A stretch of 64,000 nt of DNA from an uncultured Fodinibius sp. Its GTDB lineage: Bacteria; Bacteroidota; Rhodothermia; Balneolales; Balneolaceae. Numbering within the stretch: position 1 is the stretch's first letter; each line of letters opens with the position of its first letter. The notes beneath the pieces are model-generated. The model saw nothing but the letters and a program-made list of their open reading frames with translations. It was not told the origin of the DNA and made no database searches. Below are positions 1-64,000 of the stretch, piece by piece. Both the position numbers and the translations under genes were made by a program. The DNA is taken from positions 124,001-188,000 of the forward strand of contig CAJXOG010000005.1 of assembly GCA_913057775.1 (NCBI GenBank). Reading direction: 5' to 3'.

Positions 1-1
1 T

Positions 2-490
2 ATCGTGGTCAATGCCGGGGTTTCAAACTATCAAAAAGAATCGGTAGGACGGCAAGCTGATCTACACGTAATCAATGTTAACGTCCGTGGTTTTGCAAAC
101 CTGGCAAGCTATAGTTTCAATCTGTTTGAGGAGCAGGGGCACGGGCAGATCGTGGGAATCTCATCAGTAGCCGGGCTTTTTGGCTGGGGATTGAACATCC
201 CTTATAACGCCTCCAAATCATTCATGAATACCTACCTGCAGGGATATCGACAAAAGGCTAATCACTCGGATGCCGATATTTCCGTATCCACCATTATGCC
301 GGGCTTTGTAGAGTCGGAAATGACCGAGGGGAAAAGGGATCTGTTCTGGGTTCAAGAAACAGAAAAAGCAGCCAAACAAATTGCCGATGCTATTGAACGT
401 AAAAAGCATGAAGCCTACATCACCAAACGATGGCGATTGGTGGGATGGTTTGTAAAACTTATCCCCAACTGGATGTGGAACCGGATGTAA
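2..490 (+). CDS. SDR family NAD(P)-dependent oxidoreductase (5' partial)
   Basis: Carboxy-terminal part of a classical short-chain dehydrogenase. The reading frame is open to the window edge, and the first codons read IVVNAG, the NNAG-like element that follows the Rossmann beta-4 strand. The GTG at position 5 is therefore an internal codon and not a start. The catalytic serine lies in GISSVAG and the Y-x3-K pair in YNASK. The amino-terminal glycine-rich cofactor loop is outside the window. The tail after PGFVESEM is rich in basic and aromatic residues (KRWRLVGWFVKLIPNWMW) and may associate with membrane. The substrate cannot be told from this fragment. Confidence 0.9.
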   Translation: MVVNAGVSNYQKESVGRQADLHVINVNVRGFANLASYSFNLFEEQGHGQIVGISSVAGLFGWGLNIPYNASKSFMNTYLQGYRQKANHSDADISVSTIMPGFVESEMTEGKRDLFWVQETEKAAKQIADAIERKKHEAYITKRWRLVGWFVKLIPNWMWNRM

Positions 491-521
491 TTCTAACCTT
501 TAAATTTACTGTTTAAAAAAA

Positions 522-989
522 GTGTCTAACTTAAGCGCCGGGATTCTGCTCTTCAACCGCAAACCTAGTTTAGAAATACTTTTAGCTCATCCGGGTGGAC
601 CTTACTGGTGGGATAAAGATGAGGGGGCGTGGTCAATCCCAAAGGGAGAAGTTGATGAAGATGAAGACCTGCTGGATGCCGCCAAACGCGAATTCCAGGA
701 AGAACTCGGATTCGTCCCTGAAGGAGAATTCATTAAGCTGGATTCGGTCAAACAGAAAGGCGGTAAAACCGTTTATTGCTGGGCCGTGGAATACCAAATT
801 CCCGATGATTTTATTTTTGCTCCCAATGAGTTCGAAATAGAGTGGCCGCCAAACTCGGGAAAAACTGAACTATTCCCCGAGATCGATCGCATTGAATACT
901 TTGGTGCTTTTGAAGCACGGAAGAAAATCAACCCGGCCCAACGTGAGTTTATCAGCCGCCTTATTGGTTACTTCAGTCAAAACCAATAA
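522..989 (+). CDS. Nudix hydrolase
   Basis: A 155-residue Nudix protein that starts at GTG. The full Nudix box is present at about residues 42-64: glycine, five residues, glutamate, seven residues, then REFQEELGF. This box binds the divalent metal and carries the catalytic glutamates for hydrolysis of a nucleoside diphosphate linked to another group. The start of the protein (SAGILLFNRKPSLEILLAHPGG) and the WSIPKGE element resemble the Ap4A-hydrolase/MutT-like group that includes predicted NTP pyrophosphohydrolases. The exact substrate is unknown. It lies 31 bases after the SDR gene on the same strand, so co-transcription is possible. Confidence 0.9.
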   Translation: MSNLSAGILLFNRKPSLEILLAHPGGPYWWDKDEGAWSIPKGEVDEDEDLLDAAKREFQEELGFVPEGEFIKLDSVKQKGGKTVYCWAVEYQIPDDFIFAPNEFEIEWPPNSGKTELFPEIDRIEYFGAFEARKKINPAQREFISRLIGYFSQNQ

Positions 990-1006
990 TTGGCTTACTG
1001 TTTAAA

Positions 1007-2896
1007 TTAATACGCCCAAAGCCGAAGTCCCATCCAATCCCAGTAGATAAAAAACAGGGTGAATCCTATTAGGGTGACTGCAATAATGGAAAAATAAATT
1101 TTCATAGCAGGATGAATCTCTTTTTGCCAACTGCGCAAGCTTGTCCATAGGGCACCAACCGAACTTATCCCAAAAAGATAGGTAGATACGGTAATTGCCA
1201 TGGCTTCCACAGTGCGTTCACCGATGGTTAACAGCTCAAGCTGAGAGGCCCCTAAAACTAACAAGCCGATGCTACACAATGCGGCAAACGGCCACCAGAA
1301 AAGCGACTGATATGAAAAGGGAGTATGCTTTGAGCTGTACTTACGATAACCTTCAAATGGTATCCAGAACAAGCTGAACAGCAATAAGGTTGCTAACATC
1401 CCCAAGCCGCCGAAAAATGCTCCGCGATAAACGTACTTTTTCCAACTTCCTGTTTTGACATAGAAAGTACCATCATGCTGCATTACTTGTCCATACTCTT
1501 CTGTATTCATGAAAAAGGCAGAGGACATTGTTTTATCTTCCCTGCGAAATTCATGTTTAGACACAGATAACAAGGACTTGGGAGACTCCATAAATCCTTT
1601 GGTATGCAAGGTGTCATCTAATACTTCAACTGTTAATCCATCTAATAGTACATGTAGCGGCATAAACAGTTGATTGCGTGGACTGCAATAGGCATAATAC
1701 CCCTCGTATTGGTCCAGATGTTCACCGGATACGTCAACAATGGAATGTGGTTTAGGCTTTTTGACATTCTGCAGTAAAAATTTTGTAATCGCTTCTCGGA
1801 TATCTCCAAAACCATTAGAGCTATTCAACAGCAGTACGTAGCCTAACTCATATTCCGGGAAGTACATATACTGAGCCACAAACCCATCAATTCCCCCGGC
1901 ATGATTTAGATTGGGATAACCAGCCATCTCAGAATGGGTAATTCCCAGCCCATAGCCTTTGGTAAATCCGTGTTTAGCAGCAAGTGTTGTCTCTGTATTT
2001 TCCATCCTATTAAGTAAGCTGTCTCGGATAAGTTCTTGTCCATCAAACGAACCATCATTTAATAACAGCTGTACAAATTTTGCCATATCAGCGGGTGAAG
2101 AATGCAACATCCCAGCGGGACGCAAATAGATATGCTGATATTCAACCGGATCATATTCGCCTTTATAACCTGTAGCCAATGTTTCTTTTACAGAATCACT
2201 GTAGGCAAAGGAAGATTGCCTCATCCCCAATGGTATTAAAATGCTTCTCCGTAGATAGTCTTCGTACGGCTGGCCGGTTACTTCTTCAATGATATGACCC
2301 GCTACAGCATAACCCGGATTGGAATAGGAATACCGCGTGCCGGGCCGCCAGCGTACTACTCTTGATTTAGGATTAATACTCAGGGCTTTTTCTAGAGATA
2401 TATTGGGGTCATGCTGCGTATTATAAAACTCGCTAAAGTGCATATCATCAAATCCGGCCGTGTGCTCAAGTAGATGCTTGACCCGAACGGGATCTGTTTC
2501 CTTCCAAGGGTTTTTAATTTCAATATTGGGAACCAACTCCTGAACCTTGTCATTGAGGCTCAGTTTCCCCTCTTCCACAAGCTTCATTATGCCCATAGCC
2601 ACGAATGTTTTCGAGACAGAACCAACCCGAAACAGATGATCAACAGTTACCGGATTCTCATCCTCATAATCTGCATAGCCTATACCGCCAGACCAGATAA
2701 CAGAATCCTTATGCACCAAAGCTATTCCCGCTCCTGGTATATTGTTTTCCTGCAGTAATGAATCAACTGTTGCTTCCAAAGAATCAATATCTGCAACTAT
2801 TGATGTGTCCTGTTTTTGTTGTGCGAAAATATCACCGGAAGAAAGGCCAACAATTAACAACGATAATGCCACTAAAAACCAACACTTTTTACTCAT
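1007..2896 (-). CDS. Serine hydrolase, class C beta-lactamase/esterase family, with C-terminal membrane segments
   Basis: A 629-residue secreted or membrane protein. Residues 1-25 form a signal peptide ending near FAQQ. The penicillin-binding fold follows, with S93-x-x-K96 (GSVSK), a YSN triad near residue 190 (RYSYSNPGYA) and an HAGG element near 335, matching the three motifs of class C beta-lactamases, D-aminopeptidases and related esterases. A linker domain follows, then about four hydrophobic segments between roughly 490 and 629. Soluble class C enzymes are near 380 residues, so the membrane tail is an addition. It is more likely a peptidase or esterase anchored in the cytoplasmic membrane than a resistance enzyme. 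It is convergent with the Nudix gene. Confidence 0.88.
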   Translation of the reverse strand: MSKKCWFLVALSLLIVGLSSGDIFAQQKQDTSIVADIDSLEATVDSLLQENNIPGAGIALVHKDSVIWSGGIGYADYEDENPVTVDHLFRVGSVSKTFVAMGIMKLVEEGKLSLNDKVQELVPNIEIKNPWKETDPVRVKHLLEHTAGFDDMHFSEFYNTQHDPNISLEKALSINPKSRVVRWRPGTRYSYSNPGYAVAGHIIEEVTGQPYEDYLRRSILIPLGMRQSSFAYSDSVKETLATGYKGEYDPVEYQHIYLRPAGMLHSSPADMAKFVQLLLNDGSFDGQELIRDSLLNRMENTETTLAAKHGFTKGYGLGITHSEMAGYPNLNHAGGIDGFVAQYMYFPEYELGYVLLLNSSNGFGDIREAITKFLLQNVKKPKPHSIVDVSGEHLDQYEGYYAYCSPRNQLFMPLHVLLDGLTVEVLDDTLHTKGFMESPKSLLSVSKHEFRREDKTMSSAFFMNTEEYGQVMQHDGTFYVKTGSWKKYVYRGAFFGGLGMLATLLLFSLFWIPFEGYRKYSSKHTPFSYQSLFWWPFAALCSIGLLVLGASQLELLTIGERTVEAMAITVSTYLFGISSVGALWTSLRSWQKEIHPAMKIYFSIIAVTLIGFTLFFIYWDWMGLRLWAY

Positions 2897-3078
2897 ATCG
2901 CAACCATTTTAAATTTCCATACTGCTTCTAATTCAGCTATAATTACGTCTATTACATTTCATTGTTACAATCAACATTCTGAATGCAGAACGCTGGCTAT
3001 AAATCTAAAGTTAATAGAATAGCTATGATACAAAAGCTATGACAACACTATTAAATTTCAACAAATCAAAAATTTATT

Positions 3079-3660
3079 ATGGATGGAAAAAAACTATTGA
3101 TGCTTGTAGGAGATTTTGGAGAGGATTATGAAATCATGGTACCATTTCAGGCACTGCAGATGGTAGGCCATACCGTGCATGCTGTTTGTCCCGGCAAAAA
3201 GAAGGGTGACACCGTAAAAACGGCTATTCACGATTTTGAAGGAGATCAAACCTATACCGAAAAGCCGGGACATAATTTTGCCCTCAATGCTACTTTCGAT
3301 AAAGCTGATCCCGCCGACTACGACGGACTTGTTGTTGCCGGTGGTCGTGCCCCCGAATACCTGCGACGCGAAGAAGGTGTATTGGATATGGTTCGTCACT
3401 TCTTTGAGGAAGATAAACCCGTTGCAGCTATTTGTCACGGACTCCAGATTCTATCCGCTGCCGATGTAATAAGCGGTAAAACTTTGACGGCCTACCCTGC
3501 ATGTGGACCTGAAATGGAAGCCGCAGGTGCCGATTACAAAGATGTGGAAGCAACAGAAGTAGTCGTTGATGGTAAGCTCGTTACTTCACCTGCTTGGCCC
3601 GGGCATCCCAAATGGCTAAGCGCTTTTCTCGATGTGCTGGGAACCAAAATTACTCACTAA
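3079..3660 (+). CDS. DJ-1/PfpI family protein
   Basis: A 193-residue class I glutamine-amidotransferase-like protein. The nucleophile elbow AICHG places the reactive cysteine at residue 119 with histidine 120 next to it. The conserved acidic residue near 15-18 (GEDYE) is also present. [14 protein letters not shown] matches PfpI-type proteins such as general stress protein 18 or deglycase-like members. A cytoplasmic protective or hydrolytic role is typical of the family, but the reaction here cannot be assigned. The gene stands alone and ends at a strong hairpin. Confidence 0.9.
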
Positions 3661-3675
3661 CTTTATCCAAAATAA

Positions 3676-3710
3676 AAAAAGCGAGGAGCTAAACACTCCT
3701 CGCTTTTATA
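3676..3710. terminator. Bidirectional rho-independent terminator
   Basis: A nine-base-pair stem (gcgaggag on the left, ctcctcgc on the right, closed by a flanking A-T pair) with a seven-base loop. It has an A-run on the left and a T-run on the right, so it can end transcription of the DJ-1/PfpI gene from the left and of the fasciclin gene from the right. Confidence 0.8.
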
Positions 3711-3729
3711 CTTTTAGGTATTCAGGTTA

Positions 3730-4266
3730 TCAATAACCTGACTCCATATCTTCCTTCTCCTCATTATCAGAAGGCATAATCACTGCATCAATAATGTGCA
3801 CAACGCCGTTTGAGGCTTCAACATCAGCCTTCACTACATTGGCACCATTAATCATCGCTCCGTCGGATAAGGAAACCTTAATTTTGTTTCCTTGTACGGT
3901 CTCTACCATTTGACCGTCCTTAAGATCAGAAGACATGATCTTACCGGAGACAACGTGATAGGTTAAAATATTTTGAAGCTGCCCTTTATTTTCTTCTTTC
4001 AACAGCATATCCAGCGTACCATCCGGCAAATTACTGAATGCCTGATTTCTGGGAGCAAATACTGTGAAAGGGCCTTCGCCATTCAGTGTTTCAACCAGAT
4101 CAGCTGCTTTTACAGCAGTAACTAAAGTAGATAGCTGATCGGTATCCTGCGCAATGGAAACTATTTTATTGTGATGATCAACCTTTTTATCCTTCTCTGG
4201 ATTTTGTGTAAACGCCAGCAACACAATGGATGCCAGCATTACGGTTAAGATTTTTGTAAGCTTCAT
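3730..4266 (-). CDS. Fasciclin (FAS1) domain protein
   Basis: A 178-residue exported protein with a signal peptide (MKLTKILTVMLASIVLLAFT) and one FAS1 domain from about 40 to 168. The two FAS1 hallmark regions are visible: FTVFAPRNQAFSNLP near 68-82 and the H2-like ILTYHVVSGKI near 103-113. The domain ends with GVVHIIDAVIMP. FAS1 proteins act in adhesion or cell-surface assembly, and the precise role here is unknown. The tail is acidic. Confidence 0.93.
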   Translation of the reverse strand: MKLTKILTVMLASIVLLAFTQNPEKDKKVDHHNKIVSIAQDTDQLSTLVTAVKAADLVETLNGEGPFTVFAPRNQAFSNLPDGTLDMLLKEENKGQLQNILTYHVVSGKIMSSDLKDGQMVETVQGNKIKVSLSDGAMINGANVVKADVEASNGVVHIIDAVIMPSDNEEKEDMESGY

Positions 4267-4366
4267 AATAAGATTGTATTTTTATTTAGGATTGTGATAG
4301 CAAAACATTCTTACCAATGTTTTGTGATGTGATGGCTTAACGCTATTTAGCAATACACCATTCACG

Positions 4367-4400
4367 AAGGCCGAAGTTTTTTCTTCGGCCTTTTTTTATT
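4367..4400 (+). terminator. Terminator hairpin without an obvious upstream gene
   Basis: A ten-base-pair stem (aaggccgaag / cttcggcctt) with a T loop and a trailing run of seven or more T on the plus strand. The gene to the left (fasciclin) is on the other strand, so no protein gene feeds into this terminator. It may end a short untranslated RNA from the 4267-4366 interval or catch antisense transcription. Confidence 0.6.
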
Positions 4401-4620
4401 CCCGATTTCTTATCTCTTCGTATGATGCTTCCAAATCAATCATAGGTTACGGGTAATCTTCTCCTATTTCTACGTCCGCCAATTTCTGCTGCTATTTCAT
4501 TCATATTTACAATCATTAAACAACAAAACGGTTGAACCGTTCGATATTAATATGAATGGATTGTATAATGACATAGTCTTACATCAACGGCTTTTGCTAA
4601 TATTGTTATTAAGCACAATA

Positions 4621-5763
4621 ATGTCCTCTTCATTTAAAACATCCATCCAATGGGTCATTCTTTTGACATTTCTGTCAACCATTGTAAGCTGTGAAACCCA
4701 GCAAGGAAACAGCAATCAAATTATATCAAAACTACAACTCCCGGATGGGTTTAGAGCAGAAGTTTTTGCTGATAACGTACCCAATGCTCGTCAGCTTGCC
4801 ATGGGAGAAAGCGGAATCATTTATGCCGGCAGCCGAGAAGCGGGTAATGTGTATGCTATCGTAGATGAAAACAAAGATTCCAAAGTTGATACCGTTTACA
4901 CTATTGCCAAAGATCTGCGCATGCCGAGCGGTATTGCTTTCCGAAACGGATCACTTTATGTGGCTGCAGTGAGCACCATTTATCGGTATGATGATATCGA
5001 AGCCAACCTTACCAACCCGCCGGAACCTGTAATTGTCACAGATAACTATCCCACTGAAGGCCATCACGGCTGGAAATTTATTGGGTTTGGCCCCGATGAC
5101 AAACTGTATGTTCCAGTCGGGGCACCTTGTAATATTTGTAACTCAGAGGAGGAAATTTTTGCCAGCATCACTCGTATCAACCCAGATGGAACAGATCGCG
5201 AAATTATTGCCAAAGGCGTTCGAAATTCGGTAGGTTTCGACTGGCATCCACACACCGGCAACCTTTGGTTCACCGATAACGGACGCGATTGGATGGGCGA
5301 TAACCGTCCGCCTTGCGAACTCAATCATCTATCCGGAACGGGACAGCATTTCGGTTTTCCCTACAAGCATGGCCATGATATTTGGGATCCTAAATTTGGT
5401 GAAAAGGGAAAAGCAGTGAATCAGGAATTTAAAGATCCGGCACAAGCTTTGGATCCCCACGTAGCACCATTGGGAATGATTTTCTATACCGGGGATATGT
5501 TTCCGGATACATATCACAATCAAATATTGATTGCAGAACATGGCAGTTGGAACAGAACTGAGAAAATCGGGTATCGTATAACGAAGGTTACTCTTAAAGA
5601 CGGCGAAACCACTTCGTATGAACCGTTCATTGAAGGATGGCTTCAGGATAATGAATCGGTATGGGGACGTCCCGTCGATTTATTACAAATGCCAGATGGA
5701 TCAGTACTTATCTCTGATGATCACAGCGGCGTAATTTATCGCGTTAGTTATCAAAACGGTTAA
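4621..5763 (+). CDS. PQQ-dependent sugar dehydrogenase-like lipoprotein
   Basis: Soluble glucose dehydrogenase/L-sorbosone dehydrogenase type beta-propeller. The start at 4621 is chosen because it gives a clean lipoprotein signal (MSSSFKTSIQ onward, lipobox IVSC). The ATG at 4552, 23 codons upstream in frame, would add a second hydrophobic stretch and is less likely. Family signatures include DGFRAEVFADNVPNARQL, GHHGWKFIGFGPDDKLYVP and RNSVGFDWHP followed by WFTDNGRDWMGD, the region that holds the PQQ/calcium site in relatives. It would oxidise an aldose or alcohol in the periplasm. It begins a plus-strand run with DoxX, an alcohol dehydrogenase and an isocitrate-type dehydrogenase. No PQQ biosynthesis gene is in the window. 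Confidence 0.88.
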   Translation: MSSSFKTSIQWVILLTFLSTIVSCETQQGNSNQIISKLQLPDGFRAEVFADNVPNARQLAMGESGIIYAGSREAGNVYAIVDENKDSKVDTVYTIAKDLRMPSGIAFRNGSLYVAAVSTIYRYDDIEANLTNPPEPVIVTDNYPTEGHHGWKFIGFGPDDKLYVPVGAPCNICNSEEEIFASITRINPDGTDREIIAKGVRNSVGFDWHPHTGNLWFTDNGRDWMGDNRPPCELNHLSGTGQHFGFPYKHGHDIWDPKFGEKGKAVNQEFKDPAQALDPHVAPLGMIFYTGDMFPDTYHNQILIAEHGSWNRTEKIGYRITKVTLKDGETTSYEPFIEGWLQDNESVWGRPVDLLQMPDGSVLISDDHSGVIYRVSYQNG

Positions 5764-5777
5764 ATAAATTTATATCA

Positions 5778-6212
5778 ATGACACCACTTCGAAAACGAGG
5801 TATCTATCGCAATATTGGACTTTTAATTATTCGAGTTGGACTGGGTATCATGTTTATTTTACATGGTTTCCCAAAAATGTTTGGCGGACCCGATACCTGG
5901 ATTGAAGTGGGATCGGCCATGCAATATCTGGGAATTGATTTTGCTCCCATGTTTTTTGGCTTTATGGCCGGAGTTACTGAATTTTTTGGAGGTATATTTT
6001 TATTGTTTGGTCTGTTTTTTATGCCCAGTGTTATCTTTCTTTTTATCGTGATGCTGGTAGCTACGATCCAACATATTGGGGCTGGCGATGGCTTTGTAAG
6101 CTATTCTCACAGCATTGAAATTGCTATCGTTATGGCTGGATTATTACTCATTGGTCCGGGTAAATACAGTCTCGATCGCAAGTTGCAAAAAAGAAACAGA
6201 CGACGATACTAA
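5778..6212 (+). CDS. DoxX family membrane protein
   Basis: A 144-residue protein with four predicted membrane spans. The amino-terminal R-x-GLGIMFILHGFPKMFG motif is typical of DoxX/YphA-like proteins. Members are small membrane proteins linked to respiratory or redox chains, and some are subunits of quinone-reducing enzymes. It starts 14 bases after the sugar dehydrogenase and 15 bases before the alcohol dehydrogenase, so an operon is likely. It may link periplasmic oxidation to the quinone pool, but that is inference from context. Confidence 0.88.
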   Translation: MTPLRKRGIYRNIGLLIIRVGLGIMFILHGFPKMFGGPDTWIEVGSAMQYLGIDFAPMFFGFMAGVTEFFGGIFLLFGLFFMPSVIFLFIVMLVATIQHIGAGDGFVSYSHSIEIAIVMAGLLLIGPGKYSLDRKLQKRNRRRY

Positions 6213-6227
6213 GTATATACTTTTTCT

Positions 6228-7220
6228 ATGAGAGCAATGGTTTTACATACCGCTGGCAAACCTTTGGAATTACAGGATATTCCAATTCCCAATCCCGATA
6301 AAAACCAGCTGCTGTTAAAAGTACAAACCTGCGGCCTTTGCCGAACTGATCTTCATATTATGGACGGTGAACTGGACAACCCCAATTTACCACTTGTATT
6401 AGGCCATCAAATTGTAGGTACAATAGAAGAAGTGGGCGAAAATGTAGCCGGATTAAAAAAGGGTGATAAAGTGGGAGTGCCATGGTTGGGCTACACTTGC
6501 GGAAATTGCGAATTCTGTCATAATGATCAGGAAAACCTCTGCGACAATGCTCAATTTACCGGTTACGATATTAATGGTGGCTTTGCCGAATATGCTGTAG
6601 CCGATGCTCGGTTTTGTTTTCCCATTCCTGAAAACTATCCGGCAGTACAAGCTGCCCCACTGCTGTGTGCCGGACTTATCGGCTATCGAGCTTTACGGAA
6701 AACCAACAATGCCCAACGGTTGGGATTTTACGGATTTGGATCAGCTGCTCATATTCTTACCCAGGTTGCGCTTCATCAAAACAAAGAAGTTTACGCTTTC
6801 ACTCGTCCCGGTGATACCAAAACACAACAGTTTGCCCAAAATTTAGGAGCTACGTGGGCCGGCGGATCTGAAACCCTGCCACCCCAACATTTGGATGCAG
6901 CTATCATTTTTGCACCCGTTGGACCACTTGTGCCACAAGCATTGAAAGCAGTTAAGAAAGGAGGTAGTGTCGTCTGTGCAGGTATTCATATGAGCGATAT
7001 CCCAAGTTTTCCATATAACGATCTTTGGGAGGAGCGATCTATCGAGTCAATAGCCAACCTTACGCGTCGCGATGGAACTGAGTTCATGCAGCTGGCTCCG
7101 GAAGTACCGATTGAATCTCAAGTTACCACCTATCCCCTTACCGACGCCAACCAGGCACTTGATGATTTACGAGCCGGAAACTTTGAAGGATCGGCTGTAC
7201 TTTCGATCAGCGATGAGTAA
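6228..7220 (+). CDS. Zinc-dependent alcohol dehydrogenase
   Basis: A 330-residue medium-chain dehydrogenase. The catalytic zinc cysteine is in CGLCRTDLH (residue near 37). The GHE motif reads GHQ, a substitution found in some alcohol dehydrogenase families. The structural zinc site is the four-cysteine stretch CGNCEFC...C near 91-105. The Rossmann region reads GFYGFGSAAHI, resembling the NADP-type alcohol dehydrogenases annotated as zinc-binding alcohol dehydrogenase family. It oxidises or reduces an alcohol/aldehyde, substrate unknown. It follows doxX by 15 bases, which suggests joint expression with the sugar dehydrogenase. Confidence 0.92.
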   Translation: MRAMVLHTAGKPLELQDIPIPNPDKNQLLLKVQTCGLCRTDLHIMDGELDNPNLPLVLGHQIVGTIEEVGENVAGLKKGDKVGVPWLGYTCGNCEFCHNDQENLCDNAQFTGYDINGGFAEYAVADARFCFPIPENYPAVQAAPLLCAGLIGYRALRKTNNAQRLGFYGFGSAAHILTQVALHQNKEVYAFTRPGDTKTQQFAQNLGATWAGGSETLPPQHLDAAIIFAPVGPLVPQALKAVKKGGSVVCAGIHMSDIPSFPYNDLWEERSIESIANLTRRDGTEFMQLAPEVPIESQVTTYPLTDANQALDDLRAGNFEGSAVLSISDE

Positions 7221-7241
7221 CATTGCTTGCCCAGATAAGTT

Positions 7242-7272
7242 ATGACATAAAGTCCTATTATTTGTATCTTTG
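7242..7272 (+). promoter_or_regulatory. Putative promoter of the isocitrate-type dehydrogenase gene
   Basis: The -7 box TATCTTTG at 7265-7272 matches the Bacteroidota consensus TAnnTTTG exactly. No clear TTG lies at the ideal -33 spacing; the closest candidate is ATGACA at about 7242. It sits 57 bases before the ATG at 7329, so the downstream gene may have its own promoter despite the preceding operon. Confidence 0.4.
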
Positions 7273-7328
7273 CGGGCTATATTAGCAGATAAAAATTAAT
7301 CCGAGTTCTTCTAAATACATTTATACTC

Positions 7329-8333
7329 ATGCACGATATTGTTTTAATCCCAGGCGATGGAATTGGCCCCGAAATCACAAAATCTGTAACTATCATTTTA
7401 GATGAAGCTGGTGCAGACATTAATTGGATTGAATGCACCGCCGGACTTACGGCACAGGAAGAGCTCGGTAATCCTCTGCCTGACGAAACTCTGGATGCTA
7501 TTGATCAGTATCGGCTTGCATTGAAAGGCCCCTTAACCACTCCTGTAGGTGCCGGATTCCGTTCAGTAAATGTTGCTATGCGTAAAAAGTTTCAACTCCA
7601 CAGCAATATTCGCCCGGCTAAAACACTGCCACATATCCACAGCCGATATGAAGACGTGAATCTCGTAATGTTCCGCGAAAACACCGAGGGACTTTACATT
7701 GGCAAAGAACAATGGGTCGAAGAAAACAGTCATGCCGAAAGCATCGCCGTTGTTACCCGCGAAGCCAGTGAAAAAGTAATACGTTCAGCTTTCGAATACG
7801 CTAAAAAGAAAGGACGCAAGAAAGTTACCTTAGTACATAAAGCCAATATTCTAAAATTTACCTGCGGACTTTTTATGGAAGTGGGTGAAGAAATTTCCAA
7901 GGATTATCCAACCATTGAATATGAAGATCTTATTGTAGATAACATGGCCATGCAAATGGTATTGCGTCCCGAGCAATTTGATGTGATCGTAACAACAAAC
8001 CTATTTGGTGATATCCTTTCTGATCTGGCCTCAGGCCTTGTTGGCGGACTTGGACTGACAGGTGCTGCTAACATTGGCGATGATGCAGCTATGTTTGAAG
8101 CTGTTCATGGTTCAGCCCCGGACATTGCAGGCCAAAATAAAGCCAATCCTATCGCATTCTTGCTTTCTGCCTTGATGATGCTTGAGCACATCGGAGAAGA
8201 TGACTTAGCTGATAGAATCAGGCAAGCAGTATATTATACATTGGAAAATAAAGAAGTTTGCACCCCTGATATTGGAGGAAACGGTTCCACCACTTCATTT
8301 ACCAAAGCTGTATGCTATAATCTTCGCAAGTAG
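7329..8333 (+). CDS. Isocitrate/isopropylmalate dehydrogenase family, probable NAD-dependent isocitrate dehydrogenase
   Basis: A 334-residue beta-decarboxylating dehydrogenase. The amino terminus IPGDGIGPEI is invariant in the family. SNIRPAKTLP and FRENTEGLYIG form the substrate-binding arginine region, the K in KANILK is the catalytic lysine, and the metal-binding aspartates lie in TNLFGDILSDLASGL. EAVHGSAPDIAG contacts the cofactor adenine. The RENTEG element and lack of isopropylmalate-specific motifs favour isocitrate or homoisocitrate over 3-isopropylmalate. It would feed the TCA cycle in the cytoplasm. The short length fits the NAD-linked type and not the 400-residue Icd of Escherichia coli. 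Confidence 0.88.
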   Translation: MHDIVLIPGDGIGPEITKSVTIILDEAGADINWIECTAGLTAQEELGNPLPDETLDAIDQYRLALKGPLTTPVGAGFRSVNVAMRKKFQLHSNIRPAKTLPHIHSRYEDVNLVMFRENTEGLYIGKEQWVEENSHAESIAVVTREASEKVIRSAFEYAKKKGRKKVTLVHKANILKFTCGLFMEVGEEISKDYPTIEYEDLIVDNMAMQMVLRPEQFDVIVTTNLFGDILSDLASGLVGGLGLTGAANIGDDAAMFEAVHGSAPDIAGQNKANPIAFLLSALMMLEHIGEDDLADRIRQAVYYTLENKEVCTPDIGGNGSTTSFTKAVCYNLRK

Positions 8334-8370
8334 TTTCTGCTAGCATTGGCCTTTATAAGGTTTTCGGCAA

Positions 8371-8865
8371 TTACATAGTCAAAGGTTGAATGAATTGCAC
8401 ATCCATAGCTTTTGTATCTAGCAGCGCTATGGTTGCCTCTTCGTCAAAACCATGGGCCGTACCGGGATTTACTGCTAAGGTATTGCCGATAAATTCGACC
8501 TTCTTTTCGTGGGTATGCCCAGATACCACCACCTCATAATTGCCACACTGTTCTAATGCTTCGGTGATAGGTAGATCGGTACCGTGATAAAGTGCAATGG
8601 TTTTATTATCAACGGCTACTTCGCCGAAACTTCCTAAATGCGTCGCTCCTATCTTGCTAAACTTTTGCAAGATCAAATAATGATCTCCATCATTATTACC
8701 AAAAACGCCTTTAAGATTTAATCCTTCAAAAGGTGGAATGGTGAAGGGACTACAGAAATCACCGGCATGCAAAACGAGCTCTACATCACGTTCTTTAAAT
8801 ATTTTAACGGCCGTTTCAATGTTCCGAACATGATCATGTGAGTCTGAAATAAGTCCGATCAACAT
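8371..8865 (-). CDS. YfcE/MJ0936-family metallophosphoesterase
   Basis: A 164-residue calcineurin-like phosphoesterase. Metal ligands are visible in order: DSHDH near residue 8, GDF near 37, GNND near 57, and GHTH near 117. Members hydrolyse phosphodiesters in vitro, and the cellular substrate is generally unknown. It is convergent with the dehydrogenase gene and transcribed alone. Confidence 0.92.
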   Translation of the reverse strand: MLIGLISDSHDHVRNIETAVKIFKERDVELVLHAGDFCSPFTIPPFEGLNLKGVFGNNDGDHYLILQKFSKIGATHLGSFGEVAVDNKTIALYHGTDLPITEALEQCGNYEVVVSGHTHEKKVEFIGNTLAVNPGTAHGFDEEATIALLDTKAMDVQFIQPLTM

Positions 8866-9022
8866 AGTTCTTTTCTTCTGTTTTTAGTTTTGCATATAGT
8901 TATAAGATTTAGGACGAGATTTCAAATTCTCGGCATCTAATTAATATTATTGGCTTTAAAAAAAGTAATTTCTATTATTATCACAGTTTTGACTACTAAC
9001 TTTAAACATAGGCGCTAACATT

Positions 9023-9694
9023 ATGAAAAAATTATCACTGTTCGTATTGGCATTATCAATTATCTGTTTCATCGGAATGCCAGCCACTACTACTGCTCAA
9101 GATTTTGAGGGCGTTATTTATTTTGAAATGGCAGATTTAGCCAAGCAGGGTATGGGGGAAATGCCTTATATGGTTAAAGGTAATAAAGGTCGTATGGAGA
9201 TAAACCACCAGGGCCAAAAAAATGCCATGCTCATGCTTCCCGGAGAGTCAAAAATGGTGATGATCATTGAGCAAATGAACGGTTATATAGAAATGGATCT
9301 TAATAATGACATCGGTAATAAAGAAAAGGATAAAGCATCTGAACCAAACATGAGAAAGACCGGTGAAACCAAGACTATTGCCGGAAGAACCTGCAAAGTT
9401 TGGAGAATGGAATCGGAAGATGGCACCTTTGAAGCTTGCATGGCCAAAGGCATGGGTACTTTTATGATGCCTCAAAACCAAATGCGAAAACGTAACGCGC
9501 CAGCCTGGGCTCAAAAGTTTGCAGAAGAAGAATCTATGCCACTTGAAATTATTGAAATCAAGAACGGAAATCGTACCGTTCAAATGAAGGCCACAAAAAT
9601 CGAAGAAAAGTCACTTTCTGATGATCTATTTAAAGTCCCAGAAGGATATAATGATATGAGCGGCATGATGAAGGGAATGCAAAATCGGAATTAG
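9023..9694 (+). CDS. DUF4412 domain-containing exported protein
   Basis: A 223-residue protein with a signal peptide cleaved near TTAQ (residue 26). The body is built of beta strands with many methionines. The pattern of GKMRMEI-like strands (KGNKGRMEINHQGQ), KTIAGRTCKVWRME and LPLEII-like strands matches DUF4412 proteins of Bacteroidota. These are secreted and of unknown function; the fold may resemble lipid- or metal-binding LolA-like shells. The gene stands alone and ends at a shared terminator. Confidence 0.8.
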   Translation: MKKLSLFVLALSIICFIGMPATTTAQDFEGVIYFEMADLAKQGMGEMPYMVKGNKGRMEINHQGQKNAMLMLPGESKMVMIIEQMNGYIEMDLNNDIGNKEKDKASEPNMRKTGETKTIAGRTCKVWRMESEDGTFEACMAKGMGTFMMPQNQMRKRNAPAWAQKFAEEESMPLEIIEIKNGNRTVQMKATKIEEKSLSDDLFKVPEGYNDMSGMMKGMQNRN

Positions 9695-9717
9695 AACCCT
9701 AAAATTTTGCCTATTTT

Positions 9718-9757
9718 ATAAAAGCGACACCTTTGTGCAAGGAGTCGCTTTTTATTT
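9718..9757. terminator. Bidirectional terminator
   Basis: A nine-base-pair stem (aaaagcgac / gtcgctttt) with A-rich left and T-rich right flanks between convergent genes; extension through the loop (acctttgtgcaagga) is partly self-complementary. Confidence 0.7.
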
Positions 9758-9758
9758 G

Positions 9759-10919
9759 TTAATTTATCTCTGCAAGTAACTCTTCTGCTTGTCGACGATA
9801 TGCTTTTTCGGCATCAGCTTCTATCACATTATTTAGTATGCCCTTCGCTTTATCCTTACTCCCATTTTTAGCCAACAATTTTCCGGCCAAATATCCTGAA
9901 ACAACATAAAAGGAGCGGTTCCCCGTATCTGGAAGCTCCTGCCCTAATGTAAAAGCTCTGGTATAACAATCGATAGCTTCGTCAGTGCGTCCTCTCTTTT
10001 CCAAAATACGTCCCTTCCATGTCAGCAATTCTTCCTGCACCACCTGTAGATCTGGAAGATCATTCCCCTCCCACCTCTGCAAATTGCTTTCAATAAGTTT
10101 TAACGCTTCATCAAGACGAGATTGTTTATAATAGCTCTTCACCAGAATCCGAATATAATAACTGTTATTAGGATATTGACGATGTAGCTTCTCAAAATTT
10201 CGGACGGCTACTCCAAAATTATTTTCATAGTTATAATGAATATTCCCTAGAAAATAAGTGGCTTCTGCTCGCGCAAAAATTGCGTTTTGTGAGGCCTCCT
10301 CTATAGCTTCCAGTCCTTTTTGCTTATCACCATCCGGCAGTGCCCAGCTGACTGTTTTAACCATAGGATATTCATCAGGAATATAATCCAGATAATAGAG
10401 TTTAAGCCCCTCTGCAAGCTTCAAATCATTTAATTCGGGCTGAATATCAAGAAGATAATCATAAGCCTGTATTGCCTTGCGACCATAATTTATGCTTGTT
10501 ATCCACTGTTCGCGATTTGCATATTGGCGCGCCATATAGCCGTTACTTATTGCTCGAATCAACAAGCCGTCTACATGTTTGGGTTGACGATGAAGCAACT
10601 TACCCGCTCGATAATCAGTTTTTTTCATCATCTCAAAAAATTGGTCATCGTGGGAGCGATCATGGAGATCAGTCAACACCGTCCACCACAGTTTCATACC
10701 TTCAAAAAGAGTCCACAGGGGATGATCCGGATATTTATCTTTCCATACAGCCAGTTGCTCCTCGGCCCCTTCAAAATTCAAATTGTACACCGAATCTACA
10801 GCAGCCTTTGCATCCGTTCTGAAATCCTGAATATTAATCAGTTCGGGAACCTGCGCTGTTGCTGGACGGGCAACAGTTAATACAAAGAATAGAAGAAATA
10901 AGTAGCGGATAATTTTCAC
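9759..10919 (-). CDS. Exported tetratricopeptide-repeat protein
   Basis: A 386-residue protein with a signal peptide (ends near ATAQ, residue 23). Helical repeats run through the rest: AVRNFEKLHRQYPNNSYY near 240, DEALKLIESNLQRWEG near 270 and DEAIDCYTRAFTLG near 320 have the TPR spacing of small and large residues. TPR arrays are protein-binding scaffolds, and no enzymatic motif is visible. It lies 31 bases downstream of the alpha/beta hydrolase gene on the same strand. Confidence 0.8.
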   Translation of the reverse strand: MKIIRYLFLLFFVLTVARPATAQVPELINIQDFRTDAKAAVDSVYNLNFEGAEEQLAVWKDKYPDHPLWTLFEGMKLWWTVLTDLHDRSHDDQFFEMMKKTDYRAGKLLHRQPKHVDGLLIRAISNGYMARQYANREQWITSINYGRKAIQAYDYLLDIQPELNDLKLAEGLKLYYLDYIPDEYPMVKTVSWALPDGDKQKGLEAIEEASQNAIFARAEATYFLGNIHYNYENNFGVAVRNFEKLHRQYPNNSYYIRILVKSYYKQSRLDEALKLIESNLQRWEGNDLPDLQVVQEELLTWKGRILEKRGRTDEAIDCYTRAFTLGQELPDTGNRSFYVVSGYLAGKLLAKNGSKDKAKGILNNVIEADAEKAYRRQAEELLAEIN

Positions 10920-10950
10920 TTTTTTACTGTATAACTAATCCAATCCCAAC

Positions 10951-11826
10951 TTATTTTAAATGTGATTGAAACCAGTTACCCGTGATACTCAAAACGGTTG
11001 CAAATTCTTCGGGAAATTCCTCATCCTCAAATGGATGCGCAGTATTAAAGGTATGGCCAGAATCAGGGATTAACTCTATCTTCTTATCCTCAGCACTACA
11101 ATGCTCATACAGCTTTTCCGCCTCACTGTAGTGTACGCCTTCATCACCTTCAGAGTGAACAAAAAGGGCCGGAATGTCTAATTCCCGAACGCGTTTTACA
11201 GCCATCAGGCGATCGGCATTTTCTATGGCATCTTTATAAACCACATCTTTAACCGGCATTATTTGACCGGTACGTCCATTTTTAATTTCGGTGACGCCCC
11301 TTTCCTCCCAATCACTAATCATATCATCACTCCACCGGACATTATAATCAGCCACCGCAGACCATGTAACCAAACATTTTATTTTGGGGTATTCCGCTGA
11401 TGCAGCCACCGCTGTATGTCCGCCGCGGGAATGTCCCAAGACGCCAATTGTATTCGTATCCAAAGAAAAATCTTGCGCCGTAATGTCTTTGTCTTTCAAA
11501 GCCTTGAGGATCGTTCCCACATCCTCTAAATCCTGGCTCAGCGTTTCGCGGGCAAATAGATCCAGCTGATCAAATTCAGTCATACTTTCACCCACTCCAT
11601 TCAGTGAAAAGTTTATTGCCAAAACAGCAAATCCAGCTTTGCTAAGCTCTCGACATCCATCAGGAAAAGCACCCCAGTCTTTGAATCCCTTAAATCCATG
11701 TAGAAATAATATTACCGGCAAGTTATCCTGTTTACTATTCTCAGGAAAATATAAATCGTAGTAAATGGGAAGATTTTCAGTAGATGGAACAGAACCCGTA
11801 ATCTTTGTGACTTCTATATCCTTCAT
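10951..11826 (-). CDS. Alpha/beta hydrolase, dienelactone hydrolase-like
   Basis: A 291-residue cytoplasmic alpha/beta hydrolase. The nucleophile elbow GHSRGG is near residues 131-136, LFLHGFKGFKDW forms the oxyanion region near 40-51, the acid is probably in HSEGDEGVHY and the catalytic histidine in DSGHTFN near 263. The arrangement resembles prolyl-oligopeptidase/dienelactone hydrolase-like esterases. The substrate is unknown. It is probably co-transcribed with the downstream TPR gene. Confidence 0.88.
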   Translation of the reverse strand: MKDIEVTKITGSVPSTENLPIYYDLYFPENSKQDNLPVILFLHGFKGFKDWGAFPDGCRELSKAGFAVLAINFSLNGVGESMTEFDQLDLFARETLSQDLEDVGTILKALKDKDITAQDFSLDTNTIGVLGHSRGGHTAVAASAEYPKIKCLVTWSAVADYNVRWSDDMISDWEERGVTEIKNGRTGQIMPVKDVVYKDAIENADRLMAVKRVRELDIPALFVHSEGDEGVHYSEAEKLYEHCSAEDKKIELIPDSGHTFNTAHPFEDEEFPEEFATVLSITGNWFQSHLK

Positions 11827-11881
11827 TGAATGGTTTATATAACTTGTTATGGACGAAGTTTTATACTGATGTTTATCCTAT

Positions 11882-12688
11882 TTAATCAAAATCGAGCGGA
11901 TCAAGTTTTACCAATTTACGCAATCCGTTGATCTCACTTTTTTTAAGGTAACGCCAGCGGCCCATCTTAACGTTGTTAAGGGTAAGACCTGCATATTCAA
12001 CACGTTTTAGCTTTGACACCTCCTTGCCAAAATGTTCCACCATTCGACGCACAAGGCGATTTCGTCCTTCAAAAATGGAAAGCATAAAACCATCCGGCGT
12101 ACGCGCAATGTTATACGCTTGCGCTTTACCGTCTTCAAGCTCAATACCTTCAGACAACTTCTGAAGCTCATCATCCTTCAAGCCTCGCTCGGTTTCTACT
12201 TCATACGTTTTTCGCACCTCATAACTGGGATGCATCAGCCGGTTCGCCAAGTCCCCATCGTTGGTTAAAACCAACAATCCCATGGTATGACGATCGAGCC
12301 GCCCCACGGGATATACGCGCTTGCCCGTTGCATTCTCAATCTTATCCATTACCGTATCCCGGTTGCGGGGATCATCAGTCGTGGTGATCGTATCCTTTGG
12401 CTTATTCAACAAGATATATACAAACTTTTCGAGGCTTAAAACCTGTCCCTCTACCTCAACCTTGTCCGTTCGCTGAACTTTAACCCCCATCTGAGTAACA
12501 ACCTCATCATTTACTTTCACCTTGCCGGCAGCAATGTAATCATCCGCTTTACGCCGGGAGGTAAATCCACAGTGGGCAATGTATTTATTTAGACGAATCT
12601 CTTCGTCTTCACTATAGTTCTGGTCAACCTGGTGGTCAGGTTCTTCAATTTTTCCTCGTTTATTCCTCTTCTTTCTTCGTCGACTCAT
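11882..12688 (-). CDS. rluB: Ribosomal large subunit pseudouridine synthase B-like
   Basis: A 268-residue RsuA/RluB/E/F-family pseudouridine synthase. A basic amino terminus (RRRKKRNKRGK) leads into an S4 RNA-binding domain (IRLNKYIAHCGFTSRRKADD, about residues 31-90), followed by the catalytic domain with GRLDRHTMGLL, which holds the essential aspartate. The family isomerises uridine near position 2605 of 23S rRNA. Its start overlaps the end of scpB by 29 bases, an arrangement seen in many bacteria, which supports the assignment and suggests translational coupling. Confidence 0.92.
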   Translation of the reverse strand: MSRRRKKRNKRGKIEEPDHQVDQNYSEDEEIRLNKYIAHCGFTSRRKADDYIAAGKVKVNDEVVTQMGVKVQRTDKVEVEGQVLSLEKFVYILLNKPKDTITTTDDPRNRDTVMDKIENATGKRVYPVGRLDRHTMGLLVLTNDGDLANRLMHPSYEVRKTYEVETERGLKDDELQKLSEGIELEDGKAQAYNIARTPDGFMLSIFEGRNRLVRRMVEHFGKEVSKLKRVEYAGLTLNNVKMGRWRYLKKSEINGLRKLVKLDPLDFD

Positions 12689-13523
12689 CCTCTAAGTTTT
12701 CCTGAATATTATCCGATTCATTTTCCAATTGCTTATTTGTCTCGTCGCCCTCATCACTTTCTTCCTCATCAGCACGTTGCAACACATCAGCCGTATACTC
12801 ATCCAGGTCGGGCACTTCCTCTTCATCAATTTTTTCAACGGCCTCAATTAGTGACATCGCTGTTTCCGTAGCATCCTCATCTTCCGCTGTTTCTTGCAGC
12901 TCTTTAAGCTCCAGCTGGCGATCAAACAAAAACTGACGATGTTCGGCCATATCATCATCTTTGAGGATCTCATTAATCTCGCGAGGCTTCGGCAGCTCAT
13001 CAATAGAGTTAATGCCAAAGTGCTTTAAAAAGTGTTTAGTGGTGCGATACAAGAGCGGCTTCCCGGGAGCATCCAAACGACCCGAAACTTCGATTAACAC
13101 CTTTTCCAACAATTGGCGTAACATATAACCTGAATCCACGCCGCGAATATCATCCACTTCGGGCTTTGTGATCGGCTGTTTATATGCCACAATAGCAAGC
13201 GTTTCAATGGCCGACTGAGATAGCTTGCGGTAAGCACTTTCGTGTTGAAAAATACTGAGCCAAGGCTCAAAACGCTTCTTAGTTGAAAAAGTATAGCCAC
13301 CGGCCACGTGCTCGATATTAAATGCTAATCCGTTCTCTTCGTAACGCTGATTTAACTTCTCAACAAAAGGTGGTATAGCATCAACTTCTAAACCTAAATT
13401 TTCTTCACCTTTTGCGATAATTTCACAAATCTTTTCTTCCGAGATAGGTTCCGGGCTCGCAAAAATCAACGCTTCTATTACCGAAGATAGGCGCGTACCG
13501 TCAACAAATTGATAGTCTTGCAT
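12660..13523 (-). CDS. scpB: Segregation and condensation protein B
   Basis: A 287-residue ScpB. Two winged-helix domains cover about residues 10-180, with SSVIEALIFASPEPISEE at the start and SQSAIETLAIVAYKQPITK near 100, the family signature. It is a kleisin-associated subunit of the SMC condensin complex and acts in chromosome organisation. After about residue 190 an acidic, probably disordered tail of nearly 90 residues follows. The typical partner scpA is not next to it in this window. It overlaps rluB by 29 bases. Confidence 0.93.
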   Translation of the reverse strand: MQDYQFVDGTRLSSVIEALIFASPEPISEEKICEIIAKGEENLGLEVDAIPPFVEKLNQRYEENGLAFNIEHVAGGYTFSTKKRFEPWLSIFQHESAYRKLSQSAIETLAIVAYKQPITKPEVDDIRGVDSGYMLRQLLEKVLIEVSGRLDAPGKPLLYRTTKHFLKHFGINSIDELPKPREINEILKDDDMAEHRQFLFDRQLELKELQETAEDEDATETAMSLIEAVEKIDEEEVPDLDEYTADVLQRADEEESDEGDETNKQLENESDNIQENLEDESTKKEEE

Positions 13524-13598
13524 AACTGCTACCGTTATAGGAAAAACTCTTCTTTATATTATGGCTGAATTCACAAAGTCCATAAAATAACAAAATTT

Positions 13599-14561
13599 TT
13601 ACCCTTCATTCTCTTTAATGATAAAAAAGCCGTCGTTACCCTGTTTCTGATACAGGGGCATTAAAATATATCCATCCGTTTGTGCGATAATTTTCCCTTT
13701 ATTGTCATTAGCCAGCCACTCCCCCTTTTTTATACGCTGAAAGTTTGAGTATCCAGGTCGCATAGCAAAACCGTCACCGGGCTCAATAATATGCTGATAT
13801 ACCAGTTCGGTCTCCACTGGTAGGTGCTTGGTATGCTCCTTCAGGTGACGTTCATACTCTTTTATTTTCTCCACATACTGTTTTTTGATAGATCCCACTG
13901 CATGCAGTAAAAGCAAAAGCGAAGCGGTTATATTATATTCTGTCAGCTCATTTTCATGCTGGCCGCCCTCCAATCCAAAGGAGATAAATCCCTTTTCCTG
14001 ATAATACCCCAACGCGGTACCCCGCAGCGATTTCTCAATCTCAAATACCATGGGTACATATAAGTTAGACAAAAGTTCACGTTGACGTGGATCGGAACTT
14101 GTAATGCTGAACATGCTCCCTTCAGCAGAAAACGTATGAACATCTGCCAACACAACTGGGGTATGGCTTCCCTCTTCAATACTATCAAGAATGGGAAGCA
14201 ACCGTTTCATCTGCCTGCGTTCATTCGATTTGATGCGAGCTTCAGGAGTATCTCGGATTTTTTCGATTATCGAGGGAAACCATAGACGATTCATATCCTC
14301 GTCGAGATACCGGACATTGTGCTCAAGCGCAGGTAAATTAGCGCGGAGAATAATCAATCGTCCATCAATCTGCGGCTGAATACCATCGAGCATATTAAAT
14401 ATATTCTGGGCCGCATCTACGCCGGCAGACTCATTGCCATGCAACCCGGTTACCACCACTACAGTAGGCCCACTGGGATTTCCTTCAATGACTCCTAAAA
14501 TCCGATCGTCTTGTGTTTTTGCCTCGATGTTACTTTTCGTCGGATTCCTCATTCTCCTCAT
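13599..14561 (-). CDS. Succinylglutamate desuccinylase/aspartoacylase family protein
   Basis: A 320-residue M14-like zinc carboxypeptidase-fold protein. Zinc ligands lie in TGLHGNESAG (H-x2-E, near residue 40) and ADVHTFSAEG (near 140), and LRANLPALEHNVRYLDEDMNR is the conserved region between them. Related enzymes remove acyl groups from amino acids or act on peptides. The carboxy-terminal region (from about 250) is a beta domain ending in a fold-completing segment with GDGFAMRPGYSNFQ. Its start overlaps the GCS2-CBS gene by 32 bases, which suggests coupled translation and a joint pathway. The substrate is unknown. Confidence 0.85.
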   Translation of the reverse strand: MRRMRNPTKSNIEAKTQDDRILGVIEGNPSGPTVVVVTGLHGNESAGVDAAQNIFNMLDGIQPQIDGRLIILRANLPALEHNVRYLDEDMNRLWFPSIIEKIRDTPEARIKSNERRQMKRLLPILDSIEEGSHTPVVLADVHTFSAEGSMFSITSSDPRQRELLSNLYVPMVFEIEKSLRGTALGYYQEKGFISFGLEGGQHENELTEYNITASLLLLLHAVGSIKKQYVEKIKEYERHLKEHTKHLPVETELVYQHIIEPGDGFAMRPGYSNFQRIKKGEWLANDNKGKIIAQTDGYILMPLYQKQGNDGFFIIKENEG

Positions 14562-16488
14562 TATTCAAATGTAATACTTTCAACAATCTGCGTGCTATTC
14601 TCATGTAATTGTGTTCGGTAATAATTCCAACAAGCCTGTTATTCTTTACGACAGGAAGACATCCTATCTGCTGGCTGTTCATAATTTCCATCGCCTCCAT
14701 AATAGAGGCCTCCGGATGAATAGTTATAGGATTCTCAATCATAATATCTTGAACCGTCTCTACTACATCCTCATCATGATTGACGGCCTTGGAATAAGCA
14801 TTAAAAACCATCCGCATGGTCACCAAGCCAACCAGATGCTTTTTGTCATCCTCTACCGGAACATACCGGATACGCCGCCAATCTATCAAGTTTGCCGTAA
14901 ACTCCACCAGGTCATCTTTTTGTACCGTAAACAGGTCGGTAGTCATAAACTCTTCGACAATTAAGCTCGACGGCTTCCAGTGCTCCAGATCCTCCATGCG
15001 AGCACGGCCCCATTTATGTACCGGCTCCCCTTTTTTCTGATTTTTGATCATCGCCGTTGTTATGGCCGCCAAAGTCTGTTCCTTGGATCCATGCTCTTTC
15101 ATCAGCGAAGCATAATTATTTAGCATCCAGTGCGATGGCGTTTGCCCCGCCGTTACGCGCTGCTCAATAATATCCAGGTATTCGGTAATATCACTGCTAT
15201 TAATATCGACTTCCTCCAACCCTTCTCGGGCAATAGGCAGCAGTTCTTCTGTTATCAAATCCACTGCATTAATACGCTGGTCATCAAACCATCGAAACTT
15301 TGTATCGAGTCCCATTTTCGAGGCCGCCACAAAATTCATTCGGGCATCATCAAAATCCATCTTCTCAGATATATTGGGATAATAATCTCCCATCTTATTC
15401 ATTAATCCCAGCCAAAAAGCAGAATTGGCTACCTCATCCGTAACCGTCGGTCCGGAGGGGCAAACTCTATTCTCGATACGAAGATGGGCCTTCCCATCAG
15501 TAATGCCGTAGCAGGGGCGATTCCAGCGATATACTGTCCCATTATGGACCTGCAACGCTCGCAAAGCCGGTGGTGTCCCTTCATCCAACAATTTCTCCAC
15601 ATCTTCGGTTACCTCCGAACTCAACATGACTCGATAGCGGGCGGTATCTTCCTGAAATATCTCAAGAATACTCTCGTCCACCCACTGGTTCCCAAATGTT
15701 ACACGCGGGCTGCTTTCCCGTAGGTGATCACCCACAGTTCGCGTATCTACCGATTGCTGGAACAGAGCAATGCGGGTCTCATTCCACAATCGCTTGCCAA
15801 AAAGGATAGGCGAACCCACCGTTGATGCCAGCACCGGAGCTGTTACCAGCTGAGCAATATTATACTTGGGTACAAATTCTTCAGGACCTACTTGCAGATG
15901 CACCTGAAACCCGGTATTACACGCTTCCAGCAGCGGGGAATCAAATTTCATTAACAGCTCATCCATACCCTGGATACGCAGATCATAATCACCTCCGCGC
16001 AGCTTATTGATGGCCTGGGTAAGTGCCCTGTAACGCTGTAAGGGAGTCTGGTTTTTCAGGTCGATATCAACCTTACGAATAGTTGGCAAAATACCCGTTA
16101 ATACGATCTCCCCACCGAGCTCTTCCGTTGCCTTTCGAACCTTATCAACCTTCTGCTGGAGATTCTGCTCCATTTTCGAAAGGCAATCCCCCGTAAATTC
16201 GAGGGGTTCCATATTTATTTCGAGATTAAACTTTGCATATTCGGTCGTAAAGCTGCCGTTTTCATCCTCCTGCAACTTCTCAAGCACCTCCATATTGTGA
16301 GGCCAGGCTTTAGCCTGTTGATCAACCAGACAAAGCTCCTGCTCAGCTCCAATTCGTATGGGATCAGTTTCAAACCAATCGCCCTCATTAAGCATACGAT
16401 CCAGCGCTCGAAGATCCTTCAACACATATTTCATAAAGCGCTGTACTTCTTCCTGACTGTCGGCCAATTTTACCCGGGATTCGCCCAT
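14530..16488 (-). CDS. Glutamate-cysteine ligase family 2 (GCS2) domain fused to a CBS pair
   Basis: A 652-residue fusion. Residues about 25-460 match the GCS2 carboxylate-amine ligase family: GAEQELCLVD at the start, FNLEINMEPLEFTGDC, GGEIVLTGILPT, YRWNRPCYG and HLRIENRVCPSGPT. Such enzymes join an amino acid to a carboxylate with ATP. Residues about 510-640 are two CBS motifs (VEEFMTTDLFTVQKDD and VQDIMIENPITIHPEA) that commonly sense adenine nucleotides, so activity may respond to energy state. True gamma-glutamylcysteine synthesis is unproven: plain GCS2 proteins often act on other substrates. It forms an overlapping operon with the aspartoacylase-like gene. Confidence 0.85.
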   Translation of the reverse strand: MGESRVKLADSQEEVQRFMKYVLKDLRALDRMLNEGDWFETDPIRIGAEQELCLVDQQAKAWPHNMEVLEKLQEDENGSFTTEYAKFNLEINMEPLEFTGDCLSKMEQNLQQKVDKVRKATEELGGEIVLTGILPTIRKVDIDLKNQTPLQRYRALTQAINKLRGGDYDLRIQGMDELLMKFDSPLLEACNTGFQVHLQVGPEEFVPKYNIAQLVTAPVLASTVGSPILFGKRLWNETRIALFQQSVDTRTVGDHLRESSPRVTFGNQWVDESILEIFQEDTARYRVMLSSEVTEDVEKLLDEGTPPALRALQVHNGTVYRWNRPCYGITDGKAHLRIENRVCPSGPTVTDEVANSAFWLGLMNKMGDYYPNISEKMDFDDARMNFVAASKMGLDTKFRWFDDQRINAVDLITEELLPIAREGLEEVDINSSDITEYLDIIEQRVTAGQTPSHWMLNNYASLMKEHGSKEQTLAAITTAMIKNQKKGEPVHKWGRARMEDLEHWKPSSLIVEEFMTTDLFTVQKDDLVEFTANLIDWRRIRYVPVEDDKKHLVGLVTMRMVFNAYSKAVNHDEDVVETVQDIMIENPITIHPEASIMEAMEIMNSQQIGCLPVVKNNRLVGIITEHNYMRIARRLLKVLHLNNEENEESDEK

Positions 16489-16637
16489 AGGTACCTCATC
16501 ATTAATTATAAAGGTATCTTACCGCTGTAATAATCGAATTTATTAAACAGAATGCAAGCGTTCTACCCTGCATTTCTGATGCGTATTGCCTAACAAATAT
16601 TTATGGCTGATAATTTAATCAAGATTACAAAAGATCG

Positions 16638-19073
16638 TCACTCCAGCGCATCCACATTCACATTAATTCGAACAGAACTGGCACCTTTTGGTTTTCGATT
16701 ATCAAATAGATCAAAGGTTCTGTCAAGCATTTGCTCAATGGCTGATGCGCCATTAGTTGGATTGATTTTGATAAAGCTCTCCCATCGATAGAAATTCTGC
16801 ATTTTGGAAATAGCCGCTGGTGAGGGACCCAATACCGAATCAAAGCTGCCTAATACCTCAGTCAGGCAATCAGTATAGGTTTCAGCCACTCTTCGTACAC
16901 GCCCCTCTTGCTCGCCCTTAAATACAAATCTGATAATGCGCGAATACGGTGGATACTGTAGCATTTTACGATAGGCCAGCTCTTGCCGGGCAAATGATTT
17001 GTAGTCGTGGTTTTTGGCTTGCTGTATGGCGGGATGATCGGGCTGCCAGGTCTGAAAAAACACCTTCCCCTCTTTATCAGCCCTACCGGAACGCCCGGCT
17101 ACCTGACTCAAAAGCTGATACATTCGTTCTCCCGACCGGAACGAAGGAAAAGCGAGCTCGGTATCGGCATCAATAACGCCTACAACCGTCACATCAGGAA
17201 AATCCAATCCCTTTCCAACAATTTGTGTACCGACTAATATATCTGCCTCTTTTCGTCCAAATGATTTTAGAATTTTTGAATGCGCGTTCTTTCCAGAAGT
17301 CGTATCAAAATCCATGCGCAACGTCTCTGCACCCGGATACAGCTCAGCAATTTGCTCCTCCAACTGCTGAGTTCCGCTTCCTCGAGATTCCACCGAATCA
17401 TTTCCACATTCTTTACACCGTTGTGGCTGGCGTTCAGAATAACCACAATAGTGGCATCGCAGCTGTTTTTTTGATTTATGAAAGGTTAAACTCACCGAAC
17501 AATTCGGGCACTCAGGTATTTCCCCACACGTTGCACACTGCAGATACGATGCAAAACCTCTTCTGTTATATAAGAGGATTGCCTGTTCATCCTTTTCGAT
17601 AGCTTCCTTAATCGCTTCAAAAAGAGGAATGGCGATCGGTCCTTTCATTGCGGAACGATATTGTTTAAGGTCAAGCAACTTCACGTCGGGAAGTTTTGCA
17701 TCAAAAGGTCGCTCCTTAAGTTCCAAGTATTCGCTCTTCCCCTTCTTTGTCCCATAAAGAGACACCATACTCGGCGTTGCCGACCCCAAAACCACTGGAA
17801 TATCATTGATATGAGCTCGCATGATCGCTACATCTCGTCCATTATAGCGCGGGGCCGGATCTTCCTGCTTATACGACATATCATGCTCCTCATCCACTAC
17901 GATAAGTCCCAGATTCTGCACTGGGGCAAACACGGCCGAACGCGCCCCGATAGCAATTCGTTTTTCTCCCTTTTGCAATGCACGCCATGCATCATACCGC
18001 TCCCGGTCGGTGAGCCTGCTGTGCAATACAGCTATATCATCACCAAATATCAGATGAAACCGTTTTACGATTTGCGGAGTTAGACCAATCTCAGGAACGA
18101 GGACCAATCCTCCCTTTCCCTGTTCCAAGACTTTCTTTAAGGCATGGATATAGACTTCCGTTTTACCGCTTCCGGTGATACCATAGAGTAAATAGCTGCC
18201 GAACTCCTCGTTATTAATCGATTTCTTAATTTCATCAAAAGCCGCCAGTTGCTCATCATTTAACGTATTAAGCTGCGCCGGATCATACTCCAGTTTCATA
18301 CTCAAATTCGTGGTTTCCACCTCGTCATATTTTAGTAACTCTTCTTCAGCAATTCTGTTAAGCGTATAATATTCCAGCAACTCGAAATCTGTTAGCTCAT
18401 TTTGAAATTCAGGTAGATCTAAGTCGGTCAGTATTTTTAAAGCTTGAATCCATTTATATTCTTTCCCGGCTTCTTCATGCTCTTTAACAATACGTTCAGC
18501 CACCTCTTTGCTATTTTCTTCCTTCCATTGCCACAATTTATCTGTGCTTGGATCCATCTTCATAGCCGGCTGTTCCCAAACCTCCAGCACCTTCTGCCCC
18601 ACCAGCTTATCTATGATTTTATCACCCCACCTCTTTTGAGCTTCAACTAACAGGTAGGACTCTTTCCTCTGAATTTCTTTGACGATTTCAGTTTCATCAT
18701 CATTAAGAAAATCCGGCAACTTACGCTCCCTTGTCTTTAGATACTTTTGAGCATAGAAATTTAGCCCAACCGGCAAGGCAGCCTGTATAACCTCCCCCCA
18801 CCCACAGTAATAAAAACGGTGAATCCATTGGGTTAGCTTTAATAACTCATCAGAAATGATCGGCTTTTCATCAAGCACCTGCTGTACCGGACGAGTATTA
18901 AAATCAGGTTCTTGGTCATGGATATTAACTACGATCCCGATTTTTTTATGCTTTTGAAGGGGTACCCATACGCGTTTACCAACGTCTATATCTGCTTTAT
19001 ACTCCTCGGGCAAGCTGTATGTAAACTGCCGACGAACAGCGGTGGGAAAAACGATATCTACGTATAAAGACAA
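16638..19073 (-). CDS. priA: Primosomal protein N', replication restart helicase
   Basis: An 811-residue superfamily 2 helicase. The amino-terminal 3'-binding domain covers about 1-110. Walker A is GITGSGKTEV near 299-308 and the DEAH-type box is DEEH. Eight zinc-binding cysteines lie around CATCGEIPECPNC, CHYCGY and CKECG, as in PriA. The carboxy-terminal helicase lobe has VGKGLDFPDV and QVAGRSGRADKEG. It reloads the replicative helicase at stalled forks. The gene appears monocistronic, and the region upstream of its start is repeat-rich. Confidence 0.97.
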   Translation of the reverse strand: MSLYVDIVFPTAVRRQFTYSLPEEYKADIDVGKRVWVPLQKHKKIGIVVNIHDQEPDFNTRPVQQVLDEKPIISDELLKLTQWIHRFYYCGWGEVIQAALPVGLNFYAQKYLKTRERKLPDFLNDDETEIVKEIQRKESYLLVEAQKRWGDKIIDKLVGQKVLEVWEQPAMKMDPSTDKLWQWKEENSKEVAERIVKEHEEAGKEYKWIQALKILTDLDLPEFQNELTDFELLEYYTLNRIAEEELLKYDEVETTNLSMKLEYDPAQLNTLNDEQLAAFDEIKKSINNEEFGSYLLYGITGSGKTEVYIHALKKVLEQGKGGLVLVPEIGLTPQIVKRFHLIFGDDIAVLHSRLTDRERYDAWRALQKGEKRIAIGARSAVFAPVQNLGLIVVDEEHDMSYKQEDPAPRYNGRDVAIMRAHINDIPVVLGSATPSMVSLYGTKKGKSEYLELKERPFDAKLPDVKLLDLKQYRSAMKGPIAIPLFEAIKEAIEKDEQAILLYNRRGFASYLQCATCGEIPECPNCSVSLTFHKSKKQLRCHYCGYSERQPQRCKECGNDSVESRGSGTQQLEEQIAELYPGAETLRMDFDTTSGKNAHSKILKSFGRKEADILVGTQIVGKGLDFPDVTVVGVIDADTELAFPSFRSGERMYQLLSQVAGRSGRADKEGKVFFQTWQPDHPAIQQAKNHDYKSFARQELAYRKMLQYPPYSRIIRFVFKGEQEGRVRRVAETYTDCLTEVLGSFDSVLGPSPAAISKMQNFYRWESFIKINPTNGASAIEQMLDRTFDLFDNRKPKGASSVRINVNVDALE

Positions 19074-19130
19074 GTGGAATATCTATTATTAGTTTTAAGA
19101 GACCTTTGCGTAACCATCCTTGACATACTG

Positions 19131-19301
19131 TCCCGAATGCTCTCGGGATCGGTATTTGTAAACAATCATTATTCGAAGCCTTTGCAAAACCCCGAAAATG
19201 AAGATCATCATTGCGAGCATGTCAGCAAATCTCTTGGTCAAAGTTCTTAAAGGAAGATCGCCACATTACATTCGCGATGACAGTAAGGTTTTGCAAAGGC
19301 T
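19131..19301. repeat. Palindromic intergenic repeat with 15-bp terminal inverted repeats
   Basis: Arms agcctttgcaaaacc at 19177-19191 and ggttttgcaaaggct at 19287-19301 are exact reverse complements. Inside, tcattgcgag and ttcgcgatga pair with two mismatches, so much of the 125 bases can fold. A separate small hairpin (tcccga / tcggga) lies at 19131-19148. No reading frame is present. The right terminus is nearly repeated at 54657-54674, so this is a dispersed family. It resembles MITE-like or REP-like elements seen in gaps of many genomes. Confidence 0.7.
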
Positions 19302-19365
19302 CCTTCAAATTAAAGCTGCTGCAAAGCATATTCATTCTATGACTGTGAGTCAATAAATAATACAA

Positions 19366-19402
19366 ATAAAAAAAGGGCTCCGATTGCTCGGAGGCCTTTG
19401 AA
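19366..19402 (-). terminator. Terminator left behind a decayed susD-like gene
   Basis: A nine-base-pair stem with one mismatch (gggctccga / tcggaggcc) and, read on the minus strand, a terminal run of seven T. It lies just past the last codons of the susD-like pseudogene and probably ended its transcript when intact. Confidence 0.6.
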
Positions 19403-19439
19403 ATAAACTTACTTACCTTACGATAAGCTTATAATTATC

Positions 19440-19980
19440 TACCAATTAGGGAGTAACTCCAGAATTAGAACTTGCATAACCACTGTCCCAGAAGGGCAGC
19501 GTATTTGTTTCATCAGCGCCGGGGTTATCAGCAGCTACAAAACAACGTTGGATGATCCAATCGTCGCCAGTCGGTCCATGCTTGCCATCCATCAGGATAT
19601 AATGCAAGCCATTTTTGTTCAGCTATGGCATTAATCTGATCCTGCTGACTTCCTGTTACCGGAAATGGAGCATAATTAGTTCAGATAATCATTCATCTGT
19701 TTTTGAGTTAGATCAACCTCAGATTATACATTGCTCCAATATATCATATCAGTTTCTAGAACATTATTGTTTTTTTGCTTGCGCAGGTGTATCGGTTAAA
19801 CATCCTCTGGCATTTGCTTCGGCACTGATGAATTCTACTTCATCATAAACGAGAAGCAAGCCGTCAAAGCTTTGTCCAAGAAGTGGTCCCGTAATTTTTT
19901 AATAGGCGGCACACAAGTTACTTACTCCATAAGCTCCACCGACATAGTTGCCTCCAAACTGGTTGAAATGCAGTGGCAAT
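19440..19980 (-). pseudogene. SusD-like outer-membrane lipoprotein, decayed C-terminal part
   Basis: No intact frame exists, but minus-strand pieces read as a SusD/RagB family carboxy terminus in the correct order. They are QFGGNYVGGAYG near 19945, LLVYDEVEFISAEANARG near 19850 in a frame preceded by a stop, QINAIAEQKWLALYPDGW near 19610 followed by QAWTDWRR, and finally AADNPGADETNT with PFWDSGY ending near 19452. At least two frame changes and several stops separate them. The EFISAEA and AIAEQKWLALY motifs are hallmarks of the SusD-like_2 family. The neighbour at 20037 is an intact SusD-like gene, so this may be the remnant of a duplicated or replaced susCD locus. Confidence 0.8.
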
Positions 19981-20014
19981 AAAAAAAGCCGCTTCCGAGA
20001 GGAAGCGGCTTCGT
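19981..20014 (-). terminator. Terminator of the first susC-susD operon
   Basis: A perfect ten-base-pair stem (agccgcttcc / ggaagcggct) with a four-base loop, followed on the minus strand by a seven-base T-run, 22 bases after the stop codon of the SusD-like gene. Confidence 0.85.
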
Positions 20015-20036
20015 ATTATAATGTTATTATCATTCT

Positions 20037-21416
20037 CTATTGATTGACTGGTGTTGCATCAAATAATCCTGGCACAGGATCTGGCAGATTATCAGAATTT
20101 GTATTTCGCTCATCCTGCGGATAAAGGAATCGCTGAGGGAATTCGCTACCCTGAACAGGTGATAGCCCATCCACGTTATAATCAATTCTTCGCACGAAGT
20201 TGAATCCTTCGATTTGACCTATCAGACCTAAGTAGGTCCAATTGCGAACATGCTGTGGAATGTCAGTATTTGCATAAGCACCCCCTGCTTCAAAATCAGT
20301 AAGAACCAAGTCATCGTAATTATCGGTACCAAACTTATTATCCAAATAATCACGGGAGTTATTCAATGCTTCAATAGCATTCTGATTTCCTGCTGTTGTA
20401 CCTTTTGCAGCTTCAGCTTCAGCAATAATCATCTGGTTTTCCATATATGTCACTAATGGAAATGATTCGGTTGCAGCAGCAAAACCATCCGTACTATTCA
20501 GGTCAGTACCATCATAGTAGTAATTAAGACGAGCTGTTTCGTCAGTTTTGCCATTATTTCCATTATTTAACATATCCAGTGCATGAGATCTGTCGGCAGC
20601 CAGATAACCAGCACGCTCTACATTTGTAAATGCGTAGTACAGATTTTGGTTACGTGCCTGTTGCGGTCCATGCGGCATTAATGCATCTCCGGTACCATCG
20701 GCAGCATCTATACCGCTCTGTGCGGCCGTTAATGCGCCAGAAACATCTCCAGTATGCATCAGGTAACGTGCTTTTAGAGTGTAAGCTACTTTTAACCACT
20801 TACTTGCATCACCACCTAGAGAGGTTACATCGCTTGAAATACCGACTGAGGAGTTAGCTTCTAATGTTGTAATAGCTTCATTCAATAACGTTTGAACACT
20901 GCTATATACACTTGATTGTCCATCGTATGATGGCGTAGTAGTCTCATCAGAATTTATGGCTTCAGAAAATGGAACATCTCCCCAGAGCGCAGTAACCTGC
21001 CCCATGAGCATGGCCTCCCAAATTTTGGTTGTAGCCACCTGATTTTGAGGCACAACATTGAGAGCATTGTATTTCTCTCTGGCTAAGCGCAAATTGGTAA
21101 GTCCACGCACATACGCCATGAACCAGTCACTATCACTGTCTGACGCAGTCACATTGTAGGAATAGATACTGCTATACTGGCGGTCTTCTCCAGAAAAGTA
21201 TTGCGCCCACATGCTTCCTTTACGAGCTGAATGGGATTCTAAAAAAGTAACCGCTCCGACTTGACCTGCGACAAATATCTTGTCAGCAGGTGCTGAGGTT
21301 GGATTATTAGGATTTTCATTGTAACCATCAGTAAACGAATTGGTCACAGAATCACATCCTATAACACCAACCAAAAGCAATACAAAAGCTATGTATTTTA
21401 TATTGGTAAATTTCAT
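20037..21416 (-). CDS. SusD/RagB-like outer-membrane lipoprotein
   Basis: A 459-residue lipoprotein with signal MKFTNIKYIAFVLLLVGVIG before the lipobox cysteine (VIGC). The SusD-like_2 pattern is visible: NPNNPTSAP near residue 35, IWEAMLMGQVTALWGDVPFSEA near 128, and MENQMIIAEAEAAKG near 330, the typical IxAEA helix. It would sit on the cell surface over the SusC-type channel and bind the substrate, often glycan or peptide. It lies 23 bases after susC on the same strand. The carboxy-terminal signature differs from classical SusD but fits RagB-type members. The substrate is unknown. Confidence 0.9.
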   Translation of the reverse strand: MKFTNIKYIAFVLLLVGVIGCDSVTNSFTDGYNENPNNPTSAPADKIFVAGQVGAVTFLESHSARKGSMWAQYFSGEDRQYSSIYSYNVTASDSDSDWFMAYVRGLTNLRLAREKYNALNVVPQNQVATTKIWEAMLMGQVTALWGDVPFSEAINSDETTTPSYDGQSSVYSSVQTLLNEAITTLEANSSVGISSDVTSLGGDASKWLKVAYTLKARYLMHTGDVSGALTAAQSGIDAADGTGDALMPHGPQQARNQNLYYAFTNVERAGYLAADRSHALDMLNNGNNGKTDETARLNYYYDGTDLNSTDGFAAATESFPLVTYMENQMIIAEAEAAKGTTAGNQNAIEALNNSRDYLDNKFGTDNYDDLVLTDFEAGGAYANTDIPQHVRNWTYLGLIGQIEGFNFVRRIDYNVDGLSPVQGSEFPQRFLYPQDERNTNSDNLPDPVPGLFDATPVNQ

Positions 21417-21439
21417 AATAACTATATTTATAAAATTAA

Positions 21440-24400
21440 TTAGTAATTGACCTTCACAGAAAAGATGAACGACCTAGTACTTGGATTGTTAAAATAATCT
21501 AGGCCAAATCCATTTGAAGGACCCGTTAAGTTCGTTTCAGGGTCAATACCTGAATAGTCAGTGAAGAGTAACAGATTACGCCCTGTAGCACTAAGATCAA
21601 CAGACCTCAACCCAGTTGCATCTCGGAAACCTTGTCCACTAATGCTATAACCGAGTGAGACTTGGCGTAACCGAACAAATCCACCATCTTCAATATTTGG
21701 TTCAGCCGGACCCGTGAATCCAGAAAATGGACCGGAATAATGTGCAACCCCAGTTACGGCAACGGGACCACCGCCAAAATCCTCAACATAGCCTCGGAAG
21801 GTTTCACCTTCTTGTATGGTTCCACCGTCCCAAGTTGTTAAATCTTGGTCAGCAGTAGTTTCCCAATCCTGTGAGCCATGGACACCGAAGAATTTAAGTG
21901 CACCTTTCGTACCGTTCCAGACATCTCCACCCTGTTTAATATCAACAAGGAAATTTAGTCTCAGACCTTTATAGTTTACGGTACTTCCTACACCTGCTCT
22001 CCAGTCCGGATTGGGATTCCCGATTATTTTCTGCGCAGCCGCAGCTTGAGGAAATCCATTGTCATCAAGTGTTAAGCTTCCGTCATCATTACGAGCCCAA
22101 GCATTACCAAAGAATACACCGTACTCTTCACCAACAATTGCCGATGATGTTGCACTGGTAAAGCCCGCAAGACCAAGTTCATTAGCACCAGCGAGCGAAG
22201 TTACCTTGTTAATATTCTTTGACCAGTTACCATTGATAACCCAGCTGAACTCTTGAGATCTGATCATCTCTATACTAAGATCAGCTTCGAAACCTTTGTT
22301 TTCAATGGCACCAGCATTAGCTAACTGCGTACTAAAACCGGATGACGGAGCACGATCTACACCTAAGATCGCATCTTCAGTCTCAGTGATATATCGTGTC
22401 AAACTTAAATCAATACGGTCATTGAAAAACCTAAGATCTGCACCAACCTCATATTCTGTAGTGCGTTCAACTTTTAGATTGGCATTTCCTGCCTCAGATG
22501 AACGTGCAAAACCACCGCCATATTCAGCAGGATTCAAGCTTTCACCCCAGCTTCCAACTATATTACCTTGGAAAAAGGTAGTTTGTGTTGAGTAGATGGG
22601 CGGCTGTGTTCCCGCTTCACCATATGAAAGTCGCAATTTACCAAAGCTTAAAATGTCATTATCACTTAGAGCATCTAACTCAGTAAACTGCCACGCTAAG
22701 CTTGCCGATGGGTAAAAGAAAGATCCATCTGTATTTTCACCAAATGTAGAAGCACTTTCTTCTCTTCCTGTAACTTCAAGGAAAAGCATATCATAGGCAC
22801 TTATATCAAGCACACCATAAATGGCAGAAGTCCTTTGTGTACTTCGTTCCTGAAATGGGTTTTTACTATTGTAATTTGAAACATCCCGATTAAATCCTTG
22901 AAGAATTATATCAGTAGATGTCGCTCCTACCTCATCATATTCGCGATGATTTACATTCCATCCTACAGTCAAAGTACCTGAAAAGTCTTCATTTAATGTA
23001 TGAGAAGCTTTTGCAATTAAATCAGAATTAACTTGGTATTGACCAAGCTTTTGTTCTGTAAGTGCTCCTGAAGGATTACTTGCATCGTAGGTGGGAAATA
23101 CCGAATACCGTCTGTCAGTGTAGGTATCTACTCCTAATCGATGCGTAAAACTTAACCAAGAAGTAGGATCATACTGCAATTCTGTACTTCCAAGTATCCG
23201 CTGGACTTGCGTTTCATTTAGTGCATTTTCAATAGTCCACAATGGATTATTGTAAATAGGTGAATCACCTGCACCAACAGGATTCCTATAGCTGCGGTGC
23301 TTTCCGGGGGTAATACTTCCATCTGGGTTTACGTAATCAACAGTATGCGGCCTAAAGTCAAAGTCAGGCGAAGTACGATATGCTCCCAAAAGTAATCCGG
23401 AAACATTAGATCCCTGCTGAATACGATTGGAAGTAGAATTGGTATACTGTGCATTTACCGTCGCTGAAAAATTATCCCAGTTCCGCGTAGCTACACCCTT
23501 AACAGTAGTCCTATTATAGTCACTGTTATCTAATATAATTCCATCTTGAGCTACATTTCCAACGCTCAAGCGAAATGTTCCGTTTTCAGAGCCCCCGCTG
23601 ATTGAAATCGAGTTATCTCTTTTTAACCCATTTTCAAAAATCGCTTCTGAGTGATCATAGGTTTGACGTGAATTTTTCTGAGTAATAACTCCATACTTTT
23701 CACCGTCTGGGCCAAAGTAGGCATTACCATCAGACATATCCATCACATCATCGCCACCAGGCCGATCAGCAATTTTGTCACCCCAAGAAAATGGAGTCCC
23801 AGAGACATAAGAACCCCCAATACCTTGACCATACTTCTTCTGGAGATCCACTGTTTTATTTAAAACATCAACAGACCATTCTGACTTAACAGAAATGTTA
23901 ACCTTATTACCTTCCGTAGCTTGCCCTGTTTTAGTTTCAATTAGGACAACCCCATTGGATGCTCGCGATCCCCAAAGTGCAGCGGCAGAAGGTCCTTTTA
24001 ATACCTGTACCGACTCAATATCATCAGGATTTAAGTCATTAATTCGAGATTGCTGTTGTACGCCACCAACGCCTGAACCGATTGTTGCGTTAGACACAGG
24101 CACACCATCAATAACAAAAAGTGGATCAATATCCCCTGTAATCGTATTAGCACCTCGTATTACAATACGAGAAGCTGCTCCGGGATCTCCACCAGTACCA
24201 GTGACATTAACTCCCGCAGCTTTACCAGACAATCCGGAAACCACATCAAGTTCCCCAGAAGCTGCTATATCATTACCGGAAACTTGTGCCGATGAGGTCC
24301 CTTGCTCGTCTGCATTTTCTTCAAAACCAAGGGCACTTACTACCACTTCATCCAAACCCACCACATCGGGGGCCATCTGAATGTTATAAACGTTTTCTCC

Positions 24401-24673
24401 GGCATCTACTTCAATTTCCTGAGTATATTGCTGATACCCAACAAACGAAGCTTGAATGGTATAGGTGCCACTCTCAACACCAGTGATGGTATATTCACCA
24501 TTGGCGTCAGTAGAAGCACCTGTTTCCAGTTCTTGTATTACAACATTTACACCTGGCATTGTTTCTCCTGTTTCGGAATCAGTAACTGTTCCTGTTACTG
24601 TCCCATTTTGCGCTACTGAAGTAGCAGCAAAAAACAGCATAAACATTGCCATAGAAAGTAACTTTCTAAGCAT
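21440..24673 (-). CDS. SusC/RagA family TonB-dependent outer-membrane receptor
   Basis: Preferred start is the ATG at 24673, which yields a signal peptide (MLRKLLSMAMFMLFFAATSVAQ); an in-frame ATG at 24745 adds 24 polar residues ahead of it and is unlikely. Then a CarboxypepD_reg-like domain (GTVTGTVTDSETGETMPGVN, about 25-105), a TonB plug (DEVVVSALG as the SusC signature, then IRGANTITG and PLFVIDGVPV), and a 22-strand barrel ending in an aromatic residue. It imports oligomeric nutrients with energy from TonB-ExbBD. It is the first gene of a pair with the SusD-like lipoprotein. Confidence 0.95.
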   Translation of the reverse strand: MLRKLLSMAMFMLFFAATSVAQNGTVTGTVTDSETGETMPGVNVVIQELETGASTDANGEYTITGVESGTYTIQASFVGYQQYTQEIEVDAGENVYNIQMAPDVVGLDEVVVSALGFEENADEQGTSSAQVSGNDIAASGELDVVSGLSGKAAGVNVTGTGGDPGAASRIVIRGANTITGDIDPLFVIDGVPVSNATIGSGVGGVQQQSRINDLNPDDIESVQVLKGPSAAALWGSRASNGVVLIETKTGQATEGNKVNISVKSEWSVDVLNKTVDLQKKYGQGIGGSYVSGTPFSWGDKIADRPGGDDVMDMSDGNAYFGPDGEKYGVITQKNSRQTYDHSEAIFENGLKRDNSISISGGSENGTFRLSVGNVAQDGIILDNSDYNRTTVKGVATRNWDNFSATVNAQYTNSTSNRIQQGSNVSGLLLGAYRTSPDFDFRPHTVDYVNPDGSITPGKHRSYRNPVGAGDSPIYNNPLWTIENALNETQVQRILGSTELQYDPTSWLSFTHRLGVDTYTDRRYSVFPTYDASNPSGALTEQKLGQYQVNSDLIAKASHTLNEDFSGTLTVGWNVNHREYDEVGATSTDIILQGFNRDVSNYNSKNPFQERSTQRTSAIYGVLDISAYDMLFLEVTGREESASTFGENTDGSFFYPSASLAWQFTELDALSDNDILSFGKLRLSYGEAGTQPPIYSTQTTFFQGNIVGSWGESLNPAEYGGGFARSSEAGNANLKVERTTEYEVGADLRFFNDRIDLSLTRYITETEDAILGVDRAPSSGFSTQLANAGAIENKGFEADLSIEMIRSQEFSWVINGNWSKNINKVTSLAGANELGLAGFTSATSSAIVGEEYGVFFGNAWARNDDGSLTLDDNGFPQAAAAQKIIGNPNPDWRAGVGSTVNYKGLRLNFLVDIKQGGDVWNGTKGALKFFGVHGSQDWETTADQDLTTWDGGTIQEGETFRGYVEDFGGGPVAVTGVAHYSGPFSGFTGPAEPNIEDGGFVRLRQVSLGYSISGQGFRDATGLRSVDLSATGRNLLLFTDYSGIDPETNLTGPSNGFGLDYFNNPSTRSFIFSVKVNY

Positions 24674-24974
24674 AATTAGATATGTTTTATTATTGTTTTT
24701 ATTTAACCATACCATCCCCTTGGAAACTATTACGCTATCTCGCAACCTGTCCCAATAGATGGAGTATTTAATTTATGTGCTTATTAACCACATAAAATCC
24801 TTGAATTGATTTCTTGCTTTCAAATAACTTAAAAGAGCAAATATTGCTATCTGCATTTAGCTAATACTAATCCTAATAATACTAAAATAATTTACATTGT
24901 CAATCGTTAAAAATAGTCTAAGTGGAGAATATGGTGGAATTGCTACAAAAAAATGGACAGTTAGCTAAGCCAGA

Positions 24975-25200
24975 TCATGCAGCAAGTTCTTGTTGTTGGA
25001 TTAAATAATCTTGCATTCCCGACGGCGTGCGATAGTCCAGCGTAGAATGCTGCGCCAGATCTCAATAAAGGTAAATATTACCCCCCCCGAAGACTGTTAT
25101 AATTACAATGTATAGGTTCAATTGGTAGTTTTGCTTTAAAGGTTTTAAAGCAGAACTCGGCTAGAGCATTATCCCAGCAAGTTGCCTTTGCGGCTCGAGC
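24975..25200 (-). pseudogene. Remnant of an IS3-family transposase (OrfB C-terminus)
   Basis: Minus-strand reading gives CWDNALAEFCFKTFKAKLP, matching the IS3-family OrfB region around the last catalytic glutamate (NCWDNAVAESFF in relatives). After a frame change it continues QHSTLDYRTPSGMQDYL, ending at the tga at 24975-24977; RTP/RSP after HSTLDY is the family's carboxy-terminal signature. A run of eight C at 25081-25088 lies close to the frame break. The amino-terminal part, OrfA and the IS ends are not recognisable, so the element is dead. Confidence 0.8.
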
Positions 25201-25353
25201 TTTTAGCAGGTCCAAATATTTACGTACCCTCCTCCCTCTCGGAGGGTCACCGAGAATACTTTCCTGAAAAGGAGGCCTATTTAGAAACTACTTCTCATCT
25301 TAAACTCACGTTTTTACCATCTCTCAAAAACAAATGACCCAACTTTTGATCCA

Positions 25354-26895
25354 TTATCCCAGCCAGCCTTCCCGATCCAAACTTCGATATTGGATAGCTT
25401 CAGCAATATGATTCGATCGAATATTTTCCGACTGCTCAAGATCAGCAATGGTTCTGGATACTTTGAGTATACGATCATATGCACGGGCCGATAATCCCAA
25501 TGAAGTAATTGCTTTTTTAAGCATCTGCTTGCCGGCATTATCGAGCGTACATATTTTTCGCGACATTTTGGTATTCATCTGCGCATTACAATACACATCA
25601 TCTATACCCATAAAACGTTGGGTTTGTACTTCGCGTGCCCGAATCACCCTTTTTCTTATTTCACGCGACGGCTCTCCCTTTGATTTACTGGAAAGCTCAT
25701 CATAACCCACTTTCTGCACATCAATATGAAGATCGATTCGATCAAGCATGGGCCCACTTATTTTACTCAAATAACGCTGCATTTGTGCAGGAGAAGCACC
25801 CCCGGGATCCGCAGGATCATACCAATCACCGGTAGGTGACGGATTCATGGAAGCAACCAACATAATTCTACTGGGATAGCTTACGCTCATGCGCGCACGC
25901 GATATACTAACAGACCCATCTTCGAGCGGTTGCCGCATCACTTCAAGGGCACTTCGTTTGAATTCGGGCAGTTCATCCAAAAATAAAACACCATTATGAG
26001 CCATAGAAATTTCGCCCGGCATGGGTATGCTACCCCCTCCGACAAGTGCAACGTCAGAAACTGTGTGATGCGGTGAGCGAAACGGGCGCTTTGTTACCAG
26101 CGCTTCGCCCGTTGGTAACAATCCCGCTACGGAATGTATTTTCGTTGTTTCCAAAGCTTCGTCAAGCGTTAGCGGGGGCAATACTGTGGGCAACCGTCGC
26201 GCCATCATCGTCTTTCCAGATCCCGGTGGGCCTACCATAATTACGTTATGCCCCCCGGCCGCGGAAACTTCCAGTGCACGTTTAACATTTTCCTGTCCCC
26301 GCACATCACTAAAATCCAGTATTTCTCCCTCCCCATTTTGCCTGAACATCTTTTTTACATCTACATTCAAAGACTGATACGAATCCATATCACGTAACCA
26401 GCCCATTACCTCTGTTAAATGTTCAAACGCATATACATCAATCCCATCGACCACAGCCGCTTCAGGACCATTTGCTGCCGGAACGACCATATTTACTAAT
26501 CCCTTGTCGCGAGCTTGAACGGCCATCGGCAAAACTCCTTTTACCGGACGTAATTTACCGTCGAGCGCCAATTCACCCAAAATTAATGTCTCCTCAAGTT
26601 TATCAGTTTTAATTTGTCCGGATACATTTAACAGTGTTACAGCAATAGGCAGATCAAAAGCGCTTCCTTCTTTGGGCAGATCGGCCGGTGCCAGATTAAC
26701 CGTAATACGTCCCTTCGGAAATTCGGCATTCGAATTCTTTAACGCCGCTTCAATACGATCGCTTGATTCACTTACAGCACGATCCGGCAATCCCACTAAA
26801 AAATACTTGGGCACACCGGTTGACATATTTGTCTCTACTTCGATTAGGCGGGCATCAACTCCAATGGTAGAAGCGCAATAAACACGTGATAACAT
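25354..26895 (-). CDS. YifB family Mg chelatase-like AAA ATPase (ComM-like)
   Basis: A 513-residue protein. Residues 1-170 form the ChlI-type domain with a Lon-protease-like fold (GLPDRAVSESSDRIEAAL). The AAA core has Walker A GPPGSGKTMMAR near 224, Walker B VLFLDELPEF, and MNPSPTGDW near 350. The carboxy-terminal Mg_chelatase_C region includes RAYDRILKVSRTIADLE. ComM of this family acts as a hexameric branch-migration helicase in natural transformation. The role in this organism is inferred from family only. It is transcribed alone. Confidence 0.93.
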   Translation of the reverse strand: MLSRVYCASTIGVDARLIEVETNMSTGVPKYFLVGLPDRAVSESSDRIEAALKNSNAEFPKGRITVNLAPADLPKEGSAFDLPIAVTLLNVSGQIKTDKLEETLILGELALDGKLRPVKGVLPMAVQARDKGLVNMVVPAANGPEAAVVDGIDVYAFEHLTEVMGWLRDMDSYQSLNVDVKKMFRQNGEGEILDFSDVRGQENVKRALEVSAAGGHNVIMVGPPGSGKTMMARRLPTVLPPLTLDEALETTKIHSVAGLLPTGEALVTKRPFRSPHHTVSDVALVGGGSIPMPGEISMAHNGVLFLDELPEFKRSALEVMRQPLEDGSVSISRARMSVSYPSRIMLVASMNPSPTGDWYDPADPGGASPAQMQRYLSKISGPMLDRIDLHIDVQKVGYDELSSKSKGEPSREIRKRVIRAREVQTQRFMGIDDVYCNAQMNTKMSRKICTLDNAGKQMLKKAITSLGLSARAYDRILKVSRTIADLEQSENIRSNHIAEAIQYRSLDREGWLG

Positions 26896-27004
26896 AATAT
26901 CTCCTGATGAATCATTTGCAATTATTTAACGTAGTAAGACCTTGAAGCAAATGATTCCTTACAAAAGGAGTTTATTTTTTCAGTAACCAGCATCAAATAT
27001 TAAG

Positions 27005-27448
27005 ATGAAAACTCATATTATGAATACTTCAAACTCCCGAAAAACATTTACGGAAGAAATACAAGGCACCGTCTCTGAAATTATCAGTCAAGTCAAAAAA
27101 ATAATTAAGGAGGGCAACGCTCGGCGGGTTATCATAAAAAACTCGAAAGGCAAGGTTTTATTTCAGTCTCAGCTTACTGTTGGCGTTGGCGGGGCGGCTG
27201 TTTTGACAAGTATTGCCCCTGTAGTTTCGGCTATTGGGATGTTTGTCCTGTTTATGAACGATGTCAAAATTATTGTCGAACGCTATCCCGAGGATGAAAC
27301 CGAAGAAGAGAGTGATGAGTATGAGGTAGAAGCCGATTTTATCGAAATCCGGGACGAGGAAGAAACCGAAACATTCGATAAAAGTGAAGATTCGAAATCA
27401 GAAGAGAAGACAGATAAAACAGTAGGCAAAGACGACAGTGATCAGTAA
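27005..27448 (+). CDS. DUF4342 domain-containing protein
   Basis: A 147-residue protein. Residues 10-100 match DUF4342: KTFTEEIQGTVSEIISQVKKIIKEGNARRV, with a helix then beta strands, and a hydrophobic segment near 60-82 (GVGGAAVLTSIAPVVSAIGM) likely to insert in or lie on a membrane. The tail is highly acidic. A second ATG at 27020 could also be the start. Function unknown. An 11-base inverted repeat overlaps its stop codon (27436-27446 with 27482-27492). Confidence 0.8.
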   Translation: MKTHIMNTSNSRKTFTEEIQGTVSEIISQVKKIIKEGNARRVIIKNSKGKVLFQSQLTVGVGGAAVLTSIAPVVSAIGMFVLFMNDVKIIVERYPEDETEEESDEYEVEADFIEIRDEEETETFDKSEDSKSEEKTDKTVGKDDSDQ

Positions 27449-27502
27449 ACAGTTAACAACGTTTTGTGCTGTTATTCGAAAACTGATCACTGCTTGCAAA
27501 AA

Positions 27503-28483
27503 TCACTTCCAGTGCTCTTCGGCTACGGCTTCTTTGGAAACTTCCATTTCAGCCAGATAGCTTTCAGCATCGAGTGCGGCTTTACAGCCGGTACCTGCTG
27601 CCGTAACGGCCTGACGATATATCGCGTCCATTGCATCTCCCGAAGCAAATATGCCCGGCATATCTGTTCGTGTTGATTGGCCTTTTGTTTTAATGTATCC
27701 GACGTCATCCATTTCTAATACACCTTTGAACAGATCGGTATTAGGTTTATGACCGATGGCAATAAAGACTCCTGTTACATCATCAAGTGTGGTAATTTCC
27801 TGAGTCTCATTATTGATGACTTTTACCCCGTCAACGGCATCTTCGCCCAACACTTCTTCGAGCTCGGTATCCCACATAAACTCAATTTTATCATCATTAA
27901 ATGCACGCTGCTGCATGGTCTTTGATGCGCGCAGCTCCTGGCGCCGATGAAGCACGGTAACCTTACTGGCAAACTTCGTCAGGAATGTTGCTTCTTCCAT
28001 TGCCGTATCTCCACCGCCTACAACAATTACATGCTGATCACGGAAGAAAGCACCATCACAAGTGGCGCAGGCAGAAACTCCTTTTCCGCGCATTTTTTGC
28101 TCGCTATCAAGTCCCAACCATTTTGCGGATGCACCGGTAGATATAATAATGGCCTTGGCTTTTATTTCTACCTCTTCATCAATGGTCATCTTATAAGGAC
28201 GCTCATCAAACTCAATATTCGTGACCATACCGTAACGCGTATCAGCGCCAAAACGCTGTGCCTGTTCTCGAAAATCCTGCATCATTTGCGGTCCCATGAC
28301 ACCTTCCGGATATCCGGGATAATTCTCTACATCAGTCGTCTGCATCAATTGTCCGCCGGGTTCTGGTCCTTCAAATACAATCGGATTCAAATCAGCACGC
28401 GCCGCATACAGCGCAGCCGTTAATCCTGCGGGACCACTTCCTACGATGACAACATCAAACGTTTTTCCTGCAATATCTTCCAT
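27503..28483 (-). CDS. trxB: Thioredoxin-disulfide reductase
   Basis: A 326-residue flavoprotein. The FAD-binding GSGPAGLTAALYAARA lies near 15-30, the redox-active CATC near 140-143 (ACATCDGAFF), the NADPH-binding GGGDTAMEEATFL near 157, and the second FAD motif GIFASGDAMDAIYRQ near 285. It reduces thioredoxin with NADPH in the cytoplasm. Length and motif order are standard. It is convergent with the DUF4342 gene and appears monocistronic. Confidence 0.96.
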   Translation of the reverse strand: MEDIAGKTFDVVIVGSGPAGLTAALYAARADLNPIVFEGPEPGGQLMQTTDVENYPGYPEGVMGPQMMQDFREQAQRFGADTRYGMVTNIEFDERPYKMTIDEEVEIKAKAIIISTGASAKWLGLDSEQKMRGKGVSACATCDGAFFRDQHVIVVGGGDTAMEEATFLTKFASKVTVLHRRQELRASKTMQQRAFNDDKIEFMWDTELEEVLGEDAVDGVKVINNETQEITTLDDVTGVFIAIGHKPNTDLFKGVLEMDDVGYIKTKGQSTRTDMPGIFASGDAMDAIYRQAVTAAGTGCKAALDAESYLAEMEVSKEAVAEEHWK

Positions 28484-28767
28484 GAATAATTTTATCTATT
28501 TCGCTTAATAATTTCATATAAAGGTACAAAAATAAGAGGTAAGAATTGAGTCGATATTTCTTATCTCCTTTATAGGATTCATCAATTAAAATTCTGCTCA
28601 CTTACTTCGATGAGTTAATAAATCCAAATCTTACGCTGTAATTTTGCATATACTAAAGAAAATCCTCACTATGAATTTTTCAATGGTTCTATTTTGAAAA
28701 TCCCGTTTGCAATACTGTGACTTTTCAATAAGTTGTGCTTTAACCTTAAACTTTTCGGGTATCTACT

Positions 28768-29892
28768 GTGATTATAGCTATTCCAAAAGAAACGGCCGAA
28801 CGAGAAAAACGAGTGGCCCTTATCCCAGATACAATTTCAAAGCTTGTTGAAAATGGCCATAATGTTTGGGTTGAATCTGATGCCGGCAAGGCTTCCAGCT
28901 ATTTAGATGAAGCCTACCAGTCGGCGGGCGCTAAAATTATTACCGATCGCGCCAAACTTTTTGGTGATTCCGATATCCTTATCAGTATCCAAACACCTCC
29001 GGAAGAAGATCTCGATCAAATGAAGGCCGAAAGCGTACTGATCTGCTTTCTGTGGGCACTTCAAAACGAAGAAACGGTTTCTTACTTACGAGAAAAGAAT
29101 ATTACGTCATTGGCGATGGATGCCATCCCGCGAATATCACGTGCCCAGAGTATGGATGCCCTTTCTTCGATGAGTTCCATTGCGGGGTATAAATCGGCCC
29201 TGATCGCAGCCAACGAATTGGATCGCTATATGCCGATGATGATGACGGCAGCAGGCACGGTAGCTCCAGCCAAAGTTTTAGTACTTGGTGCCGGGGTTGC
29301 CGGTCTACAGGCCATTGCCACCGCCAAACGACTGGGTGCTAAAGTAGAAGCCTTTGACATTCGTCCCGCCGTTAAAGAACAAGTTGAAAGTCTGGGTGCT
29401 ACTTTTGTAGAGGTGCCTGATTTGGATGAAGAATCGGAAACCGAGGGCGGCTATGCCAAAGAATTGGCTGAAGATGAGCAGGAGCGACAGCGACAAGTTA
29501 TTCACGAACACGCCAAAAAATCAGATATCATTGTTACTACGGCCCTTATTCCCGGAAAACCCGCTCCGCTTCTGGTAACTAAGGAGATGGTTGAGGATAT
29601 GCATGCCGGGGCGGTTATTGTAGATCTGGCTGCCGAACAGGGCGGGAATTGTGAACTTACCGATCCGGGCGACACCGCCATTGCAAACGAAGTAAAAATT
29701 ATTGGACCGCTAAATATCACCAGCCAGCTGGCCTATCACGCAAGCCAATTATATTCAAAAAACATGCTGTCATTATTGAACCATCTGATTCAAGACGGCA
29801 AACCAAAATTCGACTTTGAAGATGAAATCACGCTAAATACCACTATTACGCATCAGGGTGAAATTATCAGCCCTACGCTTAAAGAACAATAG
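28768..29892 (+). CDS. pntAA: NAD(P) transhydrogenase subunit alpha part 1
   Basis: A 374-residue soluble NAD(H)-binding domain I of the proton-translocating transhydrogenase. It starts at GTG. Signatures are IPKETAEREKRVALIPD at the amino terminus, AMDAIPRISRAQSMDALSSM near 118, and the NAD-binding GAGVAGLQAIATAKRLGA near 172. This is the split form in which the alpha chain is two polypeptides. It is followed by a short palindromic repeat of about 96 bases and then by pntAB and pntB. Confidence 0.95.
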   Translation: MIIAIPKETAEREKRVALIPDTISKLVENGHNVWVESDAGKASSYLDEAYQSAGAKIITDRAKLFGDSDILISIQTPPEEDLDQMKAESVLICFLWALQNEETVSYLREKNITSLAMDAIPRISRAQSMDALSSMSSIAGYKSALIAANELDRYMPMMMTAAGTVAPAKVLVLGAGVAGLQAIATAKRLGAKVEAFDIRPAVKEQVESLGATFVEVPDLDEESETEGGYAKELAEDEQERQRQVIHEHAKKSDIIVTTALIPGKPAPLLVTKEMVEDMHAGAVIVDLAAEQGGNCELTDPGDTAIANEVKIIGPLNITSQLAYHASQLYSKNMLSLLNHLIQDGKPKFDFEDEITLNTTITHQGEIISPTLKEQ

Positions 29893-29988
29893 AACACTGA
29901 TCACACAGATGGCACTGATTCTCACAGATATTGAATTATTTTAGCAGCGGTAATCTGCCGGATCGGCGTCATCTGTGTTCTATAAAAC
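29893..29988. repeat. Palindromic repeat between pntAA and pntAB
   Basis: Left part gaacactgatcacacagatg and right part catctgtgttc are imperfect reverse complements, with related internal half-sites (ctcacagat / aatctgcc). The wording resembles a dispersed intergenic element common in Bacteroidota-related genomes (cactgat...cacagat...atctgtgttc). No frame or promoter box is evident within it. Confidence 0.5.
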
Positions 29989-30291
29989 ATGATTATTATG
30001 TCCGGACTCATTTTTAACTTATTTATCTTCGTGCTGGCCTCTTTTATAGGCTTCGAGCTTATCTCAAAAGTTCCACCAACGCTGCACACTCCATTGATGT
30101 CAGGTGCCAACGCCATTTCGGGAATTACCATTTTGGGGGCGCTCATTGTTGCGGGACAGGTGGATCACCAAGTCGCCCAGTATATCGGATTCGTTGCCAT
30201 CGTATTTGCAACCATTAATGTGGTAGGCGGATTTATGGTAACCGACCGCATGCTGGAAATGTTCAAGAAAAAAGATAAGAAAAATGAGTGA
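29989..30291 (+). CDS. pntAB: NAD(P) transhydrogenase subunit alpha part 2
   Basis: A 100-residue membrane protein with three predicted spans, typical of the PntAB chain. The signatures are FIGFELISKVPPTLHTPLMSGANAISGITI and VVGGFMVTDRMLEMFK. It forms part of the membrane domain II, the proton path. A second ATG at 29998 may be the true start. It overlaps pntB by eight bases, so translation is probably coupled. Confidence 0.95.
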   Translation: MIIMSGLIFNLFIFVLASFIGFELISKVPPTLHTPLMSGANAISGITILGALIVAGQVDHQVAQYIGFVAIVFATINVVGGFMVTDRMLEMFKKKDKKNE

Positions 30292-31705
30292 TTTTCTACC
30301 GCCATCTATCCAATCGATCCTACCTGATCTAATCCAGCTTGTCTATCTGGTAGCTACCGGCATTTTTATAGTTGGAATTAAACGACTCGGTTCACCTGCA
30401 ACTGCTCGGTCGGGTAATCAGCTGGCAGCACTGGGTATGTTTATCGGTGTCATTGTCACCTTATTTGACCAGCAAATCATTACTTATGAATACATTATTG
30501 CGGGTATCGTAGTTGGAGCAGCTATTGGTGCTACGGCTGCCAAGAAAGTAGAAATGACCGCCATGCCCGAGATGGTTGCTATTTTTAACGGTTTCGGCGG
30601 CGGTGCATCAGCAGTGGTTGCCTGGGGCGAATTTTCGCGCTTCGAAGCTTCTGCGATCGCTACTCAGGATTTGGTAACCATTGGACTTAGTATCCTTATC
30701 GGTTCTATTACTTTTACCGGCAGCTTCATTGCTTTTGGAAAGCTCAAGGGTTTCATCAGCGGAAATCCGATTACCTTTCCGGGTCATAATATTTTTAACG
30801 GACTTTTAACCGTTGGCACCTTGGGACTGGTCGGTTGGCTCACCTATGACCCCACAAGTCAACTCACTTTCTGGCTCTTGTTTGGGATTGCACTCCTGCT
30901 TGGAATATTAACGGTAATCCCTATCGGCGGAGCAGATATGCCGGTCGTCATTTCACTGCTAAACTCGTACTCCGGTATTGCTGCTTCCATGGCCGGATTT
31001 GTAATTAATAATAATCTGCTCATTATCAGTGGTGCGCTGGTTGGAGCTGCGGGCCTCATCCTCACCAATATTATGTGCAAGGCCATGAATCGCACGCTCG
31101 GCAATGTGTTATTTGGTGCTTTCGGTGGAGATGGAGGTTCAACAAGTGGGCCGGCAGCAGATACTGACAAAACAGTCCGTGAAACAACACCCGATGATGT
31201 GGCCTTACAATGCGCCTATTCTGATCGTGTCGTAATCGTGCCCGGCTACGGTTTGGCCGTTGCACAAGCACAGCACGTACTCAAAGAAGTCGCCGACAAA
31301 CTTGAAAAACGAAGCGTAGAAGTGAAGTATGGTATCCATCCGGTAGCAGGTCGTATGCCCGGACACATGAATGTGCTTTTGGCAGAGGCTGATGTCCCTT
31401 ACGATCAACTATATGATATGGAGCAAATCAATCCCGAATTTAAGTCAACAGATGTAGTGCTGATTATCGGGGCCAATGATGTGGTAAATCCTGTTGCTAA
31501 AACAGAATCTGGCAGCCCTATTTACGGTATGCCGATTATGGATGTGGATGAAGCTGATCGGACGATTGTCTTTAAACGAAGTCTAAGTCCCGGTTTTGCA
31601 GGCATTGATAATCCGCTTTTCTATAAAGAATCCAACCAAATGTTTTTTGGAGATGCTAAAGAAAGTCTACAATCACTATCACAGTCACTGGCAGAAGTAG
31701 ACTAA
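30284..31705 (+). CDS. pntB: NAD(P) transhydrogenase subunit beta
   Basis: A 473-residue protein with about nine membrane spans (residues 10-280) followed by the NADP(H)-binding domain III. Key segments are PEMVAIFNGFGGGASA, SGNPITFPGHNI, and in domain III VIVPGYGLAVAQAQH and GIHPVAGRMPGHMNVLLAEA. With PntAA/PntAB it transfers hydride from NADH to NADP+ driven by the proton gradient. The three genes form one operon. Confidence 0.96.
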   Translation: MSDFLPPSIQSILPDLIQLVYLVATGIFIVGIKRLGSPATARSGNQLAALGMFIGVIVTLFDQQIITYEYIIAGIVVGAAIGATAAKKVEMTAMPEMVAIFNGFGGGASAVVAWGEFSRFEASAIATQDLVTIGLSILIGSITFTGSFIAFGKLKGFISGNPITFPGHNIFNGLLTVGTLGLVGWLTYDPTSQLTFWLLFGIALLLGILTVIPIGGADMPVVISLLNSYSGIAASMAGFVINNNLLIISGALVGAAGLILTNIMCKAMNRTLGNVLFGAFGGDGGSTSGPAADTDKTVRETTPDDVALQCAYSDRVVIVPGYGLAVAQAQHVLKEVADKLEKRSVEVKYGIHPVAGRMPGHMNVLLAEADVPYDQLYDMEQINPEFKSTDVVLIIGANDVVNPVAKTESGSPIYGMPIMDVDEADRTIVFKRSLSPGFAGIDNPLFYKESNQMFFGDAKESLQSLSQSLAEVD

Positions 31706-31751
31706 CATATCAATTCCATCCCTTTTCATTTTATAATTTAACACACAAATC

Positions 31752-32210
31752 ATGCCCGATCCTAAATTTTCATCTCTCCCTCTTTTCCTCATTTCTTTCG
31801 CTTTATTGTTGGCAATTGCTGGCTGTAGTTCAAGTAGCAAAGTAACTAATTATGAGATACCAACCTCTCCTCACCCGTCTATTGATTCCCTCCAGGTATT
31901 TTCAGATAAAGAGGTAGACCAAAAACCTGGTCCAAAGGGAGGGTACCGCAATATTTTGTCCAAAGTGCGATATCCAGCTGAAGCACGTAAAGTTGGAGCC
32001 ACAGGAAAAGTAGTAGTTAAGTTAGTGGTAACACCAAAAGGTGAAGGTATAAGTCATTACATTCAATCTTCTCCTCATCCCGCGCTATCCAAAGAAGCTC
32101 TACGCGTAATCAGGAGTGTCGACTTTGAACCTGGAATGAAAAATGGCCAATTCGTACATTCCTGGCTGGCAATACCAATAAGTTTTAACCTACAAACGAA
32201 CTCAAAATAG
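31752..32210 (+). CDS. Lipoprotein with TonB C-terminal domain, first copy
   Basis: A 152-residue protein with a lipoprotein signal (FALLLAIAGC). Residues about 60-150 match the TonB_C fold: RNILSKVRYPAEARKVGATG, then KVVVKLVVTPKGEG, then SKEALRVIRSVDFEPGM and WLAIPISFNL. Ordinary TonB is anchored by one inner-membrane helix and has a proline-rich spacer. Here there is a lipid anchor and no spacer, so it is unlikely to energise a receptor in the normal way. It follows pntB by 46 bases and is duplicated by the next gene. Confidence 0.78.
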   Translation: MPDPKFSSLPLFLISFALLLAIAGCSSSSKVTNYEIPTSPHPSIDSLQVFSDKEVDQKPGPKGGYRNILSKVRYPAEARKVGATGKVVVKLVVTPKGEGISHYIQSSPHPALSKEALRVIRSVDFEPGMKNGQFVHSWLAIPISFNLQTNSK

Positions 32211-32266
32211 TTTCCCATCATGACTACGGGATCCAAAAAAGTTACCTTGCGGTCATTGCTTCTGTA

Positions 32267-32677
32267 ATGCTCATTTTATTGACGAACTGTAGCAAGAACT
32301 ACCAAATCCCGAGAACCAACACTATTCCAACTGATTCACTAAAAACCTATTCTGTGGATGAAGTGAATGAGAAACCCAAACCAATCGGTGGGTATCGCAA
32401 ATTATTATCAGAATTGGACTATCCATTTCGAGCCCGGCAAAATGGAATCAAAGGAACAGTAGTTATACGCTTACTGGTCACGAAAATCGGTAATGGAATA
32501 GGAAGTTACATCGAAAAATCTCCTGATCCTCTCTTGTCAGAACCTGCACTTGAATTAATCCAAAACACTACCTTTCATCCCGGAAAAATTGGTAGGATTC
32601 CCGTAAATACCTGGATCAGTATACCTTTTCATTTTCAAATGGCAAAAAAGTCAGATCTGCAATCTAATTCCCGATAA
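32267..32677 (+). CDS. Lipoprotein with TonB C-terminal domain, second copy, possible 5' frameshift
   Basis: A 136-residue frame related to the preceding gene (GGYRKLLSELDYPFRARQNG, GTVVIRLLVTKIGNG). The lipobox TNC follows only seven residues after the ATG at 32267, too short for a signal peptide. The same frame stays open upstream and reads SYLAVIASVMLILLTNCS, a normal lipoprotein signal, but has no start codon. An ATG at 32220 begins another frame (MTTGSKK) that would join it if the A6 run at 32235-32240 had one more A. The gene is therefore either shifted by one base, phase-variable, or miscalled in sequencing. Confidence 0.65.
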   Translation: MLILLTNCSKNYQIPRTNTIPTDSLKTYSVDEVNEKPKPIGGYRKLLSELDYPFRARQNGIKGTVVIRLLVTKIGNGIGSYIEKSPDPLLSEPALELIQNTTFHPGKIGRIPVNTWISIPFHFQMAKKSDLQSNSR

Positions 32678-32693
32678 CCAAGCAGGTCAAAAT

Positions 32694-33191
32694 CTACTCA
32701 AACTCCACACACCCTTCCGTAGGCTGATATACTGCGGCCGATTGTTGATAAACGAGTTTACTCCCCAAGTGTCCAACATATGCCAAAAATCCACAGCCGG
32801 CTACTAATAACAGAGCCAGTAGTAAATGGATGAGTTGCTTCTTTAGAAAATCTATGTATCCATTTACCGCTAACCAATCAATAATCACAAAAGCTGAAAA
32901 CAGATAACCTACGATATAGGCGTAACTTTCGTGCTGTTCTACCACGGTAGGATCACAAAGCGAGCGAACAACCTCGGCGTCTGCAAGCGATCCGGTATAA
33001 ACGGCAATCCACGCACCGATTGTGCCAATAAACAGTAATAATCGCGCTGAGGGACGTAAGAAATTATAGCGTTTATGCAACCAGAGACTACAAATCCAAA
33101 ACATACTGCCGACAATGAGCAGCGCAATGGGAATATGAATAACAAACGGGTGGATCAGCTCCACCCGCCACATACTTGTTGGATCCTGCAT
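32694..33191 (-). CDS. DUF2231 family membrane protein
   Basis: A 165-residue protein with four predicted spans. The opening RVELIHPFVIHIPIALLIVGSM and the second-span LRPSARLLLFIGTIGAWIAVYTG fit DUF2231. Histidines in the first and third spans (HPFVIHIP and QHESYAY) could bind heme or metal, as proposed for relatives, but that is inference. It is 15 bases downstream of the small lipoprotein gene and probably in one transcript with it. Confidence 0.8.
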   Translation of the reverse strand: MQDPTSMWRVELIHPFVIHIPIALLIVGSMFWICSLWLHKRYNFLRPSARLLLFIGTIGAWIAVYTGSLADAEVVRSLCDPTVVEQHESYAYIVGYLFSAFVIIDWLAVNGYIDFLKKQLIHLLLALLLVAGCGFLAYVGHLGSKLVYQQSAAVYQPTEGCVEFE

Positions 33192-33206
33192 AAAATTTAT
33201 GCGTGT

Positions 33207-33527
33207 TTACTGCAGGATTTCTACGCGCAACGGATCCAGCCGCTGACCTACTTTTTCGACCTCAACACGTACTTTTTGTCCGGCTGCCAAACTGTCGAAC
33301 GGAACGGCTGTGGTATCTTTAACTAACTCCGTTTCATCAATGAAATAAAGCTCCAGTGTTTCCTCATCCGAAATATTTACATAGATCTCTGATTCTTCAG
33401 CATTTACTTCCTGAATAGTTCCTTCATAGGTTCCACTCTCAACCGTATCGGTTGACTCTCCCCCACAGGCAGCAAAAAGCATTAATATTATTGCAAAACT
33501 TCCCAGTTTGGTTATCAGTGATCTCAT
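33207..33527 (-). CDS. Small lipoprotein of unknown function
   Basis: A 106-residue lipoprotein (FAIILMLFAAC with lipobox FAAC). The mature part is a short acidic linker followed by beta strands (GTYEGTIQEVNAEESEIYVNIS, then AAGQKVRVEVEKVGQRLDPL), resembling an OB-like or SH3-like barrel. I do not recognise a family. It precedes the DUF2231 gene by 15 bases. Confidence 0.7.
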   Translation of the reverse strand: MRSLITKLGSFAIILMLFAACGGESTDTVESGTYEGTIQEVNAEESEIYVNISDEETLELYFIDETELVKDTTAVPFDSLAAGQKVRVEVEKVGQRLDPLRVEILQ

Positions 33528-33669
33528 AAGTCTTCCTTTAATTAATGATGATTAGAATATCCTTATAGCGCCCTAAAGTTAAAGTGTTTGCATTCAGAAG
33601 CAAATGCTCGCAAAGGAATCCCAAAAAAAACAGACCTTAACTTTTGTTTAAGCCATATAGATCTGTGAT

Positions 33670-34965
33670 TTAATTTTCTTCTTCATCATGGTCATAATAT
33701 TTCATCGCCCTCCAGAAGAAAGCGGTTGCCAATATTCCACAACAGGTAAATACTGTCATTAGTGCTTTTGCCGCACCGTAATCACCGGTAAATACGGTAT
33801 CCATCAGCCAGCCGGTAAGCGGAGGACCAATACCAAAACCTACCACACTAATCACAAACAGATACAATCCGCTGGCCAACGCTCGCATGTTTGGCTTCAC
33901 CAGGTACTGCAAAATGGCCGCTGCAATTCCGTTATAGGATGAGGAGATCACATTCGCCAGCCCAATTAAGATTAGTGCCGTCATCGCCGATTCCGCGAAC
34001 AACCCAAAATAATACAATGGCAGACATCCCAAAGCTGCGATAATACCCGGTACAAACCGGTATGATGCCTCAAACTTTTTGGCAAGCCAGTCAGCCGCTT
34101 TTCCAGACACCATAACGCCGAGTCCCGATGCCATCATAAACCAGCCATATTGCGGAACAAGCGAACCCGCGCCGTGGATATCGGAAAGAACAATCCCGAT
34201 AAAACCCAAAATGGTATAACCGGTAAAAGCCATAAATGAAAATCCCAGAAAGTGGTACCGCACGGTCTTTTTCCGAATAATATATCGCACCACTTCGCCA
34301 AAACTCTGCTCGGTATCAAAACGCTGATTCCCCTTGGTTTGCAATATGCCCCGAGGGAATTCCCTAATTACAAACCACGCTACCGCCGCTATCAGCAAAC
34401 CGGGCGCTCCCACAGCCATCAGAGAAGTACGCCAGTCATAAGCTTCGGCAATTCCCCCGCCAACCAAGAAGGACACCCCAATCCCTACAAAAATTCCTGC
34501 CGCATAAATGGAAAAAACCGTCCCCCGCTGTTCGGGCTTAAAATAATCTGAAAGCAAGGAATACACCGCCGGACTTAAGGCCGACTCGCTGATCCCTACA
34601 AAAAAACGGGCGACAATTAAAAACGTGAGGGAACTCGCAAAGCCACTGACAACGGTCATTAGACTCCACACCACCAAGCCGGCAATAATCATCAGCTTGC
34701 GGGAGTAGATGTCGGCCAATCGCCCCATCGGGATGCCACAAAGCGCATAAATAAAGGAAAAGGCGGTGCCGTAGAGAATGCCCACTTGAAAATTGCTAAG
34801 TGATAGCTCATCCTGAATGGCCGGCGCCAACACGGCAATGATTTGTCGGTCTACAAAACTGGAGATGTAGATGAGCGTAAGCAACCCCAACACAACCCAA
34901 GCATAGGGACTTGAAACTAATTTTTTGGCCTTATCTTTTGGTAGAGACATTCCGTTTCTTTTCAT
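33670..34965 (-). CDS. Major facilitator superfamily transporter
   Basis: A 431-residue protein with twelve predicted spans. The first loop reads GIPMGRLADIYSRKLMI, the MFS motif A (G-x3-D-x2-xRK). The amino-terminal SFVDRQIIAVLAPAIQDEL is common to spinster-like and hexuronate-type MFS proteins. A TACCTTTG box on the minus strand at 34980-34987 matches the Bacteroidota -7 element and would give a very short leader. The substrate is not determinable from sequence. Confidence 0.9.
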   Translation of the reverse strand: MKRNGMSLPKDKAKKLVSSPYAWVVLGLLTLIYISSFVDRQIIAVLAPAIQDELSLSNFQVGILYGTAFSFIYALCGIPMGRLADIYSRKLMIIAGLVVWSLMTVVSGFASSLTFLIVARFFVGISESALSPAVYSLLSDYFKPEQRGTVFSIYAAGIFVGIGVSFLVGGGIAEAYDWRTSLMAVGAPGLLIAAVAWFVIREFPRGILQTKGNQRFDTEQSFGEVVRYIIRKKTVRYHFLGFSFMAFTGYTILGFIGIVLSDIHGAGSLVPQYGWFMMASGLGVMVSGKAADWLAKKFEASYRFVPGIIAALGCLPLYYFGLFAESAMTALILIGLANVISSSYNGIAAAILQYLVKPNMRALASGLYLFVISVVGFGIGPPLTGWLMDTVFTGDYGAAKALMTVFTCCGILATAFFWRAMKYYDHDEEEN

Positions 34966-35067
34966 TTATTTAGTGAGGCCAAAGGTAGGGTAAAATAGTT
35001 GTTGATTTCCACCTTAAATAAAATTGGACTTACGCTACCCTCAGTTTTCCGGTCTATTAATAATAAT

Positions 35068-35120
35068 TGATCCTGAAAAAGATACTGAGACAAGCTCAGC
35101 ACATCGTTCAGGATGACATC
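35068..35120. repeat. Short palindromic repeat
   Basis: Arms atcctgaa (35070-35077) and ttcaggat (35107-35114) are perfect inverse copies, with ctgag/ctcag pairing inside. The same wording (gatcctgaa..., ...ttcaggatgacatc) recurs near 35874 and 54620 as a dispersed family. Confidence 0.55.
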
Positions 35121-35151
35121 AAAAAAGTAATTCAACACAGAATCATCACAA

Positions 35152-35859
35152 ATGGCGAAAACCAAGCAGTACAACGATCTACCGAAACTCCCTGAAAAAA
35201 CAGAGGAACAAAAAACCCGCGCCAAGGAAATTCTGGATAAACTTTACGAGCACTATCCCAATCCCCATTGTGCATTAGACTATCGAAATCCCTTTGAATT
35301 ATTATGTGCCACCATTCTGAGCGCACAGTGTACCGACGTTCGTGTTAATAAGACGACCCCTGACCTTTTCGAAGCCTATCCGACGCCTAAAGCAATGGCC
35401 GGGGCGCCCATTCAGGAATTAGAAAAGCTGGTTCGCTCTACCGGATTTTATCGCAATAAAGCCAAAGCACTTAAGCAATCATCCCAGGCTATCGTTGAAA
35501 AACATGATGGAGAAGTTCCTCAGAATATCGATGATCTTTTGGAATTTTATGGTGTTGCTCGAAAAACGGCCAATGTAGTTCTGGGCAATGCTTTTGGGAT
35601 TAATGTAGGCGTTGTTGTGGATACCCATGTACGTCGTTTTTCCAACCGGTATGGACTTACCGAACACGAAAAAAATACGGATAAAATTGAACGTGACCTG
35701 ATGGCACTATTTCCCAGGGAACACTGGACCAATCTTTCGCATTTGATGATTCACCATGGGCGAAATGCCTGCAAGTCGCGGATTTCCGAACCACCCGATC
35801 ACCCACTTTGTAAAGGATATGGGGTTAACTGCGAATGCCAAGCGATGAGAAAAAACTGA
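35152..35859 (+). CDS. nth: Endonuclease III-like DNA glycosylase/AP lyase
   Basis: A 235-residue helix-hairpin-helix DNA glycosylase. The HhH motif is FYGVARKTANVVLGNAFG, with the catalytic lysine in GVARKTA and the catalytic aspartate in VVVDTHVRR. The opening (DYRNPFELLCATILSAQCTDVRVN) is characteristic of Nth. It excises oxidised pyrimidines in base excision repair. The iron-sulphur region is odd: the usual spacing C-x6-C-x2-C-x5-C is replaced by CKSRISEPPDHPLC followed by x6-C-x-C, so the cluster may be altered or missing. Confidence 0.92.
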   Translation: MAKTKQYNDLPKLPEKTEEQKTRAKEILDKLYEHYPNPHCALDYRNPFELLCATILSAQCTDVRVNKTTPDLFEAYPTPKAMAGAPIQELEKLVRSTGFYRNKAKALKQSSQAIVEKHDGEVPQNIDDLLEFYGVARKTANVVLGNAFGINVGVVVDTHVRRFSNRYGLTEHEKNTDKIERDLMALFPREHWTNLSHLMIHHGRNACKSRISEPPDHPLCKGYGVNCECQAMRKN

Positions 35860-35873
35860 CCAATAATCTACAT

Positions 35874-35933
35874 GTCATCCTGAATTTATTTCGGGATCTA
35901 TCTAAAAAGATGCTGTAATGAGTTCAGCATGAC
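35874..35933. repeat. Short palindromic repeat
   Basis: Arms gtcatcctgaa (35874-35884) and ttcagcatgac (35923-35933) pair with one mismatch. It fills the gap between nth and the Memo-like gene. A start codon at 35929 falls inside the right arm, so the next gene probably starts later. Confidence 0.6.
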
Positions 35934-35955
35934 ACAAGTTTGTATAGATAATCTC

Positions 35956-37200
35956 ATGAGTAACGAAAAGCTATTTAGTTCTAAAACTGAGCCCATTCCG
36001 GAATTACGGAGGGACTTACAAGTCATTCCTATACAAGAAAACGGGAGTGCCTTACTCTACTTTCATGATCAACGGGAATATGCCACGCCCGACTTTGCTT
36101 TGAAACGCGAAGCGGGGCAGCTGCTTTCGCTATTCGATGGACAAAAAAGCATCAATGACCTGGCCCCTCATTTAGGAAAGGATGTCAGCAAGGATGATCT
36201 GCTTCAATTTATCCAGCTGTTGGATAAAAACCGGGTATTGGCTTCCAGGTATTTTGAACAGCATGCCGAAACTGTTGAGGCTCAATATGAGAAATCAACA
36301 GTTCATCAATCCGTAACAGCCGGTGCCTCCTACCCTGCCGATCCCCATGAGCTAAAAGAATATTTAGAGGACGCCTTTGCTAAACATGCTAAAGGAAATG
36401 TCAAAACCGTCGACTCTGCCAAAGCTCTTTACGCACCGCATATCGATCCCCGCGTAGCACTGGACAGTTACATAAAAGCTTTTGCTCCCATTCGGGATTT
36501 AAAACCCAAGCGTGTCGTTATGCTGGCTACTTCGCATTACGCCGGACTCTATCCCAATTTGTATCAGAATGATCCTTTCATTCTGATAGACAAGGATTTT
36601 GAAATGCCATTGGGAACGATTCCCAGAGATCAAAAAGCTATTCAGGAATTACAACATACTGATTCTGACATGGGCATATCTTCTCATGATCGTGCCCACC
36701 GCATGGAGCACAGCCTTGAACTACACCTGTTATTTTTAAGCTATCTTTGGGATCACGAATACGAAATTGTGCCCTTCGTTACTCGCGGTCTGGATGACTT
36801 GTTATACATGGAAGATGGACATTTAGGTCAGCAGCTTGATAACTTTTCTTCATTTCTTAACAAAAAGTACGGTGACGATAAAGATACTTTTTTTCTCATC
36901 AGTGGCGATTTATCTCATATCGGCAAAAAGTTTGGGGATGATTCACCTGCTGCCACGATGTTTGATGATATAGAAGATTTTGACAATCAGTTTTTGGATT
37001 TCGGGTCTAACAATGACCGGGAATCCATGCTTTCGTTGATGAAAGATGAGTATGATCCCTATCGTGTTTGTGGGTTTCCACCGCTATATACTTTCTTGCA
37101 GACTATGCCCAATGTAGAAGGAGAAATTTTAAGCTACGATTTATGGGATGAACGTGACCGCGAGAGTGCCGTAACTTTCGGTTCAATTTTATACAGATAG
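35956..37200 (+). CDS. Memo-like protein (AmmeMemoRadiSam system protein B)
   Basis: The start at 35956 is preferred since the ATG at 35929 lies inside a palindromic repeat. About 100 amino-terminal residues include a winged-helix or PqqD-like segment (AGQLLSLFDGQKSINDLAPHL). The Memo fold from about 120 to 414 has metal-site histidines in YAPHIDPRV and ATSHYAGL and a cysteine in YRVCGFPPLYTF, the H/H/C pattern of the Memo family. AMMECR1 and radical SAM partners are not present here. The reaction is unknown. Confidence 0.85.
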   Translation: MSNEKLFSSKTEPIPELRRDLQVIPIQENGSALLYFHDQREYATPDFALKREAGQLLSLFDGQKSINDLAPHLGKDVSKDDLLQFIQLLDKNRVLASRYFEQHAETVEAQYEKSTVHQSVTAGASYPADPHELKEYLEDAFAKHAKGNVKTVDSAKALYAPHIDPRVALDSYIKAFAPIRDLKPKRVVMLATSHYAGLYPNLYQNDPFILIDKDFEMPLGTIPRDQKAIQELQHTDSDMGISSHDRAHRMEHSLELHLLFLSYLWDHEYEIVPFVTRGLDDLLYMEDGHLGQQLDNFSSFLNKKYGDDKDTFFLISGDLSHIGKKFGDDSPAATMFDDIEDFDNQFLDFGSNNDRESMLSLMKDEYDPYRVCGFPPLYTFLQTMPNVEGEILSYDLWDERDRESAVTFGSILYR

Positions 37201-37207
37201 AACAAAG

Positions 37208-37297
37208 CTGTCATCTCGAACGTGAGTGAGAAATCTATGTTTTTACCCCTGCAAAACAAGGATTTCTCACTTCACTACCTTCTGCTCGAAATGACAG
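37208..37297. repeat. Palindromic repeat with nested inverted arms
   Basis: Outer arms ctgtcatctcga (37208-37219) and tcgaaatgacag (37286-37297) differ at one base. Inner arms agtgagaaatc and gatttctcact are exact reverse complements. The whole 90-base unit can form a long hairpin between convergent genes. It resembles the widespread gtcat-ctcga family. Confidence 0.65.
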
Positions 37298-37312
37298 AAA
37301 TCCTTCGTTTAT

Positions 37313-37651
37313 CTACTTATCCAGGATTTCCATCTTTTCGGCAAAGTAGGAGGTAAAATCACGCATATCTTCGGCCATCCCTTCTTCTTCGGTGGCATTT
37401 TCCAGCGTATCAGCCATGGTTACCATCGTCTGATGAAAGAAGATTTTCATTTCATCTTTGGTCATTTCTTTTGTCCACAAGTCCAGGCGCAGAGTATCCT
37501 GTTTTTTAGGATCCCACATTGATAGAAACATTGCTTTACAGTTGGCAATACCTTCGCCCTCTTTATCGGTAGCATTCCAGTCGATCTTTTCGGGCACATT
37601 ATTATCATCAAGTTCTACGGTTATGCTAATTTCTTTCTTGTTGTCAGACAT
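37313..37651 (-). CDS. gldC: Gliding motility protein GldC
   Basis: A 112-residue cytoplasmic protein. The signatures EITVELDDNNVPEKIDWNA-like start, CKAMFLSMWDPKKQDTLRLD and TKEMTKDEMKIFFHQT match GldC of Flavobacterium throughout its length. GldC supports the GldF/GldG or motility apparatus in gliding bacteria, but it also occurs in non-gliding members of the group. No other gld gene is near it. This gene is a good phylum marker for the window. Confidence 0.9.
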   Translation of the reverse strand: MSDNKKEISITVELDDNNVPEKIDWNATDKEGEGIANCKAMFLSMWDPKKQDTLRLDLWTKEMTKDEMKIFFHQTMVTMADTLENATEEEGMAEDMRDFTSYFAEKMEILDK

Positions 37652-37899
37652 AATATTAATTCATTAAAATTTTGACTTAAAATATTCAAAACTTCTCATT
37701 TTTTTAAAAAGTTCAACAACGAATTTGACCTCTTTTGTTCATCAATCACGCATATACTAGTGAAGCATTTGGGGTTACAGAATTAAACATCATCAGGAAA
37801 ATTTTCTATCAATGCTAAACACGACTTCTGTAATAAATTCTATTCCTCAAATCGATGTATCAATAGTTTTAAATATTCTAAACTCAAAACACAACTATT

Positions 37900-38670
37900 A
37901 TGAAGTTATCCAAACATCTGGAGAAGCGTTTTTCAATACATAAATTACTAACAGCAGTCTTTCTTATCCCTTTTTTCTTCTTTGGATGTTCGCCCAGTGC
38001 ACAGTTACTAAATGATATACCCGTTCATTCAGCAGAAATAGAAGTACTGGACCAAAACAATGAACCAATTGAAGGGGCGCAGGTTGAAGCCTCGAATGGA
38101 CGCAAATCCACTACCAATTCGAATGGTGTGGCTACTATACGTTTTGGGAGTGTGGGCCTTTACACCGTAAGCGTAATGGCTGATAATTATATGCCCTCAA
38201 ACTTTACGCTTACCATGCCATCTGCCAATAATGAAACCTTTACCCGTCATTTATCGCAGCAGGTTAGTTACACGGGGATGAGCGGAATGACCTTTGGCTC
38301 GGCCAATATGTATCCCATGATATTCAACTACCTGTTCAGCAGCTTCGGTTATGGTCTTGAGTTGGACTCCTATGAAGAATCAGAGATGACAAAATGGAAA
38401 ATTATAACTGAAGGTGGTGGTCTCATCATGAAAAAGGCTTTTCTAAAAGAGTTGGACAACGGCAAACAATGGTGGCAAGTCGCTCTCCTGGAAAATGAGT
38501 CCGAAGTCCCCCAATACATTGCCGAGATATTGTTTTCTGAAAATCGAAAATCTATACTTCGATACCGGGAACAGGTTGCAGATGGAGAAATACAAGAGAA
38601 GCCGGTTTCCGAAGGCTGGTACAGTCAACCGACACAACTCACGCAAGAATCGATTAAAGGCGCTCAGTAA
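37900..38670 (+). CDS. Lipoprotein with carboxypeptidase-regulatory-like domain, cut short by an in-frame stop
   Basis: A 256-residue frame with a lipoprotein signal (AVFLIPFFFFGC). Residues about 45-125 look like a beta-sandwich CarboxypepD_reg-like domain (IEVLDQNNEPIEGAQVEAS and GVATIRFGSVGLYTVSV). The rest is a beta-rich region. The frame ends at a TAA at 38668-38670, yet the same frame continues without a stop to 38889 and reads like the end of the same domain. The stop is thus likely a nonsense mutation, or the site is read through. Function unknown. Confidence 0.7.
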   Translation: MKLSKHLEKRFSIHKLLTAVFLIPFFFFGCSPSAQLLNDIPVHSAEIEVLDQNNEPIEGAQVEASNGRKSTTNSNGVATIRFGSVGLYTVSVMADNYMPSNFTLTMPSANNETFTRHLSQQVSYTGMSGMTFGSANMYPMIFNYLFSSFGYGLELDSYEESEMTKWKIITEGGGLIMKKAFLKELDNGKQWWQVALLENESEVPQYIAEILFSENRKSILRYREQVADGEIQEKPVSEGWYSQPTQLTQESIKGAQ

Positions 38671-38889
38671 AAAACCAATGTTTCTGTAGAAACACAAGCC
38701 GGAACTTTTGAGACAGACTTGCTGAACTTTGGAATCACCGGAGGAACATCACTTAAAATATGGCGTGCCGGTAAAGATATTCCGGGCGGTGTTGTTAAAT
38801 ACGAAGCAGCAAGAGAGGGAGAAGTTTTGTACGGGAGTCAACTGATTTCGTACGGAAGTGATGCCGAATCACTGCTTAATAGCTTTTAA
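38671..38889 (+). pseudogene. C-terminal continuation of the 37900 lipoprotein gene
   Basis: Same reading frame as the preceding gene, with no start codon early. It encodes 72 residues: VETQAGTFETDLLNFG, SLKIWRAGKDIPGGVVKYE and EGEVLYGSQLISYG. The AGTF-x-TD and PGGVVKY motifs are typical of the carboxy-terminal beta domain of Bacteroidota lipoproteins related to DUF3108. It appears to be the lost end of the upstream gene and is followed by a terminator. Confidence 0.75.
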
Positions 38890-38898
38890 CTTAAAATA

Positions 38899-38936
38899 AA
38901 AAGGCCTCATCCATCGCAAGATGAATGAGGCCAAAA
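38899..38936. terminator. Bidirectional terminator
   Basis: Stem ggcctcat / atgaggcc with flanking A and T runs on both sides, between the convergent lipoprotein and ahcY genes. Confidence 0.7.
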
Positions 38937-38959
38937 TTACTTACAGACTAAACACTGCA

Positions 38960-40273
38960 TTAGTAGCGATAGTGATCAGGCTTATACGGTCCCTCTTTGG
39001 GAACGTCAATATATTCAGCCTGCTCGTCAGAAAGCTCCTCAAGTTCAACCCCAATTTTCTTGAGGTGCAGACGCGCTACTTTCTCGTCCAGATCTTTTGG
39101 AAGTACGCTTACTTCCAAGTTAAAATCTTCCGGACGATTCCAAAGTGCAATCTGTGCCAGCGTCTGGTTGGTAAAGCTATTTGACATCACAAAAGAAGGA
39201 TGTCCTGTTGCATTACCTAAGTTCATCAGACGACCTTCGGAAAGGAGAATAATCTCTTTCCCATTGTCATCAAGTTTAAAGAGATCAACCTGCGGCTTAA
39301 TATTATCGCGCTCAGAGTTTTCTTTGAGCCAGGTCACATCAATCTCGTTATCAAAGTGACCGATATTACCAACAATCGTCTTATCCTTCATATTCTTGAA
39401 GTGACGTGCTGTAATGATATCCTTATTACCGGTTGCGGTAACTACAATATCAGCTTCTTTAACGGCATCGTCCATCTTCATCACTTCGTACCCTTCCATT
39501 GCAGCTTGAAGTGCACAGATAGGATCAATTTCCGTAACAATTACACGAGCACCGGCTCCGCGCAACGAAGCGGCAGAACCTTTTCCTACATCTCCGTATC
39601 CGGCAACAACTGCAACCTTTCCGGCCAGCATAATATCGGTAGCACGTTTAACCGCATCCACACAAGACTCTCGGCAACCGTACTTATTATCAAACTTCGA
39701 TTTTGTTACCGAGTCGTTAACGTTGATTGCAGGAGCACCGAGGGTTCCGTTTTTCGCCATCTTGTAGAGACGATTTACACCCGTGGTGGTCTCCTCAGAA
39801 ATTCCGTTGATGCCGTCAAGCAGCTCGGGATAATCTTCATGCACCAGCTTGGTAAGATCTCCGCCGTCGTCCAAAATCATATTGAGCGGCTCACCGTCTT
39901 CAAAGAACAGGGTTTGCTCGATGCACCACCAAAATTCTTCTTCGTTCATTCCCTTCCAGGCATAAACCGGAATACCTCGTTCTGCCATTGCAGCAGCGGC
40001 GTGATCCTGTGTTGAAAAAATATTGCAGGAAGACCACTGTACTTCAGCTCCCAACTCAACAAGTGTTTCCATTAATACTGCAGTTTGTACCGTCATATGC
40101 AGGCAGCCCGCAATGCGTGCGCCTTTCAACGGCTGTTCATCTGCATATTCTTCGCGGAGCGCCATTAAGCCGGGCATCTCCGCCTCAGCTAAACGTATCT
40201 CTTTTCGGCCAAAATCAGCCAGTCCAATGTCCTTAACTTTGTAAGGAAGTTTCTCTTTTACCTTCTGTGCCAT
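38960..40273 (-). CDS. ahcY: Adenosylhomocysteinase
   Basis: A 437-residue S-adenosylhomocysteine hydrolase. The signatures are [23 protein letters not shown]-type amino terminus, [14 protein letters not shown] near 68, [20 protein letters not shown] near 202, the NAD-binding [20 protein letters not shown] near 225, and the carboxy-terminal LYKPDHYRY-like end ([10 protein letters not shown]). It hydrolyses S-adenosylhomocysteine to adenosine and homocysteine to keep methylation running. Length is standard. No riboswitch is evident upstream. Confidence 0.97.
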
Positions 40274-40381
40274 GAATTTTATTGCTTAATTTCCGTTTTG
40301 TGAAAGTTTCTAAAAATACAAGATTTACCGATGTTACTCAACAACGGCAAATAAAAATACATTCCTTCATAATATCACTTT

Positions 40382-40930
40382 TTATTTATGCTGGTCGATG
40401 ATCTTTTTTAGCTTCTTGTAATCTCCCTGTGGTCCGGATGTTCCCATCGATTTTTCTATAAAATTTCCTTCAGCATCTACGTAAACCTTGTATGGAATAC
40501 CCTGCACGCCCAACTTTCGATGCAGGTTATTAGAGTCCATGAGATATTCAAATGTATAATCATTCTTTTGCGCGAAAGCTTCAGCATCTTCTTTTGTATC
40601 CGTAAATCCAGGGGTAACTGCAAGCACTACAAAACTGTCAGAATATTCTTCCTGAACTTTCTGCATAGTTGGAAAACTTGCCAGACAGGGTTTGCACCAG
40701 GTTTCCCAAAAATCAATTAGTACCACCTTGCCTTTAAATTCAGATAATGCAACCTCATTTCCATCCAAATCAGTGAATGTCGCTTGCTCTATATACCCGG
40801 CATCGGTTGAGGGAGCAGATGATTGTTGCTCAGTTTGTTGTTCTTGCTGAGGTTTATCCGATGAGCTGCATCCCAAGAGCATCCCAAATAATACCAAGGC
40901 GACTATATAATATCTGTTGCTGATCATCAT
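40382..40930 (-). CDS. TlpA-family thioredoxin-like lipoprotein
   Basis: A 182-residue lipoprotein (VLFGMLLGC). After a low-complexity Gln/Ser linker, the thioredoxin fold starts near residue 48. The active site is FWETWCKPC, with CxxC near residues 77-80, and the cis-proline is in VQGIPYKVYV. It is likely tethered to a membrane on the periplasmic side and acts as a disulfide reductant, as in TlpA/ResA relatives. It lies upstream of ahcY by 108 bases on the same strand and may be a separate transcript. Confidence 0.9.
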   Translation of the reverse strand: MMISNRYYIVALVLFGMLLGCSSSDKPQQEQQTEQQSSAPSTDAGYIEQATFTDLDGNEVALSEFKGKVVLIDFWETWCKPCLASFPTMQKVQEEYSDSFVVLAVTPGFTDTKEDAEAFAQKNDYTFEYLMDSNNLHRKLGVQGIPYKVYVDAEGNFIEKSMGTSGPQGDYKKLKKIIDQHK

Positions 40931-41276
40931 ATTTCTAAAAGATTAATGGGTTAAAAAAACTATTTGAAATCCTATTCCTCATATATTGATTGTAACGAAC
41001 GCAATATAAAATAAATTCCTGGCAATTAGTTCCCCAATAATCTATCACAGCATAACTGTTTTTCACATACTCAAACCAACGGTTCATCACAAAATACTTC
41101 AGCCTAAGTTCAGTTTGGAATAAATTAATTGCTCAATCAATCATCTCCAACACTGTTAACTTTTAGTAGAATAAAGTAATTAGTGCTTGCTTATTAAGTT
41201 ATCATTTCGAATAATGAGGTTTATTCACAATCCCTTGTATTATAAACTCACTCCTTAATCATTAACTCTATCTATC
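40931..41276. other. AT-rich intergenic region upstream of the second susC
   Basis: No reading frame of note and no exact TAnnTTTG box seen on either strand. It presumably contains the divergent promoters for the tlpA-like gene and the susC-susD pair. Confidence 0.5.
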
Positions 41277-44225
41277 ATGATTAAAAAAGTTACCAAGTAC
41301 CTTCTGGTAATTGTGTTCCTGCTTCTCTCAAAAAGTGCAGTGGCGCAATTTACTGTTGAAGGAACCGTAATCGATGCTCAAAATGGACAAGCCCTTGTTG
41401 GCGTAAATATATACGACCCGGGCTCCGAACGAGGAACAACAACAAATACGGATGGCGAATTTACTCTGGAGATACCAGAACAATCAGCAACTCTTCGCAT
41501 TACGTATGTCGGATATAATCAAAAAAATGTTGAGGTTAGTGCCAATGACAACGATATAACTATTGAGCTACAAAAAAGTGTAGCAAACTTAGATGAAGTT
41601 GTCGTAACTGGTCTTGCGTCATCAGTTCAGCGTTCAAACCTTGCTAATGCCGTTTCAACGGTTGACTCTGAGGAGCTAACGGGTACGGTAGCATCACCCA
41701 CCGTCGATAATGCCCTGTCGGGTAAAATTGCTGGTGTTAATATCCGAAGCAATTCTGGTGCACCCGGTGGTGGTTTTAATGTACAGTTACGAGGGGTTAG
41801 TACCTTAGGTACCGGATCATCGCAACCATTGTACATTATCGATGGAGTATATGTCAATAATTCGACCATCAGTAATGGGCGATTTCGAGCAACCGGCGCT
41901 ACGAGTGCCGGCGAAGATAACGGCGGCAACCGTCTGGCGGATTTAAATCCCGATGACATCGAAAGTATTGAGGTTCTTAAAGGGCCATCAGCCGCTGCCA
42001 TTTACGGGCAACGAGCCAATGCGGGGGTAGTAATCATTACCACCAAACGAGGTAGTGCAGGATCCACGGAGGTCACCGTTGAACAAAATACTGGATTTTC
42101 AAGTGCTCTGAATCTCTTGGGCGTTGCCTCATGGAGTGAAAGTAAAATTCAAAATCGTTATTCTGATCCTGCAGTAGCCGCCACAGAGGTTCAGAAATAC
42201 CAGCAAGCTGTAGCAAACGGCAATATCCATGACTATGAAGAAGAATTATATGGGAATAAGGGGTTGCTATCTGAAACGAACATAAGTGTTTCAGGCGGTG
42301 ATTCTGAAACTCAATTCTATATCTCAGGTGGATACCACGCTGAGGAAGGTATTATTGAGGGAACCAAATTTAACAGAGGTACTATTCGTGCGAATCTCGA
42401 TCACAGTTTGTCGGATGCAATTCAAATATCATCGAGTTCAAATTTCGTGAAAACAGATAACAACCGAGGCTTCACCGGCAACCAAAATGGTACCGGAGGT
42501 TCACTGGGATATGCATTGTCCTACACACCAACCTATGCTCAGCTATTTCCTAACGAGGATGGAGAGTATCCTTCGAACCCTTACTTTGCTGACAACCCGC
42601 TTTCGGTACGAGACAATGCAGAAAATGTCGAGGATATCACCCGCTTTATACAATCGATTGATGTTAATGCCGACCTGTATCGCGGAGGGGGATCTGCCCT
42701 GTCATTAAACTTATCAGGTGGATTTGACTATCTGAATTACAATAGTAAGATATACTTTCCCACCTTTATGCAGAGCCAACAGGCAGCAGCTAATCCCGGT
42801 GATGTTATTCGCACAAAAGAGGATAACCTGAATACCAACCTGCAGGCTGTACTGGTTTATAACCAAGACCTTGAAAACGTTAGTCTGAATACCCAGGTTG
42901 GCTTTTCTAGATATGACCAAACCCAAGGTCGCCAACAACTCCGCGGGCGTGGTCTCGTAACGGGACAAGACAATATCAATCAAGCGCAAGTCCAATCAGT
43001 GGTCACTCAAGCTGAGCAAGAAGTGACAGAAATTGGCTGGTTCGGACAGCAAGAAGTAAACTGGGACGATAAGTTGATTGGTACTGTTGGACTTCGAATG
43101 GACCGCTCGTCACTAAACTTTGAACAAGACGAGTATTACTTTTTCCCAAAAGCTTCGTTGGCAGCTAACCTGACCAACTTTGACTTTTTCAACATGGACA
43201 AAGTCAATCAACTTAAGCTTCGAGTTGCTTATGGCGAAACAGGTGGAGTCCCCAATTTCGGTGACACCTTTCGGTCATTAAACGGTTCAAATATTGGAAG
43301 TAACTTAGGTTTGACGGTTTCTACACGTGAAATCGATCCCAACCTGAGACCGGAAAGTGCCCAAGAGATTGAATTTGGTGCTGATATTGGAGTTCTGGAA
43401 AACCGTGTAACGCTTTCTGCAACCTATTATGACAAAACGGTTGAAGATCTTATTCTTGATCTTCCCACAGCAACATCTACCGGTGTAACAGCGATTGCCA
43501 CGAATGCGGCAACACTTAAAAACAATGGTATTGAGCTTGGGCTTAATGCAACACCAGTCCAATCCTCCAATTTCTCTTGGAATACTAATATTCTGTTCTG
43601 GAAAAATGACTCGGAAATTACCAACCTGGAAATTCCATCATTTGTAACAGGCGGATTTGGTGTGACACTGGGTAATTATCTTATCCAAGAAGGATTTTCA
43701 CCGACAGCTATTGTTGGTATCCCGGCCACCCCTAATGAAGAAGCGCTATACACGGAATACGGAAACGCACAACCCGACTTTCAAATGTCTTTTGGCAATA
43801 CCATTTCCTTCCTCAAGGGCTTCAAGTTTAACTTTCTTTTCCACTGGAGTGAAGGCAACTACAATGTTAATCTCCTAAACTTCTTGACAGACGGCGGCGG
43901 AACATCTCCCGATTATAATCAAAATCCGGATCGTCTCTCTCAGCTTCCGCCCGAAGCCTATGTCCAGGAAGCCAGCTATGTTAAACTTAGAGAAATTGGC
44001 TTGCACTACTCAGTACCTCCCAGCTTTATCCAAAGTACATTTGGATCTGCTGTACGAGGCATTCGGTTAGGTGCATCCGCCAGCAACGTATGGATGTGGA
44101 CGCCCTACAACGGTTATGATCCTGAAGTATCAACCTTTGGTACGCAGTCGATCAACCAGTCCGTTTCTGTAGCTCCTTATCCTACATCCCGAAAGGTAAT
44201 GTTTAACATCAAGCTTGATCTTTAA
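41277..44225 (+). CDS. SusC/RagA family TonB-dependent receptor, second
   Basis: A 982-residue receptor. A signal peptide (LLLSKSAVAQ) is followed by a CarboxypepD_reg-like domain (VEGTVIDAQNGQALVGVN, residues 27-100), DEVVVTGLASS, and the plug (LRGVSTLGTGSSQPLYIIDGV), then the barrel with AIYGQRANAGVVIITT. It ends at an aliphatic-rich final strand (KVMFNIKLDL) in place of the more common final phenylalanine. The paired SusD-like gene follows at 44251. The substrate is unknown. Confidence 0.95.
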   Translation: MIKKVTKYLLVIVFLLLSKSAVAQFTVEGTVIDAQNGQALVGVNIYDPGSERGTTTNTDGEFTLEIPEQSATLRITYVGYNQKNVEVSANDNDITIELQKSVANLDEVVVTGLASSVQRSNLANAVSTVDSEELTGTVASPTVDNALSGKIAGVNIRSNSGAPGGGFNVQLRGVSTLGTGSSQPLYIIDGVYVNNSTISNGRFRATGATSAGEDNGGNRLADLNPDDIESIEVLKGPSAAAIYGQRANAGVVIITTKRGSAGSTEVTVEQNTGFSSALNLLGVASWSESKIQNRYSDPAVAATEVQKYQQAVANGNIHDYEEELYGNKGLLSETNISVSGGDSETQFYISGGYHAEEGIIEGTKFNRGTIRANLDHSLSDAIQISSSSNFVKTDNNRGFTGNQNGTGGSLGYALSYTPTYAQLFPNEDGEYPSNPYFADNPLSVRDNAENVEDITRFIQSIDVNADLYRGGGSALSLNLSGGFDYLNYNSKIYFPTFMQSQQAAANPGDVIRTKEDNLNTNLQAVLVYNQDLENVSLNTQVGFSRYDQTQGRQQLRGRGLVTGQDNINQAQVQSVVTQAEQEVTEIGWFGQQEVNWDDKLIGTVGLRMDRSSLNFEQDEYYFFPKASLAANLTNFDFFNMDKVNQLKLRVAYGETGGVPNFGDTFRSLNGSNIGSNLGLTVSTREIDPNLRPESAQEIEFGADIGVLENRVTLSATYYDKTVEDLILDLPTATSTGVTAIATNAATLKNNGIELGLNATPVQSSNFSWNTNILFWKNDSEITNLEIPSFVTGGFGVTLGNYLIQEGFSPTAIVGIPATPNEEALYTEYGNAQPDFQMSFGNTISFLKGFKFNFLFHWSEGNYNVNLLNFLTDGGGTSPDYNQNPDRLSQLPPEAYVQEASYVKLREIGLHYSVPPSFIQSTFGSAVRGIRLGASASNVWMWTPYNGYDPEVSTFGTQSINQSVSVAPYPTSRKVMFNIKLDL

Positions 44226-44250
44226 TCAAAAAGAAATTTTCCAGACTATT

Positions 44251-45645
44251 ATGAAAACATCCAAATTAACTAGTGTTTTACTTATTGTACTGATGCTGGG
44301 ATTTCTGGGATGCGATTTAGTTGATCCAAATCGTATCAACGACCCAAATAATCCCTCAGTTAGCGAAGTATTAAATAATGCGAATCAGGACCAGCTCCAG
44401 AATATCCTTTCTGGCTTAGAGGTGCGCCATCGAAGTAGCGCAGCCGGGGCCATGGACTTTATTGGAAGCCTGGGACGAGAAGTTTATCCAATGTATGCCT
44501 CCGATCCACGCTTTATGGGGCAGTGGTTGGGTTTATCAGAAGGTGCCGACGCTGAAACAGACCCTAGCTTTTATTCTAATGCTCAAGTATGGACTGTTCC
44601 CTATCTGGCAGTAAAGCAAGCGAATGTACTGATTCAATCGGTCAATAATACCGACCAAATCAGCGAACAGCAGAAGAATGGATACCTTGGTGTAGCAAAA
44701 ACATTCAAGGCGTTCCAGTATTTGATTCCATTGGTTACACAATCAGAATCAAACGGCATACGCATTGATGTTGATGACCCTCTTAATCCCGGGCCATTTG
44801 AGTCCTATGACGAAGCTCTGACTCAAATCCGTGATCTCTTGGATGAAGCACAGACAAACCTACAAAATGCAGGAACGGGCTTTAACTTCGAGCTCACCTC
44901 GGGACTGTCTGAATTCAATACTCCTTCAACATTTATCAATCTGAATCGGGCAATTGATGCACGAGCAGCTATCTATGATGAAGATTGGGGGGGGGCTATT
45001 CAATCCCTACAAGATGCTCAGCCCTTCTTTGAACTGGCACAGGGTGAGGGCGTCATGAATAAGGGAGCCGAGTTTGTTTATACCGGTCCCCCAGACGCAT
45101 TTAATCCCTACTTCTATCCCGAAAATGCTGAAACAAATCAGATCGTGATGGTTCACCCATCAATGATCGACGATGCAGAAGCGGGGGATGAACGGGTGGA
45201 CAATAAATTCTTCCAACGAAACACTCCCGTAACTGTTGGAGGAAAGTCGGCCATTTACCAAGACGATCGGTTTGAAGCAAACACCGATCCCTTCCCTTGG
45301 CTGCGAAATGAGGAGCTTATTCTTATCTGGGCCGAAGCACATGCTCAGCGTAATAATGATCCTTCTGATCTCGTAGAAGCTGTCGATGCCATTAATTTTG
45401 TGCGCAACACCTGGGGGCTGCCTGACTTTGCCAGCACCAATCAAAGCGATATCATCGACCAAGTACTATTTGAACGACGGTACTCGCTTTGGGGTGAATT
45501 TGGTCACCGTTGGATTGATGCCAAACGTTATGACTTTAACGACAGTCAATACCCCGCACTTTCAATTCCCGCCGACGGAGGTGTGATCTATGGATACATA
45601 GCACGACCTCTCAGCGAAATTAACTGGGAAGAATTTAACAACTAA
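44251..45645 (+). CDS. SusD/RagB-like outer-membrane lipoprotein, second
   Basis: The start at 44251 gives the lipoprotein signal MKTSKLTSVLLIVLMLGFLG followed by the lipobox cysteine; the in-frame ATG at 44215 overlaps susC and adds a poor leader. About 464 residues with DPNRINDPNNPSVSEVL, the TPR-like core, ELILIWAEAHAQRNN near 360 and LFERRYSLWGEFGHRWIDAKRY near the end, typical of the RagB/SusD carboxy terminus. It binds the ligand over the SusC channel. The gene is followed by a terminator. Confidence 0.93.
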   Translation: MKTSKLTSVLLIVLMLGFLGCDLVDPNRINDPNNPSVSEVLNNANQDQLQNILSGLEVRHRSSAAGAMDFIGSLGREVYPMYASDPRFMGQWLGLSEGADAETDPSFYSNAQVWTVPYLAVKQANVLIQSVNNTDQISEQQKNGYLGVAKTFKAFQYLIPLVTQSESNGIRIDVDDPLNPGPFESYDEALTQIRDLLDEAQTNLQNAGTGFNFELTSGLSEFNTPSTFINLNRAIDARAAIYDEDWGGAIQSLQDAQPFFELAQGEGVMNKGAEFVYTGPPDAFNPYFYPENAETNQIVMVHPSMIDDAEAGDERVDNKFFQRNTPVTVGGKSAIYQDDRFEANTDPFPWLRNEELILIWAEAHAQRNNDPSDLVEAVDAINFVRNTWGLPDFASTNQSDIIDQVLFERRYSLWGEFGHRWIDAKRYDFNDSQYPALSIPADGGVIYGYIARPLSEINWEEFNN

Positions 45646-45667
45646 TATTAAAATCCTTAATTGTCTT

Positions 45668-45710
45668 CCAGGCCATTCCGAATTCTTTCGGAATGGCCTT
45701 TTTTATTTAT
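45668..45710 (+). terminator. Terminator of the second susC-susD operon
   Basis: A twelve-base-pair stem (aggccattccga / tcggaatggcct) with a short loop and a T-run ending at about 45706, 25 bases after the SusD stop codon. Confidence 0.88.
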
Positions 45711-45770
45711 CCCTACCCTTCGTTTTTGTATTTTAGGCGACTAATTTTAGGGATGAACAAACTTTAGCTC

Positions 45771-46976
45771 ATGGCAACATACGATTTTATCATAGTAGGA
45801 GCCGGTATCGTCGGGCTTTCAACAGCTTATAAAATTTCCGAATCCTATCCCGATTTAGATATCCTTGTACTGGAAAAAGAAGAAGACGTTGCTGCTCACC
45901 AGACCGGAAATAACTCCGGAGTTATCCATTCGGGTATCTACTACAAACCCAACAGCTATCGTGCCAAAAATTGCGTTGACGGTCGCCACCAGCTCGTTGA
46001 TTTTTGTGAGCAATATGATGTTGATTATGAAATCTGTGGCAAAGTCATCGTCGCCACCGACGAAGATGATATTCCCCGATTGGACAACATTTTTGAAACG
46101 GGACAAATCAATGAAATTGAAGGTATTCAAAAAATTGATCAGCAGGAAGTTACCGAAATAGAACCTTATGTAACCAATAGTGTAAAAGGCATTCACGTGC
46201 CCTGTTCGGGTATTGTAGACTATGTAAGTGTTTGTCAAAAACTGCGAACGCTCATTGAACAAAACGGCAATAGTGTTGCATGCGGACAGGAAGTTAACAA
46301 GATCGATCAGAACAAAAGTGGACTAACCGTAAATACAACGACCGATACTTTCCATGGGAAATATCTGATTAACTGTGCCGGTCTGTACAGTGATCACGTT
46401 GCTGAATCAGCAGGCGTGCAACCGGATATCCAAATCGTGCCCTTTCGGGGGGAGTACTACGAGCTGAAGCCCGAGGTTAAGCATTTTGTGAACGGATTGA
46501 TCTATCCCATGCCCAACCCGGCGTTCCCGTTTCTGGGCGTCCATTTCACCAAGATGGTCCGTGGTGCAGTTGAATGTGGACCCAACGCCGTTTTTGCATT
46601 CAAGCGCGAAGGCTACGATAAATTGTCTTTTAATCTGGAGGAAACCATCGAAACCCTCAACTTTCCAGGATTCTATAATCTGGCCACAAAGTACTGGAAA
46701 ATGGGATTGGATGAGTGGTACCGATCGTTTTCAAAAAGAGCTTTTGTAAAAGATCTTCAAAAACTAATTCCATCTATTCGTACCGAACATCTCAAACCCT
46801 CTCCCTCGGGCGTACGAGCAATGGCCCTAAAGCCCAACGGTGAAATTCTGGATGATTTTCAGTTTGAGGTTACCGATCGCGAAATCCATGTCCTCAATGC
46901 CCCGAGTCCCGCTGCAACAGCCGGCCTTGCCATCGGCGATGAGATTCTGAAACGCGCCGAAAATACCTTTATGTAA
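45771..46976 (+). CDS. lhgO: L-2-hydroxyglutarate oxidase
   Basis: A 401-residue FAD-dependent oxidoreductase of the DAO family. The FAD-binding GAGIVGLSTAYKISE is at residues 8-22. QTGNNSGVIHSGIYYKPNSYRAKNC is the LhgO hallmark near 45-69. The carboxy-terminal SGVRAMALKPNGEILDDF and NAPSPAATAGLAIG also match. It oxidises L-2-hydroxyglutarate to 2-oxoglutarate and passes electrons to oxygen or quinone. It lies 72 bases upstream of a YdiJ-like dehydrogenase in the same direction. Confidence 0.92.
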   Translation: MATYDFIIVGAGIVGLSTAYKISESYPDLDILVLEKEEDVAAHQTGNNSGVIHSGIYYKPNSYRAKNCVDGRHQLVDFCEQYDVDYEICGKVIVATDEDDIPRLDNIFETGQINEIEGIQKIDQQEVTEIEPYVTNSVKGIHVPCSGIVDYVSVCQKLRTLIEQNGNSVACGQEVNKIDQNKSGLTVNTTTDTFHGKYLINCAGLYSDHVAESAGVQPDIQIVPFRGEYYELKPEVKHFVNGLIYPMPNPAFPFLGVHFTKMVRGAVECGPNAVFAFKREGYDKLSFNLEETIETLNFPGFYNLATKYWKMGLDEWYRSFSKRAFVKDLQKLIPSIRTEHLKPSPSGVRAMALKPNGEILDDFQFEVTDREIHVLNAPSPAATAGLAIGDEILKRAENTFM

Positions 46977-47048
46977 CCATCAAAGTATTCCGGATACTTG
47001 GAGCTATTTTTTTGCAAAGGCATCTAAATATTGGTATATCTTTCTCCT

Positions 47049-49934
47049 ATGGATATATCTGCCCAAGTCTCCATTCCCAACATTCATACCAACGACCAAA
47101 CCCGCCGCCTGTATGCCAACGACGCTTCCAGTTATGAAGAGTTGCCCGAAGGCGTAGCTTTTCCGGAATCGCAACATGATATTGCCAAACTTGTGCAGTG
47201 GGCTCGTAAAAACGGCAAGAGTATTACCGCTCGGGGGGCGGGAACCAGCCTGGCGGGACAAACAACCAGTGGTGGCATTGTCATGGATGTGGGTCGTAAT
47301 ATGAACCGGATCATCGAGATCAATGAAAGTGAGCAGTTTGCACAGGTACAGCCGGGGGTCATTCGCGATACCTTAAACCGAGAAGCGGACAAATATGATC
47401 TGCTTTTTGGTCCCGATACGGCCACTACAAATCGCTGCATGATCGGCGGGATGATCGGCAACAATTCCTGTGGAATTTTTTCTATCAAACATAAAACAAC
47501 GCGGGAACATATTCTTGAGATCGATGCTGTTTTGAGCGACGGATCCCGGGCTATCTTTAAGCCCCTTACCGAAACCGAACTTACTGCAAAGATGGAGCTC
47601 GATACGCTCGAGGGACACATCTATAAAGAAATAGTTACGCTTGTTCGCGAACACCGTAATGAGATTTTAGAAAACTATCCCCATCCCGAAATTATTCGCC
47701 GTAACACTGGTTATGCCCTCGATCGCCTATGCGAAATGCAGCCATTCAACCCTCAGGGTAGAAAATTCAATATGGCTGAATTGCTTTGTGGCAGTGAGGG
47801 CACTTTGGCCATGACCGCATCAGCAAAACTAAACCTCGTGCCTCGTGATTCTGAATCCATCATTTTAGCGCCCCATTTTTCAACCATTCGAAATGCCCTT
47901 GAAGCCACGGTCGAAATTGTGAAGGAAGATCCCGCCGCCGTTGAATTGGTTGATGATATTATCCTCAATGCAACAAAAAGTAATATCGAACAGCGTGAAA
48001 ACCGCTTCTTTTTGGATGGGGACCCCAAAGCGATTTTGATTGTGCAGTTTGACGGTGATGATGCTGAGAAGCTTCGCCAAAAAGCTGAAAAGCTTTCCAA
48101 AAAATTACAGAAGATGGAAATCAGCGATGCTACCCCCATCATCACAGATGATGATAAAATTGAGCGCGTTTGGAACTTGCGTAAAGCAGGCTTGGGACTA
48201 TTAATGGGACTTGGCTCGGAGGGTCGGACTCCTACTTTTTGTGAAGATACAGCTGTGCGCGTTCCTGATCTGCCCGACTATATTGATGACTTCCAAAAGA
48301 TATTGGACAAACACGAAACTGACTGCGTGTTTTATGCCCACGCCTCGGTTGGAGAGCTGCACTTGCGTCCGGTGATCAACCTCCAAAAGCCGGAAGAGAT
48401 TGAAAAGATGAAATCAATGGCGGGCCAAATTGCCGATCTCGTGCGCAGCTATCGCGGATCGTTATCCGGTGAACATGGCGATGGACGTGCACGCGCCCCG
48501 TATATCGAAAAAGTACTTGGTTCTGGAATGATGCCGCTGCTCAAAAAAGTGAAGCAGATCTGGGATCCTGGACACATTTTTAATCCCGGCAAAATCACCG
48601 ATCCCAAACCGATGGAGCAGGATCTTCGGTATTCTCCATCTTATCAGAAGCCCAACGTAGATACCCACTTTAACTGGCGCAAGGAGGAGAGTTTTGCTGA
48701 TGCGGTAGAGCTTTGCAACGGGGCGGGTGTTTGTCGAAAACTGTCAGAAAGTGGCGGTACAATGTGTCCCAGCTATATGGCTACCAAAGAGGAAAAGGAT
48801 TCGACCCGTGGAAGGGCAAATCTGTTTCGGCAGCTCTTTTCAGGCAAGCAGAAAGAGGCTTTTCAATCCGAGGAACTGAAGGATGCCCTGGATCTATGTC
48901 TAAGCTGCAAAGCCTGTAAAAGTGAATGTCCCGCCAATGTGGATATGGCAAAAATGAAAGCCGAATTCATGCAGGGATGGCATGAGGAATACGGGATATC
49001 GCTGGGCGAACGATTCTTTGGCCAGGCGGCCAAACTCTACCCTCTGGCTTCTTTGTTTCCAAGACTTTCAAACTGGATGATACGTCAGCCCGTTACTAAG
49101 GAGTTACTACAACAGTTTTTGGGGATCGACAAGCGCCGTGATTTGCCTACATTTGCAAAGGAAACTTTTATGGATTGGTGGAATAACCACAGAACCCGTT
49201 CGATGGCACATTCAGCCAGTGGACGAAAAGTCCTGCTGCTCATCGATATTTTTACTAATTATCACGAGCCGGAAATAGGAAAAGCAGCCGTTCAGTTTTT
49301 AGAAAACCAAGGTTATGGGGTCATTGTCCCCAATTTTCATGAGGTGGGACGTCCACAAATATCCAAAGGGATGCTTAGCAGTGCTAAAGAAATCCTGGAT
49401 ACTAATTTACCCAAACTGTCTATCTTCGCCGATCAGGGAATACCTATTATCGGCCTCGAACCCTCGGAGATTTTGACTCTTCGTGATGAATACCTCGACT
49501 TGTGTGACGAAGACCAGGTTCACTCAGCACAAAAAGTAGCTGATAGCAGCTATACCTTTGAGGAGTTTGCCGCTGATATTCTGGCAGACTCTTCTGTATC
49601 CCCAAAAAATAAAAAAGTATTTGTACACGGACATTGCCACGCCAAATCACTCATTGGCAATTCAGCTATCCGCAAAACACTGGAAGGTGCCGGCTACGAG
49701 ATTGAAGTTGGCGATACCGGCTGCTGTGGAATGGCGGGCAGCTTTGGGTATGAAGCCGATCACTACCAGGTATCGATGAATATTGGAAAACAACGTTTGT
49801 TCCCTGCCCTCCAAGATCTCCCAGATGAAACTCTCGTTTGTGCCCCGGGATTTTCGTGCCGTCATCAGATTAACGATGGCGTTGGAGTAGAGGCCTTTCA
49901 TCCCGCCCAGCTGCTCGCTGAAGAATTGGGCTGA
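47049..49934 (+). CDS. FAD-linked oxidase/Fe-S oxidoreductase fusion (YdiJ-like)
   Basis: The preferred start is the ATG at 47049, as a TTG start six codons earlier has less support. About 960 residues in two halves. The FAD_binding_4 domain has SITARGAGTSLAGQTTSG and GMIGNNSCG. The FAD-oxidase carboxy-terminal half includes SLSGEHGDGRARAPY near 470. The Fe-S half has two ferredoxin-type clusters (CNGAGVC...MCPSY and CLSCKACKSECP) and a CCG domain (GHCHAKS and TGCCGMAGSFGYE). The layout matches YdiJ and GlcD-GlcF-like enzymes that oxidise D-2-hydroxyacids. Pairing with lhgO suggests D-2-hydroxyglutarate, though lactate or glycolate remain possible. Confidence 0.9.
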   Translation: MDISAQVSIPNIHTNDQTRRLYANDASSYEELPEGVAFPESQHDIAKLVQWARKNGKSITARGAGTSLAGQTTSGGIVMDVGRNMNRIIEINESEQFAQVQPGVIRDTLNREADKYDLLFGPDTATTNRCMIGGMIGNNSCGIFSIKHKTTREHILEIDAVLSDGSRAIFKPLTETELTAKMELDTLEGHIYKEIVTLVREHRNEILENYPHPEIIRRNTGYALDRLCEMQPFNPQGRKFNMAELLCGSEGTLAMTASAKLNLVPRDSESIILAPHFSTIRNALEATVEIVKEDPAAVELVDDIILNATKSNIEQRENRFFLDGDPKAILIVQFDGDDAEKLRQKAEKLSKKLQKMEISDATPIITDDDKIERVWNLRKAGLGLLMGLGSEGRTPTFCEDTAVRVPDLPDYIDDFQKILDKHETDCVFYAHASVGELHLRPVINLQKPEEIEKMKSMAGQIADLVRSYRGSLSGEHGDGRARAPYIEKVLGSGMMPLLKKVKQIWDPGHIFNPGKITDPKPMEQDLRYSPSYQKPNVDTHFNWRKEESFADAVELCNGAGVCRKLSESGGTMCPSYMATKEEKDSTRGRANLFRQLFSGKQKEAFQSEELKDALDLCLSCKACKSECPANVDMAKMKAEFMQGWHEEYGISLGERFFGQAAKLYPLASLFPRLSNWMIRQPVTKELLQQFLGIDKRRDLPTFAKETFMDWWNNHRTRSMAHSASGRKVLLLIDIFTNYHEPEIGKAAVQFLENQGYGVIVPNFHEVGRPQISKGMLSSAKEILDTNLPKLSIFADQGIPIIGLEPSEILTLRDEYLDLCDEDQVHSAQKVADSSYTFEEFAADILADSSVSPKNKKVFVHGHCHAKSLIGNSAIRKTLEGAGYEIEVGDTGCCGMAGSFGYEADHYQVSMNIGKQRLFPALQDLPDETLVCAPGFSCRHQINDGVGVEAFHPAQLLAEELG

Positions 49935-50030
49935 GAAAAATTTCATTCCAGAGGCAACCCTCATAACAAAACTGCTGTATAGGTAAGAAACGACCTTCAG
50001 CAATCTAATCACAATTATGGGGAATTTATT

Positions 50031-50465
50031 ATGCTAATAAGTAATCATCGTAATGTACTTTTAACTGTTATAGTATCATTATTTTTGGTTGTCGCAGGAT
50101 GTGGCGATTCAAGTACTGATCCCGGAGACGGAAATGACGATAATAACAATAATAATCAAACGGCAAACTTTTCGAGTGGATCCATTGCACCCGGCGGAAC
50201 CTTTAGCTACACCTTTGAGGAAGAAGAAACGGTTGATTATTACTGCACAATCCATGCACCGAATATGACGGGTCAAATTACCGTGACGAGTAATGCAGAA
50301 GCGGTTGATCGAGACACTGTTTCGATGGAAAACAACCAATTTGTACCCGAAAACCTTGAGGTAGCACCCAGCACCGAGGTGATATGGGTTAACAACCAGG
50401 ATCACGATCATGATATACAAACGGGTACTCCTTCATCGAATGGAAATGACGACCCGAACTATTGA
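50031..50465 (+). CDS. Cupredoxin-like lipoprotein with permuted strand order
   Basis: A 144-residue lipoprotein (LFLVVAGC) with an Asn/Asp-rich linker to about residue 43. The copper-loop half comes first: SIAPGGTFSYTFEEEETVDYYC followed by TIHAPNMTG (C-x2-H-x3-M) near 75-86. The half that normally opens a plastocyanin-type domain comes second: VSMENNQFVPENLEVAPSTEV, WVNNQDHDHDI near 125 and TPSSNGNDDPNY at the end. Joining the end to the beginning of the domain would recreate an ordinary cupredoxin, so the sequence reads as a circular permutant. Copper binding is inferred. It stands as a single gene. Confidence 0.75.
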   Translation: MLISNHRNVLLTVIVSLFLVVAGCGDSSTDPGDGNDDNNNNNQTANFSSGSIAPGGTFSYTFEEEETVDYYCTIHAPNMTGQITVTSNAEAVDRDTVSMENNQFVPENLEVAPSTEVIWVNNQDHDHDIQTGTPSSNGNDDPNY

Positions 50466-50586
50466 TTTGAGTTGAGGACAAAACATGACTCCAAACTAAG
50501 CTCATTTACATCTGCAGGCTTCTATTCTCCCGCTTCCCTTGCTTTGAGGTTGGGTGCGCAAGCATCCAACCTCTTTTTTATGTCTA

Positions 50587-50961
50587 TTATTTTTTGGTAG
50601 GATACCCAGCTTCCGTCCAGGATCGAAATCCGCCGGCCAGTGATTGTACGTTTTGATACCCCATTTTCTGCAAACTATCAGCCGCCAGGGCCGAGCGATA
50701 GCCGCCCCCGCAATACAGTACAATTTCTTTATCCGTATCGGGATACTCTTCCTCAATATCACGCTCCAAAATTCCGCGACCGAGATATTCGGCCCCCGCA
50801 ATTCGCGCATTTTGGCATTCATCCTGTTCGCGAACATCTAATAAGACAAAATCCTCATCAGACTTCTGTTTTAGACGTACTTCTTCGGGATCTATTTCCT
50901 CAATTCGATTTTTAGCATCGTCGACAAGCGTTACAAAACGATCAGAGTGATGTTTCCCCAT
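50587..50961 (-). CDS. Rhodanese-like domain protein
   Basis: A 124-residue single-domain rhodanese. The active-site loop is LYCGGGYRSALAADSL with the catalytic cysteine near residue 92, and FVLLDVREQDECQNARIAGAEYLGRGI is the conserved amino-terminal half. Single-domain rhodaneses transfer sulfur atoms, but the partner is unknown. It is transcribed alone on the minus strand. Confidence 0.9.
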   Translation of the reverse strand: MGKHHSDRFVTLVDDAKNRIEEIDPEEVRLKQKSDEDFVLLDVREQDECQNARIAGAEYLGRGILERDIEEEYPDTDKEIVLYCGGGYRSALAADSLQKMGYQNVQSLAGGFRSWTEAGYPTKK

Positions 50962-51054
50962 AAATACTCTTTATGCAGTGATTTTTTGGAATTAAACAAG
51001 CTGATTCCACTAATTACACTTTCAAACAATCTAATATCCGTAACGAACAGCAAC

Positions 51055-52767
51055 TTAATTTTTAAAGGTATTCTTGTTAATCAATTCCTGAGCACTTTCG
51101 AGGGCCGCTTCCGTTATATCTTCGCCGCTCATCAGCGTTGCCACTTCGGTTACATGCTCATTTTCATCCAATGGAATAATGCGCGATACCGTTCGCCCCT
51201 CCTGTTCCACTTTCTGCACTTTATAGTGTTTATGGGCCTGACTGGCAATCTGCGGCTGATGGGTAATCGCAATAATCTGGCATCGCTCTGACAGGCGTCG
51301 CATGGTTCGTCCCACTTTCTCAGAAATTTCGCCGCTGATTCCGGTATCAATTTCGTCAAAGATCATTACCGGCAGGCTCTGCTCTCTGGCTATGATAGAT
51401 TTGAGTGCCAGCATTACCCGGCTGATTTCTCCACCGGAGGCAATCTTCGCCAGCGGTTTCGGTTCTTCGCCTTTATTGGTGGAAATGTATAATCGTATCT
51501 CATCGCAACCGTGTTCGGTACACTCCACCGGCTGACCGTCAACTGTGATCCATCCCTGCGATTCCGAGGTCACCATCCAATCAACGCGTACCTCAAAATT
51601 TGCGTGCGGGATTCCCAGCTTGCTCAACTCATCCTCAATCTGTTTGGAGAGCTGCTCTCCCACTTTCACACGAACCTCATGCAATTCTTTTGCTTTCTCA
51701 GCCAACACATCAGCCTGATCATTAATCTGCTTCTCCAGCTTCTCAATCTCAAGATCAAAATTTTCTGCCAGACTCAATTCTTTTTTGATCTCATGCAGAT
51801 ATTCAATCAGCTCTGGAATGCTGCGATGATATTTTTTCTGCAGGCTATTCAACTGATTCTGACGCTTGCGCAACTTCTCCAACCGGCTGGAATTGAACTC
51901 AATCTTACTGCGGTACCGTTCGGCAAACTGCACCGTCTCCCGAATACTGATACGCGCTGACGAAATCTCCTCTAAGTAGCTTTCAAACTCCGGCTCAATA
52001 CGGGCGATATCCTCGAGGTGCAGTTTAATCTGGTTCAGCAATTCCATCACATTTATTTCATTGTGATCGCCCATTTCCACAATTGCTCCTGCTTTTTGAT
52101 CGAGCTCCTCGGCATTATCCAGCAGATGTATTTCCTCTTCAAGCTGTTCTTCTTCCTCCGGATCGAGCTCTGCATCTTCAAGCTCCTCAACCTGGAATTG
52201 ATACAGCTCCACTTTTTCCTGTAACTCGGCTTCTCTTTTTTTCAAGCTGCGCAATTCCTTGCGAAGCCCCACCATCTCTTGATACGATTTTCCGTAGGCT
52301 TTTAATGCCGGCTGTACTTCAGCAAAACCGTCGATAACACCGCGGTGATTTTCTTCCCTAAGCAACATCTGGTGATCGTGTTGGCCATGTAAATCCACCA
52401 GGTAATTTCCCACCTGTCGCAATACTGAAATATTTACCGGTGTGTCGTTGATAAATCCTCGGCTGCCCGATGAACGTATCTCCCGTCTGAGAATAAGCTC
52501 CGGACGTTTCTCAACAGCATTTTCTTTGAGCAGTTGATTGACCTCTTCGTATTCTCCTACTTCAATGATCGCTTCGGCAATGGCTTTACTGGCCCCCTGG
52601 CGGATCACTTCCGTATCGGCACGTTCACCTAAAATCATATTCAGGGCCCCAACAATAATTGATTTACCCGCCCCGGTTTGACCGGTTAGAATATTGAGCC
52701 CTTCCTGAAAGGAGACTTCCAGCTCATCGATCAGTGCAAAATCTTTGATATATAAGGATTGTATCAT
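51055..52767 (-). CDS. recN: DNA repair protein RecN
   Basis: A 570-residue SMC-like ATPase. Walker A is GQTGAGKSIIVGALNMILG near residue 29, a coiled coil fills about 150-380, and the ABC signature ASGGEISRVMLALK near 455 precedes Walker B VMIFDEIDTGISG. The amino terminus (MIQSLYIKDFALIDELEVSF) matches the family. It acts in double-strand break repair. No SOS box is evident by eye in the short upstream gap. Confidence 0.96.
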   Translation of the reverse strand: MIQSLYIKDFALIDELEVSFQEGLNILTGQTGAGKSIIVGALNMILGERADTEVIRQGASKAIAEAIIEVGEYEEVNQLLKENAVEKRPELILRREIRSSGSRGFINDTPVNISVLRQVGNYLVDLHGQHDHQMLLREENHRGVIDGFAEVQPALKAYGKSYQEMVGLRKELRSLKKREAELQEKVELYQFQVEELEDAELDPEEEEQLEEEIHLLDNAEELDQKAGAIVEMGDHNEINVMELLNQIKLHLEDIARIEPEFESYLEEISSARISIRETVQFAERYRSKIEFNSSRLEKLRKRQNQLNSLQKKYHRSIPELIEYLHEIKKELSLAENFDLEIEKLEKQINDQADVLAEKAKELHEVRVKVGEQLSKQIEDELSKLGIPHANFEVRVDWMVTSESQGWITVDGQPVECTEHGCDEIRLYISTNKGEEPKPLAKIASGGEISRVMLALKSIIAREQSLPVMIFDEIDTGISGEISEKVGRTMRRLSERCQIIAITHQPQIASQAHKHYKVQKVEQEGRTVSRIIPLDENEHVTEVATLMSGEDITEAALESAQELINKNTFKN

Positions 52768-52912
52768 AGCCGTCGGTAATTAATTAGGTCCTAAAAGTAC
52801 AAAAAATTGTACACGGATTAACGTCATTATTAATCTAATACAACCCTCTGTATCTCCCTTTTCTAAGGTAGAATATTCTACAGCTGAAAATTAAGTCAGC
52901 CATTATTCAATT

Positions 52913-53278
52913 TTAATCCCTTTCTTCAAACTTCTTAACCCATCCCTTAATACTAAAGAGTACATTAAACATATCATTCTTTACTTCTGAATCATCGAAA
53001 CGAATGACAGTTAACCCCAATTTCTCAAGCCAAGATTGTCTCTCCAAATCCTTAGTTAGTTTATGCCTGTGAGTTTCGCCGTCAATCTCTATTATTAATT
53101 TCAATTTACTGCAATAAAAATCTACTATATAATTTCCAATCGGCTTTTGCCGCATAAATTGGTATCCATATACTTGTCGTTTCTTTAGCTTATCCCATAG
53201 CAACACCTCTGCTAATGTACTATTATTCCTTAAATTTCGGGAGAGCTGTTTTAGCTTCGGATTGTAATAAATTTTCAT
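52913..53278 (-). CDS. DUF559 domain-containing protein (Vsr-like endonuclease fold)
   Basis: A 121-residue protein of the DUF559/very-short-patch-repair-like endonuclease superfamily. The signature is NNSTLAEVLLWDKLKKRQVYG and GNYIVDFYCSKLKLIIEIDGETH, where D (FYVDFYC-type) and E-x-D-x-H of the nuclease core lie. The carboxy-terminal RQSWLEKLGLTVIRFDD is also conserved. DUF559 genes are often found as short mobile cassettes; the function is uncertain. A GC-rich repeat lies upstream of the gene. Confidence 0.85.
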   Translation of the reverse strand: MKIYYNPKLKQLSRNLRNNSTLAEVLLWDKLKKRQVYGYQFMRQKPIGNYIVDFYCSKLKLIIEIDGETHRHKLTKDLERQSWLEKLGLTVIRFDDSEVKNDMFNVLFSIKGWVKKFEERD

Positions 53279-53339
53279 AGTTCTCTCATGTTTTTAAAAG
53301 TAGGGTTCTCCATAACTCTCTATGATTTAAAGAACCAAA

Positions 53340-53425
53340 AAATCCCCCTTTATAAAGGGGGAACTCAAGGGGGTTGTTCATTGGTCTAAAAAATAAAAAA
53401 GGCCCCCGTTTTAGCGGGAGCCTAA
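53340..53425. repeat. GC-rich palindromic repeat upstream of DUF559
   Basis: The segment aatccccctttataaag continues into ggggaactcaagggggtt, with pairing between ccccc and ggggg blocks, and is followed at 53399-53422 by a second hairpin (aggcccccg / cgggagcct, one mismatch) with a minus-strand T-run. Repeats worded like the first are widespread in gaps of many bacteria. No gene on the minus strand feeds into the second hairpin. Confidence 0.5.
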
Positions 53426-53563
53426 TTTGTTTGTAGCCTCAAGGTATCTATCTTAATGAACAGTCACTAGTAAGACCCCTAAGGAAGGCAATCCTTACAA
53501 AATAATTTCAGGAATTTTGTAATTTCTTAAGCAATTAACTTAAATCTTCATTTAAACGATCTG

Positions 53564-54580
53564 ATGTCCAATAATAACAGCGACCAATTTCAAGAATATC
53601 ATCTGGAAGTTCCGGAAGAAGATACCTCGGGCACTCGTTTAGATAAATATCTGGCGTCGAAAATTGAAGATACCTCGCGGACAAAAATCCAGGAAGCCAT
53701 AAAGGAAGGATACATAACCGTTAACGGAAAAGAAGAAAAAGCATCCTATCCCGTGGAAGCCAGTGATGTTTTAGATGTCCGCATCCCCATCCCAAAACCG
53801 CCCGAAGCAAAACCCGAAGAGATGCCGCTGGATATTGTCTATGAGGATGATGATTTACTGCTCGTTAACAAAAGTGCCAATATGGTGGTTCATCCCGCGA
53901 AGGGAAACTGGACCGGTACCCTCGTTAATGGACTCATGTGGCATACCGATGAGCTTTCGGAACCGGAAGAAGATACCGTTCGACCCGGTATTGTCCACCG
54001 GCTGGATAAAGACACGAGCGGGCTTCTTGTTGTCGCCAAAAACGATAAGACGCATCGCATCCTCAGCGAATATTTTCGAACCAAAGATATTGAGCGTACT
54101 TACTGGGCCATTGTATGGGGTACTCCGGATGCAAAAGAAGAAACCCTTACGGGTGCCATCGGACGGGATCCGCATAACAGAAAACGGATGGCCGTAGTCC
54201 CGGATGATGAAGGCAAAAGTGCCACCACCCACTACAAGGTGCTTGAATATTTTGACCATCTGACTCTGCTCGAACTAAAACTGGAAACCGGCCGAACACA
54301 CCAAATTCGTGTACATCTTGCCGATAACAACCTGTGGGTTTTTGGGGATCAAAAATACGGCGGAGATTCGGTACGGTACGGACCCAATACCGGAAGTCGA
54401 AAACAGATGTTCCAAAACCTTTTCGCCTCACTGCAACGACAGTGTTTGCATGCTAAAACACTGGGATTTGAACATCCCTCCACGGGAGAAATGGTTGAAT
54501 TTGATTCCGATCTGCCTGGAGATTTTCAACAAGTCTTGGGGATGCTTCGACAAAATTGTAAGCCCACACATATTTATTAA
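53564..54580 (+). CDS. rluD: RluA-family ribosomal large subunit pseudouridine synthase D
   Basis: A 338-residue enzyme with an S4 domain (TRLDKYLASKIEDTSRTKIQEAI, about 20-80) and the catalytic domain. The active-site aspartate is in HRLDKDTSGLLVVAKN near 149, preceded by LLVNKSANMVVHPAKGN. TGRTHQIRVHL lies near 245. RluD-type enzymes modify uridines 1911/1915/1917 of 23S rRNA. Length is typical. It is a single gene with a short repeat and terminator behind it. Confidence 0.94.
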   Translation: MSNNNSDQFQEYHLEVPEEDTSGTRLDKYLASKIEDTSRTKIQEAIKEGYITVNGKEEKASYPVEASDVLDVRIPIPKPPEAKPEEMPLDIVYEDDDLLLVNKSANMVVHPAKGNWTGTLVNGLMWHTDELSEPEEDTVRPGIVHRLDKDTSGLLVVAKNDKTHRILSEYFRTKDIERTYWAIVWGTPDAKEETLTGAIGRDPHNRKRMAVVPDDEGKSATTHYKVLEYFDHLTLLELKLETGRTHQIRVHLADNNLWVFGDQKYGGDSVRYGPNTGSRKQMFQNLFASLQRQCLHAKTLGFEHPSTGEMVEFDSDLPGDFQQVLGMLRQNCKPTHIY

Positions 54581-54611
54581 GTATTTAGCTCGCAAGATTA
54601 AATAGTCAATA

Positions 54612-54676
54612 ATGTTCCTCAAAGTAGATCCTGAAATAAATTTAGGATGACATCTGGGTTTTACAAAGGCTCCTCT
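54612..54676. repeat. Short repeat sharing a terminus with the 19177 element
   Basis: A small palindrome (atcctgaa / ttaggat) at 54627-54648 is followed by ggttttacaaaggctcct at 54657-54674, which matches the right terminus of the element at 19287-19304 with one difference in eighteen positions. Confidence 0.55.
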
Positions 54677-54680
54677 CATA

Positions 54681-54722
54681 TAAAAAAGCCTGTTACCTCA
54701 CTAAGAGATAACAGGCTTTCGG
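54681..54722 (-). terminator. Terminator of the zinc metalloprotease gene
   Basis: Stem aaagcctgtta / taacaggcttt of eleven base pairs with a loop of twelve, and a minus-strand T-run. It lies 30 bases after the stop codon of the gene at 54752. Confidence 0.8.
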
Positions 54723-54751
54723 AGATATTTACTACGAACCATTTATTATTA

Positions 54752-57370
54752 TTAACTCTCGATATCAAAGCTCGCTTGTAATGCTGCTTCAATTCTTGAA
54801 ACAGACTCTTCTAAATGAGCTTGGGTATAATCGTTAAAATCATACGTCGGCGGTGCAAGACGAGCCTCTAACTGATTTTGTAACATTTGAAGCTGTTGTC
54901 GTGCTATTGAACGAGCATCCGCAGGCATGTCATCGGGAGCATCGGTTATCAGCTTCACCATTCGGTTCAGATGATTACGCTGTAAGTCCCGGCGATTAGT
55001 TTCAATATTTTGTCCGGGTGATGTAAGCACTTCTGACCAGATCGATTCCGTCAAGGCACTCATCAGTTCGGGTATGGTTACCGTATTTTCGGCACCGAAT
55101 TTAACTTCGGTATCCCGGATGCGCGACAATCGAATCGGATCTAACAGCTGCTCCAGCAATGAGCTCTGAATGCCTAACAGGGTTCCGTGCAGCGGATAGT
55201 CTACACGTCCGCCGTAGGTTGAACTATTGCCCCAGTGACTCCACCGATTAGCACCCATTTTCTGGAAGATATCCTGCGGCAATGTCATCGCATCCGCCGC
55301 AAAAGCATAATTCACGATCATATCCAGTGCTTCCTTTTGTTCCTTATAATCCACCGGCTCAAACGGCATGCGTCCATCGGGATCACCTACATGGTCACGA
55401 TATTGATGCTGACCGCCAATATATTTTACAGCCGGCGTTAACACACGGGCGTACTGATAGAGGTAACTTTGAAAAAGATCCGTCGCTTTAAAATATGGAG
55501 CATTGTCCTCTAATTTGATATCACTGATCTTGGGAATAAGTCCCTGTAATAATTGAGCACGTTCTTTTCCCCAGGCCAGCGGATCAGCACCCAAATCAAA
55601 TATGTTTACATGCGGATCTACTGCTCCAACTCCAAAGGCATCGCCATCGGTTCCATAGGCGTGACCGGGTTGTGCAGCCTGACGTGCTATCTGCCTGGCT
55701 TTTTCATCATCAGGCGTATATCCGTAGGAAATAACCCACCGATCATACGATCCTACTCCCGGATTATAGTAATAGGAGTCCTCTGATTTATCTTCGGGAT
55801 GAAGGTTAATGGAAGGATATTCCATGGCCGAGCTAAAGATCCCTTTCTCTTCTCCCCACTCCTTATCATAGAGTTTGTCAAGAGGTGTATCTATTGATGA
55901 GCGGAAGTTGTGACGAAGTCCCAAAGTATGACCTACCTCGTGCATAGTCACCCATTTCAAGGCCTGATCCACAAATTCTTTTGGCACCGGATCACCTGCT
56001 TTAATTTCTCCGTTTGCCAATAAGAAACTGTGAACTAAATCAAACTGAGCATTCATTTCGCTGTAAAAGGATTTTGTTTTTACTCCCTGACTCATCAGGG
56101 TCAACTCCTTATCGCTCACATTAAAAACCTCATCAATTGCAGAGCGCGGCTCAACCAAGTTACGGTAAGCATCCTTGTCTCCCAGCAACATACTTGCTTC
56201 AAAAAGGATATCTGCGTCCAGAATTTCTCCCGTTCGAGGATCTACCACCGAAGGACCTATGGCACCATAATAAGGCTGGTCGGAAGTACTCCAGCGAAGA
56301 GTCGGATAGCGAATATCTTCTGCCATTACGCTATCGGGCAACAACTTTGCCTGTACTGCATCTTTAAATCCTGCATCCTCAAATGCATCAGACCAAGCCT
56401 CAATACCGTCCATCATCGCATCACGATATTTTTCAGGTACTGTATGATCGATATAATAAGTGATCGGCTTTTGTGGGGTGCACAGTTCCCCTTCAGCCAC
56501 TTCTTCTTCACACTCAAGTCGCCAGCGATTTACATACCGTTTGAAAAAGTCGTCGGATTCTTTCGAAAAATCCTTGTGAACGGTCATAAAATAACCTGCT
56601 CGATCGTCGGCCATACGCGGCTCCATAGGCTCTTCAGGCAGCTTCACCATCGTATAGAACAGCGATAATGGAATATATCGACCATCAGCTACCGTTCGGG
56701 GAGCATTATCCTCAGCATTATTAAATGTAAGTTTAGCCTGAATATTTACGTTCTCGGGAAAGGCTTGTACCTTTTCGAGATGGGACCGGTTTTTATCAAA
56801 AGACACCCGACCCGGTCGTCCATTTTCACCCACGGCATATTTCAAGCGTTGGGAAATATTCGACAAATCGCCTACGAACCAGTCGTATACATTAACCAGC
56901 ATTTTCGAACTGTCGGCATTAAAAGCTTCCACTTTAGCCGTTTCCAGCACAGAGGTTCCATACGCAAGATTAAGTGCTTTTTCCAGCGCTTCATTTCCTC
57001 CGGCCGTATACCGGTGAGGGTGCTGGACCAACATCACTTTGCCTTCGTGCTTTTCAAGGGATACAACCATCCCCTCAAAAACAGATAGCATGCTTCCGCC
57101 GTAAAGTCCGGCTGCTCCAATACCGCGAGCAAGCTCAAAATTCATAAGGAACTGCTTGTCCAATTGATCTTTATCAACTGACAGATAGAGCTTATCATCC
57201 TTTTGATAAAAGTCGAAATAGCCTTCGTACTTGTCAGTATCTTTGGTCAGTTCCTCATACTTATTTTCCTGCTGAGCATCTTTTTTCTTTTTATCCACTG
57301 CCTGCTCTGTCGTAGAACATGCAGTAAATATCAATCCGATACACAGTAGCATCAGAAATGAGTGTTTCAT
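54752..57370 (-). CDS. Zinc-dependent metalloprotease lipoprotein (DUF5117/DUF4953-type)
   Basis: An 872-residue lipoprotein (MLLCIGLIFTAC). The zinc site HEVGHTLGLRHNF, near residues 480-492, is a metzincin HExxHxxGxxH motif with a catalytic glutamate. The amino half contains the DUF5117/DUF5118-type region (DKYEGYFDFYQKDDKLYLSV, ARGIGAAGLYGGS) and the later half the DUF4953-type one. Large outer-membrane metalloproteases of this kind are common in Bacteroidota and act on secreted or surface proteins. The substrate is unknown. Confidence 0.92.
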   Translation of the reverse strand: MKHSFLMLLCIGLIFTACSTTEQAVDKKKKDAQQENKYEELTKDTDKYEGYFDFYQKDDKLYLSVDKDQLDKQFLMNFELARGIGAAGLYGGSMLSVFEGMVVSLEKHEGKVMLVQHPHRYTAGGNEALEKALNLAYGTSVLETAKVEAFNADSSKMLVNVYDWFVGDLSNISQRLKYAVGENGRPGRVSFDKNRSHLEKVQAFPENVNIQAKLTFNNAEDNAPRTVADGRYIPLSLFYTMVKLPEEPMEPRMADDRAGYFMTVHKDFSKESDDFFKRYVNRWRLECEEEVAEGELCTPQKPITYYIDHTVPEKYRDAMMDGIEAWSDAFEDAGFKDAVQAKLLPDSVMAEDIRYPTLRWSTSDQPYYGAIGPSVVDPRTGEILDADILFEASMLLGDKDAYRNLVEPRSAIDEVFNVSDKELTLMSQGVKTKSFYSEMNAQFDLVHSFLLANGEIKAGDPVPKEFVDQALKWVTMHEVGHTLGLRHNFRSSIDTPLDKLYDKEWGEEKGIFSSAMEYPSINLHPEDKSEDSYYYNPGVGSYDRWVISYGYTPDDEKARQIARQAAQPGHAYGTDGDAFGVGAVDPHVNIFDLGADPLAWGKERAQLLQGLIPKISDIKLEDNAPYFKATDLFQSYLYQYARVLTPAVKYIGGQHQYRDHVGDPDGRMPFEPVDYKEQKEALDMIVNYAFAADAMTLPQDIFQKMGANRWSHWGNSSTYGGRVDYPLHGTLLGIQSSLLEQLLDPIRLSRIRDTEVKFGAENTVTIPELMSALTESIWSEVLTSPGQNIETNRRDLQRNHLNRMVKLITDAPDDMPADARSIARQQLQMLQNQLEARLAPPTYDFNDYTQAHLEESVSRIEAALQASFDIES

Positions 57371-57502
57371 AGCATTATATTTTATATGGTAGGTTAGAAT
57401 GTGAATTATTTAATAATAGTTTAATCAGAATTGCCTTACGGTGGGAAATGAAAAATGTTTTAATATGTTAAGATTATTTAGAAAATTCTTGTTACAAAAG
57501 AG

Positions 57503-57533
57503 TTGAAATGGAATAAATATAGGCGTATCTTTG
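57503..57533 (+). promoter_or_regulatory. Promoter of tRNA-Arg
   Basis: TTG at 57503-57505, a 20-base spacer, then TATCTTTG at 57526-57533, an exact match to the Bacteroidota consensus TTG-N19-21-TAnnTTTG. The tRNA begins 15 bases after it. Confidence 0.7.
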
Positions 57534-57548
57534 GCCTCTTATTGAACT

Positions 57549-57622
57549 GCGCCTGTAGCTCAACTGGATAGAGCACCTGATTACGGATCAGGAGGTTAGG
57601 GGTTCGAATCCTCTCAGGCGTA
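57549..57622 (+). tRNA. tRNA-Arg (anticodon ACG)
   Basis: A complete 74-base cloverleaf. Acceptor gcgcctg pairs with caggcgt with one G-U pair, D-arm gctc...gagc, anticodon stem cctga/tcagg with loop ttacgga giving anticodon ACG, and T-arm aggggttcgaatcctct. The CCA end is not encoded. A terminator follows directly and a likely genomic island lies beyond. The 3' half of such tRNA genes is a common integration target. Confidence 0.97.
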
Positions 57623-57626
57623 CAAT

Positions 57627-57672
57627 AAAAAAGCCGTAAAGTGAACAAATACAACACTTTATGGCTTTTTCT
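57627..57672 (+). terminator. Terminator of tRNA-Arg
   Basis: Stem aagccgtaaagtg / cactttatggctt with one mismatch, twelve bases of loop, and a T-run (ttttt) on the plus strand, beginning within six bases of the tRNA end. Confidence 0.75.
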
Positions 57673-57759
57673 ATTTTTGGATGGCAAACATACGGCAAAC
57701 ATTTTTTTGATTGCCATCAACTACTTAGATACTCGCAGAGATTTTTAATATTGGCTCAC

Positions 57760-58878
57760 TCAATTTTTAAAAGGTGGCTCTATATCAAAACCACTATTAA
57801 ACCCAATATTTTTTGGTTTATATTCCATTGACTCCACTCCGGAACCACAAATATCAGCCAAGGTCATAGGTTTATTGACAACTATATCCCGATCTAACAC
57901 TTCTGCTATCTTCTGGGCCCGATCCGGTTGAATTTTGGTAAACTCATGCATGCCCTTCAGTCTACCTTCCCGCAACAAGGCATCGTCAATAGTATTGAGT
58001 TCAGTATTAAACGTGCAGATAATCTTTAAATTTAGAAAATCAGCTAAGAAACCATCGGTTAGATTAAGTAGATTAGAGACGGCACTAGAGTTGTCTGCCT
58101 TTCGTTCCATAAGTACCGTCTCGGCATCTTCGATAACCAGGATTGAATCCGGGTAGTCCATCAGCAACGAAATAAGATCTGGAGATGTCAGGCTTTCGGT
58201 AAAAAACGGAGAAATAAACAGGGCCTGCTTGGATGTTTTACTGATCACATCCTTAATAAAACTTGTCTTGCCCGTACCGGGCTCTCCGTACATTAAATAA
58301 AGTCCACTCCCGTCTTTTGCATCTAATTGCCTGGTAACCTTTTCATGAAAGTCTCGGCTGTCGGAATCCAGATATTCTATGAGCGAATGTTCGGGAAGGG
58401 AATACTCAAAGGTTTGTACTCCTAATCCTGGTCCCCGACTAATAATGACTCCAATATTCTGCGTACCGCTTTTTTCCGACTTAAGGCTTAGAAAAAGCTC
58501 TTTGATCTCCTTGACTGTCTGCTGATCACTATTGACATCAAAAAGCATTACGACCATCCCATTTGTCTTGCAGAGCGTAATCCTGCTGTTCAAATATAGC
58601 AAGCTGTATGCTGCGACTTTGCCATCCTTAAGATGTTGTTCATCCTGAATATAGTTCTCCTTCTCCCATTCGCAGGTATCCAATATCTGCGTTAACACTT
58701 CGTCCCATTTCGCGTCGTTAAAATCACGAATTAATATTCGATTGGGTAGCAGGCCTGTTTTAATAATATGATAGTGCCCACCTATTCTGTATTCATGTTC
58801 TGTAACCTTTATTAAATGCTCTTTCTCCATGGTTTTTGCAATCTGATTTCTATTTACAACGCATTTGAAATCTAACAT
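57760..58878 (-). CDS. AAA ATPase, Bcs1-like core with unknown N-terminal region
   Basis: A 372-residue protein; an in-frame ATG at 58830 could also be the start, giving 356 residues. Residues 1-190 match nothing I recognise and have mixed alpha/beta character. The AAA core has Walker A MYGEPGTGKTSFIKD near 199-213, Walker B SILVIEDAETVL (Ile-Glu-Asp variant), sensor 1 CTFNTELNTIDDALL, and the arginine finger context REGRLKG, which fits the Bcs1-type AAA clade. No transmembrane helix is present. The gene is divergent from a WYL regulator, sharing a short control region. The function is unknown; a stress or anti-phage role is plausible by context only. Confidence 0.75.
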   Translation of the reverse strand: MLDFKCVVNRNQIAKTMEKEHLIKVTEHEYRIGGHYHIIKTGLLPNRILIRDFNDAKWDEVLTQILDTCEWEKENYIQDEQHLKDGKVAAYSLLYLNSRITLCKTNGMVVMLFDVNSDQQTVKEIKELFLSLKSEKSGTQNIGVIISRGPGLGVQTFEYSLPEHSLIEYLDSDSRDFHEKVTRQLDAKDGSGLYLMYGEPGTGKTSFIKDVISKTSKQALFISPFFTESLTSPDLISLLMDYPDSILVIEDAETVLMERKADNSSAVSNLLNLTDGFLADFLNLKIICTFNTELNTIDDALLREGRLKGMHEFTKIQPDRAQKIAEVLDRDIVVNKPMTLADICGSGVESMEYKPKNIGFNSGFDIEPPFKN

Positions 58879-58882
58879 ATCA

Positions 58883-58903
58883 AACCGTATTGTATATACG
58901 GTT
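58883..58903. promoter_or_regulatory. Inverted repeat, candidate operator for the WYL regulator
   Basis: The eight-base arms aaccgtat (58883-58890) and atacggtt (58896-58903) are perfect reverse complements with a five-base spacer. It lies in the shared gap between the divergent AAA ATPase and WYL genes, just before the ATPase start and 14 bases before the preferred WYL start at 58917. A WYL protein of this layout usually autoregulates its locus. Confidence 0.6.
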
Positions 58904-58916
58904 CAACAATTTTCTT

Positions 58917-59882
58917 ATGCCCATAAACAAAAACGCATACCTACGCTATCAAATCATCGATGAGTGTTTGACGAAACGATCGATGAAATACCCCTCCTCC
59001 GGAAAATTGATAGATGAAATCGAGCGAATTCTGGGCAAGCAGATAGCCAAGGAAACGCTCCAAAAAGACATCCGGGCCATGAAAAAGTCAGCCGAACTGG
59101 AATTTTACGCGCCTATTAAATATTCCAGAGCGCATGGCGGATACTATTATGACGATCCCAACTATACCATCAAGAAATTCCCGGTGGACTATGAAGAAAA
59201 AGAGTCGGCCGAGTTTGCCCTGACCCTGCTGAACCAAAGCGGATCGCTTCCGTATCTCAATCGGTTCAAAAACTTTGTGGAACGAGCGCTGACGTTTTCC
59301 AAAGTTGAAGGTCAACTACAGGATAACCTGTCCAAGTACATTCAGTTTGAAGAGCCGGTAGTCGTGGAAGGACTGCAATGGATCGAGCCGCTCGTTGACG
59401 CTATTCAACTGAAGCATGTCGTCCAAATCACCTACCACTCTATACGAAGTAAATTCTCAAAAGAGCGGGTACTGCACCCTTACTTTCTTAAAGAATATGA
59501 TGATCGCTGGTACGTCTACGGCTTCGACGAAAAATCTGAGGAGGAGCGTATATTTGGATTAGATCGTATTCAGCAGATGAGGCCCAGTAAAGAAAAAGAC
59601 TTTCGCTATTTTAGCGGAGATCGAGAAGAAATCTTCAAGCACACCATTGGGGTAAGCCGGTTTGTAGGTGACCCAAAGGAGATCAAACTCAGATTCTACT
59701 ATCCACAATCAGAATACATCTTGTCTAAACCAATTCATGAATCTCAAAAGGTAATTGATGAGGATGAAGAATCAATTACCGTAAAGCTCTATCTCCGGAT
59801 CAATTATGAGCTCAGGGCCCTAATTAGGAGCTATGGGGAGCAAGTAGAAGTAATCACGCCCAAAGAACTCTTACATAAATAA
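58917..59882 (+). CDS. WYL domain transcriptional regulator
   Basis: The start at 58917 is preferred as an ATG 27 bases upstream lies inside the operator-like repeat. The protein is about 321 residues. An amino-terminal helix-turn-helix (RYQIIDECLTKRSMKYPSSGKLIDEIE) is followed by a linker and the WYL domain. The domain carries QITYHSIRSKFSKERVLHPYFLKE near 185 and RWYVYGFDEKSEEERIFGLDRI near 215, and the conserved YFLKE...RWYVYG is the WYL signature. Such proteins bind DNA and sense nucleic acids or other ligands. They are common in defence islands, but also elsewhere. Confidence 0.88.
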   Translation: MPINKNAYLRYQIIDECLTKRSMKYPSSGKLIDEIERILGKQIAKETLQKDIRAMKKSAELEFYAPIKYSRAHGGYYYDDPNYTIKKFPVDYEEKESAEFALTLLNQSGSLPYLNRFKNFVERALTFSKVEGQLQDNLSKYIQFEEPVVVEGLQWIEPLVDAIQLKHVVQITYHSIRSKFSKERVLHPYFLKEYDDRWYVYGFDEKSEEERIFGLDRIQQMRPSKEKDFRYFSGDREEIFKHTIGVSRFVGDPKEIKLRFYYPQSEYILSKPIHESQKVIDEDEESITVKLYLRINYELRALIRSYGEQVEVITPKELLHK

Positions 59883-60128
59883 GTAATTACCACTCTTTTC
59901 GTCAATTGTATCATACTTCACTATTTGCTACTCGTTTTGTGTACCTCCCTTTCCTATTCAACATTATCAACTCATCAATTACTGTTCATCTATATAAGTT
60001 GAACTGGCACAACGTCGTCAGTGAATATTTGTAAATGGGGAATGTCATGACTATTTATTGAAAGAGTTACATATTCAAAAAAGCTAGGAATATCTAAAAG
60101 AACAGTAACTAAATAGAGAGGTATTACT
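59883..60128. other. AT-rich gap with no gene
   Basis: Nothing recognisable. It probably carries the promoter for the small membrane protein gene at 60129. Confidence 0.4.
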
Positions 60129-60296
60129 ATGTACTTTACCATTGGTGCAGTCTTCTGCATTGGGTTTGTAATTGGGATGGCCTTTGGTATGGTGCGAGGA
60201 AAAAAAGAACTTGCCGCTGACCTTAGACAACGTATGAGCAACTTTGAGAAGGATGTGCAAAATCAATTGAATGATCTCCTAGAAAGGGAAACCTGA
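60129..60296 (+). CDS. Small single-pass membrane protein
   Basis: A 55-residue frame from ATG to tga. Residues 2-21 form one hydrophobic segment (YFTIGAVFCIGFVIGMAFGM), followed by a basic turn (VRGKKE) and a helical, charged tail (DLRQRMSNFEKDVQNQL) that could form a coiled coil. The layout resembles YtxH-like or phage-island membrane proteins. AG-rich sequence agagagg lies 9 bases before the ATG, a good ribosome-binding site. It is too short for ordinary gene calling. Function unknown. Confidence 0.6.
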   Translation: MYFTIGAVFCIGFVIGMAFGMVRGKKELAADLRQRMSNFEKDVQNQLNDLLERET

Positions 60297-60374
60297 AGTA
60301 TGACATCAAGAGCTGAAATTAAACTTCAATTTCTATTCTTTAGTCAACTAATATCAAATTTATAAACTAATAGT

Positions 60375-61754
60375 ATGGCTAGTTTAAAAGAGCAGAATGA
60401 CCACTTAAATATCTTCCATTTTTACGGAAATAATGATGAGCAATATTATGAAAACAATCTTACTAGGGGCCTTGCCATATGCCTAGAAAATGACGCTGTA
60501 TTACTGGATCGTTTTTTGCGAAACGTAATTAACAAAACAGAGAATAAAATATTCCCAATACAAGAAATTCGTATTAATGTCCAAAAGAAGGCCAGCCAAC
60601 TTACAAACATTGATAAGCTTATAGGCGTCGCAATGACAGCAGAAGAGTTATCGGAAAAGTCTCCAGACAAATCAATTGAAACAGGTAATCCTGTAACAGA
60701 TTTAACTATACAAATCAACGATACTCTAATTGTTATTGAGGTAAAGAAAAACAAGCAAGATTGTAGAGCCCAGCTCATCAATCAATTAGAGAGGATTGCT
60801 AAAATAAATGAATTGCCTTCTACAGAATTTGAACCTATTAACTATTCTTGGGAGGATGTAATGGCTTTGATAAGAAACACATTGAAATTTCAAAAGAACA
60901 TCAATTCTAAAAACCGTTTTACGGATGACTATTATCAATTTATTAAAAGAAAACATCCTGCCTGGTTGGGTGCAATAAAACTAAATGAAATTAGATTCCC
61001 CAAGAATTTAGAAAATGATACTATAGAGTCTACACAAAAAGAATTGATTGAGGTTAGACTAAACGTTCTAAAAAAGAAGATTCTAGAATCATGGAATAAA
61101 GAAAAAGGGTTAAACCAAGAACTAGTCTATGAGCGTGCAAACCTTCCAGTTTCAGAATATAGTTGGGTGGATGAAGTTAGTATCGAACCTGAAACTAATG
61201 GAAATAATTACATAGCAATCAAAATATGGCCAGGTGATACCAAAACACAAGGATACTCAATTTTTAATACTAACAGGCCTTTTGAATGGCCTAAAAGGAT
61301 TGAAGGTTCAGATTTTAGAGTAATACCCTATATTAAATTCGCTCATAGGCAGGGGCTTTGCTGGATTAATTTAAAAGATAAGTCTAACCCCATTACTCAT
61401 ACTGGGGACTTTTTCTATAAGTATACAGGTAAATGGAACCGAGATGAGGCTAACCCAAACCAGTGGATACATCAAGGCGCCAATTGGTCAGAATTTAATA
61501 ATATTCTGAAAGATATTACACCAGGTGGAGATTGGAAAAAAATCTCAGGGTGGGATGACAAGATTCAAGATTCTAATCGAAGCTTTTTTAACATTTCTGT
61601 AGGATTTGCTATAAGTGTTCTTTTAAAATATAAACAAGCCCAAAAACTAGATGGAGATTCTACCACCCACCACTATCCACTTGCAGAAAAACTTAAAACA
61701 ACTTCAGAAAAACTACTAGAAAAAGTAAACAATCAATTCAATGGTAAAAACTAA
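60375..61754 (+). CDS. Uncharacterised protein with PD-(D/E)XK nuclease-like motif
   Basis: A 459-residue protein without a clear family. At about residues 112-131 the pattern TDLTIQIND followed by LIVIEVKK fits the D...E-x-K core of PD-(D/E)XK nucleases (aspartate in TDLTI, ExK in IEVKK), and an upstream glutamate may complete it. The amino-terminal DEQYYENNLTRGLAICLEND resembles the helical lead of several such proteins. The carboxy-terminal 200 residues have mixed alpha/beta character with aromatic and Trp-rich strands and no known motif. The coding sequence is visibly AT-rich. No methyltransferase is next to it. Confidence 0.6.
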   Translation: MASLKEQNDHLNIFHFYGNNDEQYYENNLTRGLAICLENDAVLLDRFLRNVINKTENKIFPIQEIRINVQKKASQLTNIDKLIGVAMTAEELSEKSPDKSIETGNPVTDLTIQINDTLIVIEVKKNKQDCRAQLINQLERIAKINELPSTEFEPINYSWEDVMALIRNTLKFQKNINSKNRFTDDYYQFIKRKHPAWLGAIKLNEIRFPKNLENDTIESTQKELIEVRLNVLKKKILESWNKEKGLNQELVYERANLPVSEYSWVDEVSIEPETNGNNYIAIKIWPGDTKTQGYSIFNTNRPFEWPKRIEGSDFRVIPYIKFAHRQGLCWINLKDKSNPITHTGDFFYKYTGKWNRDEANPNQWIHQGANWSEFNNILKDITPGGDWKKISGWDDKIQDSNRSFFNISVGFAISVLLKYKQAQKLDGDSTTHHYPLAEKLKTTSEKLLEKVNNQFNGKN

Positions 61755-61988
61755 CCTCCCACAAAAAATCGAGACTTTTAAATAGGATTTCATATCAGGT
61801 ATTTCTTCAAACCCCGAATATGCCATTCTAAGCCTTCTGAGGGGGTTATTGCAAATTTCCTTTTTAAGAGGATATCTCGACCATCTTAATGGTATACCAT
61901 TGGCATTTTTAGATTAAAATAATTCTTCATTGAAAATATCTCTGATAATCACTCAAATCGACTCGTATCTTGTAACCGATACTGAATC

Positions 61989-64000
61989 CTATCGAACTTT
62001 CACAAATAATTCTGTGGGTGTTTGGCTACCCTTTATTTTTGGATTTGCTTCTATAACTTGTTTAGCCTCTTGGTCCAAACCTGCCTGACCAGAATTTGCA
62101 TAACTAAATTCAAATTCATCTTTTCTAATACTCGAAGATCTCCTTGATCTCGAAACCCTCCAGTAGCCAACTCCTTGATCTAAGCGAACTGTTAGCTCAC
62201 TGCTATTAGAGAACTCTACTTGAAGTGCTCTACTATGCTGAATTGATCTTCTATCAGGTATCAGCAAATCAACTTCAAAATTCGACATCTTGAATGCCTT
62301 CTTCAGCACATAATCTCGATCCTCACAATCTACCCAGTCACTATAAATTTTGTTTCCAGGTCGTGAATTGTCGTATCTTTTAGAACTAGTTATTATTGAC
62401 ACCTCATTTGCTTGCCATCTATTCATCCCAAATATTGACCTCAGACCTTTTAGCAATTCTAATGTGAGGGCAACAGATAATGGATTAAATAAATAACGAT
62501 CCCGGTATTTAACACTTACAACCTTTATATCCTTTGCACCAAATAATTGTGCACTCTGTCTGTGCTCTTCTTCAACAAGCTGCCAAAACTGATCACCAAA
62601 AGCTTTTAAGTTTCCATCTAAATCATGATGGACCACAATTTCCCTATCTGATTTATTTTCAATAACTGGTCGCATTTCTCCTGCCGAAACAGAATCATAG
62701 CCATCAAAAGTATTATCGATAAAACCATTTATAATTGCATTTTCTGAATGCCCCCATGTTTCATTGGGGCTTAATATATCTTTAGAGTTCGTAGCCCAGG
62801 CAGTTTTAATATCTTTTTTATGTACAACTGCAATAATATTTCCACCTCCTTTTTTAGGTAGTTCAGGTGCTTGATATACCTTTACTTTATCATGATCACA
62901 TAAACTAGCCAAGGAATAAGAGTCTTCTTCAGACAGATTATCTAATAAATCTTTTTCAAAAACTAGCTTAACATTAACAGACTGACCAACCAACTTATAG
63001 GAAAGTGACCTCAATGCGGAAATTGGGATGTCAGAATTCTCAGGACTACCACCAGCAAATAACATCGCTGTGTGACCATTTTGCTTTCTTGTTTCTCTAA
63101 TAATTGCTGTTTGTAAATCATCTTTCTCAACTCTTGAATCTTCGCCAAAGAATGACAACTTAATCGGCAGTTTTAGATTCTTTAACCACTTTTGAGTCAA
63201 AAACTGTAACCCTTTCTTTCGATCCAAATCATCCGAACGAAAACGTTGGTCAAAATCCAGGATACATTGTGGACAGTTAGAGTTACAGTGATTCGGACAC
63301 TGTAACTTTCTGAATGCTTTATGAAACATTTTGTTAATTAAGTGGTTAGCTTTTGACGCATACCCAGAAGCGTATTTATCAAAAATTAAAATAGAAGTTG
63401 TGATATAACCTTTTTTTGTTTTGTCCTCCTTAATATCACAACTCAATTCAGACTCTTGAATACCGAGTAATTCAGCTAATGCATCTCTTAATGCTACTGC
63501 TAGAGTAGAAGCTATTGTTTTATCGGTCAACCATTGACCATCAATATCTTTTAACTGTATTTCTAAAATATCTGTACTTAACTGGTGACCTAGTCTAATA
63601 TTCTTTTTAACAGCCCAGCTGCTGTGACTTCCAGGACACTCCTTATTATCCTTGCTACTCCTTAGTTTGTTATGTGTGCTCCCTTCTTCAAACTTTTTAG
63701 GTAAAGAGCCATCTGAATCCATCGGCTCAGCTCTTCCACACATCATGCAAAGAGCATACCCCTCTTTATTAATTCCTGATGAATGATGAAATATCTGACC
63801 ATTACTTGTTGACCTGAATCTACCAAGATTGGGATTAGTCAATGGAGCCCATGCCCCTTCAGCTTGAATCCATGGTTTTTCTATAGGAATAAATTTTTGA
63901 GATGTAATGTCATTATGCGGAGTATCATAAAAGTCTACCGAAAAACCAGAAGGCTCTAAATATTCGACAGCGTTAATAGATTTAATTTGGTTACCACAGC
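61989..64000 (-). CDS. C-terminal part of a zinc-cluster (DUF1998/MZB-like) protein with a PLD/MIT_C-like tail (5' partial)
   Basis: The frame is open to the window edge, so at least 670 residues are visible and the amino terminus lies beyond 64000. A start at 63842 would be a TTG inside the frame. The first visible residues (CGNQ) may belong to a zinc ribbon, followed by LCMMCGRAEP, KECPGSHSSW, and near the middle CPNHCNSNCPQCILDFDQRF, as in DUF1998/MZB domains of MrfA-, DrmB- or DpdJ-like proteins. GHQLSTDILEIQL also fits. The last 200 residues (VVSVKYRDRYLFNPLSVA and HSRALQVEF...RLDQGVGYW) resemble a PLD/MIT_C fold. Helicase motifs, if any, are outside the window. This could be part of a defence system. 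Confidence 0.6.
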   Translation of the reverse strand, partial: CGNQIKSINAVEYLEPSGFSVDFYDTPHNDITSQKFIPIEKPWIQAEGAWAPLTNPNLGRFRSTSNGQIFHHSSGINKEGYALCMMCGRAEPMDSDGSLPKKFEEGSTHNKLRSSKDNKECPGSHSSWAVKKNIRLGHQLSTDILEIQLKDIDGQWLTDKTIASTLAVALRDALAELLGIQESELSCDIKEDKTKKGYITTSILIFDKYASGYASKANHLINKMFHKAFRKLQCPNHCNSNCPQCILDFDQRFRSDDLDRKKGLQFLTQKWLKNLKLPIKLSFFGEDSRVEKDDLQTAIIRETRKQNGHTAMLFAGGSPENSDIPISALRSLSYKLVGQSVNVKLVFEKDLLDNLSEEDSYSLASLCDHDKVKVYQAPELPKKGGGNIIAVVHKKDIKTAWATNSKDILSPNETWGHSENAIINGFIDNTFDGYDSVSAGEMRPVIENKSDREIVVHHDLDGNLKAFGDQFWQLVEEEHRQSAQLFGAKDIKVVSVKYRDRYLFNPLSVALTLELLKGLRSIFGMNRWQANEVSIITSSKRYDNSRPGNKIYSDWVDCEDRDYVLKKAFKMSNFEVDLLIPDRRSIQHSRALQVEFSNSSELTVRLDQGVGYWRVSRSRRSSSIRKDEFEFSYANSGQAGLDQEAKQVIEANPKIKGSQTPTELFVKVR

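Follow-up and report, generated by a model that had tools for sequence, protein, structure and literature searches.

A probable 35.5-kb integrative defence island with Druantia type III genes at a tRNA-Arg(ACG) gene of an uncultured Fodinibius

The window, a stretch of 64,000 nucleotides (C5:124001–188000; C5 coordinate = window coordinate + 124000) from the 3.1-Mb genome G000 (21 contigs), contains a tRNA-Arg(ACG) gene preceded by rluD (53564–54580) and by a gene for an 872-aa metalloprotease-like protein (54752–57370). The tRNA is real, because it is recognised by ARAGORN and stands beside the same upstream genes in relatives. The genes that a preliminary description of this DNA had listed after the tRNA, encoding an AAA ATPase, a WYL regulator, a small membrane protein, a PD-(D/E)XK-like protein and an MZB/DUF1998 protein, were all found as described (Table 1). 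Contig C5 ends at 217176, 29 kb beyond the window, and the far end of the block is readable. We refer to C5:181611–217112 (~35.5 kb, from window position 57611 onward) as island A; the window holds its left end.

Table 1 Features of island A and its integration site.
Feature	Window coordinates	C5 coordinates	Strand	Remarks
tRNA-Arg(ACG), integration target	57549–57623		+	ARAGORN; 3′ end restored by the island
attL core CTCTCAGGCGTAC	57611–57623	181611–181623	+	Last 13 bases of tRNA-Arg(ACG)
Hairpin followed by T-run	57633–57665		+	Island side, just 3′ of the tRNA; kept in the G021 element at tRNA-Arg(TCG)
Arm-type, integrase-site-like direct repeat GGCAAACAT-AC-GGCAAACA	57683–57701		+	Kept in G021
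AAA ATPase, 372 aa	57760–58878		−	Walker A GEPGTGKT; Pfam AAA E = 3e-11
Putative WYL operator, palindrome AACCGTAT-N5-ATACGGTT	58883–58903			Between the divergent AAA and WYL genes
WYL-WCX transcriptional regulator	58917–59882		+	Pfam WYL 2e-16, WCX 1e-8
Small ORF, 55 aa	60129–60296		+	One membrane segment (by inspection)
U459, 459-aa PD-(D/E)XK-type nuclease candidate	60375–61754		+	
druE, C-terminal part (MZB/DUF1998 ORF)	61989–64000		−	Gene extends to C5:192210
druE, whole, 2073 aa		185989–192210	−	
druH, 1116 aa		192212–195562	−	Outside window
Type I RM operon				After druH: hsdS (short), hsdM, hsdS, 133-aa ORF, hsdR; then YgjP-like metallopeptidase gene
Primase–recombinase region				Then zinc-finger-like gene, Prim-Pol/D5 primase, HTH_17 gene, 312-aa gene, tyrosine recombinase
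Tyrosine recombinase		208242–209486		
Right part				HTH-dynamin-like gene, small genes, coiled-coil NYN RNase-like gene
attR core CTCTCAGGCGTAC, second copy of tRNA 3′ end		217100–217112		Outside window

The preliminary description had proposed a possible island edge at the tRNA, and suggested that a second copy of this end and a tyrosine recombinase should be sought past position 64000. Both were found. The second copy lies 35.5 kb away, so that a 13-bp repeat of the tRNA 3′ end stands at both ends of island A, as in tRNA-integrating islands, and this repeat is the only 13-mer common to the 500 bp on the tRNA side and the far end of the island. Each end is also marked, slightly further in, by one member of an arm-type repeat pair (GGCAAACATACGGCAAACA at C5:181683 and GCCCAACATGTGGCCAACA at C5:216978–216996); a pattern search allowing ≤1 mismatch located it in exactly 2 places in the 3.1-Mb genome, compared with 0 in the control. 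On the 3′ side of attR, 64 bp are identical to the DNA that follows a 45-bp tRNA-Arg fragment on contig C3 (C3:280671–280715), where the fragment marks the right end of another island, and by virtue of this match we take them as the right chromosomal flank. This flank spans only 64 bp on C5. The GC content is 37.1% in island A versus 43.3% in the window before the tRNA; that of 60001–64000 is 35.1%, whereas every 4-kb stretch before the tRNA has 40.4–46.9%. The compositional break reported from about 59900 is therefore present, but that position marks only the sharpest change, and the boundary itself is the 3′ end of the tRNA (57611–57623).

Accessory genes next to tRNAs are common and 13 bp is short, and the same arrangement could in principle reflect fixed genes beside a tRNA and a repeat that arose by chance. 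However, a given 13-mer is calculated to occur ~0.001 times in 36 kb when both strands are counted, and the arm repeats, the shared right flank and the absence of the block in relatives all lend the repeat support. We consider an immobile block highly improbable. Neither of the observations named beforehand as arguing against an island, a gene order conserved in the family in the absence of a flanking repeat or an unbroken composition, was made: the repeat and the GC break are present, and the block is lacking in the relatives that were read.

The recombinase gene encodes Arm, SAM-like and catalytic domains. It is located internally, 7.6 kb from attR and 26.6 kb from attL, and not directly at either end. 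This position would fit a composite of two side-by-side elements, one comprising WYL, AAA, U459, Druantia and restriction–modification (RM) genes and the other a recombinase–primase module, in which case the recombinase of the module did not bring the Druantia part. The same could be read from two relatives, G009 and G004, which carry WYL/AAA and the Druantia core, respectively, with recombinases of a different kind; because they pair the same cargo with other recombinases, cargo moves between element types. However, the tRNA 3′ end is not repeated anywhere within island A, direct repeats of >16 bp that might serve as a second att site are lacking, and the arm repeats are confined to the two outer ends. 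A composite is thus an unlikely, if not negligible, account. We favour a single 35.5-kb integrative defence island, to which we assign a probability of roughly 0.92, with its left end in the window and a predicted cargo of a WYL/AAA pair, a PD-(D/E)XK protein, Druantia type III, type I RM, a P4/Prim-Pol-type primase with an excisionase-like HTH protein, an HTH-dynamin-like protein and an NYN RNase. The preliminary description of defence-like cargo of unknown kind was borne out as to defence (Druantia III and type I RM), but most of this cargo is of known kinds.

The MZB/DUF1998 domain at the end of the window had been correctly named, but the ORF that contains it is not a complete gene: it corresponds to residues 1405–2073, the C-terminal third, of an intact 2073-aa DruE that is split by the window edge. 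The PADLOC profile DruE3 (PDLC00037) matches residues 1–2071 with 2356 bits, far ahead of DruE1 (628 bits), DruE2 (422) and DruE4 (385), and type III is the closest. The SF2 helicase motifs are intact (GTGSGKT at 120, DEAH at 253, SAT at 290 and QRAGRAGR at 1092) and an MrfA-like zinc module is present (Pfam MZB, E = 7e-9, with CxxC pairs). The canonical PLD motif HxKx4D was not found in the C-terminal region of DruE; the DruE3 match covers this region. The adjacent druH gene, one base away and with no internal stop in either gene, encodes a protein that matches DruH3 (PDLC00049) over its length at E = 7e-117 and belongs to the YjiT family (NCBIfam YjiT_fam, 607 bits against a cut-off of 150, E = 8e-182). 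Judged from these genes, island A carries what should be a complete Druantia type III system (DruH–DruE). Elsewhere, DruE has been described as a dimeric YprA-like helicase–nuclease that loads on 3′ single-stranded DNA, and DruH as a likely sensor with a nuclease activity that depends on dimerisation (2026, PMC13192584); in Mycolicibacterium, Druantia III inhibits the circularisation and replication of phage DNA (2026, PMC13316683). The two studies disagree about the existence of a stable DruH–DruE complex. The type I RM genes that follow druH include hsdR, hsdM and hsdS together, hsdM and hsdS being recognised by PADLOC and hsdR by Pfam.

U459 lies beside druE and 10 kb from the RM operon. 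The protein itself has no match in Pfam, NCBIfam or PADLOC; among its relatives, one of five matches PDDEXK_4 at E = 0.045, and PDC-M15A, a PADLOC candidate, is weakly matched by one of 23 (E = 4.7e-5). The residues E26, D109, E122-x-K124, Q133 and Q137 are shared by all 23 sequences compared, and an AF2 model (pLDDT 80) places them in an alpha-beta-beta-beta-alpha-beta order that fits a PD-(D/E)XK core; this model returned no PDB match at E ≤ 0.001. When GTDB contigs were scanned, U459 alone as the query retrieved no loci and an alignment as the query retrieved 42, mostly in Bacteroidota and gammaproteobacteria. Among the relatives, these loci included, identity to U459 is ~46% in G236 and 28–31% elsewhere. 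Type I RM genes occur within 10 kb in 22/40 loci with U459 relatives, where the gene often sits inside the operon. We treat U459 as a candidate nuclease of defence islands.

The palindrome that separates the divergently oriented AAA and WYL genes occurs without mismatch in both G000 and G009, and with a single one in G004, despite differing surrounding DNA; the WYL proteins of these two relatives are 80% (G009) and 75% (G004) identical to that of island A, and the AAA protein of G009 is 60% identical. The palindrome is unique in the G000 genome at ≤1 mismatch, and genome-wide matches with 2 mismatches are close to the control level. By analogy with known regulators, we infer that it may be the operator through which the WYL protein regulates its own gene, probably governing the WYL/AAA pair only. 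Control of the whole island by the WYL protein was considered but is not supported: every other match to the 14-base pattern within the island has at least 3 mismatches. The WYL protein probably starts at ATG 58917, though its ORF is readable from 58890. Relatives of the AAA gene adjoin WYL and/or RM genes in G009, G012, G014 and G236.

We compared the tRNA-Arg(ACG) locus in six relatives (G002, G003, G005, G008, G009 and G011) and searched for DruH in 92 family genomes. The same upstream genes flank the tRNA in five of the six, and rluD does so in G009. The island A block is at this tRNA in none of the relatives whose locus was read, and DruH is present in 2/92 genomes, G000 and G004; Druantia III is thus rare in the family. 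In G004, an island with the same core (WYL, DruE at 54%, DruH at 35%, type I RM, zinc finger and HTH) occupies another tRNA gene, has a 3′-end repeat of its own and carries a different recombinase. At tRNA-Arg(ACG), G003 carries an element of the type of island B, an unrelated island of ~69 kb on C3 of G000, with an integrase 96% identical to the C3 one, and the element in G005 starts with the same B-type sequence. RM-like cargo occupies the site in G008, and in G009 the tRNA is adjoined by an integrase gene, with WYL/AAA cargo and a recombinase type other than that of island A. G002 has a tandem array, in which an element of ~8.3 kb is separated by a 45-bp tRNA fragment from ~90 kb of DNA that includes a B-type integrase; a further fragment and a similar right flank follow. 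An element beside tRNA-Arg(TCG) in G021 shares the conserved left-end sequence and has a 47% identical recombinase, a 67% identical HTH gene and other cargo; its attR was not found in the stretch examined. One tRNA-Arg in the genus is therefore a recurrent docking site for differing cargos.

Island B bears on the occupancy of the site in G000 itself. The last 77 bp of C5 lie within C3, in the right flank, and C3 terminates with the 5′ end of a tRNA-Arg(ACG) that is identical to the C5 copy over 76 bp. Because 13 other contig ends in the assembly overlap by exactly 77 bp, this length is very probably the assembler word length and the end of C5 a branch in the graph; a link dropped at this branch would explain the 76-bp overlap with C3, one short of 77. 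There is no further copy of the left or right flank in the assembly, and therefore islands A and B appear to be joined to the same left and right flanks. That A and B reside at separate copies of this locus was considered and rejected on the same ground, the absence of a second flank. Joining to common flanks suggests alternative or dynamic occupancy, and the assembly would best fit a mixture in which some cells have A there and others B. It is also possible, if rather doubtful, that A and B lie in tandem in one tRNA, as in the real array at the same tRNA in G002, and that the apparent alternation reflects excision products in the assembly; such an array should leave an A-core-B or a B-fragment-A junction, and the assembly has neither, with C5 passing from A directly to the right flank and C3 starting B at the full tRNA. 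If the mixture of cells is the correct reading, islands A (Druantia III and RM) and B could be alternative occupants of tRNA-Arg(ACG) through which the immune repertoire is exchanged within the strain or population. U459 may, in addition, be an uncharacterised defence gene working with type I RM or Druantia. We put both forward as a tentative proposal.

In the model that we propose for island A, its tyrosine recombinase would recombine attP with the 13 bases that end tRNA-Arg(ACG); the tRNA would stay intact on the left, and the right end would gain a 13-bp copy of the tRNA 3′ end. Both the mobility of the island and the use of these sites by this recombinase are predictions of the model, as is the activity of each encoded protein. 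Type I RM would cut unmodified incoming DNA early, and Druantia III would act later, on replicating phage DNA: by the steps drawn from PMC13192584 and PMC13316683, DruH would sense infection and have nuclease activity, and the DruE helicase–nuclease would load on 3′ single-stranded DNA. The WYL protein would bind the intergenic palindrome and control the WYL and AAA genes.

Taken together, these data give a loosely described island edge definite ends, with att and arm-type sites, a recombinase and named cargo, and they provide a concrete putative WYL operator and a nuclease-candidate family that recurs beside type I restriction systems. Island A is a well-bounded further example of already known kinds and not a new kind of system. 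Its Druantia genes resemble known Druantia type III (PADLOC DruE3/DruH3; PMC13192584, PMC13316683) in being two neighbouring genes with full-length profile matches, DEAH-type SF2 motifs, an MrfA-like zinc-binding module and a YjiT-family DruH; they differ in that this predicted system adjoins a type I RM operon and that the island has no recognised Zorya genes. The RM operon has the hsdS, hsdM, hsdS and hsdR genes of type I systems in one direction, but with an extra short single-domain hsdS (194 aa) beside the full one. As with WYL-domain defence regulators such as BrxR (PMC9122601, PMC9122589), the WYL-WCX protein is encoded at the margin of a defence island, and a palindrome immediately precedes its gene; its divergent partner, however, is an AAA ATPase rather than BREX, and its WYL domain was recognised with Pfam. 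Finally, island A shares a tyrosine recombinase, a tRNA 3′-end repeat, variable defence cargo and a fixed site with tRNA-targeting defence islands and hotspots, such as those of E. coli (PMC10121019), and differs from them in that two unrelated islands are tied to one site in one assembly.

Island B, which is unrelated to island A (the 35.5-kb Druantia III and type I RM island at tRNA-Arg(ACG)), is bounded by a copy of tRNA-Arg(ACG) on one side, adjoined by its own integrase, and by a 45-bp tRNA fragment on the other. Both of its ends carry GTAGTACC-type repeats, and in this assembly the flanks that it joins are those of island A. Within it lies a GC-rich block in which all genes run in one direction; their products include a 2,415-aa DarB-like helicase/methyltransferase protein, a 434-aa P-loop protein and a transglycosylase, and most of the genes tested in the block had no PHROG match. 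It may be that the block is a virus of an uncommon kind that has integrated there.

Features of the uncultured Fodinibius sp. assembly (G000) and of a relative's genome with the same tRNA-Arg(ACG) locus (G002)
Feature	Location	Size or other detail	Loci
Right end of island A	G000 C5:209656-216853
Island B	G000 C3:280716-349909	~69 kb	L029-L033
GC-rich block inside island B	G000 C3:307683-327561	~52% GC	L031, L032
tRNA-Arg(TCG)	G000 C9:432-507		L003, L006 (with C8 copy)
Copy of tRNA-Arg(TCG) 3' part	G000 C8:109617-109656	40 bp; different contig from the tRNA
Two-element tandem array in one tRNA-Arg(ACG)	G002 C1:470582-569000		L065-L070

In the G002 array, 45-bp tRNA fragments separate the two elements, each of which has a separate integrase type. 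A second tRNA-Arg of G000, tRNA-Arg(TCG), together with its 40-bp copy, marks another island, and GTTACCCAAATGTTACCCAAAT repeats lie near both.

The right end of island A encodes an HTH domain fused to a dynamin-like GTPase, for which the LeoA/LeoBC match was weak, and a coiled-coil NYN RNase-like protein; its small genes gave no matches. These right-end genes are possibly further defence genes.

At L105, L106, L107, L111, L118, L125 and L127, a type I RM operon contains the gene for a relative of the 459-aa protein, the PD-(D/E)XK-type nuclease candidate of island A, with an hsdM-like gene on either side of it. At other loci with relatives, the order is WYL, hsdM-like, response-regulator-like gene, hsdM, hsdS, nuclease candidate and hsdR; this arrangement resembles a composite RM system that occurs repeatedly.
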